NCBI RefSeq assembly: GCF_008728635.1
Contig: NZ_CP044285.1
Location: 4,092,001 to 4,156,000 of the forward strand
Length of the DNA stretch: 64,000 bases
DNA from: Hymenobacter baengnokdamensis
GTDB lineage: Bacteria > Bacteroidota > Bacteroidia > Cytophagales > Hymenobacteraceae
Reading direction: 5' to 3'
Shown here: in pieces, positions 1 to 64,000 of the stretch
Layout: the number at the start of each line of letters is the position of its first letter
How positions within the stretch are numbered: position 1 is the first letter of the stretch
Made by a program: the position numbers and the translations under genes
Notes under the pieces: model-generated
Told to the model about the DNA's origin: nothing
Databases searched by the model: none
Seen by the model: the letters and a program-made list of their open reading frames with translations, nothing else

Positions 1-1057
1 GTAGCTCGCCGAAGCTTTCGAGCGCCAGCCCATACCGGGCAAACATAGCTTTAGCTGCATCTTCGGCCGCGCCGGGCTCTACGCACACCAGCAGGCCGCC
101 CGACGTCTGGGGGTCGCAGAGGTAGAATTTTTGCTCATCGGTGAGCGCGCCACCATTGTGCGCCACCTTGTGGCCGTAGCTCTCAAAGTTGCGGATGGTA
201 CCGCCCGGCACCGCGCCCTGCAGCAGGTAGCGCTCGGCCTGGGCCAGGCGCGGCACGTGGAAGTAGTTGATGGCGGCCTGCACGCTGCTGCCCTCGCACA
301 CCTCGGCCAGGTGGCCCAGCAGGCCAAAGCCAGTTATATCCGTCATGGCCCGCACGCCGGCAAGCTCACCCAGCTCGGCCCCTATCTTATTGAGCTGCCG
401 CATCTGGGCCGGGGCCACATCGGCATCTTCGAGGCTGAGAATGCCGCGCTTCTGGGCCGTGGTAAGAATGCCCACGCCCAGCGGCTTGGTCAGGTAGAGG
501 CGGCAGCCCACCGTGGCGGTATCATTGCGCTTGAGATTTTTTTCCTCAACCAGGCCCGTCACGGCCAGCCCGAAAATCGGCTCCGGCGAGTCGATGCTGT
601 GGCCGCCGGCCAGCGGAATGCCCGCCTCGGCGCAGATGGCGCGGGCGCCCTCGGTCACGCGGGCCGCCACTTCGGGCGGCAGCTTATCGATGGGCCAGCC
701 CAGCACCGCGATGGCCAGCAGCGGCCGTCCGCCCATGGCATACACATCGGAGATGGCGTTGGCCGAGGCAATGCGCCCGAAGTCGAAGGCATCATCGACG
801 ATGGGCATAAAAAAATCGGTGGTGCTGATGACGCATTGCCCCGCCTGGCCCGGCAGGCGGTACACGGCCGCGTCATCGCGCGAGCCGTTGCCGACGAGCA
901 GGTTGTCATAGTTGGGCTGCGGCAGGCTGCTGTGCAAAATTTTATCGAGCACGCTGGGCGCGATTTTGCAGCCGCAGCCCGCGCCGTGGCTGTATTGAGT
1001 AAGGCGGATTTGGTCGAGGTCGGGAGTCAAAGCTTCTGAGTTTTTATTGAATATCAT
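1..1057 (-). CDS. selD: Selenide, water dikinase (selenophosphate synthase), 3' end cut by window edge
   Basis: SelD makes selenophosphate from selenide and ATP, the selenium donor for selenouridine in tRNA. The translation carries the family N-terminus HGAGCGCK, with Cys28 and Lys31 matching the catalytic Cys17 and Lys20 of E. coli. The active Cys is encoded by TGC, so this is a cysteine rather than a selenocysteine enzyme. About 352 codons are present, nearly full length; only the last residues lie outside the window. The start is taken at the ATG at 1057; a TTG at 1030 in the same frame is a possible shorter start, and the ATG choice overlaps the preceding gene by 14 bases. It is the last gene of a minus-strand run mnmH - small lipoprotein - selD, which fits a role in tRNA 2-selenouridine synthesis. 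The antisense strand holds a long open frame that I treat as a shadow. Confidence 0.95.
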
Positions 1058-1511
1058 ACCAGGCGCAGGGTCCACCTATCTTGTAGCTGTAGTGAACAGC
1101 TTGAGTGAGAGCTAGTGAATCCAACAGTTGAACAGTCGAATCAGCCCGCTGCAATCTGAGGGTAGCAACTATATTTTTGCTTAATCCAAAGTAATAGCCC
1201 AAACCCACGGTTGAATTAGCCGGCAGCCGGAAAGTTATCCCGGCTGGCGTTCTTGTCATCGCCAAAGAATCCTGCATTTTAGCAATACTTGCCCGTAGTG
1301 GCCTGAGCAGTTTTGGTGAGAAGCGAAGTCTTCTAGGCTGTTTGCGACGCTGCATACCAATGCTTACTATCACAGCACCGCCAGTGGTATTCCGCACAAA
1401 AAGATAAGCCGGCGCAGGGGTACACCCTGCCAGCACTAGCGTCGTTATTTTCTTCAGATGGCTTATTTTTTGGGCGGCATATCGTAGCATAAGGTCCGGG
1501 TAAACTACCAT
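1044..1511 (-). CDS. Small predicted lipoprotein of unknown function between mnmH and selD
   Basis: I do not recognise this 155-residue protein. Near the N-terminus is a hydrophobic stretch ending in LVLAGC, a plausible lipobox, so it may be exported and lipidated. If so, the better start may be the internal Met8, because the first seven residues would precede a normal signal peptide. The rest is basic (a run [11 protein letters not shown]) followed by residues that could form beta strands. Its ATG overlaps the mnmH stop codon by one base (TAATG), which suggests translational coupling, and its end overlaps the selD start by 14 bases. Codon use is less GC-rich than its neighbours. A link to selenium is only positional. 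Confidence 0.6.
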
Positions 1512-2515
1512 TACTTAACCGCCGCCCGCACCAGCGCCGCATTAACCGCCACATCGGCACTATCTGCGGGTACAGTCACGGCCGGCCGGTCAGTCAGCCC
1601 GTAGCCGTAGGTTTTATCATAATACGCCAGCACCAGCTCCACCATGCGGGGCATATCGCCGTCGGCAATGGCGCCGAGGGCTTCCTTGGTTACGAGGCCG
1701 CCCAGGCGCTTGCGCAGGCGCAGCACGGCCGAGGCCAGCTCGCCGGCATCGTGGCGGCCGTAGTCGGCGGCCAGGTACTGCACGCGGGCGGCCTGGGGCA
1801 CGTCGAGCACTACGAGCGGCGCGGCACGCATCTGCTCAAAAAATGGCGCCGGAATACCCAGCCCGCCGATGCTCCGGCTTTCATCCTCGACCCAGATGGG
1901 TTGGTCGGTGGGCAGCTTGGCCAGTGCAGCGGCCAGGTCGTTCTCAAACTGCTCCTGGGTAGGCTGCGGCGGCTGGCCCAGCGCCCCAAACGAAGAGCCC
2001 AGGTGGTTGGCCAGCTTTTCGAGGTCGAGTACCGGCTCGCCCTGCGCGGCCAGCGCGTGGAGCACGGCCGTTTTGCCGCTGCCGGTGTAGCCGCCCAGCA
2101 CCCGCAGCTGGTGCGGGCGGGCCAGCTCGGCCAGCGCCCAGTGGCGAAAGTCTTTATAGCCTTTATCTAATAGATTGACCCGAAAGCCGGCCAGCTCCAG
2201 CAGCCACTGCACGGCCCCGCTGCGCATGCCGCCGCGCCAGCAGTGCAGGCGCACCTCCTGGCCGGGAGCCAGTTGCCTGGCCTGCTCAACCATTGCGCGC
2301 ATTTTGGGCCCGAAAAAATCGAGGCCCAGCAGCACGGCCTTGTCCGGGTTCACCTGCTTGTAGGTGGTGCCGATGCGCGCGCGCTCCTCATCGGTGAAGA
2401 GCGGCAGGCTGAGCGCCCCCGGAATGTGCCCCTGCGCATACTCGGCCGGTGCCCGCACATCGAGGATGGGGCCGGCGGCAGTAGTCAAAAAATCGGTGAT
2501 GGGATGGCGGGGCAT
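1511..2515 (-). CDS. mnmH: tRNA 2-selenouridine synthase (rhodanese-P-loop protein)
   Basis: MnmH (SelU/YbbB) replaces sulfur of 2-thiouridine at the wobble position of Lys, Glu and Gln tRNAs with selenium, through a geranylated intermediate, using selenophosphate. The 334-residue translation has an N-terminal rhodanese domain with active-site loop HCWRGGMRS (Cys92; Cys97 in E. coli). It is followed by a C-terminal P-loop domain with GGYTGSGKT at residues 141-149. Length fits the family. It is the first gene of the minus-strand run with selD, so the cell can both make selenophosphate and use it on tRNA. The start is the first ATG of the frame; nuoM begins divergently about 170 bases away. Confidence 0.96.
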   Translation of the reverse strand: MPRHPITDFLTTAAGPILDVRAPAEYAQGHIPGALSLPLFTDEERARIGTTYKQVNPDKAVLLGLDFFGPKMRAMVEQARQLAPGQEVRLHCWRGGMRSGAVQWLLELAGFRVNLLDKGYKDFRHWALAELARPHQLRVLGGYTGSGKTAVLHALAAQGEPVLDLEKLANHLGSSFGALGQPPQPTQEQFENDLAAALAKLPTDQPIWVEDESRSIGGLGIPAPFFEQMRAAPLVVLDVPQAARVQYLAADYGRHDAGELASAVLRLRKRLGGLVTKEALGAIADGDMPRMVELVLAYYDKTYGYGLTDRPAVTVPADSADVAVNAALVRAAVK

Positions 2516-2683
2516 AGCAGGTAGTTGGGGGCACGAAAGTACCGGTCGCCGGTCCGAAAGTTTACGCTTAGGCCCAACTTGGGGCGTCCGGGTGTCGCAG
2601 GCTTGCGCGCCTTGCCGTAAGTTTGCAGCTAATTCGCGGTAATCCCGCCGGGCTTCCGGCCGGCTTACCGTGCGCTTTCGCTA

Positions 2684-4162
2684 ATGCTGACAGCTTTTCT
2701 CGTCTTCTTCCCGCTTGCCGCCGCCCTGCTCCTTCACTTTGCCAAAGGCGGCGCGGCCCGTGCCCTGGCCCTGGGAGCCGCTTTACTGGAGTTTGCCGTT
2801 GCCGTGTTCGCGGCCTTCTCCTACGTTCACAACGGGCCCGCCGGCTTCGACCTCAACCTCAGCTGGATACCGTCGGCCGGCATCAGCTTTCACCTCGGCA
2901 TCGACGGACTGAGCCTATGCCTGGTGCTGCTCACCACGGTGCTGGTACCGATTATTCTGCTCACCGCTTTCCGGCACGAGGAGTACGACAACCCCGGCGC
3001 GTTCTACGCCCTGGTGCTGTTTATGCAAACCGGCCTGCTGGGCGTGTTCACGGCCCTGGATGCGTTCGTGTTTTACTTCTTCTGGGAAGTGGCGCTGATT
3101 CCGATTTATTTCCTGGCCGGCGCCTGGAGCCGCTCCGACCGCCGCATCCAGATTACGTTTAAGTTCTTCCTCTACACCATTATCGGCTCGCTGTTCATGC
3201 TGGCCGGCTTCGTGTACCTGTACCTGCAAACCGGCCCGGCGGCCGGCTCGCTGGCCGCGCACTCCTCCGATATTCAGGCGTTCTACGCCGCGGGCAAGCA
3301 GCTGGCCGCTTCGCAGCAGGGTTGGCTGTTCTGGCTCATCTTCGCCGCCTTCGCCGTGAAGATGCCCATTTTCCCCTTCCACACCTGGCAGCCCGATACG
3401 TACACCGAGTCGCCAGCCCCGGCCACCATGCTACTTTCGGGCATTATGCTGAAAATGGGCATCTACGGCTGCCTGCGCTGGCTGCTGCCGGTAGTGCCGC
3501 TCGGCGTGAGCCAGTGGCAGCAGCTAGTGGAGGTGCTGGCTATTATCGGCATTGTTTACGGGGCTATTATCGCCATCCGCCAGCGCGATATGAAGCGCCT
3601 TATCGCCTATTCGTCGCTCTCGCACGTGGGCCTGATGATTGCCGGCGTATTCTCGCTCAAAGCCATCGGCCTGCAGGGCGCGGTGGTGCAGATGCTGGCC
3701 CACGGCGTGAACGTGGTGGGTATGTTTCTGGTGGCCGATGCCATCGAGCGCCGCACGGGCACGCGCTACCTGCCCGACCTCGGCGGCCTCACCCGCCGCA
3801 CGCCGCTGCTCTCGGTCTGCTTTCTGGTAATGCTGCTCAGCACGGTGGCCCTGCCCCTCACGGGCGGCTTTGTAGGCGAATTCCTGCTGCTGGCCGGCGT
3901 GTACGAATTCAATATGTGGGCCGGCGCGGTAGCGGGTCTCACCATCATTTTCTCGGCCGTGTACCTGTTGCGCATGTACCAGCGCGCCATGCTCGGGCCC
4001 GATTCGGCTTACTCCGAAACCATCACCGACCTCAGCGGCGCCGAGCTGGCCATGTTTGCGCCGCTCATCGTGCTGGTGTTCTGGCTGGGCTTGTTTCCCG
4101 GCACTTTCCTGCATTTGTCTGAGCCGACCATCAGCAGCATTCTGACGGCTGTGAGCCGGTAG
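2684..4162 (+). CDS. nuoM: NADH-quinone oxidoreductase subunit M
   Basis: This is an antiporter-like membrane subunit of respiratory complex I, which helps couple quinone reduction to proton pumping. The 492 residues form about 14 hydrophobic helices. The conserved Glu in YFFWEVALIPIYF (Glu135) and the Lys-containing helix with VKMPIFPFHTW are present, as in proton-pumping NuoM. Length is normal. A TAAGTTTG element at 2618-2625 could be the -7 box of its promoter, but I see no well-spaced TTG upstream. The gene starts a two-gene unit with nuoN; nuoL and the rest of the nuo genes are not adjacent because mnmH lies divergently upstream. Confidence 0.96.
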   Translation: MLTAFLVFFPLAAALLLHFAKGGAARALALGAALLEFAVAVFAAFSYVHNGPAGFDLNLSWIPSAGISFHLGIDGLSLCLVLLTTVLVPIILLTAFRHEEYDNPGAFYALVLFMQTGLLGVFTALDAFVFYFFWEVALIPIYFLAGAWSRSDRRIQITFKFFLYTIIGSLFMLAGFVYLYLQTGPAAGSLAAHSSDIQAFYAAGKQLAASQQGWLFWLIFAAFAVKMPIFPFHTWQPDTYTESPAPATMLLSGIMLKMGIYGCLRWLLPVVPLGVSQWQQLVEVLAIIGIVYGAIIAIRQRDMKRLIAYSSLSHVGLMIAGVFSLKAIGLQGAVVQMLAHGVNVVGMFLVADAIERRTGTRYLPDLGGLTRRTPLLSVCFLVMLLSTVALPLTGGFVGEFLLLAGVYEFNMWAGAVAGLTIIFSAVYLLRMYQRAMLGPDSAYSETITDLSGAELAMFAPLIVLVFWLGLFPGTFLHLSEPTISSILTAVSR

Positions 4163-4172
4163 TTTGCAGTAT

Positions 4173-4256
4173 GTAGGGGCGCGTCGCACGCGCCCGGCCG
4201 TGTGAGTTCATCAGGCGGCAATCGTCCAACGGCGGGCGCGTGCGACGCGCCCCTAC
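4173..4256. repeat. Perfect 24-bp inverted repeat between nuoM and nuoN
   Basis: The left arm (4173-4196) and right arm (4233-4256) are exact reverse complements, separated by 36 bases. Each arm reads GTAGGGGCGCG from the outer end. The element sits 10 bases after the nuoM stop and ends 10 bases before the chosen nuoN start. It looks like a dispersed palindromic (REP- or MITE-like) element rather than a terminator, since no T-run follows. It could form a strong RNA hairpin between the two cistrons. Confidence 0.85.
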
Positions 4257-4266
4257 GCCTCCGCTC

Positions 4267-5691
4267 ATGCTCCCCATCGTTCTCCTCTCCGTCTTCGGCA
4301 TTGCCAACCTGTTCTTAGGCTTTCTGCGCTCCAACCGGGCGCTGCTGCCGTTTGCGCTGGTAGTGCTGGCTCTCATTTTTGGCGTCAATCTGCTCGACTG
4401 GAACCACGCCGGCAGCATGACGGGCCTGTTCGACTCGCCCTACGTAACCCAGATGCTCAGCGTAAACAACTACTCGGTGGCCTTCTCCGGCATCGTGTTG
4501 TTTACGGCGCTGGTGCTGCTGCCCTTTTCGCGCTCCTACGTAGCCGCCCACGAGCCCAACCTGGCCGAGTACTACTCGCTGCTGCTGTTTTCGCTGGTGG
4601 GGGCCATTATGATGGTGAGCTATAATCACCTCATCATGCTGTTTGTGGGCATTGAGATTCTGAGCATCAGCATGTACGTGCTGGCCGGCTCCGACAAGCG
4701 CAACGTGCGCTCCAACGAGGCGGCGCTCAAGTATTTTCTGCAAGGCTCCTTCGCTACGGGTATTCTGCTTTTCGGCATTGCGCTGGTCTACGGCGCTACC
4801 GGCACTTTCCAGCTTAACGAGCTGGCTACCACTATCGCCGCGCCGGCCAATGCCAGCCTGCAGCCCATGCTGTATGTGGGCGTGCTGATGATGGTTATCG
4901 GCATTGGCTTTAAAATATCGGCCGCGCCCTTCCACTTCTGGACGCCCGACGTGTACGAAGGTACCCCGACGTTCTTCACCGCCTTCATGAGCACGGTGGT
5001 GAAAACGGCTGGTTTCGCCGCTTTCCTCAAGCTGCTGGTGGTGGCACTGCCCGGCACCAGCGCCGTGTGGCTGCCCACCATCACGGCTATGTGCGTGCTT
5101 ACGCTGCTGCTCGGCAACGTGGGCGCCGCCGTGCAAACCAGCGCCAAGCGCATGCTGGCTTATTCGAGCGTAAGCCACGCCGGCTACCTGCTGCTGGGCC
5201 TCGTGGCCGGCCGCGGCCAACTGAGCGGCCCGGCCGCGCAAAGTATTTTCTTTTATAGCCTGGCGTATTCCATCGCTACGGTAGCGGCCTTCGGCGTGCT
5301 CAAGCTGGTGGCCGACCAGCGCGGGCGCGAAGACTACGCCGGCCTGGCGGGCCTGGCGCGGACCAACCCCCTGCTGGCTTTTGTGATGACGGTGGCCATG
5401 CTATCGCTGGGGGGCATTCCGCTCACGGGAGGCTTCTTCGGCAAATTTTTCATCTTCACAGCCGTGGCTTCGCAGGGCTATATCTGGCTGGTTGTATTCG
5501 CGGTGCTGATGAGCATGGTAGGTATCTACTACTACCTGAAGCCTGCTATTGCCATGTACATGCGCCCCGCCGAGCCGGGGGCCGATGCCCCGATTGTAGT
5601 CGATGGCTTTCAGTCGGCCACGCTGGTGCTGCTGGCAATTCTGACGCTGGTACTGGGTATTCTGCCCGGCTTCCTGAGTGGATTGCTTTAA
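4267..5691 (+). CDS. nuoN: NADH-quinone oxidoreductase subunit N
   Basis: NuoN is the third antiporter-like membrane subunit of complex I. The 474-residue translation is hydrophobic throughout and has the subunit-N signatures MLFVGIEILSISMYVLAG and FHFWTPDVYEGTP. I start at the ATG at 4267 (MLPIVLLSVFG). The open frame extends to an ATG at 4240, but that codon lies inside the right arm of the inverted repeat and would add a non-family leader. The family usually has a few more residues before LPI, so insertion of the repeat may have replaced the original start region. A strong hairpin terminator follows the stop. Confidence 0.95.
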   Translation: MLPIVLLSVFGIANLFLGFLRSNRALLPFALVVLALIFGVNLLDWNHAGSMTGLFDSPYVTQMLSVNNYSVAFSGIVLFTALVLLPFSRSYVAAHEPNLAEYYSLLLFSLVGAIMMVSYNHLIMLFVGIEILSISMYVLAGSDKRNVRSNEAALKYFLQGSFATGILLFGIALVYGATGTFQLNELATTIAAPANASLQPMLYVGVLMMVIGIGFKISAAPFHFWTPDVYEGTPTFFTAFMSTVVKTAGFAAFLKLLVVALPGTSAVWLPTITAMCVLTLLLGNVGAAVQTSAKRMLAYSSVSHAGYLLLGLVAGRGQLSGPAAQSIFFYSLAYSIATVAAFGVLKLVADQRGREDYAGLAGLARTNPLLAFVMTVAMLSLGGIPLTGGFFGKFFIFTAVASQGYIWLVVFAVLMSMVGIYYYLKPAIAMYMRPAEPGADAPIVVDGFQSATLVLLAILTLVLGILPGFLSGLL

Positions 5692-5728
5692 ACATATTAG
5701 AAAAAATAATATATTATTTAAATAACTA

Positions 5729-5760
5729 AAACCCCTCGGCAGTGATGCCGAGGGGTTTTT
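5729..5760. terminator. Bidirectional intrinsic terminator between nuoN and the NDH-2 gene
   Basis: A 13-base stem beginning AACCCCTCGGC pairs around a 3-base loop and is followed by TTTTT on the plus strand. An A-run before the left arm gives a T-run on the minus strand, so it can end both convergent transcripts. Confidence 0.9.
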
Positions 5761-5824
5761 AGCGCCGTTTCCAATCTGATGTATGGGCGGGCTCTCCGCT
5801 CGAACGATGCGGAGGCAGTTGCTT

Positions 5825-7224
5825 TTACGAGGCCGGTAGCGGTGCCGGCTGCGTTACCTCCTCCTGAATGGCGGGCGGCGTGGGGTTGTACTGCGCAGTA
5901 GCCGTGGCGAGCTCGGCGGCCCGCTTGCCCTTGTCGTCTTTCATATCGCGGCGCGAAAAAGGCCGGATAATCAGGCGCAGCGCCTGGTCGGAGCTGAAAT
6001 AGCTAAAGGCCCAGTCTACAAACGCCACCACCTTGTTGCGGAAGCCCACCAGCGTCATCAGGTGGACAAACAGCCAGGTGAGCCAGCCGAGGAAGCCCCG
6101 GAAGTGCACGTTTTTGGGCAGGTCTACCACGGCCTTGTTGCGGCTCACAATGGCCATCACCCCTTTATTGGTGTACTTGAAATCCTTGGGCACTTCGCCC
6201 GAATGAGGCGCTGCAGGTTATCGGCCAGCTGCTCGGCCTGCTGCTGGGCTACGGGGGCCAGCATGGGCAGGCCCTTGGGCATCTCTGGGGTTACCATGTT
6301 GGCCACGTCGCCGATGGCAAACACCTGGGGCACGCCCTGCACCTGGTTCCACAGGTTCACGGTGAGGCGCTTGTTGCGGGTTACTACCTCGTCGGGCAGG
6401 CCCGGGATAGCGGCCCCGTTGACGCCGGCTGCCCACACCATATTTTCGGTCGGGATAAACTCCGTGTCGGAATAGTAAGCCCGGCCATCCTCAAAGCGCT
6501 TGATAGCCGTGTTGAGATGCACCAGCACGCCCAGCTCGTCCATGTAGCGCTTGGCATCGGCCTGCGAGGCCTTCGACATAGGCCCCAGCAGCGCCGGGCC
6601 GGCCTCGACCAGGAAAATCTGCATCTGGCGCAGGTCCAGCTCGGGGTAGTCTTTGGGCAATACGTGCCGGCGCATCTCGGCCAGCGAGCCGCTGATTTCG
6701 ACACCCGTCGGGCCGCCGCCCACCACTACGATATTGAGCAGCGCCTGCCGCTTTTCGGGGTCAGTTTCGAGCAGCGCCTGCTCAAAGTTCTGGAAGATGA
6801 AGCTGCGCAGGTTCAGCGCGTTCGGGATGCTTTTTATCTGCATCGCGTTTTTTTCGATGCTTTCTATCCCAAAAAAATTGGTGAGTGAGCCCGTGGCCAG
6901 CACCAGGTAGTCGTAGCGAATATCGCCCACGCTCGTTTGCAGGGTCTTGGTGGCCGGCACCACGCCCTTCACGTCGGCCATGCGGTAGAAGAAGTTTTGC
7001 TGGCCCGCAAAAATCTTACGCAGCGGGTAGGCGATGCTATCGGCCTCCAGGGCGCCGGTGGCCACCTGGTAGAGCAGCGGCTGAAAATTGTGGTAGTTGT
7101 TGCGGTCTACCATCACTACCTGCACGGGCGCATCGGCCAGCGACTGCGCCAGCCGCAGGCCCCCAAAGCCGCCGCCCACTATTACCACGCGCGGCTGCGT
7201 CGAAACCGGAAGATTTGTATCCAT
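5825..7224 (-). pseudogene. ndh: Type II NADH dehydrogenase (NDH-2), split by a -1 frameshift
   Basis: NDH-2 is a single-subunit flavoprotein that oxidises NADH and reduces quinone without pumping protons. Frame one (7224 to about 6200) has the FAD site VVIVGGGFGGL near the N-terminus and the NADH site IVVVGGGPTGVEISG, and ends after NLQRLIR. The family sequence continues in another frame as VPKDFKYTNKGVMAIV to the stop at 5825, including the membrane-associated segment GWLTWLFVHLM. Restoring one G in the GGG run at 6198-6200 (minus strand) joins them as LIRGEVPKDFKY, giving about 460 residues, a normal length. Frame one as it stands ends at 6157. The start is ATG 7224 (MDTNLP); an ATG at 7245 is less likely. 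Either a real inactivating mutation or a homopolymer sequencing error. Confidence 0.9.
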
Positions 7225-7312
7225 AGCAAAAGCAAAAGGTGGCAATTGACTGCCACCTTCGCTTTACCTGCAAAATCGCCCAGGGGTTCTAAAATTTTAG
7301 CCGCTGGTCGAG

Positions 7313-7987
7313 CTAATAGTCAGTCCCTTCTTTCTTCTTAAACTCGCCATCCTTTACCTGCTTCACCAATTGCAGCCAGCTAAAGGGGTTCAGCAATGGG
7401 TTGTTACTGTGCGGGTTGGGGGCAGTGCCCATGCGGCGGTCGTAGTTATACTGCTGCTGCGACATGGTTTGGCGAAAGTTGGCCGTGGCCCCCATGGGCT
7501 GCGAGTTAAATATCTTGCGCATCAGCTCCTCGTTGAGGTTGTCGGCGGCTGCCGAGCCTTTTTCAGTGGGCATGCGCAGCGCCAGGAAGGCCCGCTTAAA
7601 GGCCTGCTCGGTGGCATACGGGAAGATGCGCACTTCGGGCAGCACGGTAGCGTCTTCCTTTAGGGAGATAATAACCGAAAAGCTTTGGCGCTGATAGTCA
7701 GCCGGTACGATAATAGTCTGATTGCGGTAGCCCAGCGAGCGAATGACTACGCTATCGCCGGCCAGCACAGCCATCGAGAAGTAGCCGTAGGCGTTGGTGG
7801 TGGTGCCGCGGCCGGCCTTGGGTACGTACACCGACGCGCCGGGCACGCCCAATAAGCTGTCGCCGCTCGCCACAATACCCGTAAACTGCACTATCCGGCG
7901 CTTGCCCTGTGCCCAGGCGTGAGGAGCGGCCAGCAGCCCGGTGAAGAGTACCAGGCTAAGCATCAAAAGGAAACGGCGACTATTCAC
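7313..7987 (-). CDS. Secreted carboxypeptidase-regulatory-like domain protein
   Basis: A 224-residue exported protein. Residues 1-27 are a clear signal peptide ending AWAQG. Residues of about 32-115 resemble the CarboxypepD_reg-like fold found in many Bacteroidota envelope proteins (GVPGASVYVPKAGRGTTTN, then GYFSMAVLAGDSVVIRSLGY). The C-terminal half is polar, rich in Asn and Gln, and has no motif I recognise. It stands alone on the minus strand, with an ArsR-type regulator starting divergently 106 bases away. No function can be assigned beyond a likely periplasmic or surface role. Confidence 0.75.
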   Translation of the reverse strand: MNSRRFLLMLSLVLFTGLLAAPHAWAQGKRRIVQFTGIVASGDSLLGVPGASVYVPKAGRGTTTNAYGYFSMAVLAGDSVVIRSLGYRNQTIIVPADYQRQSFSVIISLKEDATVLPEVRIFPYATEQAFKRAFLALRMPTEKGSAAADNLNEELMRKIFNSQPMGATANFRQTMSQQQYNYDRRMGTAPNPHSNNPLLNPFSWLQLVKQVKDGEFKKKEGTDY

Positions 7988-8093
7988 GGCGGGACAGGTT
8001 ATCGGGGTTGTGCTGTAACAAATATACGAACCTACCCGCCGGTCGTACTTTTGAAGGGCCCGGCCTGGCCGGCTCAGCCATTCTTAACCGTAG

Positions 8094-8483
8094 ATGCGCG
8101 TAAAACATTTCCCGGTTGCATTCGGGCAGCAGCTTTTTAAAGCACTCGGCGACGAAAGCCGCGTGCGCATCCTGCATTTGCTGTGGCGCAATCAGGAAAT
8201 GGTGGTCGGCGACCTGGAGCAGGTGCTCGACTTTACTCAAACCAAAACGTCGCGCCAGCTGGCTTATCTGAAGAACGCGGGCCTGGTGGGCGTGCGCCGG
8301 CTCGATAACTGGATGTTTTATTTTCTGCGCGACGAAACCCTTGAGCTGCTCCAGCAATTGCTAGGGCTGATGGAGCGCGACCCCCAGCTGGTGCGCGACC
8401 AGCAGGTGTACCAAACGCTCTGGAATAACCGGGAGCTGGCGGCTTACAAAATCCAAAACCGCCGCTGGCTGCCGCCAGCGTAA
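8094..8483 (+). CDS. ArsR-family winged-helix transcriptional regulator
   Basis: A 129-residue small DNA-binding protein. The N-terminal part reads FKALGDESRVRILHLL, the classic ArsR opening, followed by a helix-turn-helix with TKTSRQLAYLKNAGLV as recognition region. No cysteine cluster for metal sensing is visible, so the ligand is unknown; loss of metal sites is common in this family. It precedes a thioredoxin-like ferredoxin by 42 AT-rich bases and may be cotranscribed. A TACTTTTG element at 8046-8053 is a possible -7 box. Confidence 0.88.
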   Translation: MRVKHFPVAFGQQLFKALGDESRVRILHLLWRNQEMVVGDLEQVLDFTQTKTSRQLAYLKNAGLVGVRRLDNWMFYFLRDETLELLQQLLGLMERDPQLVRDQQVYQTLWNNRELAAYKIQNRRWLPPA

Positions 8484-8525
8484 CAGCAAATATATATTAT
8501 TTACTATATTAAGAAAATAACCTTC

Positions 8526-8831
8526 ATGCCTGAGCGCCGCCTGTTTGTTTGCACTAATCAGAAATCGGGGATTGGCGAAGATGTTGCCAAAGCCCTGAAA
8601 AAGGAGCTGAAAGCCCAGGGCGTGAAAACGATGCTCGCCGACGGGCAAAAGCTGCACACCCGCATTCAGACCTGCAGCTGCCTCGACCGCTGCGAGCACT
8701 GCAAAAAAGGCCCTGGGGCAGCGTTGGTAGTATATCCCGATGAAATTTACTACAACGACGTGCAGCCCAGGCAGGCGGCGCGCATCATAGAAGCACTGGC
8801 AGCCAGCCGGCCCGGCAGCGCCAAAAAATAA
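8526..8831 (+). CDS. Thioredoxin-like (2Fe-2S) ferredoxin domain protein
   Basis: A 101-residue protein of the thioredoxin-fold 2Fe-2S ferredoxin group. It opens with RLFVCTNQKS and later has CSCLDRCEHC; the first Cys with the later group supplies the usual cluster ligands. A basic helix KALKKELKAQG and the strand ALVVYPDEIYY follow the family pattern. It likely carries electrons in the cytoplasm, but the partner is not evident. It lies between the ArsR regulator and a HAD phosphatase, 15 bases before the latter. Confidence 0.82.
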   Translation: MPERRLFVCTNQKSGIGEDVAKALKKELKAQGVKTMLADGQKLHTRIQTCSCLDRCEHCKKGPGAALVVYPDEIYYNDVQPRQAARIIEALAASRPGSAKK

Positions 8832-8846
8832 GTTCTTTTCCTCCGT

Positions 8847-9542
8847 ATGAAAGCCTACCGGCACCTTTTTTTCGACCTCGACCACACGCTTTGGGATTTC
8901 GAAACCAATGCCAACGAAACGCTCCGGCAGTTGTTTGCCGACTACGACCTGGCCCGCCACGGCTTGTCGTTTGCGCAGTTTAGCCAGCGCTACAGCGAAG
9001 TAAACCACGCCCTGTGGCGGCTCTACCAGAGCAATAAAGTGACGCAGAAGCAGCTGCGCGAAGTACGCTTTACCCGCACGCTTACCCGGCTCGGCGTGGC
9101 CGAAGCCGACATTCCGGCCGATATCTCGCAGCGGTTTACCAGCATTTTGCCGCGCAAGGCAGCCGTATTTCCGCACACCCACGAGGTGCTGGGCTATCTA
9201 AAGCAAAAAGGCTATATTCTGCATCTCATCACCAATGGGTTTGAGGACGTGCAGCACATCAAGCTGGCTTCGTCGAGCCTCACGCCTTATTTCGACGAGA
9301 TTATTACCTCCGAGGCCAGCGGCCACCTCAAGCCCGACCCGCGCATGTTTGCCCACGCGCTGGAGCGGGCCGGCGCCACCGCCACCGAGAGCCTGATGAT
9401 AGGCGACAACCTGGAGTGCGACGTGCTGGGGGCCTACAACGCGGGTATCGACCAGGTGTACTTCAACCCGGAGAAGCGGCGGCACTTTGCCCAGACAACC
9501 TACGAAATCAGCAGTCTGGATGAGCTGCGCGATTTTCTGTAG
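8847..9542 (+). CDS. HAD-family noncanonical pyrimidine nucleotidase (YjjG-like)
   Basis: A 231-residue HAD hydrolase. The nucleophile motif is LFFDLDHTLWDFE near residues 7-19, motif II is the Thr in LHLITNGFEDVQ, and motifs III/IV are HLKPDPRMF and MIGDNLECDVLGA. The WDFETNA continuation and length match YjjG-type 5'-nucleotidases, which dephosphorylate dUMP, dTMP and damaged pyrimidine nucleotides. It is the last gene of a short plus-strand group and is followed by a large inverted repeat. Confidence 0.88.
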   Translation: MKAYRHLFFDLDHTLWDFETNANETLRQLFADYDLARHGLSFAQFSQRYSEVNHALWRLYQSNKVTQKQLREVRFTRTLTRLGVAEADIPADISQRFTSILPRKAAVFPHTHEVLGYLKQKGYILHLITNGFEDVQHIKLASSSLTPYFDEIITSEASGHLKPDPRMFAHALERAGATATESLMIGDNLECDVLGAYNAGIDQVYFNPEKRRHFAQTTYEISSLDELRDFL

Positions 9543-9572
9543 CGGGCACGCAGACACTGCCAAAAGACGCCG

Positions 9573-9654
9573 GCCTGTCGGGAGCGCTTTTTAGCGTAGA
9601 AATACGGTAGTCAAAGACCAAGTATTTCTACGCTAAAAAGCGCTCCCGGCAGGC
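9573..9654. repeat. 33-bp inverted repeat downstream of the HAD gene
   Basis: Arms 9573-9605 and 9622-9654 are reverse complements over 33 bases with one mismatch that would be a G:U pair in RNA, around a 16-base spacer. The inner part of the left arm reads TTAGCGTAGAAATAC. There is no T-run after it. It resembles a dispersed palindromic element, unrelated in sequence to the one before nuoN. Confidence 0.85.
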
Positions 9655-10007
9655 TATTACTTTGTGGCATTAAAAATACCGCTCAGCCCGGTAAAATACC
9701 TGTCTGCTAGGGTGCTAATCACAACAGTTTTCTTTAGCTTTGCTGGCAGCTACCTCCTTAGGTACCACAGCTTTCCTTTTTCTTGCCTGCCCGGCCTTAG
9801 TGCTGCTTTAGCGCACCTCTGCTGCCCGGCAAGCCCCTGGCAGAATCACCGAGAATCGGTGACTCTGCCTCCATCAGGTTCTTATATCCGAAACCGGCCC
9901 GCTCTGCCTGGCCTGCTTCGCCGGTTTGTATAATGCCCGGTCCGGCCGGCCTGGGCGCTCAGTACCCTGTGCTTCTTCTATCCTTCCTTCTACCTTCTCT
10001 TCAACGC
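9655..10007. other. Non-coding stretch before the tail-collar cluster
   Basis: An open frame of 89 codons runs through it (9664-9933), but I see no family resemblance. A 12-base imperfect hairpin lies at 9841-9867 (arms CAGAATCACCGA and TCGGTGACTCTG). No clear TAnnTTTG promoter was found; the promoter of the next genes may still lie here. Confidence 0.5.
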
Positions 10008-10499
10008 ATGAAAAAACTTACTACTCAAGCCAATGGGTATGGAGCTGCCACCCCAGCCCTCCCTAGCTCTGCTTCGAGGCGAAACTGGCTGAAAGGCCTG
10101 AGCGCCCTGCTTGGCACGGGCTTGCTGGCCGCCCCGGCAGCCTTGCTGGCCGCCCCGGCCTCCTCTGGCACCCTGCTGCTTCCGGCGGGGGCGGCGCTCG
10201 CCGGGGGCGATGAATACATTGGCATGGTGAAGCTGTTGGCAGGCGCGGCCGTGCCAGCGGGCTGGACGCCCTGCGATGGCCGGCTGCTGCCGGTAGCCGA
10301 GCACCCGGCCTTGTTTGCGCTGCTGAACTATACCTACGGCGGCGACGGCCGCACCCTTTTCGCCTTGCCCAAGCTGGGCGGGGTCACGCCGGCAGGCACG
10401 TTTTGCGCCATTAAGATGGCCAACGGCCCGGCTACTACCACGGCCCTGACTGAGCTGCGGCTGCTCCACCAGCGTCAGACTCAGGCCAGAGTAGCCTAA
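10008..10499 (+). CDS. Short tail-collar domain protein with a twin-arginine-like signal
   Basis: A 163-residue protein, first of four tail-collar (microcystin-dependent protein, MdpB-like) paralogues. It has a region ASRRNWLKGLSALLG at about residues 22-36, which looks like a twin-arginine signal followed by a hydrophobic Ala/Leu-rich stretch; the three following paralogues have no signal. The collar domain (AGWTPCDGRLLPVAEHPALF, then NYTYGGDGRTLFALPKL) is present, but the protein ends soon after and lacks the His-rich middle and C-terminal part of the others. I start at ATG 10008 because the upstream frame adds 25 residues without family character. The role is unknown. Confidence 0.75.
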   Translation: MKKLTTQANGYGAATPALPSSASRRNWLKGLSALLGTGLLAAPAALLAAPASSGTLLLPAGAALAGGDEYIGMVKLLAGAAVPAGWTPCDGRLLPVAEHPALFALLNYTYGGDGRTLFALPKLGGVTPAGTFCAIKMANGPATTTALTELRLLHQRQTQARVA

Positions 10500-10551
10500 T
10501 TTTACCTTCTGTCCAGTTACCTTATTTCCTTTCACCCTTTACTTTTTTAGT

Positions 10552-11088
10552 ATGGACCCTTTTGTGGGAGAAATCCGCCTGATGCCCTACACCTTCGCGC
10601 CGCAGGGCTGGTTCACGTGCAGCGGCCAGCTGCTGGCCATTCAGCAGTACACCGCGCTGTTTTCGCTGCTCGGCACTCAGTATGGTGGCAATGGCACCAG
10701 CACATTTGCCCTGCCCGACCTACGCGGACGGGCCTGCATAGGCGCGGGCCAGGGGCCAGGGCTACAAAGCTACCCCCAGGGCACCGCGACAGGCACCGAA
10801 AGCGTAACGCTGCTAGCTGCTGAGATGCCAGTGCATACCCACGGCGTGAGCGCCGCGGTGCCGGTAAATACCGGCCGGGGCACTGCCCCTTCGCCGCTGA
10901 ACGGCTACTTCGCCAAGACGGCGTCGGAGGAATATGGCTCGACGGCCGACAACGGCAGCATGGCCGCCGGCGTGGTGACCGGTACTGCCAGCCCGGCAGG
11001 AAGCAGCCAGCCCCACGACAACCGCATGCCTTACCTGCCGCTCAATTACTGCATCGCGTGGCAGGGAGTTTTCCCGCAGCGGCAATAA
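10552..11088 (+). CDS. Phage tail-collar domain protein (MdpB-like), paralogue 2
   Basis: A 178-residue protein of the Tail_Collar / microcystin-dependent protein B group. It opens with FVGEIRLMPYTFAPQGW, then CSGQLLAIQQYTALFSLLGT and FALPDLRGRACIGAGQGPG, and has the MPVHTHG segment typical of the family. It ends with LNYCIAWQGVFP. It has no signal peptide. In phages this domain is part of tail fibres; in bacteria such proteins occur in small clusters with unknown function. It lies 52 bases after the first paralogue in a plus-strand series. Confidence 0.88.
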   Translation: MDPFVGEIRLMPYTFAPQGWFTCSGQLLAIQQYTALFSLLGTQYGGNGTSTFALPDLRGRACIGAGQGPGLQSYPQGTATGTESVTLLAAEMPVHTHGVSAAVPVNTGRGTAPSPLNGYFAKTASEEYGSTADNGSMAAGVVTGTASPAGSSQPHDNRMPYLPLNYCIAWQGVFPQRQ

Positions 11089-11132
11089 AGTGCCCGCTTT
11101 CCTCTCATCTTTCCTTATTAAGCTAGCTTACT

Positions 11133-11681
11133 ATGTCAACTCCGTACCTCGGCGAGATTCGCGCCGTCGGCTTCACGTTTGCCCCGGTGGGCTGGGTGGC
11201 CTGCAATGGACAGACGCTGTCCATCTCCCAATACGATGCCCTTTATGCCCTGCTCGGCACCACCTACGGGGGCGACGGGCAAACCACCTTTAACGTGCCC
11301 GATATGCGCAGCCGGCTAGGAATAGGCGCCCAAGGGGGGGCAGCCGGCCCCGGCCTCTCGGCTTACCAGCTGGGCCAGCAGGTGGGGGTCGAAAACGTGA
11401 CGCTGACTACCAACCAGCTGCCCACTCACCAGCACCCGTTTGCGGCGGCGCCAGGGGGCACGGCCACCGGCACGGCCGCCGACCCTAAGCTGAATTTTCC
11501 GGGCAACAGCACGACTAATCCCTACGCCACCTCGGCTACTGCCGGCAAGACGCTGAATGCTGCGGCACTGGTAGCCACCGCCCAGGCGGCCGGCGGCAGC
11601 CAGCCGCACACCAACCTGCAGCCCGTGCTGGCGCTAAACTATATCATCTGCACGGAAGGGAATTATCCGCCCCAACCGTAG
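11133..11681 (+). CDS. Phage tail-collar domain protein (MdpB-like), paralogue 3
   Basis: A 182-residue paralogue of its neighbours. The shared landmarks are YLGEIRAVGFTFAPVGW, CNGQTLSISQYDALYALLGT, YGGDGQTTFNVPDMRSR, LPTHQHPF and the C-terminal LNYIICTEGNYPP. The central loop (Gly/Thr/Ala-rich) is the most divergent part, as expected if it forms an exposed variable surface. No export signal is visible. It is 44 bases downstream of paralogue 2 and probably in the same transcript. Confidence 0.88.
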   Translation: MSTPYLGEIRAVGFTFAPVGWVACNGQTLSISQYDALYALLGTTYGGDGQTTFNVPDMRSRLGIGAQGGAAGPGLSAYQLGQQVGVENVTLTTNQLPTHQHPFAAAPGGTATGTAADPKLNFPGNSTTNPYATSATAGKTLNAAALVATAQAAGGSQPHTNLQPVLALNYIICTEGNYPPQP

Positions 11682-11730
11682 GGGTTGCGCCGCTCATTTT
11701 TTCACTTGTTTTTTTATCCTTGCTTTTCTT

Positions 11731-12261
11731 ATGGACGAACCATACATCGGCGAGATTCGCCCCATCGGCATCAACTTTGCCCCCAAAAACTGGGCTTTCT
11801 GCAACGGCCAACTGCTATCCATCAACCAGAACCAGGCCCTGTTTTCGCTGCTGGGCACCACGTTTGGCGGTAATGGCACCACCACCTTCGGCCTGCCCGA
11901 CCTGCGCAGCCGGGTGCCGGTAGGCGTGGGCCAGGGGCCAGGGCTACAAAACTACCTCCAGGGCCAGGCAGGCGGGACCGAGACGGTAACGCTGCTCACT
12001 ACCCAGCTACCGGCCCACCAGCACTCCATCACGGGTACCCTGCAAGCCTCGTCTGACCAGGAAGACCAGGAGCCCACGGGCAACTTTCTTTCCGTTGGGG
12101 ATGCCAAGCAGTACAGCGCCGGCCCGGCCACCGTCGCAATGGCCTCCATCACGGGTACTACCGCCAACGCTGGCGGCAACCAGCCGCACGAAAACCGCTC
12201 CCCGGCGCTGGGCCTGAACTACGTCATCGCGCTGAATGGCGTTTATCCTTCGCGCAGCTAA
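11731..12261 (+). CDS. Phage tail-collar domain protein (MdpB-like), paralogue 4
   Basis: A 176-residue paralogue with YIGEIRPIGINFAPKNW, CNGQLLSINQNQALFSLLGT, FGGNGTTTFGLPDLRSR, LPAHQHSITG and the C-terminal LNYVIALNGVYPS. Of the set it has the most acidic middle loop (SSDQEDQEPTGNF). The full-length paralogues are clearly tandem duplicates that have diverged. It is followed after 84 bases by a formyltransferase-fold gene, which may belong to the same unit. Function unknown. Confidence 0.88.
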   Translation: MDEPYIGEIRPIGINFAPKNWAFCNGQLLSINQNQALFSLLGTTFGGNGTTTFGLPDLRSRVPVGVGQGPGLQNYLQGQAGGTETVTLLTTQLPAHQHSITGTLQASSDQEDQEPTGNFLSVGDAKQYSAGPATVAMASITGTTANAGGNQPHENRSPALGLNYVIALNGVYPSRS

Positions 12262-12345
12262 CCAACACTGCCTAGCCGCAGCTACCCGGAAGCACGCAAC
12301 GCCCGGCGGGCAACCAGTCTGATTTCTCCTTTCCCCTACCACCTT

Positions 12346-13281
12346 ATGCGCCTGGCCGTTATCATCAGCAGCCTCCTGGGCTGGCCCCTGCTGCAAGACC
12401 TGCTGAGCCAGGGCGTGGTAGCCGGCGTGGCCGTGCCCGCCAGCGGCCGTGAAGAGGCCAGCCGGCTGAGCGAGCTGCTGACGCAGGCCGGCACTCCGCC
12501 GCGCCAGCTGGCGCGGCGGGGCCTGGGCCCGGCGCTGGCCGGGTGGGTAGCAGAGGTGCAGCCCACGGCCGTGCTGGTGCTCACGTTTCCGTGGCGCATT
12601 CCGGCGGCCGTGCTGGCGCTGCCGCCGCAGGGGTTTATTAATGTACACTTTGCGGCGCTGCCCGGCTACCGGGGGCCCGAACCGACGTTCTGGCAGCTGC
12701 GCAACGGCGAGCCGGCCGGAGCCGTGACGGCCCACCGCATGGCCGCCGACTTCGACACCGGCCCGGTACTGGTGGCCACGCCCGTACCCATTGGCCCCCA
12801 CGACACCCACGGCCTGCACCGCGCCCACCTGGCGCTGGCGGCCGTGGGCACCGGCCGCCAGCTGCTGGATGCCCTGCGCGCCGGCGAGCCCGGCCAGCCG
12901 CAGGACGAAAGCGCCGCCCGCTACTGGCCCCGCCCCGGCCTGCCCGACCTCTGCCTCGACTGGCAGGAGCCGGCCGAAAGCCTGGCCCGCCTGGTGCGGG
13001 CTGCCAACCCCTGGAACCGGGGCGCCCTGGCCGAGCTGCGCGGGCAGCCGCTACGGGTGCTGAGCGCAACTGTGCGGCCCGAAACCGTAGCCGCCGCGCC
13101 CGGCACCGTGGTGCTGGCCGCCCCCGGCCAGGCGCTGCTGGTGGCCTGCGGCGCGGGCCAGGTGCTGCAACTCGACATCGTGGCCCTCGATGAAGGCTAC
13201 TTCACGGGTGGGCAGCTGGCCGGCATGGGCGTGCAGGCAGGCGAGGTGCTGGGCACGCTGCTTCAGGCGGCACCCGCCTGA
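12346..13281 (+). CDS. Formyltransferase-family enzyme (Fmt-like fold), substrate unknown
   Basis: A 311-residue protein with the N-10-formyltetrahydrofolate-dependent formyltransferase fold. The catalytic residues are visible: Asn and His in FINVHFAALPGYRGPEP, and Asp in MAADFDTGPVL. A C-terminal domain of about 100 residues resembles the Fmt C-domain. It differs from housekeeping methionyl-tRNA formyltransferase in its N-terminus and sits away from def and other translation genes, beside tail-collar genes. A role formylating an amino sugar or another amine is possible but is inference. The sequence is very GC-rich. Confidence 0.8.
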   Translation: MRLAVIISSLLGWPLLQDLLSQGVVAGVAVPASGREEASRLSELLTQAGTPPRQLARRGLGPALAGWVAEVQPTAVLVLTFPWRIPAAVLALPPQGFINVHFAALPGYRGPEPTFWQLRNGEPAGAVTAHRMAADFDTGPVLVATPVPIGPHDTHGLHRAHLALAAVGTGRQLLDALRAGEPGQPQDESAARYWPRPGLPDLCLDWQEPAESLARLVRAANPWNRGALAELRGQPLRVLSATVRPETVAAAPGTVVLAAPGQALLVACGAGQVLQLDIVALDEGYFTGGQLAGMGVQAGEVLGTLLQAAPA

Positions 13282-13355
13282 GCCGGGCTGCTTACCTGCC
13301 CTGCCATTGCGCTACACCGATTTTTTTCAGTTTATCATTTCTCTTCCTTCTTAAC

Positions 13356-16300
13356 ATGAAACAAAAGCTACTTCTGCCCGTGCTGCTGCTACTGGCGCTG
13401 CTGCGGCCGCTGGCTGGCCGCGCCCAGGCGCCTGCCTGGCAAAGCGCCGTCAGTACCTCGGGCGCTACCGTGAATGCGGTGGCTGTTAACGCCGCCGGCG
13501 ATGCCTTCATCACCGGCTACTACTCGGGCTCAGCCACCTTCGGGACTACCACGCTTACCAGCGCGGGCCGCACCGATATATTCGTGGCTAAGTATAGTAC
13601 CAGCACCAGCTCCTTTGCCTGGGCCGCCAGCGGTGGTGGCACCGACGATGACCAGGGCAACGGCATTGCCGTGAACGGTAGCACGGTGTATATAACGGGC
13701 CAGTTTACGTCCGGTACCTCGACCACCATCAGCGGCACTCCGCTGGCGGGCACTGGCACCACTAACCTAGACATATTCGTGGCCAAGTACGTGGATAATG
13801 GCACCACCTTCACCGCCCGCGGGGCTATCAGCGAGGGTAATACCGGCACCGACAAGGGTACCGCTATTGCCGTAAATGGCAGCACCGTGTACATAACGGG
13901 CCAGTTTCTTATCGCCGCTAGCGGCACAGTCAGCATTAGTGGTACAACATTAACGGGTAATGGCAGCACGGATTTCTTTCTAGCCCGCTACACTGACCCC
14001 GGCTCAGCTACGAACGGCTTCACCAATGGCGGAGCCGTGAGCGGCGGCGGCTCGATTGCCGACGCGGGCAACGCCGTTGCGGTAAACGGCACGAAAGTGT
14101 ACGTAGCAGGCAAGTATAATTCTAACAGCACAACTCCGGTCGTCATCGCTGGCACCACGCTGCCGTCCGGCTCCGGCACCAATAGCCAGGATTTCTTCGT
14201 GGCCAAGTATACTGACAACGGCTCGGGCTTTACGGGCGGTGGGGCCGTGCGCGGCGGCAGTACAATGTCGGACAATGCCTATGGTATTGCCGTAAACGGC
14301 ACCAACGTGTATGTGACGGGTGTTTTTGCTTCCGGCTCTTCGGCCAGCATCAGCGGCACGTCGCTGGCAGGAGCGGGTGGCGTAGATATGTTTGTGGCCA
14401 AATATATCGATAATGGTTCGGGGCTAACTAATGGTGGCGCCCTGAGTGGTGGCGGCAGCGGCGACGACTTTGATGGTCAGGGAGGTATTGCCGTGAACAA
14501 CGGGACTATAGTAGCAACGGGCAGTTTCGTTGCCGGCACCTCGGCTGTTATCAGTGGTACCACGCTGTCGGGCTCGGGTTCGGGTAACAATGACGTGTTT
14601 GTAGCCAAGTATACCGATAGCGGTTCGGGGCTGGCGAATAGCGGGGCCGTGAGTGGCGGTGGCAGTGACCTCGATAGCGGCTTTGGCATTGCCATTAGCG
14701 GCGGCCAGGCTATGGTAGGGGGCGTGATGGTTGCACCGGCCACCTTTGGCAGCACCACGCTGAGCAACGGAGTCGGGTTTATCGGCCAGGTGAGCGTACT
14801 TCCGCCGACTCTCACCAGCCTCAACCCTACCTCCGGGCCGATTGGCACGTCGGTGACTTTGACCGGCACCAACTTTACCGGGGCTACCGGCGTGAGCTTT
14901 AACGGCACGGCGGCCATCACTTTCAGCGTGACGAACGCGACGACGGCCACGGCCACGGTGCCCACCGGTGCTACCACCGGCAACGTCACTATCACGACGG
15001 GCGGGGGCACCAGCAACGGCGTCACCTTCACCGTGAATACCCCGGCTACCGTGACGACGACGGCGGCTGCCAGCATCACCACCACCAGCGCCGTGCTCGG
15101 CGGCAACGTGACCAGCGACGGCGGCGCGACCGTGACGGACCGGGGCGTGGTGTACAGCACCACCAACACCACGCCCACGACGAGCGACACGAAAGTGGCG
15201 AACGGCTCGGGTACGGGGACGTTCTCGGCCACCATCTCAGGCCTGACGCCGGGCACCACTTACTACGTGCGAGCCTACGCTGTCAATAGCACAGGCACGA
15301 GCTACGGCACCACAAGCAGCTTCACGACTACGCCCAACGCCCCGGTAGTTACCGCGCCAGCCAACGGGGGCTTCTCCACCACCACTACGCCCACCTACTC
15401 GGGCACTTCACAAGTTAACTCAACGGTAACGGTATACGTGGACGGCTCCAGCATCGGCACCACCACGGCCTCGGCCGGCGGCAACTTCAGCTTCACCCAG
15501 CCCACGGCCCTGGCCCAGGGCGCGCACACGGTGCGGGCTACCGCTACGGTAAACGCCTCGACGAGTGCCAACTCCAACACCAACACCTTCACCGTTGATA
15601 CGGTGCCGCCCACGGTGGCCATCAGCAGCACGGCCGGCGCCAGCGGCGGCACCACGGGCACTTCACCCATTCCCGTCACTGTCACCTTTTCGGAGAACGT
15701 AACCGGCTTCGTAGCCGGCGACGTGACCGTGAGCAACGGCTCGGTTGGCACCGTTAGTGGCTCGGGCGCCACTTATACCTTCAACGTGACGCCCACCGCG
15801 GCCGGCCCGGTAACGGTGAACGTGCCCGCCAACGTGGCCCAGGACCAAGCAGGCAACGGCAACACGGCTGCCCCCCAGTTCAGCATTACGTACACGCAGC
15901 CGGTAACGGCAGCGCCGGTGGTGAGCAGCCCGGCCAATGGCAGCTACGCCACCACTACTACTCCCACCTATGGCGGCACGGCCGCGGCTAACTCGACGGT
16001 AACAGTGTACGTGGACGGCTCCAGCATCGGCACCACCACGGCCTCGGCCGGCGGCAGCTTCAGCTTCACCCAGCCCACGGCCCTGGCCCAGGGCGCGCAC
16101 ACGGTGCGGGCTACGGCCCAAACCAGCGGCTCGGCCGTGAGCCCCAACTCGTCTACCATCACCTTCACCGTCGACTCGGTGCCCCCGACCGTGGCCATCA
16201 GCTCTGCGGCCGGTGCCAGTGGCAGCAGCACCACGACCTCGCCCATTCCCGTCACCGTCACCTTTTCGGAGGCCGTAACGGGCTTCTCGGCCGCGGGCGT

Positions 16301-19300
16301 GACCGTGAGCAACGGCTCGGTTGGCACCGTTAGTGGCTCGGGCGCCACTTATACCTTCAACGTGACGCCCACCGCGGCCGGCCCGGTAACGGTGAACGTG
16401 CCCGCCAACGTGGCCCAGGACCAGGCCGGCAACGGCAACACCGCCGCCCCCCAGTTCAGCATTACGTATAACCTGCCTACTACCACGGTGGCCTCGGTGA
16501 CGCGCAGCCTTAACTCGCCCTCACCCACGGCCATGACCCAGGTAAGCTACCAGGTAGTATTCGCGGCCAGCGTAACGGGAGTAACGACTTCCAATTTCTC
16601 GGTCACGAATGGGGGCAGCGTTAGTGGTACTTCGGTTAGCAGCGTGAGCGGCTCGGGCACTACCTACACGGTGGTAGTAAACACTGGCATCGGCGACGGC
16701 ACGCTGCGCCTGAACGTAGCAAATACCACGGGCATTACGCCCACGGTTTCGAACGTGCCCTACACCAGTGGAGAGAGTTTCACCATCACTAAGAGCTTCG
16801 CCGCTGCCCCACAGCTGACGATTGTCGGCACGGGCGGCACGGGCTCCGACGTAACGGCCTTCGTGGACGTGGTGCAGGTACTCAGCAGCGGCTCGCCGTT
16901 TGCCAATGCCCTGCAAAACCCCAGCTTCGAAACCCACGACGCATTAGCCAACGGCAACTACGGCTACAACCCGACCGGTGCCAGCTGGACGTTCAATGCC
17001 CAGTCGGGCATTGCCAATGCGGGCAGTGCCTTTACGCCGACTACCCCCATACCGAATGGCATTGCCGTGGCTTTTGTGCAAAGCACCGGCAGCGGCCAGA
17101 TGCAGCAAAACGGCCAGCTGCAGCAAAACCTGGCTCTGCCTACCGGCAATAGCTACCAGGTGAGCTTCCAGACTGCCCAGCGCGTGTGCTGCACCACGGT
17201 AGACCAGGCACTGAACGTATTCCTGAACGGCGTGTTCATCGGCACCATTCAGCCGAGCAGCAGCGGCTATTCCACCTTCACCTCGGCTACCTTCTCCGTG
17301 ACGGCCTCGGCCCTGACCGCCAGCATCAGCAGCACGGCCGGCGCCAGCGGCGGCACCACGGGTACTTCGCCCATTCCCGTCACTGTCACCTTCTCGCAGA
17401 GCGTAACAGGCTTCTCGGTGGCGGGCGTGACGGTGAGCAACGGCTCGGTTTCAGGCTTCGCGGGCTCGGGCACCACCTACACGTTTAACGTAACACCTTC
17501 GGCTAACGGCCTGGTGACAGTAAACGTGCCGGCCGGAGCAGCCACCGATGCCAACAATACCCCTAACACGGCTGCCCCCCAGTTCAGCATTACGTACACG
17601 CAGCCGGTGACGGCAGCGCCGGTGGTGAGCAGCCCGGCCAATGGCAGCTACGCCACCACTACGACCCCCACCTATGGCGGCACGGCCGCGGCTAACTCGA
17701 CGGTAACAGTGTACGTGGACGGCTCCAGCATCGGCACCACCACGGCCTCGGCCGGCGGCAGCTTCAGCTTCACCCAGCCCACGGCCCTGGCCCAGGGCGC
17801 GCACACGGTGCGGGCTACGGCCCAAACCAGCGGCTCGGCCGTGAGCCCCAACTCGTCTACCATCACCTTCACCGTCGACTCGGTGCCCCCGACCGTGGCC
17901 ATCAGCTCCGCGGCCGGCAATCCGACGACGACCTCGCCCATTCCCGTCACCGTCACCTTCTCGGAGGCCGTAACGGGCTTCTCGGCCGCGGGCGTGACGG
18001 TGAGCAACGGCTCGGTTGGCACCGTTAGTGGCTCGGGCGCCACTTATACCTTCAACGTGACGCCCACCGCGGCCGGCCCGGTAACGGTGAACGTGCCCGC
18101 CAACGTAGCCCAGGACCAGGCCGGCAACGGCAACACCGCCGCCCCCCAGTTCAGCATTACGTATGCGCCCATTACGTTCACTACCTGGACGGGTAACGTC
18201 AGTGCCGACTGGTATACCGCAGGCAACTGGACGGCTGGTGTGCCCACCACCACACTCGATGCCATTATCCCGACCGGAACACCCCGGTATCCACTGATTG
18301 CAGCGGGCACGGCTTCGGCTAAAAACCTGACCATTAATAGCGGAGCCAGCTTCACCCAGACCGGCGGCACGCTAGACGTTCGCGGCGACCTGACCAACAA
18401 CAGCACCTTCGCTGCCACGGGCGGTACGGTAGCGCTGGGCTCGACTGCCCTGGCCAACATCCTGGGCAGCAGCAACACCCGCTTCTACAACCTGACCATT
18501 GGGGCCAGCGGGGCGCAGTCGAGCACCTCGGCCAGCACCTCGGTGCAGCGCCTGCTCACGCTCAACGGCAACTTCGCTACCAACGGCAACCCGCTCACGC
18601 TGCTTTCTTCGGCCAGCGGCGATGCCCTAGTGGTAAATAATAACGGGGTAGTAACGGGCACGGCTACCGTGCAGCGCTACATCGACCCCAGCCTGAACCC
18701 AGGCCTGGGCTACCGTCACTATTCAGCGCCAGTGAGCAATACCACGGTGGCTGACCTGACGACCAGCGGCTTTACGCCCGTGGTAAACCCGACCTACAAC
18801 ACGTCGGCTACGCCTACGCTGGAGCGGCCTTTCCCCACGGTATATGGCTACGACCAGAGCCGACTCTCGCTCACCAACAGCTCGGCGCTCTTCGACAAGG
18901 GCTTCTTCTCGCCCAATGCCCTGAGCGACCCGCTCGCGGTGGGGCAGGGCTACACGGTCAATATTGGCGCGTCGGAGCTGGTGGACTTTATGGGTACGCT
19001 CAACAACGGCAACCTGACGCTGAACCTGGCCAGCAACCGCAGCACCTACCCCAACGATGGCGGTTGGCAGCTGCTAGGTAACCCCTACCCCTCGCCGCTC
19101 GACTACAGCCTGGTGGCCCCCGCCGACCGCCCGGGCCTTGATGCCGCCATCTATGTATTCAGCAGCACTGCCCAGTACCAGGGTCAGTACCGCAGCTACG
19201 TTAATGGCATCGGTGGCAACCCTGTGCTGCCCTCGGGCCAGGGCTTCTTTACGCGGGTAAGCAGCGGCCAGACCAGCGGCTCGCTCACTTTCCGTAATAG

Positions 19301-20054
19301 CCAGCGCCTGACTTCGCCCAACGGCACTACGTTCCAGCGCACTGCCGAAACCCGGCCCTTGGTGCAGCTCACCCTGAAGGGCACGAGCGGCAATGCCACG
19401 GACGATGCCTACGTGTATTTCCAGAACGGCGCTACCGATGGCTTCGACGCGCAGTATGATGCCGTGAAGCTGCCCAACACCTCCGGGCTGAATCTCTCGA
19501 CCAGCATCACTGGCCAGCAGCTGGCTATTGATGGCCGCGCCGAGTTGGGTGCCAGCCAGCGCGTAGTACCCCTGGCCGTGGGCGTGCCCGCCGCAGGCAG
19601 CTACACGTTCACGGCCGCCCAGCTGCTGAACCTGACCAACGTGCCGGTGTACCTGCGCGACCTGCAAAGTGGGGCCGTGGTCGACCTGGCCCAGCAGTCG
19701 AGCTACCAGTTTACGGTAACCAACGCCACGGCCCTGATTACCGGCCGCTTCGAGCTGGTATTCTCGCCGCAGCAGGCACTGGCGACGGTGTCGGCCGCCC
19801 TGGCCCAGCAAGTTGCCTTGTACCCGAACCCGGCTAAAAAGCAGGCGTTCGTGGAGCTGCCCGTTAGCCTCGGCCGCCAGGCCGTAACGGCCACGCTGCT
19901 CGACGCCGTAGGCCGCGAAGCGCGCACGGTAGTGCTGCCCGCTCAGGGTGCTGCTCCCCATCAGCTCGACCTGACGGAACTGCCTACCGGCATCTATATG
20001 CTACGCCTAAGCACCAGTGCTGGCGTGGTAGTGAAGAAACTCGTGGTAGAATAA
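13356..20054 (+). CDS. Giant T9SS-exported surface protein with propeller, Ig-like and lectin-like modules
   Basis: A 2232-residue secreted protein. A signal peptide (residues 1-25) is followed by seven repeats built on VNGSTVYITGQF...DIFVAKY (about 30-485), which fit a seven-bladed SBBP-type beta-propeller. Then come an IPT/TIG domain (SLNPTSGPIGTSVTLTG, about 488-565), a fibronectin-like segment (to 660), Ig-like module pairs (about 662-1039, 1319-1410 and 1411-1604), and a lectin-like segment with NPSFETHD (about 1145-1318). A WTGNVSADWYTAGNW segment follows, and last a type A T9SS sorting domain (about 2149-2232; LYPNPAKKQAF, ending VKKLVVE). Modules are nearly identical at the DNA level. 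Probably a cell-surface or released adhesin-like protein; the ligand is unknown. Confidence 0.93.
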   Translation: MKQKLLLPVLLLLALLRPLAGRAQAPAWQSAVSTSGATVNAVAVNAAGDAFITGYYSGSATFGTTTLTSAGRTDIFVAKYSTSTSSFAWAASGGGTDDDQGNGIAVNGSTVYITGQFTSGTSTTISGTPLAGTGTTNLDIFVAKYVDNGTTFTARGAISEGNTGTDKGTAIAVNGSTVYITGQFLIAASGTVSISGTTLTGNGSTDFFLARYTDPGSATNGFTNGGAVSGGGSIADAGNAVAVNGTKVYVAGKYNSNSTTPVVIAGTTLPSGSGTNSQDFFVAKYTDNGSGFTGGGAVRGGSTMSDNAYGIAVNGTNVYVTGVFASGSSASISGTSLAGAGGVDMFVAKYIDNGSGLTNGGALSGGGSGDDFDGQGGIAVNNGTIVATGSFVAGTSAVISGTTLSGSGSGNNDVFVAKYTDSGSGLANSGAVSGGGSDLDSGFGIAISGGQAMVGGVMVAPATFGSTTLSNGVGFIGQVSVLPPTLTSLNPTSGPIGTSVTLTGTNFTGATGVSFNGTAAITFSVTNATTATATVPTGATTGNVTITTGGGTSNGVTFTVNTPATVTTTAAASITTTSAVLGGNVTSDGGATVTDRGVVYSTTNTTPTTSDTKVANGSGTGTFSATISGLTPGTTYYVRAYAVNSTGTSYGTTSSFTTTPNAPVVTAPANGGFSTTTTPTYSGTSQVNSTVTVYVDGSSIGTTTASAGGNFSFTQPTALAQGAHTVRATATVNASTSANSNTNTFTVDTVPPTVAISSTAGASGGTTGTSPIPVTVTFSENVTGFVAGDVTVSNGSVGTVSGSGATYTFNVTPTAAGPVTVNVPANVAQDQAGNGNTAAPQFSITYTQPVTAAPVVSSPANGSYATTTTPTYGGTAAANSTVTVYVDGSSIGTTTASAGGSFSFTQPTALAQGAHTVRATAQTSGSAVSPNSSTITFTVDSVPPTVAISSAAGASGSSTTTSPIPVTVTFSEAVTGFSAAGVTVSNGSVGTVSGSGATYTFNVTPTAAGPVTVNVPANVAQDQAGNGNTAAPQFSITYNLPTTTVASVTRSLNSPSPTAMTQVSYQVVFAASVTGVTTSNFSVTNGGSVSGTSVSSVSGSGTTYTVVVNTGIGDGTLRLNVANTTGITPTVSNVPYTSGESFTITKSFAAAPQLTIVGTGGTGSDVTAFVDVVQVLSSGSPFANALQNPSFETHDALANGNYGYNPTGASWTFNAQSGIANAGSAFTPTTPIPNGIAVAFVQSTGSGQMQQNGQLQQNLALPTGNSYQVSFQTAQRVCCTTVDQALNVFLNGVFIGTIQPSSSGYSTFTSATFSVTASALTASISSTAGASGGTTGTSPIPVTVTFSQSVTGFSVAGVTVSNGSVSGFAGSGTTYTFNVTPSANGLVTVNVPAGAATDANNTPNTAAPQFSITYTQPVTAAPVVSSPANGSYATTTTPTYGGTAAANSTVTVYVDGSSIGTTTASAGGSFSFTQPTALAQGAHTVRATAQTSGSAVSPNSSTITFTVDSVPPTVAISSAAGNPTTTSPIPVTVTFSEAVTGFSAAGVTVSNGSVGTVSGSGATYTFNVTPTAAGPVTVNVPANVAQDQAGNGNTAAPQFSITYAPITFTTWTGNVSADWYTAGNWTAGVPTTTLDAIIPTGTPRYPLIAAGTASAKNLTINSGASFTQTGGTLDVRGDLTNNSTFAATGGTVALGSTALANILGSSNTRFYNLTIGASGAQSSTSASTSVQRLLTLNGNFATNGNPLTLLSSASGDALVVNNNGVVTGTATVQRYIDPSLNPGLGYRHYSAPVSNTTVADLTTSGFTPVVNPTYNTSATPTLERPFPTVYGYDQSRLSLTNSSALFDKGFFSPNALSDPLAVGQGYTVNIGASELVDFMGTLNNGNLTLNLASNRSTYPNDGGWQLLGNPYPSPLDYSLVAPADRPGLDAAIYVFSSTAQYQGQYRSYVNGIGGNPVLPSGQGFFTRVSSGQTSGSLTFRNSQRLTSPNGTTFQRTAETRPLVQLTLKGTSGNATDDAYVYFQNGATDGFDAQYDAVKLPNTSGLNLSTSITGQQLAIDGRAELGASQRVVPLAVGVPAAGSYTFTAAQLLNLTNVPVYLRDLQSGAVVDLAQQSSYQFTVTNATALITGRFELVFSPQQALATVSAALAQQVALYPNPAKKQAFVELPVSLGRQAVTATLLDAVGREARTVVLPAQGAAPHQLDLTELPTGIYMLRLSTSAGVVVKKLVVE
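15890..18165 (+). repeat. Nearly identical direct DNA repeats inside the giant surface protein gene
   Basis: A stretch at about 15890-16470 recurs at about 17585-18165 with only scattered differences and a short deletion (codons for GASGSS reduced to GN). Part of it also matches an earlier copy at about 15400-15890. Each unit encodes an Ig-like pair beginning APVVSSPANGSYATTTTP. The near-identity points to recent duplication or gene conversion. Confidence 0.85.
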
Positions 20055-20062
20055 CTCCACGG

Positions 20063-20100
20063 CCTGGTGGGCGGCCGGCAAGCGTCGGTTGCCCACCAGG
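20063..20100 (+). terminator. Hairpin after the giant surface protein gene
   Basis: A 10-base perfect stem (CCTGGTGGGC with GCCCACCAGG) with an 18-base loop follows the stop by 8 bases. The T-run is weak, so termination may be partial and allow read-through to the next small gene. Confidence 0.5.
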
Positions 20101-20140
20101 ATTCTTTGGTTTAATGTATCCAGCTTTTCACTTTCTCCTT

Positions 20141-20326
20141 ATGCGCTACTACCTGGCTTCAGCCTTTATTCTGGTCACGCTTCTCGCTAAGGCCCAGGCC
20201 CCCGGCTCGGGTGGCCCGGCCCCTCAGGACCCCACCGCCGTGCCCCTCGATGGCGGCGCTTCACTGCTGCTGGCCTCGGGCGTGGCCTATGGCCTCAAGC
20301 GCCTGCGCGCCCGCCGCGCCCGCTAA
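20141..20326 (+). CDS. Small exported protein with a C-terminal sorting-like tail (PID-CTERM-like)
   Basis: A 61-residue protein: an N-terminal signal peptide (MRYYLASAFILVTLLAKAQA), a short Gly/Pro-rich linker, then VPLDGGASLLLASGVAYGL and a final basic cluster KRLRARRAR. The motif-hydrophobic-helix-basic-tail order is that of C-terminal sorting signals, and the LDGG form resembles what NCBI calls PID-CTERM in Bacteroidota. Almost nothing would remain after removal of signal and tail. The frame extends to an ATG at 20114; I prefer 20141 because it gives a normal signal peptide. It directly follows the T9SS protein gene. Confidence 0.75.
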   Translation: MRYYLASAFILVTLLAKAQAPGSGGPAPQDPTAVPLDGGASLLLASGVAYGLKRLRARRAR

Positions 20327-20372
20327 AGCAGGCCAGCATTTATTACATAGTCTTTTTTTAATATAAAAGCCA

Positions 20373-20407
20373 TTCAGCTGCTGTCAAAGCAGTTGGGTGG
20401 CTTTTAT
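20373..20407 (+). terminator. Intrinsic terminator after the small sorting-tail gene
   Basis: Stem ATAAAAGCCA / TGGCTTTTAT with an inner CTGC/GCAG helix. It is followed by few Ts, but the arms themselves are A/T-rich at the base. Confidence 0.65.
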
Positions 20408-20500
20408 AGTGCGGCCCAGGTGGCCTGCCGCATGGCTCCGGCAGTAGCTGTTACCTTTGCGGTCTGCTTCTCACCAGCCTTACCCCCGCCCCTACTGCTT

Positions 20501-22168
20501 ATGTCCAACGCCTTTTTCCGAGTTCCTACCCCCATCAACGAGCCTGTTAAAGGCTACGCCCCTGGCTCGCCCGAGCGCATCGAGCTGGTCAAAGAGCTAA
20601 AGCGCATCAAGCAGGTGGAGCGCGACATTCCGATGCACATCGGGGGCCAGGAGGTGCGCACCGGCCGCACCCTGCCCCTGGCGCCGCCCCACGACCACCG
20701 GCACGTACTGGCCCACTTTCATGAGGGCGATGCCAGCCACGTAACCCAGGCCATCAATGCTGCCCTGGCCGCCCGTCACGCCTGGGCCAGCCTGCCCTGG
20801 GAAGAGCGCGCCGCCGTTTTTCTGAAGGCCGCCGAGCTGCTGGCCGGCCCCTACCGGGCCCGTATCAACGCGGCTACCATGCTGGGCCAGAGTAAAAACG
20901 CATTCCAGGCCGAAATTGACGCGGCCTGCGAGCTGATTGACTTCCTGCGCTTTAACGTTTATTTTGCCCAGGAAATCTACCGCCAGCAGCCCGAGTCGTC
21001 GCCCGGCATGTGGAACCGCCTCGAGCACCGCCCGCTCGAAGGCTTCGTGTTTGCCCTCACCCCGTTCAACTTCACCTCCATTGCCGCCAACCTGCCCGCC
21101 TCGGCGGCCCTGATGGGCAACGTGGTGGTGTGGAAGCCCGCTTACCCGCAAATCTACTCGGCCCAGGTGCTGATGGAGTTATTTCAGGAAGCCGGCGTGC
21201 CGGCCGGCGTCATCAACCTCATTTACGTGGATGGCCCGGTAGCCGGCGACGTTATTTTTAAGCACCGCGACTTTGCCGGTATTCACTTCACGGGCTCGAC
21301 CAAGGTATTCCAGACTATCTGGCAGGAAATCGGGCAGAACATTCACCTCTATAAATCTTATCCCCGCATAGTGGGTGAAACCGGCGGCAAGGACTTTATC
21401 CTGGCCCACCCCTCGGCCCATGCCAAAGCCGTGGCCACGGCCATCACGCGCGGCGCGTTTGAGTACCAGGGCCAGAAGTGCTCGGCCGCCTCGCGGGTAT
21501 ACCTGCCTTCCAACCTCGCTGACGAGATTCTGGGCTACGTGAAGCAGGATTTGGCTTCGATGAAAATGGGGGATGTGGAGGATTTTACCAACTTCATCAA
21601 CGCCGTTATCACCGAAGCCAGCTTCGACAAGCTGGCTAAGTATATCGACGGCGCCAAAGCCAGCACCGAGGCTGAGATAATTGCCGGCGGCGGCTACGAC
21701 AAGTCGAAAGGCTACTTCGTGGAGCCGACCGTTATCCTGGCCAAAGACCCCAAGTACGTGACGATGTGCGACGAGCTGTTTGGCCCCGTCGTGACGGTGC
21801 ACGTGTACGACGCGGACCAGTTTGAGCAAACCCTCGACGTAGTAGACAGCACCTCGCCCTACGCGCTTACCGGGGCCGTCTTCTCGCAAGACCGCTACGC
21901 TATCGACCTGGCTACCAAGAAGCTGGTGAACGCGGCCGGCAACTTCTACATCAACGACAAGCCGACCGGCGCCGTGGTCGGTCAGCAGCCCTTCGGCGGG
22001 GCCCGGGCCTCGGGTACCAACGACAAGGCCGGCTCGCTGCTCAACCTGCAGCGCTGGGTGTCGCCCCGGGCCATCAAAGAAACCTTCAACCCGCCCACCG
22101 AATATCCTTATCCGTTTATGGGGGCCGCGCCCAAAGAAGACCTGAACCTCGACAAAGGCGGGTTTTAG
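20501..22168 (+). CDS. pruA: L-glutamate gamma-semialdehyde (1-pyrroline-5-carboxylate) dehydrogenase
   Basis: PruA oxidises glutamate semialdehyde to glutamate with NAD+, the second step of proline catabolism. The 555-residue product has the aldehyde dehydrogenase signatures: PFNFTSIAANLPA, the Glu motif VGETGGKDF, the catalytic Cys in GQKCSAASRVY, and the C-terminal QQPFGGARASGTNDK. Length and these motifs match the stand-alone P5C dehydrogenase type rather than the bifunctional PutA. The start is ATG 20501 (MSNAFFRVP); the longer frame upstream crosses the likely promoter, where TACCTTTG occurs at 20452-20459. No proline dehydrogenase gene is in the window. Confidence 0.96.
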   Translation: MSNAFFRVPTPINEPVKGYAPGSPERIELVKELKRIKQVERDIPMHIGGQEVRTGRTLPLAPPHDHRHVLAHFHEGDASHVTQAINAALAARHAWASLPWEERAAVFLKAAELLAGPYRARINAATMLGQSKNAFQAEIDAACELIDFLRFNVYFAQEIYRQQPESSPGMWNRLEHRPLEGFVFALTPFNFTSIAANLPASAALMGNVVVWKPAYPQIYSAQVLMELFQEAGVPAGVINLIYVDGPVAGDVIFKHRDFAGIHFTGSTKVFQTIWQEIGQNIHLYKSYPRIVGETGGKDFILAHPSAHAKAVATAITRGAFEYQGQKCSAASRVYLPSNLADEILGYVKQDLASMKMGDVEDFTNFINAVITEASFDKLAKYIDGAKASTEAEIIAGGGYDKSKGYFVEPTVILAKDPKYVTMCDELFGPVVTVHVYDADQFEQTLDVVDSTSPYALTGAVFSQDRYAIDLATKKLVNAAGNFYINDKPTGAVVGQQPFGGARASGTNDKAGSLLNLQRWVSPRAIKETFNPPTEYPYPFMGAAPKEDLNLDKGGF

Positions 22169-22227
22169 CAGCGCGGGCCGGGTAGCGCGCTGCTGTCGCT
22201 AAACCAATTGGCCATCTCCGGGCTTAT

Positions 22228-22289
22228 ATTACTTGACACTCAACGGGCGGCTTCTCTAACGAGGAGCCGCCCGTTGAGTGTCAAGTAAT
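22228..22289. terminator. Long perfect hairpin between pruA and the sulfate assimilation operon
   Basis: Arms 22228-22252 and 22265-22289 are 25-base perfect reverse complements (outer end ATTACTTGACACTC) with a 12-base loop. It probably insulates pruA from the downstream operon; no long T-run follows, so a dispersed repeat is an alternative. Confidence 0.7.
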
Positions 22290-22309
22290 TAGCTATTTAT
22301 TTTTGTTCG

Positions 22310-22342
22310 TTTGGAATTTTCAAAATTCCTATTATACCTTTG
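22310..22342 (+). promoter_or_regulatory. Bacteroidota-type promoter of the sulfate assimilation operon
   Basis: TTTG at 22310-22313 and TACCTTTG at 22335-22342 match the -33 and -7 elements of the Bacteroidota primary sigma factor, spaced 21 bases. Transcription would begin just before the riboswitch. Confidence 0.75.
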
Positions 22343-22369
22343 CGCCATCAATTCCTCTTGCCAGAAGGA

Positions 22370-22487
22370 TTGTTTTTATACAGAGGCGTGGAGAGATAGG
22401 CTCGACGAACCGCCGGCAACCATTGGGCATTCCCAAACGGTGCCAACCGAAGGTCAGCGCAGCTAAGCGCTGACGATATAAAAACAA
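22370..22487 (+). promoter_or_regulatory. SAM-I-type (S-box) riboswitch
   Basis: An 11-bp outer helix pairs TTGTTTTTATA (22370-22380) with TATAAAAACAA (22477-22487). Inside are the S-box landmarks in order: GAGGCGTGGAGAGAT, GACGAACCGCCGGCAACC, a GGTGCCAACC segment, and a final GTCAGCGC/GCGCTGAC stem (22453-22474). SAM-I riboswitches bind S-adenosylmethionine and switch off sulfur assimilation genes. Its place between the promoter and the cysH operon fits. The expression platform is not obvious: the next hairpin overlapping P1 (AAGTTG with CAACTT, 22486-22513) is short. Confidence 0.88.
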
Positions 22488-22548
22488 GTTGCCGTGTGCT
22501 GCTCTAACAACTTCCCCTCTACGACCACCTCACTTGCTGCTTTACAGC

Positions 22549-22620
22549 ATGGGTGTTGTTGTATGTGCCGCCCCGCCGGAATGCCGATGCGGGCTATGCG
22601 GAGCTGTTAAGGCCACTTAG
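22549..22620 (+). CDS. Cys-rich 23-residue upstream ORF (possible leader peptide)
   Basis: Between the SAM riboswitch and cysH an ATG opens a 23-codon frame ending in TAG at 22618-22620. Its product has four cysteines (residues 6, 12, 14, 17), including ECRCGLCG. Four Cys in 23 residues immediately before Cys-biosynthetic genes is what a cysteine-sensing translational leader would look like. The stop codon lies in the loop of a hairpin GGCCAC/GTGGCC (22611-22627), and a 12-base palindrome AGCCGGCCGGCT follows (about 22630-22641). An in-frame TTG at 22534 is an alternative start. Whether it is translated is not known. Confidence 0.5.
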   Translation: MGVVVCAAPPECRCGLCGAVKAT

Positions 22621-22764
22621 CGTGGCCACAGCCGGCCGGCTATCTCACCATTCGGGTCATTAACGCACTCCCGGGCCTTGCTATGCCTGGCCGGAGCGCC
22701 CCGTTGTGCCGGCCTCGTTTTTTTCTGCGATTTCCATCGCGAAAATCCCCTCCCCTTTTACTTT

Positions 22765-23523
22765 ATGGATGCTATTCTCCAGGCCCGGGTCGATGACCTG
22801 CGCCGGTACCTGCCCGAGCACTCGGTACCCGAAACGCTGGCCCTGCTGGCCGACCACTTTCCCGGCCGGGTGTCGTTTTCGACGTCTTTTGGCCTGGAAG
22901 ACCAGCTAATCAGCCACTTTATTTTCGAGCACGAGTTGCCCATCCGGGTATTTACCCTCGATACCGGCCGCAACTTTCAGGAAACCTACTCTACCTGGAA
23001 CAAGACCCTGCAGCGCTACGGCCAGCCCATTGAAGTAGTTGCGTCACAGGCCGCTAGCCTCGAAAAGATGCTGACCCGGAAAGGGCCCAACAGCTTCTAC
23101 GAAAGCATCGCAAACCGTCAGGAATGCTGCCACATTCGCAAGGTGGAGCCGCTGGCCCGCGCTCTGGCCGGCCAGCAGGTGTGGATAACGGGCATCCGCG
23201 CCGAGCAGTCGGCCAACCGCCAGCATATGCACCGCGCCGAGTGGGACGCCGGCCACCAGCTCCTGAAAGTACACCCGCTGTTCGACTGGACCTGGGAGCA
23301 GGCCTGGAGCTTTGCGCAGGCCCACGGCATTCCGGTTAATCCGCTGCACCAGCAGGGCTTTGTGAGCATTGGCTGCGCGCCCTGCACCCGCGCCATTGCG
23401 CCGGGCGAAGACTTCCGGGCCGGCCGCTGGTGGTGGGAAAACGCCGACGCCAAGGAGTGCGGCCTGCACCATACGCTCGGGCACCAGGGCCTCGACCCGG
23501 TAGTGGAGCGCCTACCTGGCTAG
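22765..23523 (+). CDS. cysH: Adenylylsulfate (APS) reductase, [4Fe-4S] type
   Basis: This enzyme reduces APS to sulfite using thioredoxin. The 252-residue protein has the PP-loop-like start FSTSFGLEDQLI, the CC pair in NRQECCHIRK, the CxxC in IGCAPCTRA, and the C-terminal KECGLH catalytic Cys. The CC...CxxC set binds an iron-sulfur cluster and marks reductases acting on APS rather than PAPS. This agrees with the absence of an APS kinase (cysC) in the operon. The start is ATG 22765 (MDAILQARV); the longer frame upstream lacks family similarity. First structural gene of the operon, under the SAM riboswitch. Confidence 0.94.
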   Translation: MDAILQARVDDLRRYLPEHSVPETLALLADHFPGRVSFSTSFGLEDQLISHFIFEHELPIRVFTLDTGRNFQETYSTWNKTLQRYGQPIEVVASQAASLEKMLTRKGPNSFYESIANRQECCHIRKVEPLARALAGQQVWITGIRAEQSANRQHMHRAEWDAGHQLLKVHPLFDWTWEQAWSFAQAHGIPVNPLHQQGFVSIGCAPCTRAIAPGEDFRAGRWWWENADAKECGLHHTLGHQGLDPVVERLPG

Positions 23524-23575
23524 CGCCCCTTTAGCACGCCAACCAGCTGTCGTTACAGCCCTACGCTTGCCATAA

Positions 23576-23608
23576 CGGCAAAGTCAAACGGCAAAGTCAA
23601 ACGGCAAA
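23576..23608 (+). repeat. Short tandem repeat before cysD
   Basis: The 13-mer CGGCAAAGTCAAA occurs twice in direct tandem followed by a partial third copy (CGGCAAA), ending 17 bases before the cysD start. It may reflect replication slippage; no role is evident. Confidence 0.8.
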
Positions 23609-23625
23609 TAAAACATTATTTATCA

Positions 23626-24522
23626 ATGGATTACCTAGACAGGCTCGAAGCCGAAGCTATTCATATTCTGCGCGAAGTAGCCGGCCAGTTTGAGCGGCCC
23701 GCGCTGCTTTTTTCGGGGGGCAAAGACTCGATTGCCCTCACACGGCTGGCCGAAAAGGCTTTTCGGCCCGGCAAGTTCCCGTTTCCGCTGGTGCACATCG
23801 ACACGGGCCACAACTTTCCGGAAATCCTCGATTTTCGGGATGAGCTGGCGGCCACCCTGGGCGAAAAGCTGCTGGTGCGCAAGGTAGCAGACACCATTCG
23901 GGAGCGCGGCCTGCGGGAGCCGGGCGGTAAATACCCCAGCCGCAACGCCTTGCAAACATATACTTTATTAGATGTTATCGAAGAGTTCGGGTTTGATGCC
24001 TGCATCGGCGGGGCGCGGCGCGACGAGGAAAAGGCCCGCGCCAAGGAGCGGATTTTCTCGGTGCGCGACGAGTTTGGACAGTGGGACCCGCGCCGCCAGC
24101 GCCCCGAGCTGTGGAACATCTACAACGGGCGCATCCAGAAGGGCGAAAACGTGCGCGTATTCCCTATTTCCAACTGGACCGAGCTGGACGTTTGGAACTA
24201 CATCCAGCGCGAAAACATCAGTCTGCCAGCCATTTACTTCTCGCACGAGCGCGAGTGCGTGGTGCTGCCCAGCGGCCAGCTGCTCGGCCTGAGCGAGCAC
24301 CTCAACCTCGACGATACCGACGAGATAGTGAGCCGGCGCGTACGCTTCCGCACCGTGGGCGACTCGACCTGCACCGCCGCCGTGGAAAGCGACGCGGTCA
24401 CCATCGACGACATTATTCAGGACCTGCTGCTGGCCAAAGTGAGCGAGCGCGGCGCCACGCGCCTCGATGACAACCTCTCGGAAACAGGTATGGAGGACCG
24501 CAAGCGCAACGGGTATTTTTAA
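23626..24522 (+). CDS. cysD: Sulfate adenylyltransferase subunit 2
   Basis: CysD is the catalytic ATP sulfurylase subunit that forms APS from sulfate and ATP, driven by GTP hydrolysis in CysN. The 298-residue product has the PP-loop LFSGGKDSIAL (SGGKDS about residues 30-35), the GGARRDEEKARAKER segment, and the C-terminal DRKRNGYF, all typical. Length is as expected. It lies 102 bases after cysH, with a short tandem repeat in the gap, and precedes cysN. Confidence 0.97.
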   Translation: MDYLDRLEAEAIHILREVAGQFERPALLFSGGKDSIALTRLAEKAFRPGKFPFPLVHIDTGHNFPEILDFRDELAATLGEKLLVRKVADTIRERGLREPGGKYPSRNALQTYTLLDVIEEFGFDACIGGARRDEEKARAKERIFSVRDEFGQWDPRRQRPELWNIYNGRIQKGENVRVFPISNWTELDVWNYIQRENISLPAIYFSHERECVVLPSGQLLGLSEHLNLDDTDEIVSRRVRFRTVGDSTCTAAVESDAVTIDDIIQDLLLAKVSERGATRLDDNLSETGMEDRKRNGYF

Positions 24523-24543
24523 AATTAAATGTGAGGAATGTGG

Positions 24544-24650
24544 GAATGTGAAAGATATGACCAAGTAAGCCATGGGTCTTTCCCCGGCACCGGCTTCGTT
24601 TTTCAACTTTCTCAAATACCCATTTTCACACTTTCACATCTTTCACATTC
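24544..24650. repeat. 13-bp inverted repeat in the cysD-cysN gap
   Basis: GAATGTGAAAGAT (24544-24556) is exactly complementary to ATCTTTCACATTC (24638-24650). The right arm lies in a run of similar TTTCACA units. The arms are far apart (81 bases), and the gap is unusually long (142 bases) for two subunits of one enzyme. Confidence 0.6.
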
Positions 24651-24664
24651 AGCGCATTACCAAA

Positions 24665-25954
24665 ATGGATATTCTTCGCTTTATCACCTGCGGCAGCGTC
24701 GATGATGGCAAGAGCACGCTCATCGGCCGCCTGCTCTACGACAGCGACTCGGTTTCGCTCGACGTGCTAGCGACGCTCGAAAAGCGCCGCGCCGGCAGCG
24801 GCGACGTCGACCTGGCCCTGCTCACCGACGGCCTCAAGGCCGAGCGCGAGCAAGGCATCACGATTGACGTGGCGCACAAGTACTTCACTACGCCGCGCCG
24901 CAAGTTTATCATCACCGACGCGCCGGGCCACGTGCAGTACACCCGCAACATGGTGACCGGGGCCAGCAACGCCGACCTGGCCATTGTGCTGGTAGATGCC
25001 CGCCAGGGCGTTATTGAGCAAACGCGCCGCCACACGCTGCTGGCTTCGCTGGTAGGCATCCGGCACTTTGTGCTGGCCGTGAACAAGATGGACCTGGTGG
25101 GCTACGAGGAAAGGGTTTTTCGGCAGATTGTGGCCGACTACCAGCTCATTGCCGGGCGCCTGCATTTGCCCGAAGTGGTAGCCATTCCGCTCAGCGCCTT
25201 GCAGGGCGACAACGTGGTGCGGCCTTCCCGACACCTGCCCTGGTACACCGGCCCGAGCCTGCTCGACCACCTGGAGCGCGTGCCGGCCGAAGCCGATGCC
25301 AACCCCCACGAACCGCGCTTTCAGGTGCAGTACGTCATCCGGCCCCAGACCGAGGAGCTGCCCGACTACCGCGCGTACGCCGGCCGCATTCAGAGCGGCC
25401 GCTACCGGGCCGGCGAGCGCGTGCGCATTTTGCCGTCGGGCCTCGAAACGGTGCTCGAAGCCATTGAGCTGAACCAGCAGGAAGTAGCCTCGGCCGAGGC
25501 CCCGCAATCGGTGGTGCTGCGCCTGCGCGACGATGTAGACGTGAGCCGGGGCGATTCTATCGTGCCGCTGAGTGCGCCGCCCGCGCTCACCCGCGAGCTG
25601 GAAGCTACGCTGTGCTGGATGGATGAGCGCCCGCTCAAAGCCGGCCGCAAGCTGCTGATTCAGCACCACGCCGCCGTGGTAAAAGCGGCCGTAACCACCA
25701 TTGTTGACCGCACCAACGTGGCCACTTTCGAGCGCGTAGCCGCCGACGAGGCCCAGCTCAACGATATCGTGCGGGTGCGCCTCAGAACTGCCCGTCCGCT
25801 GGTGGCCGACACCTACCGCGACAACCGGGCCACCGGCGCCTTTATTCTGGTTGAGGAGCAAACCGGCGCGACGCTGGCCGCTGGCCTCATTACGGCTACC
25901 GACCCCGAAGCCTTCGCGGCGCCCGCCGAAAATCCGCTGGCGTTCAGTATTTAA
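24665..25954 (+). CDS. cysN: Sulfate adenylyltransferase subunit 1 (GTPase)
   Basis: CysN is the elongation-factor-like GTPase that powers APS formation by CysD. The 429-residue product has G1 GSVDDGKST (residues 10-18), switch II DAPGH, and G4 NKMD, followed by two beta-barrel domains. It ends soon after these, so there is no fused CysC APS-kinase domain, which agrees with the APS-type CysH. I start at ATG 24665 (MDILRFITCGS). The frame runs upstream to 24572, but that part overlaps the inverted repeat and lacks family character. Confidence 0.97.
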   Translation: MDILRFITCGSVDDGKSTLIGRLLYDSDSVSLDVLATLEKRRAGSGDVDLALLTDGLKAEREQGITIDVAHKYFTTPRRKFIITDAPGHVQYTRNMVTGASNADLAIVLVDARQGVIEQTRRHTLLASLVGIRHFVLAVNKMDLVGYEERVFRQIVADYQLIAGRLHLPEVVAIPLSALQGDNVVRPSRHLPWYTGPSLLDHLERVPAEADANPHEPRFQVQYVIRPQTEELPDYRAYAGRIQSGRYRAGERVRILPSGLETVLEAIELNQQEVASAEAPQSVVLRLRDDVDVSRGDSIVPLSAPPALTRELEATLCWMDERPLKAGRKLLIQHHAAVVKAAVTTIVDRTNVATFERVAADEAQLNDIVRVRLRTARPLVADTYRDNRATGAFILVEEQTGATLAAGLITATDPEAFAAPAENPLAFSI

Positions 25955-25977
25955 TCGTTTTTAGCTCGCCTTTTCTT

Positions 25978-26775
25978 ATGGCTGATTACTCATCCTTTAT
26001 CCCGCGCCTTACCGTTGTTGGTGCCGGCCCCGGCGACCCCGAGCTGCTTACCCTCAAGGGCGCGCGGGTGCTGGCGCAAGCCGACGTGGTGCTCTACGAT
26101 GCCCTGGCCAACGCCGAGCTGCTGACCCACGCCCGGCCCACCGCCCGGCGCATCTTCGTGGGCAAGCGCCGGGGCTTCAAAGCCCTGGAGCAGGAGGAGA
26201 TTAACGCCCTCATTGTGAGCGAGGCCCGCCGTTACGGACACGTAGTGCGGCTCAAGGGCGGCGACCCGTTTGTGTTTGGCCGGGGCCGCGAGGAAATGCT
26301 GTATGCCGCTGCCCACGGCCTGGCTACGGCCTACGTGCCCGGCATCAGCAGTGCCGTGGCCGCCGCCGGCCACGCGGGCATTCCGGTTACGCACCGTGGC
26401 TTAAGCGAAGGCTTTCAGGTAATTACTGCCACTACGGCTACCGGCAGCCTGGCCCCGGCCCTGGTCGAAGCAGCGCGGGGCCGCCTCACTACCATCATCC
26501 TGATGGGCCTGCACCGGCTGGCCGATATCATGACCCTCTACTCCCAGCAGGGCCAGGCCGATACGCCGGCGGCCGTGGTGCAAAATGGCACACTACCTAC
26601 TGCGCAGGTAATTACGGGCACCGTGGCCACACTGGCAGCCCGCGTAGCCGGGGCGGGCCTGGGCTCTCCGGCCGTTATCGTGATTGGCGCGGTGGCCAGC
26701 CTTGCCCACGGCCAGGCAGCGCCCGCCACCCCGGCCGACTTGCGGCCGCTGCTGGCTTATGCCAGGGTGGCGTAA
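25978..26775 (+). CDS. cobA: Uroporphyrinogen-III C-methyltransferase
   Basis: This SAM-dependent enzyme methylates uroporphyrinogen III twice to give precorrin-2, the first committed step to siroheme. The 265-residue product shows VGAGPGDPELLTLKG near the N-terminus, VRLKGGDPFVFGRG in the middle, and YVPGISSAVAAAG, all diagnostic of the family. It is a stand-alone enzyme; the dehydrogenase activity found in CysG is supplied by the fusion gene at 33554. It follows cysN by 23 bases in the operon and supplies the prosthetic group of CysI. Confidence 0.96.
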   Translation: MADYSSFIPRLTVVGAGPGDPELLTLKGARVLAQADVVLYDALANAELLTHARPTARRIFVGKRRGFKALEQEEINALIVSEARRYGHVVRLKGGDPFVFGRGREEMLYAAAHGLATAYVPGISSAVAAAGHAGIPVTHRGLSEGFQVITATTATGSLAPALVEAARGRLTTIILMGLHRLADIMTLYSQQGQADTPAAVVQNGTLPTAQVITGTVATLAARVAGAGLGSPAVIVIGAVASLAHGQAAPATPADLRPLLAYARVA

Positions 26776-26809
26776 ATCCAATAAATATACTAAATACTAT
26801 ATAATCCCC

Positions 26810-28606
26810 ATGCCTTCGCTCCCTGCGCCGCTTCCCCCCGGCTTTGACGATTCTACCCTGGCTCAGCTGGCCGATGGCCTCAGCGGCTCGCAGCTGCTGT
26901 GGCTTAGCGGCTATTTCTACGGCCGGGCTACGGGCACGCCGGCCGGAGCCGGCACTACGGCAGCTACCGCCGCGCCCGCTCCGGCTGCAGTGGCCCCCAC
27001 GCTCACTATTCTCTACGGCTCGCACACCGGCAATGGCGCCAAGGTGGCCCGCCAGGCCGCCGAAGCCGCCAGGCAGCGCGGCTTGGCGGCCACGGTGCAG
27101 GACATGAACGAGTACGCGCCCCGCAACCTGGCCCGCGAGCAGGTGCTGCTGCTCATTGTGAGCACCCACGGCGAGGGCGACCCGCCCGTGGCTGCCGAAG
27201 AGCTGCACCAGTTTCTGGGCAGCCCGCGCGCGCCCAAGCTACCCGACCTGTGCTACGCCGTGCTGGCGCTGGGCGACAGCAGCTACCTGCACTTTTGCCA
27301 GACCGGCCGGGATTTTGACGAGCGCCTGGCCGCGCTGGGTGCCCGGCGCCTGCTCGACCGCGTGGAGTGCGATGTGGATTATCAGGCCCGCGCCGCCGCC
27401 TGGATTGCCGATGCGCTGGATAAAATTTCGGCGGAATTAACCCCGGTGTCCAGCCCGGCCGCCGTTATCCACACGCCTGAAAATCCGGCCTACACCCGCG
27501 AGCACCCGTGGTCGGCGCCGGTGCTGGCCAGCATTCAGCTTAATGGCCGCGGCTCGACCAAGGAAACCTACCATATGGAGCTCGACCTGGCCAGCTCGGG
27601 CCTGACCTACGAGCCCGGCGATGCCCTGGCCGTGCTGGCTACCAACGAAGACCCACTGGTGGAGGAAGTACTCCGCGCGGCCCGCCTCAGCGATACCGCG
27701 CTGGTGGCCCTCAGCGGCGAAGAGCTGCCACTGGCCGCCGCGCTGGCCAGCCGCCGCGAGCTAAGCGTGCTCACCCGCGACGTGATTGAGCGCTATGCGC
27801 TACTTGCCCCGCACCATGCCGCCCTGCGCGAGCTGGCTACCGATGCCCAGCGCCTCCAGCCCTACCTCTACGGCCGCGACGTGGCCGACCTGCTGAGTGA
27901 GTTCCCGGTTGATAACCTTACCGCTCAGGTGCTGATTGAGACCCTGCGCCCGCTGCCCAGCCGGGCCTACTCCATCGCCAGCAGCCTGCTTGCCCATCCC
28001 GACGAGGTGCATCTGACCGTGGGGGCCGTGCGCTACGAGGCCCACGGCCGCCGTAAGCACGGTGTTTGCTCATCGTATCTGGCCGACCGCATTGCCGTGG
28101 GCGAAACCGCCCGGGTATTTGTGGAGCACAACGAATACTTCAAGCTGCCCACCGACCCGGCTACCGATATCATCATGCTGGGGGCCGGCACCGGCATCGC
28201 GCCTTTCCGGGGCTTTGTGGAAGAGCGGGTGGAGCTGGGCGCCACCGGCCGCAACTGGCTGCTATTCGGCAACCCGCACTTTACCACCGACTTCCTCTAC
28301 CAGACCGAGTGGCTGCAACACCTCAAGCGCGGCGGGCTGGCCCGGCTCGATGTGGCCTTCTCGCGCGACCAGGCGGCTAAAGTGTACGTGCAGGACCGCC
28401 TGCTCGAAAACAGCCGCGAAGTTTTTGGCTGGCTCGAAGGCGGGGCCAAGCTCTACGTCTGCGGCGACAAGGTGCGCCTGGGCAGTGCCGTGCAGGATGC
28501 CCTCACCGAAGTGGTACGCCGCGAGGCCGACCTGCCTCAGGATGAAGCCATTGCCTATGTGCGCAACCTCCGCAAGCAGCGCCGCTACCTCGAAGACGTG
28601 TATTAG
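26810..28606 (+). CDS. cysJ: Sulfite reductase (NADPH) flavoprotein subunit
   Basis: CysJ takes electrons from NADPH and passes them through FAD and FMN to the siroheme subunit CysI. The 598-residue product has an N-terminal helix with LLWLSGYFYG, a flavodoxin domain (TILYGSHTGNGAKVA, about residues 64-210), an FAD-binding region with RAYSIASSL, and the NADPH site IIMLGAGTGIAPFRGF, ending ...YLEDVY as in the family. I start at ATG 26810; an upstream extension of the frame overlaps cobA. It is 34 bases after cobA. Confidence 0.96.
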   Translation: MPSLPAPLPPGFDDSTLAQLADGLSGSQLLWLSGYFYGRATGTPAGAGTTAATAAPAPAAVAPTLTILYGSHTGNGAKVARQAAEAARQRGLAATVQDMNEYAPRNLAREQVLLLIVSTHGEGDPPVAAEELHQFLGSPRAPKLPDLCYAVLALGDSSYLHFCQTGRDFDERLAALGARRLLDRVECDVDYQARAAAWIADALDKISAELTPVSSPAAVIHTPENPAYTREHPWSAPVLASIQLNGRGSTKETYHMELDLASSGLTYEPGDALAVLATNEDPLVEEVLRAARLSDTALVALSGEELPLAAALASRRELSVLTRDVIERYALLAPHHAALRELATDAQRLQPYLYGRDVADLLSEFPVDNLTAQVLIETLRPLPSRAYSIASSLLAHPDEVHLTVGAVRYEAHGRRKHGVCSSYLADRIAVGETARVFVEHNEYFKLPTDPATDIIMLGAGTGIAPFRGFVEERVELGATGRNWLLFGNPHFTTDFLYQTEWLQHLKRGGLARLDVAFSRDQAAKVYVQDRLLENSREVFGWLEGGAKLYVCGDKVRLGSAVQDALTEVVRREADLPQDEAIAYVRNLRKQRRYLEDVY

Positions 28607-28629
28607 CAGCTGCCCTACTCGCAAAGAGC

Positions 28630-28656
28630 GTCGGGCCGGACTTCACCCGGCCTGAC
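28630..28656 (+). other. GC-rich hairpin between cysJ and the TonB receptor gene
   Basis: GTCGGGCCGG (28630-28639) pairs with CCGGCCTGAC (28647-28656) with one G:U. It stands at the start of a 228-base gap, the longest inside the operon. The short T-rich stretch after it is not contiguous, so it may be a partial terminator or processing site. No clear promoter motif follows before 28835; a 62-codon frame at 28699-28887 in another phase is not convincing. Confidence 0.5.
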
Positions 28657-28834
28657 AACCTTTTACTTACTCACCTCCTGTCGCCTTCGCCTTTCTCCAT
28701 GCGTCACCTTTCCATTTTCACCACTATGCAGCTGGCTGATTCCAGTATGCGGGCCCGATGTCGGACTAACGACGGCTTGTACGCCGCCTCCCACCCGCCT
28801 CCGAACTGCTTACATTCAAGAAATTGCATATTAC

Positions 28835-31738
28835 ATGAAACCCTACTACCCCACGATTTTCCTGTTTTTCCTGCTGCTACTGGCTAGTATCAGCGCTGTG
28901 TTCGCCCAAACTGAAGTTATTGCCATCAGTGGCGTGGTGCAGGAAAAAGGCAGCGGCCAACTGCTTCCCGGCGTGAGTGTCAGCATTAAAGGCACCAGTG
29001 CCGGCACCCAGAGCGATGCCGATGGCCGGTTTGCCCTCAAAGCCAAGCTTAATTACCCCTTTGTGCTCGTTTTCAATGCTATCGGGCACGAACCCATCGA
29101 GCTGGCTATCGTGAGCAGCCGCCAGCCGCTTAGCGTAGCCCTCGAACCCAGGGACGTGCTGACCAGCGAGGTAGTCGTATCGGCCTCCCGAGTTGAGGAA
29201 AACCGGCTCAAGTCGCCGGTCGCCATCGAGAAGCTGGATATCCGCGCCATCAAGGAAACACCCGCCCCAAGCTTCTACGACGCGCTCGAAAACGTGAAGG
29301 GCGTGCAGATGCTCACCAGCAGCCTCACCTTTAAAGTACCCAATACCAGGGGTTTCAACGTCCCGAACAACTTCCGCTTTATGCAGCTCGTCGATGGTGT
29401 TGATATGCAGGCCGCTACCCTGGGCGTACCGCTGGGCAACGCCATCGGGCCTACCGAGCTCGACATTGCCAGCGTCGAGATAACGCCTGGTGCCGCCTCG
29501 GCCCTCTACGGCATGAATGCCATCAACGGCCTGGCCAACCTCACTACCAAAAGCCCTTACACGTACCAGGGCCTGAGCGTGTACCAGAAAATCGGCGTCA
29601 ACCACGTCGATGGCATCGACCGTAACCCGAGCGTGCTCACCGAAACGGCCGTGCGCTGGGCGCAGGCCCTCGGCCCCGGCAGCCGCTGGGCCTACAAGGT
29701 AAACCTCGACTTTTTGCGCGGTACCGACTGGCTCGCCAATAACCAGACTGACCAGAACCCGCAGCCGCTCGCTACGGCCAACCCGGCCTTCCCCGAGCTA
29801 TCGGGCGCCTTCAACCCAGCCGCCGACCTCTGGAACCGCTACGGCGACGACAGCAACTCTTCGCTGACTATCACCGTGCCCTATAATGGTAAAAATCAGA
29901 AGTTTGTCGTAACCCGCACGGGTTATTACGAAAAGGATTTAGTCAACCCCACCGTGCGTAACCTCAAGGCTGATGCCAGCCTCCACTACAAGCTCACCGA
30001 CCAGCTGGAGCTGAGCTACGGCTATCGCTTCGGCCTGATGGACGGGGTGTTTCAACGCGGCAACAAGATTCAGCTCGATGGCGTGACGGTGCAAAACCAC
30101 AAGCTGGAGCTGCAGGGCAGCGACTTTACGGTGCGCGCCTACACATTGCTGGAAAATACCGGTAACTCTTACAATCTTAACCCACTATCGCTTAATCTCG
30201 ACCTTCAGAACGGCTCTAATGCCGTGTGGGGCGCCCGCTTTACCGATGCGCTGAAAAGCCAGCTGGCCTCGGGCGTGGGCTTGGCCCCGGCGATGGTGGC
30301 CGCCCGCACTGCCGCCGACGCCGGCCGCGCCGAGCCCGGCACCCAGGCGTTTAACGACCTCAAAAGCCAGATTATTCGTATCAATAACTGGGATAGCGGC
30401 GTCAATGTGAAGGGGGCGCCTATTCCGGGCGGGGCGGCGCTCAGCCAGCACAGCCGCACGTATCACACAGAAGGGCTCTGGAACCTGGGCCCACGCATCA
30501 AGTTTGCCGATGTGCTGGTTGGGGCCGATGCCCGCCTGTACCAGATTATTCCCGATGGCAACAACTTCGTGGATTTCAGCCGGCCGCTGAGCGACCGCAG
30601 CCAGCCCGGCGGCAGCTACGTGTATTACCAGAAATACGGCGCTTTTGCCCAGGCCAGTAAGCTGCTGCTGAACGATAAGCTCAAGCTAACCGGCTCGCTG
30701 CGCGTCGACTACAACCCCGAGTTTACGGCTAAAGCAAATCCGCGCCTGGCGGCCGTGTATACGGTGGCCGAGAAGCACAACTTCCGCGCCTCGTACCAGA
30801 ACGGCTGGCGCTTCCCTTCCCTGTTTGAGGCACTTTCCTTCGTAAATAACGGTAATGTGCGCCGCGTGGGCGGCCTGGCCCGCGTTAATGAGGGCCTCAA
30901 CTACCTGCAAAACTCTTATACCAAGGCGTCCATCGACCAGTTCAACGCGGCCGTGAATGCCTACGTGGCGGCCAACCAGGGTGCCACCACCAGCCAGGCC
31001 GCTCTGCGGCCCGAGCTGCGCGGCCTGCTGCAAGTAGCCAATCTGCGCGTTGAGCAGCCCGAGCAAATCAACGCCTTCGAAGTAGGCTACCGTAGTGTAC
31101 TATTAGACAATAAATTATCTATCGATGCCGATGCGTATTACAACGTTTACGCCGGTTTTCTGGGTCAGGTGGAGGTGAGCGTGCCCAAAAATGCCGCCAA
31201 TGCTCAGGTATCGGTCGGCACCGACGACGCGGTCCTGGCAGCCCTGCGCGAAAACCGCGACGCCCGCCAGGACCGGTACCGCGTGTATACCAACTCGCGC
31301 CAGAACTACCACAGCTACGGCTCTACGCTGGGCCTGACGTACAATTTCTTCCAGAAATACACCGCCGGCGGCAATGTTAACTACAACGCCTTATCGGCTA
31401 ATACCGAACCTGATGTGTTCGTCACTGGTTTTAATACGCCCAGGTGGGCCGGCAGTGCCTCCTTCGGCAACCGCGAAATTGTGCGCAACCTCGGCTTCAA
31501 CGTTGTTTATCGCTGGCAAACGTCTTTCTACTGGGAAAGTCCGCTCGCCAACGGCACCGTGCCCGCCTATTCCAACCTCGATGCCCAGGTAAACCTGCGC
31601 GTGCCCACGCTGAAATCTACCATTAAGCTTGGCGGCACCAATATAGTAGACCACCGCTATTTTCAATATGCCGCCGGTCCGACCATCGGTGCGCTGTACT
31701 ACGTGAGCGTCACCTTCGATGCCACTGTGCTGCACTAG
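28835..31738 (+). CDS. TonB-dependent outer-membrane receptor
   Basis: A 967-residue outer-membrane transporter. A signal peptide (about 1-24, ending AVFAQ) is followed by a carboxypeptidase-regulatory-like domain (GVVQEKGSGQLLPGVSVSIKG), a plug domain (PVAIEKLDIRAIKETP, ALYGMNAINGLANL) and a long beta-barrel ending YYVSVTFDATVLH. No SusD partner follows, so it is not a Sus-type glycan importer. Its place between cysJ and cysI suggests import of a sulfur source or another compound needed when sulfur is limiting, but this is inference. The substrate cannot be read from the sequence. Confidence 0.92.
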   Translation: MKPYYPTIFLFFLLLLASISAVFAQTEVIAISGVVQEKGSGQLLPGVSVSIKGTSAGTQSDADGRFALKAKLNYPFVLVFNAIGHEPIELAIVSSRQPLSVALEPRDVLTSEVVVSASRVEENRLKSPVAIEKLDIRAIKETPAPSFYDALENVKGVQMLTSSLTFKVPNTRGFNVPNNFRFMQLVDGVDMQAATLGVPLGNAIGPTELDIASVEITPGAASALYGMNAINGLANLTTKSPYTYQGLSVYQKIGVNHVDGIDRNPSVLTETAVRWAQALGPGSRWAYKVNLDFLRGTDWLANNQTDQNPQPLATANPAFPELSGAFNPAADLWNRYGDDSNSSLTITVPYNGKNQKFVVTRTGYYEKDLVNPTVRNLKADASLHYKLTDQLELSYGYRFGLMDGVFQRGNKIQLDGVTVQNHKLELQGSDFTVRAYTLLENTGNSYNLNPLSLNLDLQNGSNAVWGARFTDALKSQLASGVGLAPAMVAARTAADAGRAEPGTQAFNDLKSQIIRINNWDSGVNVKGAPIPGGAALSQHSRTYHTEGLWNLGPRIKFADVLVGADARLYQIIPDGNNFVDFSRPLSDRSQPGGSYVYYQKYGAFAQASKLLLNDKLKLTGSLRVDYNPEFTAKANPRLAAVYTVAEKHNFRASYQNGWRFPSLFEALSFVNNGNVRRVGGLARVNEGLNYLQNSYTKASIDQFNAAVNAYVAANQGATTSQAALRPELRGLLQVANLRVEQPEQINAFEVGYRSVLLDNKLSIDADAYYNVYAGFLGQVEVSVPKNAANAQVSVGTDDAVLAALRENRDARQDRYRVYTNSRQNYHSYGSTLGLTYNFFQKYTAGGNVNYNALSANTEPDVFVTGFNTPRWAGSASFGNREIVRNLGFNVVYRWQTSFYWESPLANGTVPAYSNLDAQVNLRVPTLKSTIKLGGTNIVDHRYFQYAAGPTIGALYYVSVTFDATVLH

Positions 31739-31824
31739 CATTTCCGAAGTTAAAAGCGAAGGGTTAACACCCCGGTTTTATCTCCTTTTAACTCTTCCTT
31801 TTTACTTGTTACCTACGCCACTCC

Positions 31825-33531
31825 ATGTCCGCCACCATCGCCCCCAAGCTTTCCGAAGTCGAGCACGTCAAGATTGCCAGCCGCTACCTGCGCGGTACCC
31901 TGGTCGATAGCCTCGCCAACCGCCTCACCGGCGCCCTCAACCCCGACGATACCCACCTTATCAAGTTTCACGGCTCCTACCAGCAAACCGACCGTGACCT
32001 CGACAGCGAGCGCAAGCAGCAAAAGCTTGAGCCATTGTTTTCCTTTATGATTCGGGTGCGCGTGCCCGGCGGCGTGGCCTCGGCCCGCCAGTGGCAGCGC
32101 ATGGACGCGCTGGCCGATGCCTACGGCAACGGCACGCTCAAGCTTACCACCCGTCAGACTTTCCAGCTCCACGGGGTGCTCAAGCGCAACCTACCGGCCG
32201 CTATCCAGGGCTTTAACGAAGTTCAGATGGACAGTATCGCCGGCTGCGGCGATGTTAACCGCAACGTAATGTGCAACACCAATCCGCACGAGTCGGCGGT
32301 GCATCACCAAGTATACGAGCTGGCCAAAACCATCAGCGCCCACCTCACGCCGCGCACCACGGCCTACCGTGAGATATGGCTCGACGGCAGCCTGCAGGAA
32401 ACCACCGAAGCCGTCGATGATGAGCCGATTTATGGCCATACCTACCTGCCGCGCAAGTTTAAAATTGCGCTGGCTCTGCCGCCCTACAACGACTCCGACA
32501 TCTTCTCCAATGATATCGGTCTCATCGCTATCGAAGAAAATGGCCAGCTGCTGGGCTTCAACGTGGCCGTGGGCGGCGGCCTGGGTATGACCTTCGGCCT
32601 GCCCGAAACCTACCCGCGCCTGGCCGATATTATTGGCTTCGTGCCTACCGCCGAAGTGGTGGAGGTCTGCGAGAAAATCGTGACCATTCAGCGCGATTGG
32701 GGCAACCGCGAAAACCGCAAGCTCTCGCGCCTCAAATACACTATTGACCGCGTAGGTCTGCCGGCTTTCGTGGCCGAGTTGCACCAGCGCCTCGGCTACG
32801 AGCTGACCCCGGCGCGCCCCTATCAGTTTCACAGCTCCAGCGATGCCTTCGGCTGGACCGAAAGCCCTGGCGGCCTCGCCCAGCTCGTGCTCTTCGTGGA
32901 AGGCGGCCGTGTGCTCGACCGCCCCGGCTACCGCCTCAAGTCGGCCCTGCGCGAAATCAGCAGCTTCCACACCGGCGAGTTCCGCCTTACCGGCAACCAG
33001 AACCTGATTCTGGCTAACATCGAGCCCCAGTACCGCGCCCGCATCCAGGCCGGGCTGGAAGAAAACGGCTGCGCGCCCAAGGCCGAACAGCTTACCCGGC
33101 TGCGCCGCGATGCCCTGGCCTGCGTAGCGCTCAATACTTGCTCGCAAGCCTTCGCCGAGGCCGAGCGCTACCTGCCTCAGCTGCTCGATAAGCTCGACGC
33201 TGTTATTCGGGCGCACGACCTGGCCGACGCGGGTATTCTTATCCGCATGACCGGCTGTCCCAATGGCTGCGCCCGCCCCTACCTCGGCGAGATTGGTCTG
33301 GTAGGCCGGGCTCCCGGCCGCTACAACCTTTACCTTGGGGCCGACCACGCCGGCGAGCGCCTCAACAAGCTTTACCGCGAAATGCTGGACGAGGAGGGCA
33401 TTATCCGGGAGTTAACTCCCATTTTCGCTGCCTACGCCGCGCAGCGTCAGGCCCAGGAGGGCTTTGGTGACTTTGTAGTGCGCCAGGGCTACGTGAAGGC
33501 GACTACGCACGGCCTGAATTTTCACGAGTAA
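31825..33531 (+). CDS. cysI: Sulfite reductase hemoprotein subunit (nitrite/sulfite reductase family)
   Basis: CysI reduces sulfite to sulfide at a siroheme-[4Fe-4S] centre with electrons from CysJ. The 568-residue product has two ferredoxin-like repeats and the cluster ligands CVALNTC and TGCPNGCARPYLGEIGLVG (Cys-x5-Cys then Cys-x3-Cys). The first half carries TTRQTFQLHGV and NVMCNTNP. Placement in an operon with cysJ, cobA and cysH makes sulfite rather than nitrite the likely substrate. It begins 86 bases after the receptor gene and is followed 22 bases later by the siroheme/TSUP fusion. Confidence 0.95.
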   Translation: MSATIAPKLSEVEHVKIASRYLRGTLVDSLANRLTGALNPDDTHLIKFHGSYQQTDRDLDSERKQQKLEPLFSFMIRVRVPGGVASARQWQRMDALADAYGNGTLKLTTRQTFQLHGVLKRNLPAAIQGFNEVQMDSIAGCGDVNRNVMCNTNPHESAVHHQVYELAKTISAHLTPRTTAYREIWLDGSLQETTEAVDDEPIYGHTYLPRKFKIALALPPYNDSDIFSNDIGLIAIEENGQLLGFNVAVGGGLGMTFGLPETYPRLADIIGFVPTAEVVEVCEKIVTIQRDWGNRENRKLSRLKYTIDRVGLPAFVAELHQRLGYELTPARPYQFHSSSDAFGWTESPGGLAQLVLFVEGGRVLDRPGYRLKSALREISSFHTGEFRLTGNQNLILANIEPQYRARIQAGLEENGCAPKAEQLTRLRRDALACVALNTCSQAFAEAERYLPQLLDKLDAVIRAHDLADAGILIRMTGCPNGCARPYLGEIGLVGRAPGRYNLYLGADHAGERLNKLYREMLDEEGIIRELTPIFAAYAAQRQAQEGFGDFVVRQGYVKATTHGLNFHE

Positions 33532-33553
33532 CTTACCGCCTGCCCAGCAAGTT

Positions 33554-35095
33554 ATGCTGCCTCCCGCCATGGCTGACCTTCCGCTGCCCCCGCCAGCCGA
33601 TACCGTAGCTTCCACCAGTCCGCCGCCTGCTACTGGTAACGACCTGTTTCCAGTCTTTCTTCAACTGGCGCAGTTTCGGGTATTGATTATCGGTGGGGGC
33701 CGCTTAGCTACGGAGCGCCTGAGTGCTATTTTACGCAATAGTCCTGCCACCAGCGTAACGATAATTAGCCCAGCCCTAACGCCAGCGTTGCACGAGTTGG
33801 CCGCACCCTACCCCCAGATAACGCTCTGTGAGCGCCCGTGGAATGCTACCGATTTTGTCCACCACGAGGTTCTCTTCATCGCTACCGATGAGATTACCCT
33901 TAATCAGCAAATTCAGACCGAATCTGCCCGGTTGCAACTGCTTACCAACGTAGCCGGCTCTGCCGATGGCACCGATTTCTTCCTGGCGTCCGTCGTCCGG
34001 AAAGGCGACCTCAAAATTGCTATTTCCACCAACGGCCAATCGCCCACCGTCGGTAAACGCTTGCGGGAAGTGCTTGAAGAAGCCCTGCCCGGCGAACTAG
34101 CCGCTGTGCTCCAGCAAATGAACCTCATCCGCAGCCGCCTGCAAGGCGATTTCACCCAAAAGGTAAAATCCCTGCATGCCGTTACGGCCGAGCTGGCCCA
34201 CGGCCCCGCCTACGAAACGCCCGCTACCATCTACTGGCGGCGCGTAGCCACTGGCGCACTCATGACCTTCGCGGGCTTTATTCTGCTCAATATTCTTTCG
34301 TATTACGTTACCTGGCCGCAGCTGTGGGCACTGGCACAGTCTTCCACCACCTTCTATACGTTCGTGGCCGTCGGTTTCGGGGCGCAGCTCATCGATGGCC
34401 TGCTTGGCATGGGCTACGGCGTGGTGTCGGCCATCAGCCTGATGAGTATGGGTCTGCACCCGGCCGCCGTCAGCGCCAGCATCCACACCGCCGAGATGTT
34501 TGCTAGTGGAGCATCCGGCTATCACCACTACCGCTTCGGCAACGTTAATAAGCGCCTGTTTCGGGTTTTATTGCTCCCTGGCGTAGCCGGCTCCATCAGT
34601 GGTGCGCTGCTTCTAACGCACTTTGGGGATAAATACGGCACTTGGATTAAGCCCGCTCTAGCATTTTACCTGCTTCTACTCGGTGTTCGCATTATCAGCA
34701 AAGCCATTCGCAAGCCCCAGCAAGGCCGCCGAAAAGTTAAGAACGCTGGCTGGCTCGCTGGCGCTGGGGGCTTTCTGGACTCCTTTGGCGGCGGCGGTTG
34801 GGGGCCTCTTGTTACCAGCACCCTTATTGCTAATGGCCGTACCCCACAATACGTTATTGGGACAGTAAGCCTCGTCGAATTCTTTGTGACTTTTGCCAGT
34901 GCCCTAACCTTTTTCTCCTTGTTGGGCCTCTCTCACTGGCAAATCATTCTTGGCCTTATCGTAGGTGGTGTGGCAGCTGCTCCCATCGCCGCGCGCCTCG
35001 CCGGACGTATTCCTACCCGCTTCATGTTTGTCGGCGTGGGCCTAATGGTTATTTTTTGGAGCCTCTGGACGTTAGGTAAAATCGTTATGCAGTAG
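33554..35095 (+). CDS. Fusion: precorrin-2 dehydrogenase-like (Met8/CysG-N) domain + TSUP (TauE/SafE) transporter
   Basis: A 513-residue two-part protein. Residues of about 30-210 form an NAD-binding domain of the Met8/CysG N-terminal type (FRVLIIGGGRLATERLSAIL, then LLTNVAGSADGTDFFLASVV and ISTNGQSPTVGKRLRE), expected to oxidise precorrin-2 to sirohydrochlorin and perhaps insert iron. From about 225 on there are some eight hydrophobic helices with the TSUP signatures GFGAQLIDGLLGMGYGV and GGFLDSFGGGGWGPLVTSTL. TSUP proteins move sulfite, sulfate or organosulfonates. The fusion would place a siroheme-synthesis step at the membrane beside a sulfur transporter. Met6 (33569) is an alternative start. 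It ends the operon. Confidence 0.9.
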   Translation: MLPPAMADLPLPPPADTVASTSPPPATGNDLFPVFLQLAQFRVLIIGGGRLATERLSAILRNSPATSVTIISPALTPALHELAAPYPQITLCERPWNATDFVHHEVLFIATDEITLNQQIQTESARLQLLTNVAGSADGTDFFLASVVRKGDLKIAISTNGQSPTVGKRLREVLEEALPGELAAVLQQMNLIRSRLQGDFTQKVKSLHAVTAELAHGPAYETPATIYWRRVATGALMTFAGFILLNILSYYVTWPQLWALAQSSTTFYTFVAVGFGAQLIDGLLGMGYGVVSAISLMSMGLHPAAVSASIHTAEMFASGASGYHHYRFGNVNKRLFRVLLLPGVAGSISGALLLTHFGDKYGTWIKPALAFYLLLLGVRIISKAIRKPQQGRRKVKNAGWLAGAGGFLDSFGGGGWGPLVTSTLIANGRTPQYVIGTVSLVEFFVTFASALTFFSLLGLSHWQIILGLIVGGVAAAPIAARLAGRIPTRFMFVGVGLMVIFWSLWTLGKIVMQ

Positions 35096-35111
35096 TAGGG
35101 AGCATTATAAA

Positions 35112-35170
35112 AATAGTTATTAAGACAAAAGGCATACTTAAATAGTATGCCTTTTGTCTTAATAACTATT
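35112..35170. terminator. Very strong hairpin terminator at the end of the sulfate assimilation operon
   Basis: Arms 35112-35138 and 35144-35170 are 27-base perfect reverse complements around a TAAAT loop, starting 16 bases after the last stop codon. The arm begins AATAGTTATTAAGAC. Its symmetry could also stop any read-through from the opposing rRNA operon. Confidence 0.85.
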
Positions 35171-35322
35171 AAAAATTCAAACATCTTCATATAATGAAAA
35201 TGCTTTTTACTCTATTGCGTATGCTTATCACTTTCGTAAGTGCCTGATAACAGAAGATAGGCGTCTTATTTAGGCTGAAATTATAGGTCAAGGGCGGGCT
35301 GTAGTAAAGGGTACACACGCAA

Positions 35323-35365
35323 AAGCCCTGCTTACGCGCTGGGGAAAGCGGGGTAAGCAGGGCTT
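35323..35365 (-). terminator. rRNA operon terminator
   Basis: The 13-base stem AAGCCCTGCTTAC / GTAAGCAGGGCTT lies 13 bases beyond the 5S 3' end. On the minus strand it is followed by a short T-run (plus-strand AAAA at 35321-35324). Confidence 0.85.
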
Positions 35366-35377
35366 GGGTTATAAAGT

Positions 35378-35484
35378 TGGCGGCGACCGACTCTCCCACC
35401 GGTGAAGGCAGTACCATAGGCGCACCGGGGCTTAACGACTCTGTTCGGAATGGGAAGAGGTGAACACCCGGGCTAAAGCCACCA
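35378..35484 (-). rRNA. rrf: 5S ribosomal RNA
   Basis: The minus strand carries the 5S core GTTCACCTCTTCCCATTCCG, AACAGAGTCGTTAAG and GGTGGGAGAGTCGGTCGCCG. Its ends TGGTGGC and GCCGCCA pair to close the molecule, giving about 107 nt. Ends are estimated from this stem. Last gene of the minus-strand rRNA operon. Confidence 0.92.
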
Positions 35485-35574
35485 TTGCTGGCGTTGCCTG
35501 TCGGGTTCAGGGACAGGCAGCAATACCGTTGACATAAGGGAAAAGAGAAAGAAGTAGAAAGACTGAGTGGGCCA

Positions 35575-38486
<2,912 letters not shown>

Positions 38487-38579
38487 CTTGCGATTCTCTA
38501 CACTCGACGTGTAGAAGAACTGCTGCTAGTCTGTGACTAACAGCCCGCTTTGTACTTCTCTCTCTTGTTTTCCCTTACG

Positions 38580-38589
38580 TCAAAGAACG
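38580..38589 (-). promoter_or_regulatory. boxA-like antitermination element before 23S
   Basis: Minus-strand CGTTCTTTGA, identical to the copy before 16S (40669-40678) and close to the bacterial boxA core. It is flanked by a TTTATCATC/GATGATAAA hairpin (38590-38612), likely part of the spacer folding. Confidence 0.6.
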
Positions 38590-38685
38590 TTTATCATCCA
38601 CTTGATGATAAATGCGGAATAGCTGAACTGCTTCAGGCTAAACCAATACTATTAAAGCACTTTCTCAATTAGAAAGTGTAGTCAG

Positions 38686-38759
38686 TGGAGGATAACGGAG
38701 TCGAACCGTTGACCCCCTGCGTGCAAGGCAGGTGCTCTAGCCAGCTGAGCTAATCCCCC
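38686..38759 (-). tRNA. tRNA-Ala (TGC anticodon)
   Basis: A 74-nt cloverleaf on the minus strand beginning GGGGGATTAGCTCAG, with anticodon arm CCTGCCTTGCACGCAGG (anticodon TGC) and T-arm GGTTCGACTCC. No CCA is encoded. It lies in the 16S-23S spacer after tRNA-Ile, the common arrangement. Confidence 0.97.
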
Positions 38760-38796
38760 GGAAGTTGGCCTGCAAGCAGAATCCCGCTGCTGCCAG

Positions 38797-38870
38797 TGGG
38801 CCTGCCTGGACTCGAACCAGGGACCTCTACATTATCAGTGTAGCGCTCTAACCACCTGAGCTACAAGCCC
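38797..38870 (-). tRNA. tRNA-Ile (GAT anticodon)
   Basis: A 74-nt cloverleaf on the minus strand starting GGGCTTGTAGCTCAG, with anticodon arm CTACACTGATAATGTAG (anticodon GAT) and T-arm GGTTCGAGTCC. It is in the 16S-23S spacer. Confidence 0.97.
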
Positions 38871-38993
38871 GGGTTCGCTCTGCCCACTTGCGAGGGCAAT
38901 GCAGAATCCGATAAAATCGTTGAATGAAGGAAATAAACAAAATGTGGGGCCAATCGACCCGAAATATACTAAGCCAAAGAGCAAGGCAGCTCC

Positions 38994-40511
<1,518 letters not shown>

Positions 40512-40668
40512 AAAATATTCCTAATCCACTACCTAAATAGGGACGTTGTCGAGATGCTTGCCTCGCTCTTTTTGTTTGACGTTTTTAATTCGTGTCGTTT
40601 GGTTTCGTCATGTTAGTAGGCTTAGAGCTTACTACCGTGACTCCTCACGTTTTGTCTATTTCCAACAT

Positions 40669-40678
40669 TCAAAGAACG
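40669..40678 (-). promoter_or_regulatory. boxA-like antitermination element in the rRNA leader
   Basis: Minus-strand CGTTCTTTGA upstream of 16S, repeated exactly before 23S. A conserved site of this form in rRNA leaders is used by Nus-factor antitermination. Confidence 0.6.
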
Positions 40679-40764
40679 ATTGTTGCTTCCATTTGAAGCA
40701 ACATGGTGGGCTAGTTACCAGCCCGTTTTCGCTGTTTGCAGCGCCCTGTTTGTGATTGGGAGTG

Positions 40765-40794
40765 CAAAGATAGCTAAATTTTTCGACTTTCCAA
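40765..40794 (-). promoter_or_regulatory. rRNA promoter, proximal
   Basis: Minus-strand TATCTTTG (40765-40772) is a match to TAnnTTTG, with a TTG 19 bases upstream (40792-40794). Confidence 0.7.
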
Positions 40795-40867
40795 ATTCGA
40801 AGCGAAAATTTTTAAGTTTTTCGCTTCTTCTTTTTTCGTCTAAGTCGCTTCCGGTTGAAGCGGGGTG

Positions 40868-40899
40868 CAAAGGTACGGTGAGCTTTTCCGGCTTTGCAA
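40868..40899 (-). promoter_or_regulatory. rRNA promoter, middle
   Basis: Minus-strand TACCTTTG (40868-40875) with a TTG at 40897-40899, spaced 21 bases. Confidence 0.7.
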
Positions 40900-41030
40900 G
40901 AGGTTTGAAAAATTTCTTTTTCTAAGTCTTGCGGTAAGACACGCCGGCCGGGGGGTTCCGTGGGCTCTGCTTTTTTCTGGGGACTTGCGTTTTCCAGAGT
41001 TTCCAGTGGGCCTTTTGCCGTTTGGGACTG

Positions 41031-41060
41031 CAAAGGTAGGATAATTTTTTGGGTTGACAA
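41031..41060 (-). promoter_or_regulatory. rRNA promoter, distal
   Basis: Minus-strand TACCTTTG (41031-41038) with a TTG at 41058-41060, spaced 19 bases. The three -7 boxes share the same TTTGCA context, as expected for duplicated rRNA promoters. Confidence 0.7.
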
Positions 41061-41177
41061 GCGATGGGGTACGGAATAAGGTGGGTGAGGGTTGTAAGTG
41101 GCTGGGCTTGGGGCAGAAAAATTTGATTGATATTTGTCTTCCTATTACCAGCATCTTTCGCTACTCAATTTCATTCG

Positions 41178-41900
41178 ATGCGTATTACTTTCCTTTACCT
41201 CATCTTATATCTTTCTGTTTTAACATCTTACAGCCAAACAATATTTGTAACTGATGCTATTCCGGCATCTATTTTTACAAAATGGACTGCTGCAACGTCC
41301 AATACTTATGAAGGCGTTTATCATTTTGGGGTATCGGAAGCAGAGTCAGACTTTGCGCTGGTGGTGAGTGATGGGATTATGACGGCTCAAATCCGCTCTG
41401 GCGAGTGGACGACGAAGCCGGAGCGATGGCAGACGGAATATCAAACCCTTACCAGCGTCAGAATCATTGGGAACAAGTTTTATTCAAAAGAGACTGAGGG
41501 AGATTTTGTGACGTTTCTTAATGAGGGTAAAAAGGTTTATGGCTTGCGGGTGAGGAAACCTTGGAGCGTTTCGCTGGAGAAGGGGCAACTGGAAGTTGGT
41601 GCACGCATTGAACCACTTACTGATTATTACGCTGGTAAATACCCACAGGCTTCTTATCAGGTGCTAAAGCCAGCAGAACTTACTCAGTATAGTAAGGCGC
41701 AGCTTGCGCTGATGCGGAATGAGGTGTTTGCCCGATATGGGTACGCATTTTCGAAGAATGAAAAGCTGCGACTGTATTTCAGAAAACAGGAGTGGTACCA
41801 AGCAGAGAAGGTTTCTCTTGACTTGATACTCACTCCTATTGAGAAAAAGAATCTGCTGACGATACAGGCGGCAGAAGCTCAGGCAGCGTTACCGAAATAG
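41178..41900 (+). CDS. Secreted YARHG-domain protein
   Basis: A 240-residue protein with a signal peptide (MRITFLYLILYLSVLTSYSQ). The C-terminal part contains a YARHG domain: LMRNEVFARYGYAFSKNE, then LYFRKQEWYQ and ILTPIEKKNLLTIQ. This is an extracellular domain of unknown function found in many bacterial envelope proteins. The middle (about residues 30-150) has no recognised family. I start at Met18 of the longer frame (41127), since this places the signal peptide at the N-terminus. Its base composition is visibly more AT-rich than its neighbours, suggesting later acquisition. Confidence 0.82.
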   Translation: MRITFLYLILYLSVLTSYSQTIFVTDAIPASIFTKWTAATSNTYEGVYHFGVSEAESDFALVVSDGIMTAQIRSGEWTTKPERWQTEYQTLTSVRIIGNKFYSKETEGDFVTFLNEGKKVYGLRVRKPWSVSLEKGQLEVGARIEPLTDYYAGKYPQASYQVLKPAELTQYSKAQLALMRNEVFARYGYAFSKNEKLRLYFRKQEWYQAEKVSLDLILTPIEKKNLLTIQAAEAQAALPK

Positions 41901-43157
41901 CGTACTGACTCTATCCGGCCCGACGCTGACGATGCGGATGGGCACTTGCAACTCCTTTTCGAGGAAGGCCAGGTAATCCTGGAGGGGCTGAGGAAATTGG
42001 GCGGCGTCGGTGACCTGGGTGAGGTCGGTGTGCCAGCCGGGAATGGTGACGTACTCGGGGGTAATTTGTTCGAGTTGGCCGGGGTCGGGCAGGTTAGGCG
42101 TGCTATCGCCGGTGGGAGTACGGTAGTGGGTGCAGGCCCGGATTTCGGTGAAGCCATCGAGCACGTCGGCTTTCATGAGGTGCAGCTCGGTGACGCCGTT
42201 GAGCATGATGGCGTAGCGCAGGGCGGGCAGGTCTATCCAGCCGGTGCGGCGGGGGCGGCCGGTGGTAGAGCCGAACTCGCGGCCGGCCTGGCGGATTTGC
42301 TCGCCGACTTCGTCGGTGAGTTCGGTGGGGAAAGGACCGCTGCCGACGCGGGTGCAGTAGGCTTTGGTGATGCCATATACCTTATCTATATGGCGGGGGG
42401 CAATGCCGAGGCCGGTGCAAGCGCCAGCCGCAATGGTGCTGGAGGACGTAACGTAGGGATACGTGCCGAAGTCGATATCCAGCAAAGAGCCCTGGGCACC
42501 TTCGGCGAGAATACGCTTACCCTGGCTGAGGAGGTCGTTGAGCAGAAACTCGGTATCGATGAGCTGGAGGGTGCGCAGGAACTCAACGGCCGAGAAGAAT
42601 TCGGCTTCAAACGCACCGATTTCCAACTCCTTATGATAATGAGCGGCGATGCTGGCGTGGTGGGCGACGGCTTCGTGGTAGCGCTCCTGAAAATCGGGGA
42701 GCAGAATGTGGCTGACGCGCAGGCCCACGCGGCCGATTTTATCGGAGTACGTGGGGCCGATGCCTTTGAGGGTGCTGCCGATTTTGGTGTTGCCGCGGGC
42801 TTCTTCGCTGATGCGGTCGAGGGCGCGGTGCGAGGGCAGGATGAGCTGCGCTTTTTTGGAGATGTAGAGGTTTTGGCTATAGTCTACTCCCCTATCCGTC
42901 AGCTTTTGCAGCTCGGCCCGAAACACGACAGGGTCGAGTACGACGCCGTTGCCGACGATATTGAGGATGTGGGGGTGAAAAATTCCGCTCGGCACCTGGT
43001 GCAAGACGTGCTTGATACCGTCGAAGGTGAGGGTATGGCCGGCGTTGGGGCCGCCCTGGAAACGGGCTACGGCGTCGTAAGTAGGCGCTAGCACGTCCAC
43101 TATTTTTCCTTTTCCTTCGTCGCCCCACTGGAGGCCTACTAACACGTCTACTGGCAT
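41889..43157 (-). CDS. purA: Adenylosuccinate synthetase
   Basis: PurA joins IMP and aspartate using GTP, the first step from IMP to AMP. The 422-residue product opens with VDVLVGLQWGDEGKGKIVD, the family P-loop, and has GGPNAGHTL, GPTYSDKIGRVG, and TTGRPRRTGW. Length is normal. Its 3' end overlaps the convergent YARHG gene by 12 bases. It is on the minus strand after the STAS, Fur and RelA genes, but a terminator sits between STAS and purA, so it likely has its own promoter. Confidence 0.97.
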   Translation of the reverse strand: MPVDVLVGLQWGDEGKGKIVDVLAPTYDAVARFQGGPNAGHTLTFDGIKHVLHQVPSGIFHPHILNIVGNGVVLDPVVFRAELQKLTDRGVDYSQNLYISKKAQLILPSHRALDRISEEARGNTKIGSTLKGIGPTYSDKIGRVGLRVSHILLPDFQERYHEAVAHHASIAAHYHKELEIGAFEAEFFSAVEFLRTLQLIDTEFLLNDLLSQGKRILAEGAQGSLLDIDFGTYPYVTSSSTIAAGACTGLGIAPRHIDKVYGITKAYCTRVGSGPFPTELTDEVGEQIRQAGREFGSTTGRPRRTGWIDLPALRYAIMLNGVTELHLMKADVLDGFTEIRACTHYRTPTGDSTPNLPDPGQLEQITPEYVTIPGWHTDLTQVTDAAQFPQPLQDYLAFLEKELQVPIRIVSVGPDRVSTLFR

Positions 43158-43272
43158 CTTGATTTTGGTTTATCGCGCTCCTGACACAACTCTACTGCGG
43201 CTCCGTATTCTGTAAGCGAGAGAAGAGCCGGGCTGTTTGCAGCGCCTGGTATAGTATTTTGAAATTTATGGC

Positions 43273-43299
43273 AAAAAAACAGCCGCCTAAGAGGCGGCT
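43273..43299 (-). terminator. Intrinsic terminator overlapping the STAS gene stop
   Basis: Stem AGCCGCCT/AGGCGGCT (43281-43288 and 43292-43299) with a 3-base loop is followed on the minus strand by a T7 run (plus A-run 43273-43279). The stop codon of the STAS gene lies across the stem/loop. Confidence 0.85.
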
Positions 43300-43637
43300 G
43301 GGGCTAGCTGTTGGCGGGCGGCGGCCTGGTCGGCAGTCACGGTGAAGATGTTGTTGAGCTTGGTAAGCGCCAGCATCTTCTTAGGATGGTCGGCGGGATT
43401 AATAAGAACCAACTCGCCGCCGCGACTCCGGAACTTGGTAAGTAGCGAAACGAGGACTCCGATGCCCGTACTATTAATATAGCGAATAGCCGATAAATCA
43501 ACGGCGCAATTGGTGACGGCGTCGCCGAGGTGCTCATTTACACTTTGCAGGAGCTGCTGGGTATCGGGGCTGCCGATGAGGTCGCCGGCAAGCGTAATGT
43601 ACAGAATACCGTCGGTTAGGGTGCTGGTGGTGGTCAT
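43287..43637 (-). CDS. STAS-domain protein, anti-sigma factor antagonist type
   Basis: A 116-residue single-domain protein of the SpoIIAA/RsbV type. The signature is VDLSAIRYINSTGIGVLVSL, with the Ser that partner kinases phosphorylate (NSTG). It lacks a fused transporter or other domain. No anti-sigma kinase (RsbW-like) or phosphatase gene is adjacent, so the partner is elsewhere or absent. It is followed by its own terminator. A role in a partner-switch pathway is known for the family; the target here is unknown. Confidence 0.9.
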   Translation of the reverse strand: MTTTSTLTDGILYITLAGDLIGSPDTQQLLQSVNEHLGDAVTNCAVDLSAIRYINSTGIGVLVSLLTKFRSRGGELVLINPADHPKKMLALTKLNNIFTVTADQAAARQQLAPAAS

Positions 43638-43708
43638 TCGGGGGGCGCTGCGTCGGCTTCTTTCCTACTTCAGACAGGAAAAACAGCTGGTAAAGGCAGG
43701 TAAGTAGC

Positions 43709-44320
43709 TTAACTTGGTGGTGTGGCGGCGGCTTTGGCGCGGCAATCGCCGCAGATGCCGTACAAATTTAGGGAGTGATGCAGGATATGAAAGTTGAGCA
43801 AGTCGCCAACCATCGTTTGAATGCCATGAATACGCGGGTCGCAGAACTCTACCACCTTGTGGCACTCGGTGCAAATAACGTGGTCGTGCTGCCGGTAGCC
43901 ATAGCTTTTTTCGTACTGCGCCAGGTTGCGGCCAAACTGGTGCTTGCTCACCAGGCCCTGCTCTACGAGCAAATCGAGGGTATTATACACCGTAGCGCGG
44001 CTTACTTGCAGGTTGCGCTCCTTCATACCGGCGTAAAGCTCCTCGACATCGAAGTGCCCTGAGCGAACATATATTTCTTCTAATATAGCATAGCGCTCCG
44101 CCGTTTTGCGCAGGCCTTTATTTTCGAGGTGCGCGGTAAATATTTTTTTCACTTCCTCCAGGCGGCTGGTATTGAGGACTGCCTCGCTGGCGGCGCTGGG
44201 CGTGTGGCGGGCCGCGTACCCCGCATCAGACGAGCCGCCGACCTCCGGCCCCAGCGCGGCACTGGCCGGGCTGCTGGCCGCAGAGTGGCTGGCAAAAGAA
44301 GAACCTTTAGAAGAATTCAC
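43709..44320 (-). CDS. Fur-family transcriptional repressor with N-terminal extension
   Basis: A 203-residue member of the Fur family of metal- or peroxide-sensing repressors. The core begins around residue 52 (RLEEVKKIFTAHLENKGLRKT) and has the winged-helix ATVYNTLDLLVEQGLV, the histidine cluster QHDHVICTEC, and two CxxC pairs (CTEC and CGDC) for a structural zinc. The first 50 residues are Ser/Ala-rich, low complexity and absent from usual family members; a later start is possible, but no better ATG is clear. Whether it senses Fe, Zn, Mn or peroxide cannot be told. Confidence 0.9.
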   Translation of the reverse strand: MNSSKGSSFASHSAASSPASAALGPEVGGSSDAGYAARHTPSAASEAVLNTSRLEEVKKIFTAHLENKGLRKTAERYAILEEIYVRSGHFDVEELYAGMKERNLQVSRATVYNTLDLLVEQGLVSKHQFGRNLAQYEKSYGYRQHDHVICTECHKVVEFCDPRIHGIQTMVGDLLNFHILHHSLNLYGICGDCRAKAAATPPS

Positions 44321-44377
44321 GGGATAAAAACAGCTGGATTGTAAGCTACAAACCTAAATAAGGTAGCGTCTGGTTTT

Positions 44378-44713
44378 TCAGACTTCGAAATAAAGCGGGT
44401 AATGGTTGGCGCAGCCTGGGTTGAAGGCCGCCCAGCAGGCCGGGCAGGTGTTGTTGCAGGCCAGATAATCGGCGATGGATAGCGTAGTGCGGCAGTTGCC
44501 ACACAAAACGGCGGGTGTCTGGCGCTCGTCTTTGCCCCACACCGCCGGCGCGTGGCCGGCCAGCTCATTATGGCAGCTGATGCAGGCGTAGAAGGTATCG
44601 CAGCACTTATGCTTTATGGCGATGATATCGCGCTCCGAGTGATAATGCGCGCATTGGGTGCGCTCGTTGACCCCCACACCCAGGCATGATATATATTTTT
44701 TACTATGTTCCAT
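44378..44713 (-). CDS. CHY zinc-finger protein
   Basis: A 111-residue Cys/His-rich protein. It has the CHY pattern: CAHYHSERDIIAIKHKCC, then YACISCHNEL, and pairs VLCGNC and CPACWAAFNPGC, enough for several zinc ions. It resembles short stand-alone CHY zinc-finger proteins of bacteria and fungi with roles in protein quality control or metal handling; the role here is not known. The ATG (44713) overlaps the relA stop by one base (TGATG), so translation is probably coupled. A GTG at 44716 in the same frame is less likely. Confidence 0.87.
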   Translation of the reverse strand: MEHSKKYISCLGVGVNERTQCAHYHSERDIIAIKHKCCDTFYACISCHNELAGHAPAVWGKDERQTPAVLCGNCRTTLSIADYLACNNTCPACWAAFNPGCANHYPLYFEV

Positions 44714-46917
44714 CACGACTCGAATCGCTCGACCTGCAACACGCCGTTTACCTTGGAAAGCCGTTGTATGAGCTTGTTGAGGTGGTCGGTATCATTGACG
44801 AATACCATAATCTGGCCTTCAAAAAATCCGTCGTCAGAATCGACGGTGATAGAGCGCATATTTACCTTGAGGCTGGTGGAGATGATGCGCGTGACATCGT
44901 TGACGAGGCCCACGCGGTCGGAGCCCTTGATGCGGATGCCGGCCAGAAAGGCCAGCTCCAGCTGGTCGGTCCACTTGGCGCGCACGATACGGTTGCCGTA
45001 GTTCGACATCAAATCGACGGCGCGGGGGCAGGTAGTGCGATGAATGATAAGGCCGGTTTCAGTTTCGAAGCCAAATACATCATCGCCGGGGATAGGATTG
45101 CAGCAGCGCGCCAGGCTGTGGTTAAACTTGTCGGTACGCTCGCCCACGACCAGCATATCGGCGCGCACTCCCCTGATTTTCTGCACCTCGTGGTCGAAGG
45201 TCTTGCGCTCCAGCACCGACCCGACCCGGGCGGCAGTAGTGGTCTTGAATAAAGAGTCGCGGATTTCGCGGCCATCGAGCTGCCCTACGGCCAGGCGATA
45301 ATAAAAGTCCTGCGCATTGGCGACGTTGAAGTACACCAGCAGGCGCTGAAAGTTTTCGGGGGTGTTTTCAATGCCAATCAGCTCCAGCCGCTTTTCCAGA
45401 ATAAACTTCCCATCGTCGGCTTTGGCACGCTTATCGTCGCGCAGGAACTCCTTTATTTTCGACTTTGCCTTACTGGTAATAACGTAGTTGAGCCATTCGG
45501 GCGTGGGGCGCTGCTTGTGCGAGGTCAGGATTTCGACCTGGTCGCCGTTGCGCAGCTGGTAGCTGAAAGGCTCCAGCTTCTGGTTGACTTTGGCGCCGAG
45601 GCAATGCAGCCCGATGTGCGTATGAATATCGAACGCAAAGTCGAGGGCCGTAGCCTTATCGGGCAAAATAACCAGCTTGCCTTTGGGCGTGAAGGTATAG
45701 ACTTCTTTCACAAACAGGTTTTGGCGAAACTCGTCCATGAACTCCAGGGCGCTGGAGTTATTGGTTTCCAGCATTTCGCGCACGCGGTTTACCCACGCTT
45801 CGAGCGTCGATTCGGGTTGCAGGCTGCCGGTGTCTTTGTACTTCCAGTGGGCGGCGTAGCCTTTTTCGGCGATGTCGTCCATGCGCCGCGAGCGGATTTG
45901 TACCTCTACCCACTGGCCGGGGTGCGACATGACGGTGGTGTGCAGGCTCTCGTAGCCGTTGGCCTTGGGCGTGCTCACCCAGTCGCGCAGGCGGTCGGGG
46001 TTGGGCTGGTAAAAGTCCGTCACGATAGAGTACACCTGCCAGCAGGCGGCCTTTTCCTGCTCGGGCGGCACGTCGAGGATGACGCGGATGGCAAACAGGT
46101 CGTACACCTCTTCAAAGGTGACGTTTTGCTTGCGCATCTTCTTGAGAATGGAATAGATACTCTTGGGGCGGCCCTTTATCTCGTAGTGAAAGCCCTGCGC
46201 CTTAAGCTCATCATCAATGGGCTGCACAAACTCCTTGATAAAGCGATTACGGGCGCTTTGGCTTTGCTTTACTTTGCCCTTCAGCTCGTTGTACACCTCC
46301 GTATCGGTGTATTTGAGGTGCAGGTCTTCCAACTCCGTTTTAATGGCGTAGAGGCCCAGCCGGTGCGCCAGCGGCGCGTAGAGGTAAATGGTTTCGCTGG
46401 CGATTTTGAGCTGCTTGTGGCGCGGCATCGAGTCGAGCGTGCGCATGTTGTGCAGGCGGTCGGCGAGCTTAATGAGAATCACGCGCACATCTTCGCTGAG
46501 CGTGAGCAGCATCTTGCGAAAATTTTCGGCCTGCTCGCTGGTGCCGTACTCGAAGACACCCGAAATTTTGGTCAGGCCATCGATAATACGCGCCGTTTTG
46601 TGGCCGAAGTCGCGCTCAATATCCGAAATTTCGGTAGGCGTATCCTCCACTACATCGTGCAGCAGCGCCGCCACGATGCTGGTAGTGCCAAGGCCGATTT
46701 CTTCCACGGCAATCTGGGCCACGGCCAGCGGGTGCAGAATATAGGGCTCGCCCGATTTACGGCGCATATCCTTATGCGCCTCCAGGCTTTGATTGAACGC
46801 CTTCTTAATCAGCTTAGTATCACCATCGTGCAGATACGGCTTGGCCGTGCGCAGCAGGCGGCGATAGTGGCGCAGGATTTCCTGGCGTTCGGCTTCGAGG
46901 TCGATTACGGGTGGCAT
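44713..46917 (-). CDS. relA: Bifunctional (p)ppGpp synthetase/hydrolase
   Basis: A RelA/SpoT homologue that makes and degrades the stringent-response alarmone. The 734-residue product has the HD hydrolase domain (YILHPLAVAQIAVEEIGL and ALLHDVVEDTPTE), the synthetase domain (KMRKQNVTFEEVYDLFAIRV and NGYESLHTTVM), a TGS domain (VYTFTPKGKLVILPDKATA) and a C-terminal ACT domain (VGLVNDVTRIIS). Both catalytic halves retain their motifs, so it is likely bifunctional like SpoT/Rel of Bacteroidota. It is at the head of a coupled pair with the CHY gene. Confidence 0.96.
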   Translation of the reverse strand: MPPVIDLEAERQEILRHYRRLLRTAKPYLHDGDTKLIKKAFNQSLEAHKDMRRKSGEPYILHPLAVAQIAVEEIGLGTTSIVAALLHDVVEDTPTEISDIERDFGHKTARIIDGLTKISGVFEYGTSEQAENFRKMLLTLSEDVRVILIKLADRLHNMRTLDSMPRHKQLKIASETIYLYAPLAHRLGLYAIKTELEDLHLKYTDTEVYNELKGKVKQSQSARNRFIKEFVQPIDDELKAQGFHYEIKGRPKSIYSILKKMRKQNVTFEEVYDLFAIRVILDVPPEQEKAACWQVYSIVTDFYQPNPDRLRDWVSTPKANGYESLHTTVMSHPGQWVEVQIRSRRMDDIAEKGYAAHWKYKDTGSLQPESTLEAWVNRVREMLETNNSSALEFMDEFRQNLFVKEVYTFTPKGKLVILPDKATALDFAFDIHTHIGLHCLGAKVNQKLEPFSYQLRNGDQVEILTSHKQRPTPEWLNYVITSKAKSKIKEFLRDDKRAKADDGKFILEKRLELIGIENTPENFQRLLVYFNVANAQDFYYRLAVGQLDGREIRDSLFKTTTAARVGSVLERKTFDHEVQKIRGVRADMLVVGERTDKFNHSLARCCNPIPGDDVFGFETETGLIIHRTTCPRAVDLMSNYGNRIVRAKWTDQLELAFLAGIRIKGSDRVGLVNDVTRIISTSLKVNMRSITVDSDDGFFEGQIMVFVNDTDHLNKLIQRLSKVNGVLQVERFES

Positions 46918-46982
46918 GGTACCACAAATAACAAGCGTAGGAAAGGAAAGGTGACAGCGGCATACTTATTCTAGCCGGACTT

Positions 46983-47013
46983 TTGCGAAGCTACCGAATA
47001 AGTAGTACCTTTG
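46983..47013 (+). promoter_or_regulatory. Promoter of tRNA-Leu
   Basis: TTG (46983-46985) and TACCTTTG (47006-47013) spaced 20 bases, 35 bases before the mature tRNA. It may also drive tig. Confidence 0.75.
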
Positions 47014-47048
47014 CGGCCCCGCTACGAACGGCAGCGGGAAGCCCAACT

Positions 47049-47130
47049 GCGGATGTGGCGAAATTGGTAGACGCGCCAGATTTAGGCTCTGGTTCCGTAA
47101 GGTGTGTGGGTTCGAGTCCCTCCATCCGCA
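47049..47130 (+). tRNA. tRNA-Leu (TAG anticodon)
   Basis: An 82-nt class II tRNA. The acceptor arms GCGGATG / CATCCGC, D-arm with GAAATTGGTAGACGC, anticodon arm CCAGATTTAGGCTCTGG (anticodon TAG), variable arm and T-arm GGGTTCGAGTCCC are all visible. No CCA is encoded. Confidence 0.97.
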
Positions 47131-47272
47131 CGACGAAAATGTGGTAGGTATGCTGAAAGTGGAAAATGCGAAAATGAATTGTTAACATTTTCACATTCAG
47201 CCCATTCATCATATTTATCACATTTATTTTTTAACCTTTCCGACTGGCAAGCACCAGCTTGCTCCTACTGTT

Positions 47273-48607
47273 TTGAATATTACGCTTGACCGCAATGAGG
47301 AGCAGCTAACCGGGCTGCTGAACGTGCATCTCGACGAGGCTGACTACAGCGACGCCGTCGAAAAGCAGATTAAGGAAACCACCAAAAAGGCACAGTTCAA
47401 GGGCTTCCGCCCCGGCAAGGTGCCCGCTGGCCTGGTGCGCAAGATGTACGGCAAAGGCATTCTGGCCGATGAAATCAACCGCCTGCTGGGCCGTAGCGTT
47501 GATAACTACCTCAAGGAGCACAACGTAAAAATTCTGGGCGAGCCGCTGCCGCTGCCGAGCGATGTTGATTTTGACACTGCTACCTCGTTCGACTTCCAGT
47601 TTGAGCTGGGCTTGCTGCCCGACTTTGAGCTGCCCGCCGAAAACCAGGTAGCGCTGAAGCGCCCGGCCATCAGCCTCGACGACGCGACGCTGGCCGAGAC
47701 CCACGAGCAGATTAGCCGCCAGTTTGGCGAAACCACCAACCCCGAGACGTCGGAGGCGGATGACTACCTGTTTGGCAAGCTGAAGAAAGCCGGCGCGGAG
47801 GGCGAAGGCCAGTCGGTACTGCTGCCTATCAACAAGGTAAAAAACGGGCAGGAGCGCTTTATCGGCGTGAAGGCTGGTGATACGCTCACCTTTGACCTGA
47901 GCGAGGCTTTTGGCGGCGACGCGGGGGCTATCCGCAGCTTTTCGGGCCTGAGCCGCGAGGAAGCAGCCGGCGCAACCGGCGAGTACGAGCTGGCCGTGGA
48001 GAAAATCAACCGCACGGCAACGCCCGAGGTAAATCAGGAGCTGTTTGACAAAGTGTTTGGCCCGGAGGCCGTTTCTTCGCAGGAAGAGTACGAGGCGAAA
48101 ATCCGCGAAACCATCCAGGAGAACTACAACCGCGAGTCGGACAACCTGGTAAATCGTCGCCTTATCGACGCGATGATTGACAATACTACTATTCAGATTC
48201 CTACCGAGTTCTTCAAGAAGTGGCTGGTGCGGGCCAACGAAGGCAAGCTAGATGCGGCCACCGTGGAGCAGCACTTCAGCGACTACGAGCGCGAGCTGAA
48301 ATGGAGCCTCATCCGCAATAAAGTAGTGGAGGATATGGGCCTGAAAGTAGGCACCGACGAGATTCGCAACCGCGTGCTCGACAAGATTCTGGGGCAGTTT
48401 GGCGGCGGCATGCCGCTGACCGACGAGATGCGTCAGGGCATGGCAGGCTTTGCTGATAACTACCTCAAGCAGGAGAACGGCAAAAACTACGTGCAGGAGT
48501 ACGAGGCCATTCTGGCAGAGAAAGTGGTAGAAGCCCTGCGTGGCAAAGTTGTTGTTACGGATGAGCCCGTAACGGCCGAAGAATTCCGCAACCAGAACGA
48601 GGGCTAG
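47273..48607 (+). CDS. tig: Trigger factor (ribosome-associated chaperone, peptidyl-prolyl isomerase)
   Basis: Trigger factor binds nascent chains at the ribosome exit tunnel. The 444-residue product starts MNITLDRNEEQLTG, the Bacteroidota-type N-terminus, and has the ribosome-binding loop GFRPGKVPAGLVRKMYG (family signature GFRxGxxP), a central isomerase-like domain, and a long helical C-terminal arm. The start codon is TTG (47273): the family N-terminus begins exactly there and no in-frame ATG precedes it closely. It is followed by a terminator and then clpP and clpX, the usual order. Confidence 0.94.
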   Translation: MNITLDRNEEQLTGLLNVHLDEADYSDAVEKQIKETTKKAQFKGFRPGKVPAGLVRKMYGKGILADEINRLLGRSVDNYLKEHNVKILGEPLPLPSDVDFDTATSFDFQFELGLLPDFELPAENQVALKRPAISLDDATLAETHEQISRQFGETTNPETSEADDYLFGKLKKAGAEGEGQSVLLPINKVKNGQERFIGVKAGDTLTFDLSEAFGGDAGAIRSFSGLSREEAAGATGEYELAVEKINRTATPEVNQELFDKVFGPEAVSSQEEYEAKIRETIQENYNRESDNLVNRRLIDAMIDNTTIQIPTEFFKKWLVRANEGKLDAATVEQHFSDYERELKWSLIRNKVVEDMGLKVGTDEIRNRVLDKILGQFGGGMPLTDEMRQGMAGFADNYLKQENGKNYVQEYEAILAEKVVEALRGKVVVTDEPVTAEEFRNQNEG

Positions 48608-48630
48608 CCCGTCGGACTGCTTGCAGATAA

Positions 48631-48664
48631 AAAAGCCTTTACGCCCCGCGTAAGGGCTTTTTTG
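48631..48664 (+). terminator. Intrinsic terminator after tig
   Basis: AAAAGCCTTTACG pairs with CGTAAGGGCTTTT with one G:U, followed by TTTTTT. Confidence 0.88.
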
Positions 48665-48759
48665 TGGCGTATTCTGTACGCTTACAACATTTTGAGCCCC
48701 TGCTCGTCTTTTGATTTTGCATACGGGCAAGCGGCAGCTTACCCCCTACTTAACCACTC

Positions 48760-49467
48760 ATGCTGAACAAACAAGAGTTTCGCAAATTTGCCGTGAAGGG
48801 CCAGGGGCTCAACGGCCTGACCGTAGACCAGTACATTAACAACGTAGAAGGCCAGGTGCGCGGCGGGCTGGTACTGCCCAGCAACATGACCCGCTCGGTC
48901 ATTGAGGAGCGCCCCCAGAACTTCCGGGAAATCGACGTGTTTTCGCGCCTCATCATGGACCGCATCGTGTTTTTGGGCACGGCCGTAGATGATTATATCG
49001 CCAATATTCTGACCGCACAGATGCTGTTTCTGGAGTCGGCCGACTCGAAGAAGGACATTCTGTTGTATATCAACTCGCCCGGCGGCTCGGTATATGCAGG
49101 ATTAGGTATATATGATACCATGCAGTATGTAAATCCTGACGTAGCTACTATTTGCACGGGCCTCGCCGCTTCGATGGGCGCGGTGCTGCTGGCTGGTGGC
49201 GCCAAGGATAAGCGTTCGGCCCTGCCCCACTCGCGGGTGATGATTCACCAGCCCAGCGGCGGCGCGCAAGGCCAGTCGTCGGACATTGAGATTACGGCCC
49301 GCGAGATTCTGAAGCTCAAGAAGGAGCTGTATGACATTCTGGCAAAGCACACCGGCAAAACCTACCAGGAGATTCACGACAACTCGGACCGTGACTACTG
49401 GATGCGCGCCGATGAAGCCAAGGAGTACGGCCTGATTGACGAGGTGCTGGAAAAAAAGCCCGCCTAG
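48760..49467 (+). CDS. clpP: ATP-dependent Clp protease proteolytic subunit
   Basis: ClpP forms the barrel-shaped peptidase that works with ClpX. The 235-residue product has Ser138 in [11 protein letters not shown] and His163 in [13 protein letters not shown]; the Asp completes the triad in SDRDYWM. It carries about 35 residues before the usual mature start (the [17 protein letters not shown] region), a propeptide-like extension common in this phylum. It lies 275 bases upstream of clpX, with a strong terminator between them, so clpX likely has its own promoter. Confidence 0.95.
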
Positions 49468-49532
49468 CCCACTGATTAGCGCGAACTTTAACGGGTTTCG
49501 CCGATTTTGTGGAGGGCATTCAGGTCTCAACG

Positions 49533-49562
49533 AAAAGCTCCGGCTGGCCAGCCGGAGCTTTT
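49533..49562 (+). terminator. Intrinsic terminator after clpP
   Basis: Perfect 14-bp stem AAAGCTCCGGCTGG / CCAGCCGGAGCTTT with T-rich flank (TTTTTGATTTTT). Confidence 0.9.
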
Positions 49563-49742
49563 TGATTTTTATAGAGACTGGGCAAAGCGCTGATACTGCC
49601 GCGAAACTTTCGCCTGGGCTTAGCGCTTTGCAACTGCTGCGCCCGGCTGGTTTCCTTGGGCCGGCCGGGCCCAATGCTGAGCGGCCAACTTATCTTTGTA
49701 GCCGTTTTCTGCTGAAAACATTTTTTTATCTGAACGCTCCCG

Positions 49743-50966
49743 ATGCCGGAAATAGCCTGCTCCTTTTGTAACAAGCCCAAGCGCGATGTCGCGGTGATGA
49801 TTTCGGGTATTAATGCCCACATCTGCGAGAAGTGCGTGGCGCAGGCCCAGCACATTCTGAGCGAAGAAACCAAGCTGCAGGCCGAAGCCCGCCAGCCGAA
49901 GTTTAATCTCATCAAGCCCCGCGAGATTAAAACCCACCTCGACCAGTACGTGGTGGGCCAGGACGAGGCCAAGCGCGTGATGAGCGTGGCAGTGTACAAC
50001 CACTACAAGCGCCTGATGCAGAAGCCGCAGCACGACGAAGTGGTAATTGAGAAATCGAATATTATCATGGTGGGCGAGACTGGCACGGGCAAGACTTTTC
50101 TGGCCCGCATGCTGGCTAAGATTCTGCAGGTGCCTTTCTGTATTGCCGATGCCACGGTGCTGACCGAGGCCGGCTACGTGGGCGAAGATGTGGAAAGTAT
50201 TCTGACGCGCCTGCTGCAAGCGGCCGACTACAACCTCGAAGCCGCCGAGCGCGGCATCGTGTACATTGATGAGATTGATAAGATTGCCCGCAAGAGCGAC
50301 AACCCCAGCATCACGCGCGATGTGAGCGGCGAGGGCGTGCAGCAGGCTTTGCTGAAGCTGCTGGAAGGCACGCACATCAACGTGCCGCCGCAGGGCGGGC
50401 GCAAGCATCCCGACCAGAAGATGATTTCGGTGAATACCGAAAATATTCTGTTTATGTGCGGCGGCGCCTTTTCGGGCATCGACCGCATTATCAAGAGCCG
50501 CCTGAATACCAAGCCGATGGGCTTCTCGAAGACCAACCTCGACGAGAAAGTAGATACCCAGAACTTTCTGCGCTACGTGTCGGCCCAGGATATCAAGAGC
50601 TTTGGTCTCATTCCTGAATTGATTGGCCGCCTGCCGGTGCTCACGCACCTCAACCCGCTGGACAAGACTACGCTGCGCCTGATTCTGACCGAGCCCAAGA
50701 ACTCGCTCGTGCGCCAGTACAAGCGCTTATTCAACATGGAGAATATTCAGCTCGACTTTACCGAGGAGGCGCTCGAATACATTGTGGAGAAGGCCGATGA
50801 GTACCGCCTGGGCGCGCGCGGTTTGCGCTCCATCTGCGAGAGCATCATGACGGACGCCATGTTTGAGATGCCTTCGCAGACGGAAGTCGGCGAGTTTACC
50901 ATTACCGAGAGCTACGCCCGCAGCAAGTTTGAGAAGTCGCCGCTGCAGCTGATGCGCGCAGCCTAA
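49743..50966 (+). CDS. clpX: ATP-dependent Clp protease ATP-binding subunit
   Basis: ClpX unfolds tagged proteins and feeds them to ClpP. The 407-residue product has the N-terminal zinc domain with four Cys (6, 9, 28, 31; CSFCNKPK and HICEKC), Walker A GETGTGKT (111-118), Walker [14 protein letters not shown], and the pore segment near [24 protein letters not shown] element at 49691-49698 may be its -7 box, although the upstream TTG is not well placed. A hairpin terminator follows. Confidence 0.97.
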
Positions 50967-50988
50967 GCGCGGCAATAGCTTGAGAGAG

Positions 50989-51024
50989 AACGTCATGCCG
51001 GGCAGTGCCCGGCATGACGTTTTT
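50989..51024 (+). terminator. Intrinsic terminator after clpX
   Basis: AACGTCATGCCGGGCA is the reverse complement of the adjacent TGCCCGGCATGACGTT; TTTTT follows. Confidence 0.92.
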
Positions 51025-51068
51025 AGTAGCACTTCTTCAAAAACCGCGGGCGGGCTAACTTGCGCTCC

Positions 51069-53771
51069 ATGACGGTAATCGAACGTGGGCGGCAGCTGCT
51101 GGGCGTGCGCCCCGAGGAAGGGCCCACGGTGCGGCTATTTTTCCTGCATAACTTCCTGCTGGGTATCGGCACCATCCTGGTGTATGTGGCGGCCAACGTG
51201 CTGCTGCTCGAAAACAACCCCGAACGCAACCTGCCGCTTGCCTACGGCATAGCCGCGCTGGCAATGCTGGCCGCCGGCAAAGTGTACGGGCATTTTGAGC
51301 ACCACTGGCTGCTGCAAAAGCTGGCGGTGCGGGTGCTGCTGGCCGCAGTAGTCCTCACGGGTATGCTGGGGGCGCTGGTAGTTACCGGCCATTCGGTGGC
51401 GGCCGCCGTGGCCCTTATGGCGGGCTACCGGGTTATCTACCTGCTGACCAACCTGGAATTCTGGGGCGTTTCGGCCGTGGTATTTGATGTGCGGCAGAGC
51501 AAGCGGCTGTTTGGCATTATCAGCGCCGGCGATATGCCGGCCAAGGCCCTGGGGGCCGTGCTGGCCATTTTTATTCATACCAATGCCGAATTGCCGTGGC
51601 TACTGGGTACTGCCTTCGGGGCCTATTTGCTGGCCCTGCTGACTTTGCGGGCTACGTTGCGCTCGCACGTGGTAGAGGCCGCGCCGGCCTCGCGCCGGGC
51701 GCGCGGGCAAGCCGTAGCGCCGGGGCTGCGCCGCTGGTTTGGCGATAGCCGCCTGGTGCTCACCATGTGCCTGAGTCTGCTGGGCCTGGCCGCCGTGACG
51801 ACGGGTATCGAGTACCTGTTTTTTGTAAATGTCAAGCATCGCTTTCACGACGAGGCAGCCATTATGCGCTACGTGGGCACGGTGCTGGTGAGCACCTACC
51901 TGATAGCGATGCTGTTTAAGCTGCTGCTTTCGCAGCATACCGTAGATAGGCTGGGCGTGCGGCGAGTGCTGCTGGCGCTGCCGGTGCTGCTGCTGGCGGG
52001 CCTGCTGGCCTACAGCGGCGTAAACCGGAGCGACGCGGGCGAGTCGCTGCTTTATTTCTGCGGGTTGTATCTGGGGCTGGAAGTATTGCGGCGGGCAGTA
52101 TTTGACCCCGTATTTCTGCTGCTGTTTCAGCCGCTGTCGCCACCCGAGCGGCTGCAGGCCCACACACTGGCGAAAGGAATTTATGAGCCGCTGGGCATAG
52201 CCCTGGGTGGCGGGCTGCTGTTTGCGCTGCACGCGCTACCGGGTGGTCAAACCTGGGGCCCGTTTGTGTGGATGGGCCTACTGATGCTGGCCGTTTTGCT
52301 GCTGCTGGCCCGTACTTACCACCAATACGTGGCCGAGTTGCAGCACGCGCTCAGTCGCCGCTTTACCGACGAGGCGGCAGGCGAAGTAGTAGCTGCGGCT
52401 ACTCAGCCCGCCGGTGCCTCCTCGCCCACACTGGCCGACCCGGCCGAAATCCGCCGCCTTATTCACTCTCTGGGGACCAAAGCCGACCGGGCAGCTGCCA
52501 CGCAACACCTGCTGCGCCTGGGCGAAGCCGTACTGCCTATCCTGGCCGAAATACTCAGCACCGACCTTGACCAGACCCTGGTGCGGCGCGTGGCCCAGGT
52601 GTGTGCCCGCCTGCGCACGCCAGCCAGCCGGCAGCTGCTGGTAGGGCTGGCGCGGCAGCCAAACCTGTTTCGGCGGGAAGCTGCGCTGCGGGGGTTGCGC
52701 CATTTTGGCGTAGTACCATCCGAAGTACCGCTGTTTCAGGCGCTGGTGCACGACGAGCTGCAGCTGGCCCAACAACTAGTACACGGCCAGACCACGGCCA
52801 GCCCCGAGCTGGCAAGCTGCCTCGACTATGAGCTGCTACGCACTCAGCAACGCGTTTTTGCCCTGCTGGGTCATATTTATGCTCCCCAGCTTATTGCCGA
52901 TGCCCAGCGCGGCGTGGTCCACGCTGCCCGTGAGCGCCAGGCTAATGCCCTCGAAATACTGGATAATAGTATTGCCCGGCCTACCTACCAGGGCCTGCAG
53001 GCGCTGCTGGCCATTGCGCCGCCTGCCGAGAAGGAGCGCACGTTCGACCGCCTGCTGGGGCCGCTGCTGGCACCCGCGCCCATCGTCGAAACCATTGTAG
53101 AGCGGGGCGAAACGGCCTTCTCTGACTGGACGGTGCGGGCGGCACTCGACCAATGGCAGCCCACGGCGGCCACTGTACAGGCCATTGGGCCGCACCTGCG
53201 CAGCAGCAGTCCGCTGGTGCGCGAGAGCGCGTTCCGCCTGCTGGCGCAGCTGGCAGTGGCCCATCCCTTCCTCTATCAGTTGGTAAACGCTGCCCACCAA
53301 ACCCTCAACAGCCTGCTTATGAGCCATGCCGCCACGACCTCGCACATCGCCGCTGCCGAGCGGGTGCAGGTGCTGCAACAAACCGCCCTGTTTGCCGAAA
53401 CGCCCGAAAACGTGCTCAGCAGCATCGTGCCCATCATGAAGGAAGTGAGCTTCGCTGCTGGCCAGCAGATTTTTGCCAAGGGCGACCTGGGAGCCTCGCT
53501 CTTTATTATTTACGAAGGCCAGGTCGGCATTCTCAACGGCCCGCGCTTACTGGCAACCTTCGGTAAGGGCGACTTTTTTGGCGAGCTGGCCCTGCTCGAT
53601 GCGGAGCCCCGCTCGGCAGCGGCCGTGGCAGAAGGCGCAGTTACAGCCTTCCGGCTCGACCAGGAAGATTTTTATGATGTAATGGAAGAGCGCCCCGAGG
53701 TACTGCGCAACATCATGAAAGTGCTATGTCAGCGCCTGCGCCGGCAGAATGAGGTGGCGCAGGCCCGGTAA
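51069..53771 (+). CDS. Nucleotide-translocase-like membrane protein with HEAT repeats and a cyclic-nucleotide-binding domain
   Basis: A 900-residue, three-part protein. Residues of about 1-420 form about 11-12 hydrophobic helices resembling the ATP/ADP-translocase branch of the major facilitator group (FFLHNFLLGIGTILVYVAAN). About 455-760 are alpha-helical HEAT-like repeats (RRVAQVCARLRTPASRQLLV). About 775-890 is a cyclic-nucleotide-binding domain (KEVSFAAGQQIFAKGDLG, then FGKGDFFGELALLD and EPRSAAAVAEG); the Glu and Arg of the phosphate-binding cassette are kept, so it should bind cAMP or cGMP. A receiver-cyclase gene converges on it 47 bases away. Whether it transports anything is unknown. 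The start is ATG 51069; the frame opens at 51060. Confidence 0.85.
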   Translation: MTVIERGRQLLGVRPEEGPTVRLFFLHNFLLGIGTILVYVAANVLLLENNPERNLPLAYGIAALAMLAAGKVYGHFEHHWLLQKLAVRVLLAAVVLTGMLGALVVTGHSVAAAVALMAGYRVIYLLTNLEFWGVSAVVFDVRQSKRLFGIISAGDMPAKALGAVLAIFIHTNAELPWLLGTAFGAYLLALLTLRATLRSHVVEAAPASRRARGQAVAPGLRRWFGDSRLVLTMCLSLLGLAAVTTGIEYLFFVNVKHRFHDEAAIMRYVGTVLVSTYLIAMLFKLLLSQHTVDRLGVRRVLLALPVLLLAGLLAYSGVNRSDAGESLLYFCGLYLGLEVLRRAVFDPVFLLLFQPLSPPERLQAHTLAKGIYEPLGIALGGGLLFALHALPGGQTWGPFVWMGLLMLAVLLLLARTYHQYVAELQHALSRRFTDEAAGEVVAAATQPAGASSPTLADPAEIRRLIHSLGTKADRAAATQHLLRLGEAVLPILAEILSTDLDQTLVRRVAQVCARLRTPASRQLLVGLARQPNLFRREAALRGLRHFGVVPSEVPLFQALVHDELQLAQQLVHGQTTASPELASCLDYELLRTQQRVFALLGHIYAPQLIADAQRGVVHAARERQANALEILDNSIARPTYQGLQALLAIAPPAEKERTFDRLLGPLLAPAPIVETIVERGETAFSDWTVRAALDQWQPTAATVQAIGPHLRSSSPLVRESAFRLLAQLAVAHPFLYQLVNAAHQTLNSLLMSHAATTSHIAAAERVQVLQQTALFAETPENVLSSIVPIMKEVSFAAGQQIFAKGDLGASLFIIYEGQVGILNGPRLLATFGKGDFFGELALLDAEPRSAAAVAEGAVTAFRLDQEDFYDVMEERPEVLRNIMKVLCQRLRRQNEVAQAR

Positions 53772-53818
53772 CCCTTCGCTTACTATGGCTACTATGGCGC
53801 GCGGCGCTGCTAGGCGAC

Positions 53819-54865
53819 TTAAGCCACTACTTCGTAGGTCATGATTGGCTGAGCCTTGTTTTTCAGCTTCAGCTCGCCGATGGGCTGGCACTGAAAGCTT
53901 TCCCTGATGCGCTCGTAGATGGCCTCCGTGATAACAATCTGGTTGGGCTGGGCAGCTGACTGCAGGCGCTGGCTTACGTTTACGGTATCGCCTATTACGG
54001 TGTAGTCCAGGCGCTTGAGCGACGCCGAGCCAATATTGCCCGACACCATCTCGCCGGTGTTGATGCCTATGCTTACGGCCGGCTGGTGGTCGGTACCGTC
54101 GGGCAGCGGGTTATGGGTGGCCTGTAGCTGCGTACGTACCAGCAGGGCCGCGTCGATGGCGCGGTCGAGGTGATACTCACCCCGAAAAACGGCCATTACA
54201 GCATCGCCCATAAACTTGTCAATGTAGCCCCCGTGCGCGATTACTTCCTTCACAATCTGGTCAAAGTAGGTGTTGAGCAGCGACACGACCGTGGCGGCCG
54301 GCTGGGTTTCGGAGAGCGAAGTGAAGCCGCAGATGTCCACAAACATAACGGTGGCCTCTACTACTTCGCTGGCCAGCAGCTTGTTCTCGAAGCCGGGCCG
54401 GGCCATGAACTTGATAACCGTCTCATCGACGTACATCCGCAGGATATTATTTTCCTGAATGGCTTTGAGCGTATCGCGCAGCTGCTGCACGTGCACGGCA
54501 GTTTTTTCGATTGTCAGCTCCAGGTCATTGAAATCCACGGGCTTGCACACAAAGTCGAACGCCCCGTGGTTCATGGCGGCCCGGATATTTTCCATGTCGC
54601 CGTAGGCCGACACCATCACGGTTTTGGTCATGGGGCTGGCTTCGGGCAGACGGCCGAGCAGGGTCAGGCCATCCATCACGGGCATGTTGATATCGGAGAG
54701 TACGATGTCGGTATCGGGGTGGTCGTGCAGGCGGTCGAGGGCCTCCTGCCCATTGCCGGCAAAGAGAAACTCGTAGGCGTTTTCCCGGATTTTGCGCCGA
54801 AACTTTTGCTTGATGAGTAGCTCTAAATCCGCTTCGTCATCGACCACCAATATCTTAGTTTTCAT
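53819..54865 (-). CDS. Response regulator with class III adenylate cyclase output
   Basis: A 348-residue protein. The N-terminal receiver domain (about 1-125) has the phospho-acceptor Asp in VLSDINMPVMDG and Lys in CKPVD. The C-terminal cyclase domain (about 165-348) has the metal Asp residues (FVDICGFTSLSE and FMGDAVMAVF), the adenine-selecting Lys and Asp (YIDKFMGD and RLDYTVIGD), and the transition-state Asn and Arg (TVNVSQRL). All catalytic positions are filled, so cAMP synthesis controlled by phosphorylation is expected. Its start overlaps the preceding receiver gene by four bases (ATGA), indicating coupling. Confidence 0.93.
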   Translation of the reverse strand: MKTKILVVDDEADLELLIKQKFRRKIRENAYEFLFAGNGQEALDRLHDHPDTDIVLSDINMPVMDGLTLLGRLPEASPMTKTVMVSAYGDMENIRAAMNHGAFDFVCKPVDFNDLELTIEKTAVHVQQLRDTLKAIQENNILRMYVDETVIKFMARPGFENKLLASEVVEATVMFVDICGFTSLSETQPAATVVSLLNTYFDQIVKEVIAHGGYIDKFMGDAVMAVFRGEYHLDRAIDAALLVRTQLQATHNPLPDGTDHQPAVSIGINTGEMVSGNIGSASLKRLDYTVIGDTVNVSQRLQSAAQPNQIVITEAIYERIRESFQCQPIGELKLKNKAQPIMTYEVVA

Positions 54866-55245
54866 ATGCTTTGGATAGCGTGAAGCTTTTCCTTCAGCGC
54901 GGCAAAATCGACGGGCTTGGTCAGGAAATCATTGGCACCGAGGCGCATGGCCTGGTCGTGCGTTTCGGTATCGCCGTAGGCAGTGAGCATCATCACCAGG
55001 GGCGGCGGGGGCGGCAGCGGGTCTTGCTTGACGTGGCGCAGCAGCTCCAGCCCGCTCATGCCGGGCATGTTGATATCGGAGAGAATGAGCACCACCTCCG
55101 ACGGGTGGTCGCGCAGGAAGCCCAGCGCCTCCTCGCCCGAGTAGGCAAAAGAGAACGCAAACTCGCCACTGCGGATTTCGCGTCGGAAGCGCTGCTCAAA
55201 TAGCACCCGCACGTCGGTTTCGTCGTCAACTACCAGTATTTTCAT
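54862..55245 (-). CDS. Single-domain response regulator
   Basis: A 127-residue receiver-only protein. The acidic pocket VVDDETD, the phospho-acceptor Asp in LILSDINMPGMSG and the Lys in TKPVD are all present. No output domain follows, so it may act as a phosphate shuttle or by contacting a partner. It is closely similar to the receiver of the next gene, which suggests duplication. It sits between a histidine kinase (30-base gap) and the receiver-cyclase (4-base overlap). Confidence 0.93.
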   Translation of the reverse strand: MKILVVDDETDVRVLFEQRFRREIRSGEFAFSFAYSGEEALGFLRDHPSEVVLILSDINMPGMSGLELLRHVKQDPLPPPPPLVMMLTAYGDTETHDQAMRLGANDFLTKPVDFAALKEKLHAIQSI

Positions 55246-55275
55246 GCCTTGTAAAGATAGGAACAGCGGCAGGCC

Positions 55276-56658
55276 TCACGTCGTAGGCAGCCGCACCGTA
55301 AACGTAGTACCCTGGCCTTCCTCGCTCTCCACGGTGAGGGTGCCGCCGTGGCCCTGCACAATGATGTCGTGGCTCAGCGACAAGCCCAGGCCCGTGCCCT
55401 CGCCGGCGGGCTTGGTGGTGAAAAAAGGCTGAAATATCCTGGCTTTCACCGCCTCCGGAATGCCCGTGCCGTTGTCATGCACCTGCACTTCAACCTCGTT
55501 GGCTACGAGCCGGGTGCGCACCCCCACGGTAGGCTTGTAGCCCGGCTCGCCGAGTTGCTGGCGCTGCTGCACCGCGTAGAACGCATTGGTAAACAGGTTG
55601 AGCAGCACCCGGCCCACATCACCGGCAACCAGCTCAACCAGGGGGAGGCCGGCAGCCAGCTCGGGCTGTAAGGTGGCATTGAAGGACTTGTCTTTGGCCC
55701 GCAGGCCGTGGTAGGCCAAGCGCAAATATTCATCGGCCAGCATATTAAGGTCGGTGGGCTGGCGCTCGCCGCTGCTGGCGCGGCTGTGCTCCAGCATCCC
55801 CCGCACGATGCCCGCCGCCCGGCCACCGTGCTGGGTAATGCGCTGGAGATTCTGCTTCAGGTCGGCCAGCAGCTCGGCTTCGAGAGCCGGGTCGCGGGTA
55901 GGCCGGCTGCGCTCTTCTTCGAGCTCGGTAATAAGCTCGGCCGATACATCGGCGAAGTTGTTGACGAAATTGAGCGGGTTTTGAATCTCGTGCGCTATCC
56001 CCGCGGTGAGCTCTCCCAGGCTGGCCATCTTTTCGCGCTGGATTAGCTGCGCCTGCGTAGCACGCAGGTCGGTAAGCGCCGTTTGCAGCTCCTCGGCCTG
56101 CCGGGTGAGCAGGGCCGTCCGCTCGGCCACCAGCCGTTCCAGCTCCAGGTTTTTGGCAGCGATAAACTGCCGGGCTTTTTCTTCTTCGGCCCGCTCCTGC
56201 TCCTGCTTCAGCAGCCCTTTCTTCTGGCTGTTGGCCAGGAAAACCATCGCAAAAAACCAAAACGCATCTAACTCGCCCCACAGCTTGAACCCCAGGCTGT
56301 ACGGCGACAGCAGCTGCCAGCTGCCGATGGCCAGGCCCGTGGCAATAAGGCGGTGCAGCACCGAGGGTGCCAGGCCCAGCAGCAGCGTGCGGGCCGGGCG
56401 GTAGCTGCGCAGCTGTACCAGCAGCAGCACTAGCGCACCTACCGCGAAGAACAGGTAAATATCGCCCAGATACTGGTTGCGGTAGTGCAGCGCCGCGCTT
56501 AGCACAAAGGCCGCCATAGCCGGCGCCCAGAGCTTGCCTAGCAGTCTGTGCCAGCGGGGCAGGCGGCGGGGCGTATCCAGCAGCCGACGCATAATGAACA
56601 CCAGCGTCATCACCACCCCGATGGCCAGCAGCAGCTCTTTGTTGGTAAATTTCTCCAT
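55276..56658 (-). CDS. Membrane-bound sensor histidine kinase
   Basis: A 460-residue kinase. The N-terminal part (about 1-165) has five or six hydrophobic segments without a periplasmic sensor domain. A coiled-coil region follows (QERAEEEKARQFIAAKN). The phospho-acceptor H-box is SLGELTAGIAHEIQNPLNFV; the ATP-binding domain has N-box VLLNLFTNAFYAV, G1 HDNGTGIP and G2 GEGTGLGLSLSHD. It is the first gene of the three-gene minus-strand unit, and presumably phosphorylates one or both receivers downstream. The signal sensed is unknown. Confidence 0.94.
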   Translation of the reverse strand: MEKFTNKELLLAIGVVMTLVFIMRRLLDTPRRLPRWHRLLGKLWAPAMAAFVLSAALHYRNQYLGDIYLFFAVGALVLLLVQLRSYRPARTLLLGLAPSVLHRLIATGLAIGSWQLLSPYSLGFKLWGELDAFWFFAMVFLANSQKKGLLKQEQERAEEEKARQFIAAKNLELERLVAERTALLTRQAEELQTALTDLRATQAQLIQREKMASLGELTAGIAHEIQNPLNFVNNFADVSAELITELEEERSRPTRDPALEAELLADLKQNLQRITQHGGRAAGIVRGMLEHSRASSGERQPTDLNMLADEYLRLAYHGLRAKDKSFNATLQPELAAGLPLVELVAGDVGRVLLNLFTNAFYAVQQRQQLGEPGYKPTVGVRTRLVANEVEVQVHDNGTGIPEAVKARIFQPFFTTKPAGEGTGLGLSLSHDIIVQGHGGTLTVESEEGQGTTFTVRLPTT

Positions 56659-56727
56659 CAGCAGCCAAAATAAAGCGCCGCAAGTTAGCCACTCACGGCG
56701 CTTTGGTTTAGCCGAATAGCTATTGAT

Positions 56728-57906
56728 TTAGCCAGCCAGGGCCCGCTGGGCCGCCTCGCGCTCGGCCGGCGTATTCACATTTTGCAATACTTCGGCGCCG
56801 GGCGTAGGCAACACTGCCACATCGCTGTTGATGAGCATTTTGCGCGGGCATGAGTAGCCCAGGCTCAAAAACCGCAGCAGCTCGGGGTAGGCACGCGGCT
56901 CAAAAATGGTGAGGAGCGGCTCGGGAAACTCGCTGCCGGGGCTTTGGAATGCCGTGGCCAGGCGGCCGGGCTCTCGGCCAGCCACTAGCTGGCGCAGGGT
57001 AGCGGCCGTCAGGAAAGGCAGGTCGCAGGCCAGCACCAGCCAGGCGGCGTTGGGGTCGAATTGCAGCGCCGACAGAATGCCGCCCAGGGGCCCCAACCCC
57101 AGAAACCGGTCGGGCAGCGCCTGTAAGCCCTGGGGCAGCTCGGCCACCTGCTCGGCCCGGCACGACACCAAAACGTCGTGGCAGACTGCGGCCAATAAGC
57201 CCGCGGCCACTTCGCGCTGCTCAAGGCCGGTGGGGCCGTAGCGCAGGCGGCCTTTATCGGTTTGCATGCGCTGGCTGAGGCCACCGGCCAGCACCAGGCC
57301 GCGCAGCGGGGCCTGGCGAGCGGCCCGCCACTGCGCTACCCAGGCAGCCAGGCCCGCCGTATCGGTCCAGGCAAACCGCGGCAGCCACGCATAATGCGGC
57401 AGGTGCGCCCGCAGGTAATCAGGAATTTCCGCTACGCCTTCGGCCAATACAAACGCCTGCACGTCGGTGAGCTTGTCGAGTTTGTGAGCCAGCGACTTAC
57501 GGGGGTCGATGAGAACAAGCTGCTGACGGGCGGTAAAATGATTGCCGTTTACCAGCACCAGGTCGGCCCCGGCCAGCAGCTCGGGCTGCGAGAAGCGGTC
57601 GAGCGCGCGCCGCTCATCGCCACGGCGGAAATGAATCTTATCCGTAACCTCCACATAAGCGCCGGCTTGCAGCAGCGGGCTCAGGCTTTGGGCAGGGTCA
57701 GCGTCGCCGCTGGTGTGGTCGGCATCGACGTAGCCGATGCGGTGCGCCGGGGTCAGCGCGGCCGTTATGCCAGCCGCCAGCCGCTGGATATCGCCACAGG
57801 GTGCCCCCAGCAAGGCCAGCTCGTGACGGGCAAATTCGCCGATGGCCGGGCGAGCCAGGTCGGCGTGCTTGGTACGGGGAACAAGTTTTTCAGTCATAGC
57901 TTTCAC
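56728..57906 (-). CDS. mobA: MobA-type molybdenum cofactor nucleotidyltransferase fused to an N-terminal MobB-like domain
   Basis: A 392-residue protein. Residues of about 200-385 are a MobA nucleotidyltransferase (LRGLVLAGGLSQRMQTDKG, then GPLGGILSALQ and LACDLPFLTAATL), which attaches GMP to molybdopterin. The first 190 residues (LALLGAPCGDIQRLAAGI, RIGYVDADH) look like a MobB-type nucleotide-binding domain, but the P-loop lacks the GKT/S core, so its activity is doubtful. An alternative start is the ATG four codons later. It is divergent from moeA and next to an FdhF-type molybdoenzyme and transporter, giving it an evident client. Confidence 0.85.
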   Translation of the reverse strand: MKAMTEKLVPRTKHADLARPAIGEFARHELALLGAPCGDIQRLAAGITAALTPAHRIGYVDADHTSGDADPAQSLSPLLQAGAYVEVTDKIHFRRGDERRALDRFSQPELLAGADLVLVNGNHFTARQQLVLIDPRKSLAHKLDKLTDVQAFVLAEGVAEIPDYLRAHLPHYAWLPRFAWTDTAGLAAWVAQWRAARQAPLRGLVLAGGLSQRMQTDKGRLRYGPTGLEQREVAAGLLAAVCHDVLVSCRAEQVAELPQGLQALPDRFLGLGPLGGILSALQFDPNAAWLVLACDLPFLTAATLRQLVAGREPGRLATAFQSPGSEFPEPLLTIFEPRAYPELLRFLSLGYSCPRKMLINSDVAVLPTPGAEVLQNVNTPAEREAAQRALAG

Positions 57907-57971
57907 AACAATTCAGCCGGAAAATAGCTTGAATTTATCTTACCTTCTTCTTCTTTATCCTTCCCTGCTTC

Positions 57972-59183
57972 GTGCTCTCCGTCGAAAACGCTTATCGCCA
58001 GGTGCTGGCGACCGCTAGCCTGCTGCCTACCGAAACTGTGCCGCTAGCTGAGGCTATTGGCCGCGTGCTGCGGCAGGATATCACGGCCGACCGTGACTTT
58101 CCGCCCTACCACCGCGTGACAATGGATGGAATTGCGGTAAGCCACGCGGCCCTGGCGGCGGGCCAGCGGGTATTTCCCATCGAGCGTATCCAGCTGGCCG
58201 GGGCCGTGCCGGAGCCGCTTCTCAACCCGCGGGCGGCCGTAGAAATTATGACCGGCGCCGCGCTGCCGCCCGGCACCGATACCGTTATCCGCTACGAAGA
58301 CCTGGACTTTAGCGATGAGCCTGCCCGCCAGGCCACGCTGCGGGCGGCACTGCCCAGCCAGGGCCACAACGTGCATCGGCAGGGCAGCGACCAGGTAGCC
58401 GGCACGCTTCTGCTGGCCCCCGGCACAGTACTAAGCCCGGCCGAGTTGGCAGTAGCGGCCACCGTGGGCGCAGGTAGGCTGACCGTAACGCGCCGCCCCC
58501 GCCTGGCGGTAGTGAGCACCGGCGATGAGCTGGTGGCCCTCGGCCAAACGCCCCTCCCCCACCAGATTCGGCGCTCTAATGCCCCTATGCTGCAAGCGGC
58601 GCTGGGGGCGGAAGGCTGCACCAGCGAGGCTTTTCATTTTGACGACGATTTGAAAACCCTCAAGGCCGGGCTGCCGCCGTTGCTGGCCGGGTTCGACGCC
58701 GTGCTGCTGAGTGGTGGCGTATCGAAGGGCAAAGCTGATTTTTTGCCCCAGGCGCTGCGCGAGCTGGGCGTGCAGGAGGTATTTCATCGGGTAGCCCAAC
58801 GGCCGGGCCAGCCGCTCTGGTTTGGGCAGCAGCCGGGCGGAGCCACCGTATTTGCGCTGCCCGGCAATCCGGTGGCTACGTTTGCGGGCTACTACCGCTA
58901 CGTGCGCGGCTGGCTACGCCAGTGCCAGGGCCGGGCAACCGAGCAGCCGGCCTTCGCGCAGCTAACGGCTCCGGTTGACTTCAAGCCGGCTCTTACGTAT
59001 TTCCTGGCCGTGCGCCTCGAAAATGCGCCCGATGGCCGCTTGCTGGCTCACCCCGCTCCCACCGCTGGCTCGGGCGACCTGGCCGGCCTGCTGGCGGCCG
59101 ACGGCCTGCTGGAACTGGCCGCCACCGACCAAACTCATTTTGCGGCAGGCACCGCCTGGCCACTGTGGCGATTTCGAGGCTAA
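57972..59183 (+). CDS. moeA: Molybdopterin molybdotransferase
   Basis: MoeA inserts molybdate into adenylylated molybdopterin. The 403-residue product shows DRDFPPYHRVTMDGIA, EIMTGAALPPGTDTVIRYED, STGDEL, LSGGVSKGKADF and LPGNPVATFAGYYRYV, all family landmarks. The start codon is GTG at 57972; the family opening SVENAYRQVLA follows immediately and I see no usable ATG before it. It is divergent from the mobA fusion, with 65 bases between them. Confidence 0.96.
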   Translation: MLSVENAYRQVLATASLLPTETVPLAEAIGRVLRQDITADRDFPPYHRVTMDGIAVSHAALAAGQRVFPIERIQLAGAVPEPLLNPRAAVEIMTGAALPPGTDTVIRYEDLDFSDEPARQATLRAALPSQGHNVHRQGSDQVAGTLLLAPGTVLSPAELAVAATVGAGRLTVTRRPRLAVVSTGDELVALGQTPLPHQIRRSNAPMLQAALGAEGCTSEAFHFDDDLKTLKAGLPPLLAGFDAVLLSGGVSKGKADFLPQALRELGVQEVFHRVAQRPGQPLWFGQQPGGATVFALPGNPVATFAGYYRYVRGWLRQCQGRATEQPAFAQLTAPVDFKPALTYFLAVRLENAPDGRLLAHPAPTAGSGDLAGLLAADGLLELAATDQTHFAAGTAWPLWRFRG

Positions 59184-59191
59184 AAAACGCT

Positions 59192-59228
59192 AAAAGCCGC
59201 TCAACTCTCGGGGAATTGAGCGGCTTTT
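59192..59228. terminator. Bidirectional terminator between moeA and the small-subunit gene
   Basis: AAAAGCCGCTCAA pairs with TTGAGCGGCTTTT around an 11-base loop; T-runs are present on both strands. Confidence 0.9.
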
Positions 59229-59246
59229 TCAGCAATATAGCTTACC

Positions 59247-59393
59247 TTACTTAAACAGGGTCAGGGCTTTGATAAACGTTTGTGAGACGCCCCACACCAG
59301 CGGCACGCCAACGAAGAGCCAGGCCAGGATGACCGAGCCGCCTGCGGACTCTTCCGTTACGACCGGGGGGGCAGCATTGGGTTTCGGGTTCAT
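59247..59393 (-). CDS. MFS transporter small subunit (48-residue membrane peptide)
   Basis: A short frame not usually called: 48 residues starting MNPKPNAAPPVVTEESAGG, then one hydrophobic helix VILAWLFVGVPLVWGVSQT and the end FIKALTLFK. It matches the pattern of the small membrane subunits that accompany OFA-family MFS transporters, with one helix carrying a WLFVGVPLxWGV core. It lies 33 bases after the transporter gene on the same strand, so cotranscription and association are likely. Confidence 0.82.
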   Translation of the reverse strand: MNPKPNAAPPVVTEESAGGSVILAWLFVGVPLVWGVSQTFIKALTLFK

Positions 59394-59426
59394 ATACTAG
59401 AAAGTTAAAGGGTGAGGAATGGGCAC

Positions 59427-60839
59427 CTAGTGGCCGCCCGCTTCAATGGTTACCGGGCCTTTTTCCTGGTATTTCTCGTTTACGGCCGTCACGGCCAGGT
59501 CGGCCAGCAAGCCTACTGCGAGCAAGCCAGCCATGGTATAAAATACATTTTGGTAGGCGGCGGCCCCGGTTAGGCCTTTTGCCTTGGCGTGGTCATGCAA
59601 CTGGTGCACAATCAGCGGCCCCAGCACGCCGGCGGTGCTCCAGGCAGTGAGCAGGCGGCCGTGAATGGCACCTACTTGGTATTTGCCAAATAAGTCAGAC
59701 AGAAAAGCCGGGGCCGTGGCAAAGCCACCGCCGTACATGCTCACAATTACGCAGGCAGCTACTACATAAAGAGTTAGCTGCAAGTTATGGCCCAGCGTCG
59801 GGATACTGGCGTAAAGCAGAATGCCCAGGCCAAAGTAAATAGCGTACGTAGTTTTGCGGCCCAGCTTATCCGAAGCCGACGACCAAAAGAAGCGCCCCAG
59901 CAGGTTGAACAAGCTGAGCAGACCCACGAAGCCGGCGGCGGCAGCGGCCGTTACGCCATTGCCCGCCCCCATTGCCTTGTCGGAGAACGTGTCCTGAATG
60001 AGCGGCGAAGCCGTTTCGAGCACCCCAATGCCGGCCGTTACGTTGGTAACCAACACCACCCACAGCAACCAGAACTGCGGCGTTTTAATGGCATTGTCGG
60101 CCGATACGTTGCCGGCCGTAATCAGGGCACTGTGCTCTGCATTGGGCACGTAGCCGGCGGGAGCCCAGTTGTCGGCGGGCACCCGGATGGTCCACACCCC
60201 AAACTGCATAAACAAGAAGTAGATGATACCCAACACGATAAACGTCGGGGCTACGCCCTGAGGAGCCGACCCTTTGAAGTGGTTCATCAGGGCTACCGAC
60301 AGCGGCGAGGCAATCATGGCACCGCCCCCAAAGCCCATGATGGCCATGCCAGTGGCCACGCCCTTGCGGTCGGGAAACCACTTGATGAGCGTGCTGACCG
60401 GCGATATATAGCCAATGCCTAATCCAATGCCGCCGATGAAGCCGTAGCCGAAATACAGCAGCCAGATATTGTGCATACTGATACCGAGCGAGCCAATCAG
60501 AAAGCCACCTCCGAAGCACAGTGCGGCAGCCAACATGGCTTTGCGCGGCCCTACGCGCTCCAGCCACTTGCCAAACAGTGCGGCCGACAAGCCCAGCAGC
60601 ACAATGGCAATGGAGAAGGTGATGCCAATCTGGGTAGGTGTCCAGTCGGTCGGGGCCGGGTTGGCGGGGTCGCCGCTGAAGAGCGAGCCCAGCGGCTTGT
60701 TAAACACGCTAAATGCGTAGGCCTGCCCAATAGCGAGGTGAATAGCCAGCGCGGCGGGCGGCACCAGCCAGCGATTATAGCCAGGCGGCGCAATGGTACG
60801 GCTACGGTCAAGCAGCGAGGCAGAGGAACTATCAGCCAT
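59427..60839 (-). CDS. OFA-family MFS transporter (oxalate/formate antiporter-like)
   Basis: A 470-residue, 12-helix major facilitator of the oxalate:formate antiporter group. Landmarks are AIHLAIGQAYAFSVFNKPLG at the first helix, GGIGLGIGYISPVSTLIKWF, and PDRKGVATGMAIMGFGGGAM. Substrates in this family are small carboxylates such as oxalate, formate or lactate. Its neighbourhood with an FdhF-type molybdoenzyme and molybdenum cofactor genes favours formate. It is followed by its small subunit. Upstream on the minus strand (60899-60905) a TACTTTG is one base short of the standard -7 box. Confidence 0.93.
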   Translation of the reverse strand: MADSSSASLLDRSRTIAPPGYNRWLVPPAALAIHLAIGQAYAFSVFNKPLGSLFSGDPANPAPTDWTPTQIGITFSIAIVLLGLSAALFGKWLERVGPRKAMLAAALCFGGGFLIGSLGISMHNIWLLYFGYGFIGGIGLGIGYISPVSTLIKWFPDRKGVATGMAIMGFGGGAMIASPLSVALMNHFKGSAPQGVAPTFIVLGIIYFLFMQFGVWTIRVPADNWAPAGYVPNAEHSALITAGNVSADNAIKTPQFWLLWVVLVTNVTAGIGVLETASPLIQDTFSDKAMGAGNGVTAAAAAGFVGLLSLFNLLGRFFWSSASDKLGRKTTYAIYFGLGILLYASIPTLGHNLQLTLYVVAACVIVSMYGGGFATAPAFLSDLFGKYQVGAIHGRLLTAWSTAGVLGPLIVHQLHDHAKAKGLTGAAAYQNVFYTMAGLLAVGLLADLAVTAVNEKYQEKGPVTIEAGGH

Positions 60840-60993
60840 GGTGGGAAGTAAAGGGTGAAAGAAAAGAGAAGAAAAACAGGTATAACGTCTTAGCCTTTTG
60901 CAAAGTAGAGAATTTCTTTCGCCTGACGAAGAAAGCCCGGCGAGCCAGCCGGCGCTGACGTTTCAGCATTTGCCACCAACGAGCGAGAATAAG

Positions 60994-61026
60994 AAAAAGC
61001 CTCTGGTATCTTTCCAGAGGCTTTTT
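60994..61026 (-). terminator. Intrinsic terminator after the FdhF-type gene
   Basis: AAAAAGCCTCTGG / CCAGAGGCTTTTT with a 7-base loop; T-run on both strands. Confidence 0.9.
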
Positions 61027-61040
61027 ACGATTACAAGCGG

Positions 61041-63602
<2,562 letters not shown>

Positions 63603-63760
63603 TGGGGAGGTGTGAAGTAGACGGTAGAAGGTATGAGGCAACAGGACTAATGCAGTATAAGCCATTCCGAGAAGGCGAGTTAACCGGCTAGCCCGCCAAG
63701 CAGCGTTTTCGCTCAATACTCACCCCTGATGACTTCTACCTCTTAGCCCATACTTACAAG

Positions 63761-64000
63761 TTAGTGGCGGCAATCAAGGTCTTTTTCAACCATGATACGT
63801 AGCTCACGGTTTTCAGCTACCCTTACCTGGGCCGAAAAACCATTTTTTTCGGTGCTTGTCCAAGCCAGTGCTTCAGCGGCGGGCACTTCTACCACCAGGT
63901 TTCCAGCTTCATAGCGCACCCCCACTGCGTTGGCCTCGGCCGAGGCAGGCAGTGCTTCCAGGGCGTATACCAGCGTCTGGCCAGGGCCGGCCCCAAATAC
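63761..64000 (-). CDS. Hypothetical small protein, 5' part beyond the window edge
   Basis: An open frame enters from the right edge and ends at TAA (63761-63763), giving 79 residues. It contains VFGAGPGQTLVYALEALPAS, NLVVEVPAAEALAWT and ends ELRIMVEKDLDCRH. The W, G, then LxIxxEKDxxC ending resembles a family of small Bacteroidota proteins found near formate dehydrogenase genes (DUF7009-like by memory). Its place upstream of the FdhF-type gene suggests one unit. Function unknown. Confidence 0.65.
   Translation of the reverse strand, partial: VFGAGPGQTLVYALEALPASAEANAVGVRYEAGNLVVEVPAAEALAWTSTEKNGFSAQVRVAENRELRIMVEKDLDCRH

Follow-up and report, generated by a model that had tools for sequence, protein, structure and literature searches.

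A Cys-codon leader ORF set against a SAM-I riboswitch upstream of cysH in Hymenobacter: a probable two-signal attenuator

The cysH operon of Hymenobacter baengnokdamensis has a 5' leader that is probably a two-signal attenuator, in which a SAM riboswitch is combined with a short leader ORF carrying Cys codons. Because the riboswitch lies directly against the start of the Cys-rich leader, the operon probably reads two sulfur signals at once. A wider reading, to which we give only slightly better than even chances, is that the riboswitch targets a codon-sensing leader rather than a gene, SAM thereby deciding if a ribosome can begin to gauge Cys-tRNA, that this module has spread over the Hymenobacter sulfur regulon, that the riboswitch layer comes and goes independently in the family, and that the output differs by clade. 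The initial annotation had proposed a Cys-rich leader ORF between the riboswitch and cysH; such an ORF, which would fit dual control by SAM and Cys, is well supported by comparison of related loci. The reading frame chosen at that time did not hold, and the conserved frame is another one, at 22494-22610.

The window, that is, the whole stretch of 64,000 nucleotides analysed, comes from a genome of one contig (4,428,884 bases) in which the SAM riboswitch model has six matches, and the ten closest named relatives, found by way of cysH, are all Hymenobacter. The features on which the argument depends are as follows.

22309-22344, forward strand: promoter-like site, TTTG ... TAtaccTTTG, read from the sequence
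22370-22380, forward strand: 5' strand of helix P1, TTGTTTTTATA, complementary to 22477-22487
22373-22484, forward strand: SAM-I riboswitch aptamer (RF00162), 66.6 bits, gathering score 44.4, E 2.5e-13
22477-22487, forward strand: 3' strand of helix P1, TATAAAAACAA, an A-rich stretch ahead of the leader start, placed by sequence position
22494-22610, forward strand: conserved leader ORF, GTG to TAA, 38 codons, 7 Cys, reading MCCSNNFPSTTTSLAALQHGCCCMCRPAGMPMRAMRSC
22549-22620, forward strand: ORF of the initial annotation in the +1 frame, ATG to TAG, four Cys, reading MGVVVCAAPPECRCGLCGAVKAT
22611-22627, forward strand: hairpin GGCCAC/GTGGCC, seen in the sequence, beginning at the base after the leader stop (TAA, to 22610)
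22665-22697, forward strand: candidate antiterminator hairpin, sharing bases with the terminator, with covariation in 10 sequences
22690-22724, forward strand: candidate intrinsic terminator (hairpin 22690-22713, T-run 22718-22724), read from the sequence
22765-23523, forward strand: cysH, phosphoadenylyl-sulfate reductase type (NF002537.0, 253 bits, cut-off 154)
23626-24522, forward strand: cysD (TIGR02039.1, 401.7 bits)
24572-25954, forward strand: cysN (TIGR02034.1, 516.5 bits)
25978-26775, forward strand: uroporphyrinogen-III C-methyltransferase (TIGR01469.1, 264.6 bits)
26684-28606, forward strand: cysJ (TIGR01931.1, 705.1 bits)

The profile matches bear out the cysteine operon that had been named downstream, with cysH followed by cysD, cysN, uroporphyrinogen-III C-methyltransferase and cysJ; the true start of cysJ is probably later than the mechanical ORF start at 26684, as the profile match begins at residue 57. 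The distance from the riboswitch to the cysH start is 280 nt. The promoter-like site is a candidate read by comparison with the Bacteroidota promoter consensus, and a sigma-70 promoter scan found none. Between this site and an upstream dehydrogenase gene, at 22231-22286, ACTTGACACTCAACGGGCGGC is followed by its complement in a long inverted repeat without mismatches, which looks like the terminator of the dehydrogenase gene. Elsewhere in the window there are an upstream open frame of 2232 codons (13356-20054) and, on the minus strand, a complete rRNA operon (35375-40511), its 16S and 23S genes flanking two tRNA genes.

That a SAM-I riboswitch stands ahead of cysH, as had been claimed, is confirmed by the RF00162 match; by aptamer sequence and structure it belongs to this family, with a covariance model score above gathering, and it is predicted to bind SAM. 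Where the riboswitch is present, the P1 3' strand is just ahead of the leader start; at 63 of 79 genus loci, the first base of ATATAAAA within this strand precedes the start codon by 18 or 19 nt. As a control we took the 30 SAM riboswitches that score best in the genus. Three of them are of the cysH type (L010, L013, L018), and the other 27 have a different P1, CTTATC/GATAAG. A T-run follows within 130 nt at 25 of these 27, in most cases after GCTCTTCTGAC, and the output there is therefore a direct, ordinary terminator. Unlike this control layout, P1 of the cysH-type riboswitch adjoins another neighbour, namely the initiation region of the leader ORF. One of the 27 controls (L016) goes against the contrast, in that it is followed by a GTG frame of 12 codons ending in two Cys codons.

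CysH was found in 81 of the 120 genomes of the genus sample, and 80 upstream regions were counted; the remaining genome (G013), a partial gene match, was read separately and also has the leader. The leader start was taken as the GTG adjoining P1, four loci being set by hand, and this codon is GTG at 79 of the 80 loci and ATG at one. The leader is open with at least three Cys codons at 78 loci, where it is 30-40 codons long except for one leader of 67 codons (G077). Adjacent Cys codons occur in 78 of the 80 leaders and three in succession in 62; at least five Cys are present in 75, and two leaders have only three. A Cys lies within the last two codons in 63 of the 80, and many runs are mid-leader, as in the window, where TGT TGT TGT ATG TGC stands mid-leader and a TGT ahead of the stop. 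The two remaining leaders, at L047 (G072) and L048 (G071), are disrupted, one early stop and one frameshift being seen, and end after nine codons in front of an intact cysH, and are natural leader knock-outs.

The frame 22549-22620 fares differently in the same comparison. A four-Cys open frame with ECRCGLCG does exist there, but its ATG is found in only 49 of the 80 genus cysH upstream regions, where it is always offset by +1 from the conserved leader frame. Of these 49 frames, 26 contain no Cys and 24 end within 11 codons, and ECRCGLCG occurs in two; the frame reads the shared ATGGGTGTTGTTGTATG in the +1 register. Neither the frame nor its Cys codons are kept among the genus loci, and as a Cys-sensing leader it is rejected because it fails the test of conservation in close relatives that the initial annotation had itself set for it. 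The GGCCAC/GTGGCC hairpin and the palindrome (22630-22641) pointed out earlier are present, but the argument that the ORF stops within the hairpin applies to the wrong frame only; the conserved leader stops one base ahead of it.

A leader of this composition might suggest that the ORF is an accident of a UG-rich stretch kept as RNA structure, with no translation and the Cys codons a by-product. When single leaders are shuffled by dinucleotides, 435 of 3900 shuffles have at least as many Cys codons as observed, and at 60 of 78 loci the highest of 20 shuffles did so; shuffles match the count so often because the leader sequence is UG-rich, and a single locus is therefore not far from chance. Moreover, in another genus of the family, g6, the end of the Cys run lies within a predicted hairpin, and three loci exchange the last Cys while the pair is kept. 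Against this, the leader frame is open at 78 of 80 loci, with a stop in the first 29 codons at two loci, compared with 55 and 21 in the other two frames; the Cys runs mix TGT and TGC behind unlike leader bodies, and the distance to the start codon is fixed. We therefore consider an untranslated structure very improbable. The leader frame is also the richest in Cys of the three frames at 73 of 78 loci, and Cys codons in the genus leaders comprise 340 TGT and 118 TGC. Leader bodies vary among the genus loci, and pN/pS over the ten nearest loci is 0.63 in the leader frame against 0.57 and 0.94 in the other two; as this does not set the leader frame apart, pN/pS of the peptide is not counted as support. 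The evidence is the repetition of frame, Cys codons and position across loci and not any one locus; by such comparison the ORF, its frame, its Cys codons, the riboswitch-to-start spacing and their recurrence before other genes appear as kept features, and the leader ORF together with the riboswitch-to-start geometry is well supported.

This recurrence was seen when a 30-base pattern from the 5' part of the riboswitch was searched with up to 2 mismatches in the 120 genus genomes; it matched in 113, and the reversed control gave none. Thirty-eight distinct units before genes other than cysH were read (18 from the pattern search, L018, and 19 hand-picked; L222 repeats L182). All 38 leaders have at least three Cys and 35 have adjacent Cys codons, while their bodies are often unlike those of cysH leaders; unlike bodies sharing Cys runs are the strongest sign in these comparisons that conservation is directed at the Cys codons. 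The genes behind these units, named from ORF starts and, on six, Pfam, encode a RimK/LysX-like ATP-grasp protein, an amino-acid permease, TonB receptors, a carboxymuconolactone decarboxylase-family protein and a DUF6250 protein, and a few are without assignment. The window genome itself has a second unit (L203, C1:1418800-1421999, minus strand) before a RimK/LysX-like ATP-grasp gene, with the leader VRSLLPYPAPLRNLARHSWGCCSCGY.

In the family, CysH was found in 139 of 200 genomes. Those outside the genus number 58 and contain 59 places, of which 40 were read. A Cys-run leader precedes cysH at 38 of these 40 loci (7 in g5, 13 in g6 and 18 in g3), with runs of up to eight Cys in or near the leader end, for example MQTYTNTPAPSIARRGLTTAQATIIPNTARTMQGYCCCCCCMC and MVYSSHIKRMRFCCCSSCCCCC; at the other two loci read (G190 and G197) there is no leader before cysH. 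A short conserved Cys-rich ORF, the mark of an amino-acid leader-peptide attenuator, is thus found at 78 of 80 genus loci and 38 of 40 loci of other genera. Rfam did not find a SAM riboswitch at any of the 13 g6 loci, which are among the 38 with a leader; at most of the other 25 leader loci, riboswitch presence was judged by core motifs only. Within Hymenobacter, one locus (L064, G006) has no riboswitch match and another (L056, G034) has a degenerate riboswitch under the gathering score, and both keep the Cys leader. Because the leader is kept without a riboswitch or with a degenerate one, the riboswitch and Cys layers are separable in evolution. These loci bear on the idea that the riboswitch alone regulates, the leader being merely a coding sequence for translational control in which Cys is not sensed. 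The tight P1-to-start spacing would suit it, but the Cys-run leaders persist in all 13 g6 loci and G006 without the riboswitch, and in G034 with a degenerate one, and the units before other genes likewise end in Cys runs, so we assign this single-input explanation very little probability.

Returning to the two-signal attenuator, we infer leader translation, SAM binding, P1 occlusion, stalling and a terminator switch from this arrangement. In the first layer, the P1 3' strand would cover the A-rich initiation region of the leader (GTG at 22494), and SAM binding should therefore shut leader translation. In the second, at low SAM, the leader would be translated and its Cys codons would tie elongation to Cys-tRNA. 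Shortage of Cys would stall the ribosome on the Cys codons, leaving the downstream RNA permissive and the operon expressed, and smooth release at the leader stop, or no translation at all, would give a closed state with the operon off. This input logic, in which translation plus stalling means on and an untranslated or smoothly released leader means off, would be common to all variants of the output.

The window locus and nine close ones make up clade A. Here the closed state would most likely be formed by the intrinsic terminator at 22690-22724, in competition with the antiterminator hairpin at 22665-22697. A terminator-like element stands before cysH at 9 of 10 clade A loci, compared with 46 of 400 shuffles. 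In the antiterminator, 4 of 11 pairs are changed on both sides across the 10 sequences; its covariation score is attained by none of 500 shuffles and two other measures by 19 and 120 of 500, in a test on related sequences of a structure drawn from those same sequences. Covariation of the clade A terminator hairpin does not go beyond shuffles, and a stricter terminator scan at the window locus found none. The clade A data fit a terminator/antiterminator pair, short of proof. Outside clade A, terminator-like elements are about as frequent as in shuffles (9 of 70 loci; 46 of 400 shuffles), and an intrinsic terminator as the general output is rejected there.

With the inputs SAM and Cys kept, the output might instead be loading of Rho, if an untranslated or released leader exposed C-rich, G-poor RNA that a stalled ribosome shields. 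We regard this as possible, though doubtful. The C and G fractions in the first part of the leader are 0.38/0.20 at 76 genus loci, 0.36/0.15 at 18 g3 loci and 0.27/0.17 at 13 g6 loci, and beyond the leader stop they are 0.34/0.24 (genus) and 0.30/0.11 (g6); there is also a rho gene (628 bits), and the background level of terminators outside clade A is also in its favour. However, in the genus C exceeds G at the cysH start as well (0.35/0.29), so that the leader skew is only partly special, and a Rho site there is beyond recognition by sequence. A translational output is less likely still, again with both inputs kept: a structure before cysH would block its start and be opened by the stalled leader ribosome, as reported for mycobacteria. 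By eye, a hairpin stands about 15-20 nt ahead of the cysH start at many loci, and in g6 a hairpin predicted on 13 sequences is built from the final Cys codons together with the stop codon and the bases that follow it. These hairpins nevertheless leave the cysH start codon uncovered, the g6 hairpin ending some 50 nt before it with 1 of 11 pairs changed on both sides, and when the stalled ribosome was represented by masking its bases, the predicted folds showed no consistent effect among loci. As no consistent switch appeared, this result weighs against the terminator switch too.

Beyond the family, 1 of 20 places in the order has the unit, a riboswitch with six Cys codons before the stop in a genome of another family (G315); the 19 misses, read irrespective of where their operons start, say little. 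Among named genomes, the leader is present at 10 of 22 loci, all ten Hymenobacter, and the other 12 lack a leader within the stretch searched. A phylum-wide search for six consecutive Cys codons matched in 220 of 392 genomes; most of 30 loci read from it are not short ORFs ending in a Cys run, in part because poly-Gln on the opposite strand gives the identical pattern. Two single loci in other Bacteroidota genomes were also seen. In one (L233), 63 nt separate the end of the ORF MFFLSHTCCCCCCC from a gene for cysteinyl-tRNA synthetase (TIGR00435, 427 bits), and in the other (L251), an ORF with nine terminal Cys codons lies 55 nt before a gene that looks like a PhyH-type dioxygenase.

Contiguous Cys codons of leaderless ORFs in M. 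smegmatis, in work by Canestrari from 2020, were reportedly tested and give Cys-responsive attenuation. The Hymenobacter leaders resemble these poly-Cys ORFs in that they precede sulfur genes and carry contiguous Cys codons close to their stop (three in succession in 62 of 80), but the M. smegmatis ORFs are leaderless, whereas the Hymenobacter start lies behind a 112-nt aptamer, about 150 nt past the promoter-like site, and so away from the presumed mRNA 5' end. By this analogy, the Hymenobacter leader may work like the mycobacterial leaderless poly-Cys ORFs, yet it would be no member of that class. A combination of riboswitch and leader is known from mgtA. In Salmonella, mgtL and mgtCBR have proline-codon leaders, short ORFs in a long regulated leader (PMC6460261; PMC3641672); they differ in using proline and other signals, with no known sequence relation.

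In Mycobacterium and Propionibacterium acnes, cys operons have also been described as preceded by leader peptides with Cys codons, and so has cbs in Bifidobacterium (PMC1262725). These are similarly short ORFs with a Cys-codon run near the stop before cysteine genes, and for them no conserved terminator was reported and Rho was raised as a possibility; they differ in belonging to Actinobacteria, and the parts of that article available to us mention neither a riboswitch nor spread over other genes. The uORFC-8-2 motif before cysS has tandem Cys codons in a uORF, for which ribosome-mediated attenuation was inferred (PMC8632094), and differs in its two Cys codons and intrinsic terminator, a riboswitch part being unmentioned in the sections accessible to us. 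Within Bacteroidota, excerpts report clues for leader-peptide attenuation before amino-acid operons of Flavobacterium psychrophilum (PMC9723704) and, for B. thetaiotaomicron, sORFs that resemble leader peptides (PMC7366714). In the open-licence literature, as far as its text was available to us, we found neither a Cys leader following a SAM riboswitch nor any poly-Cys leader from Bacteroidota described.

If the proposal is true, this leader would unite two inputs in a single RNA gate, in which an aptamer for the downstream product (SAM) controls the sensing of an intermediate (Cys) by the ribosome. It would carry poly-Cys leaders, described for Actinobacteria in the sources available to us, into Bacteroidota. 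The natural variants, in which the riboswitch is lost, the aptamer is degenerate, the leader is broken or other genes stand behind it, make the logic testable. In addition, the riboswitch together with the Cys leader would provide a signature for finding the sulfur regulon.
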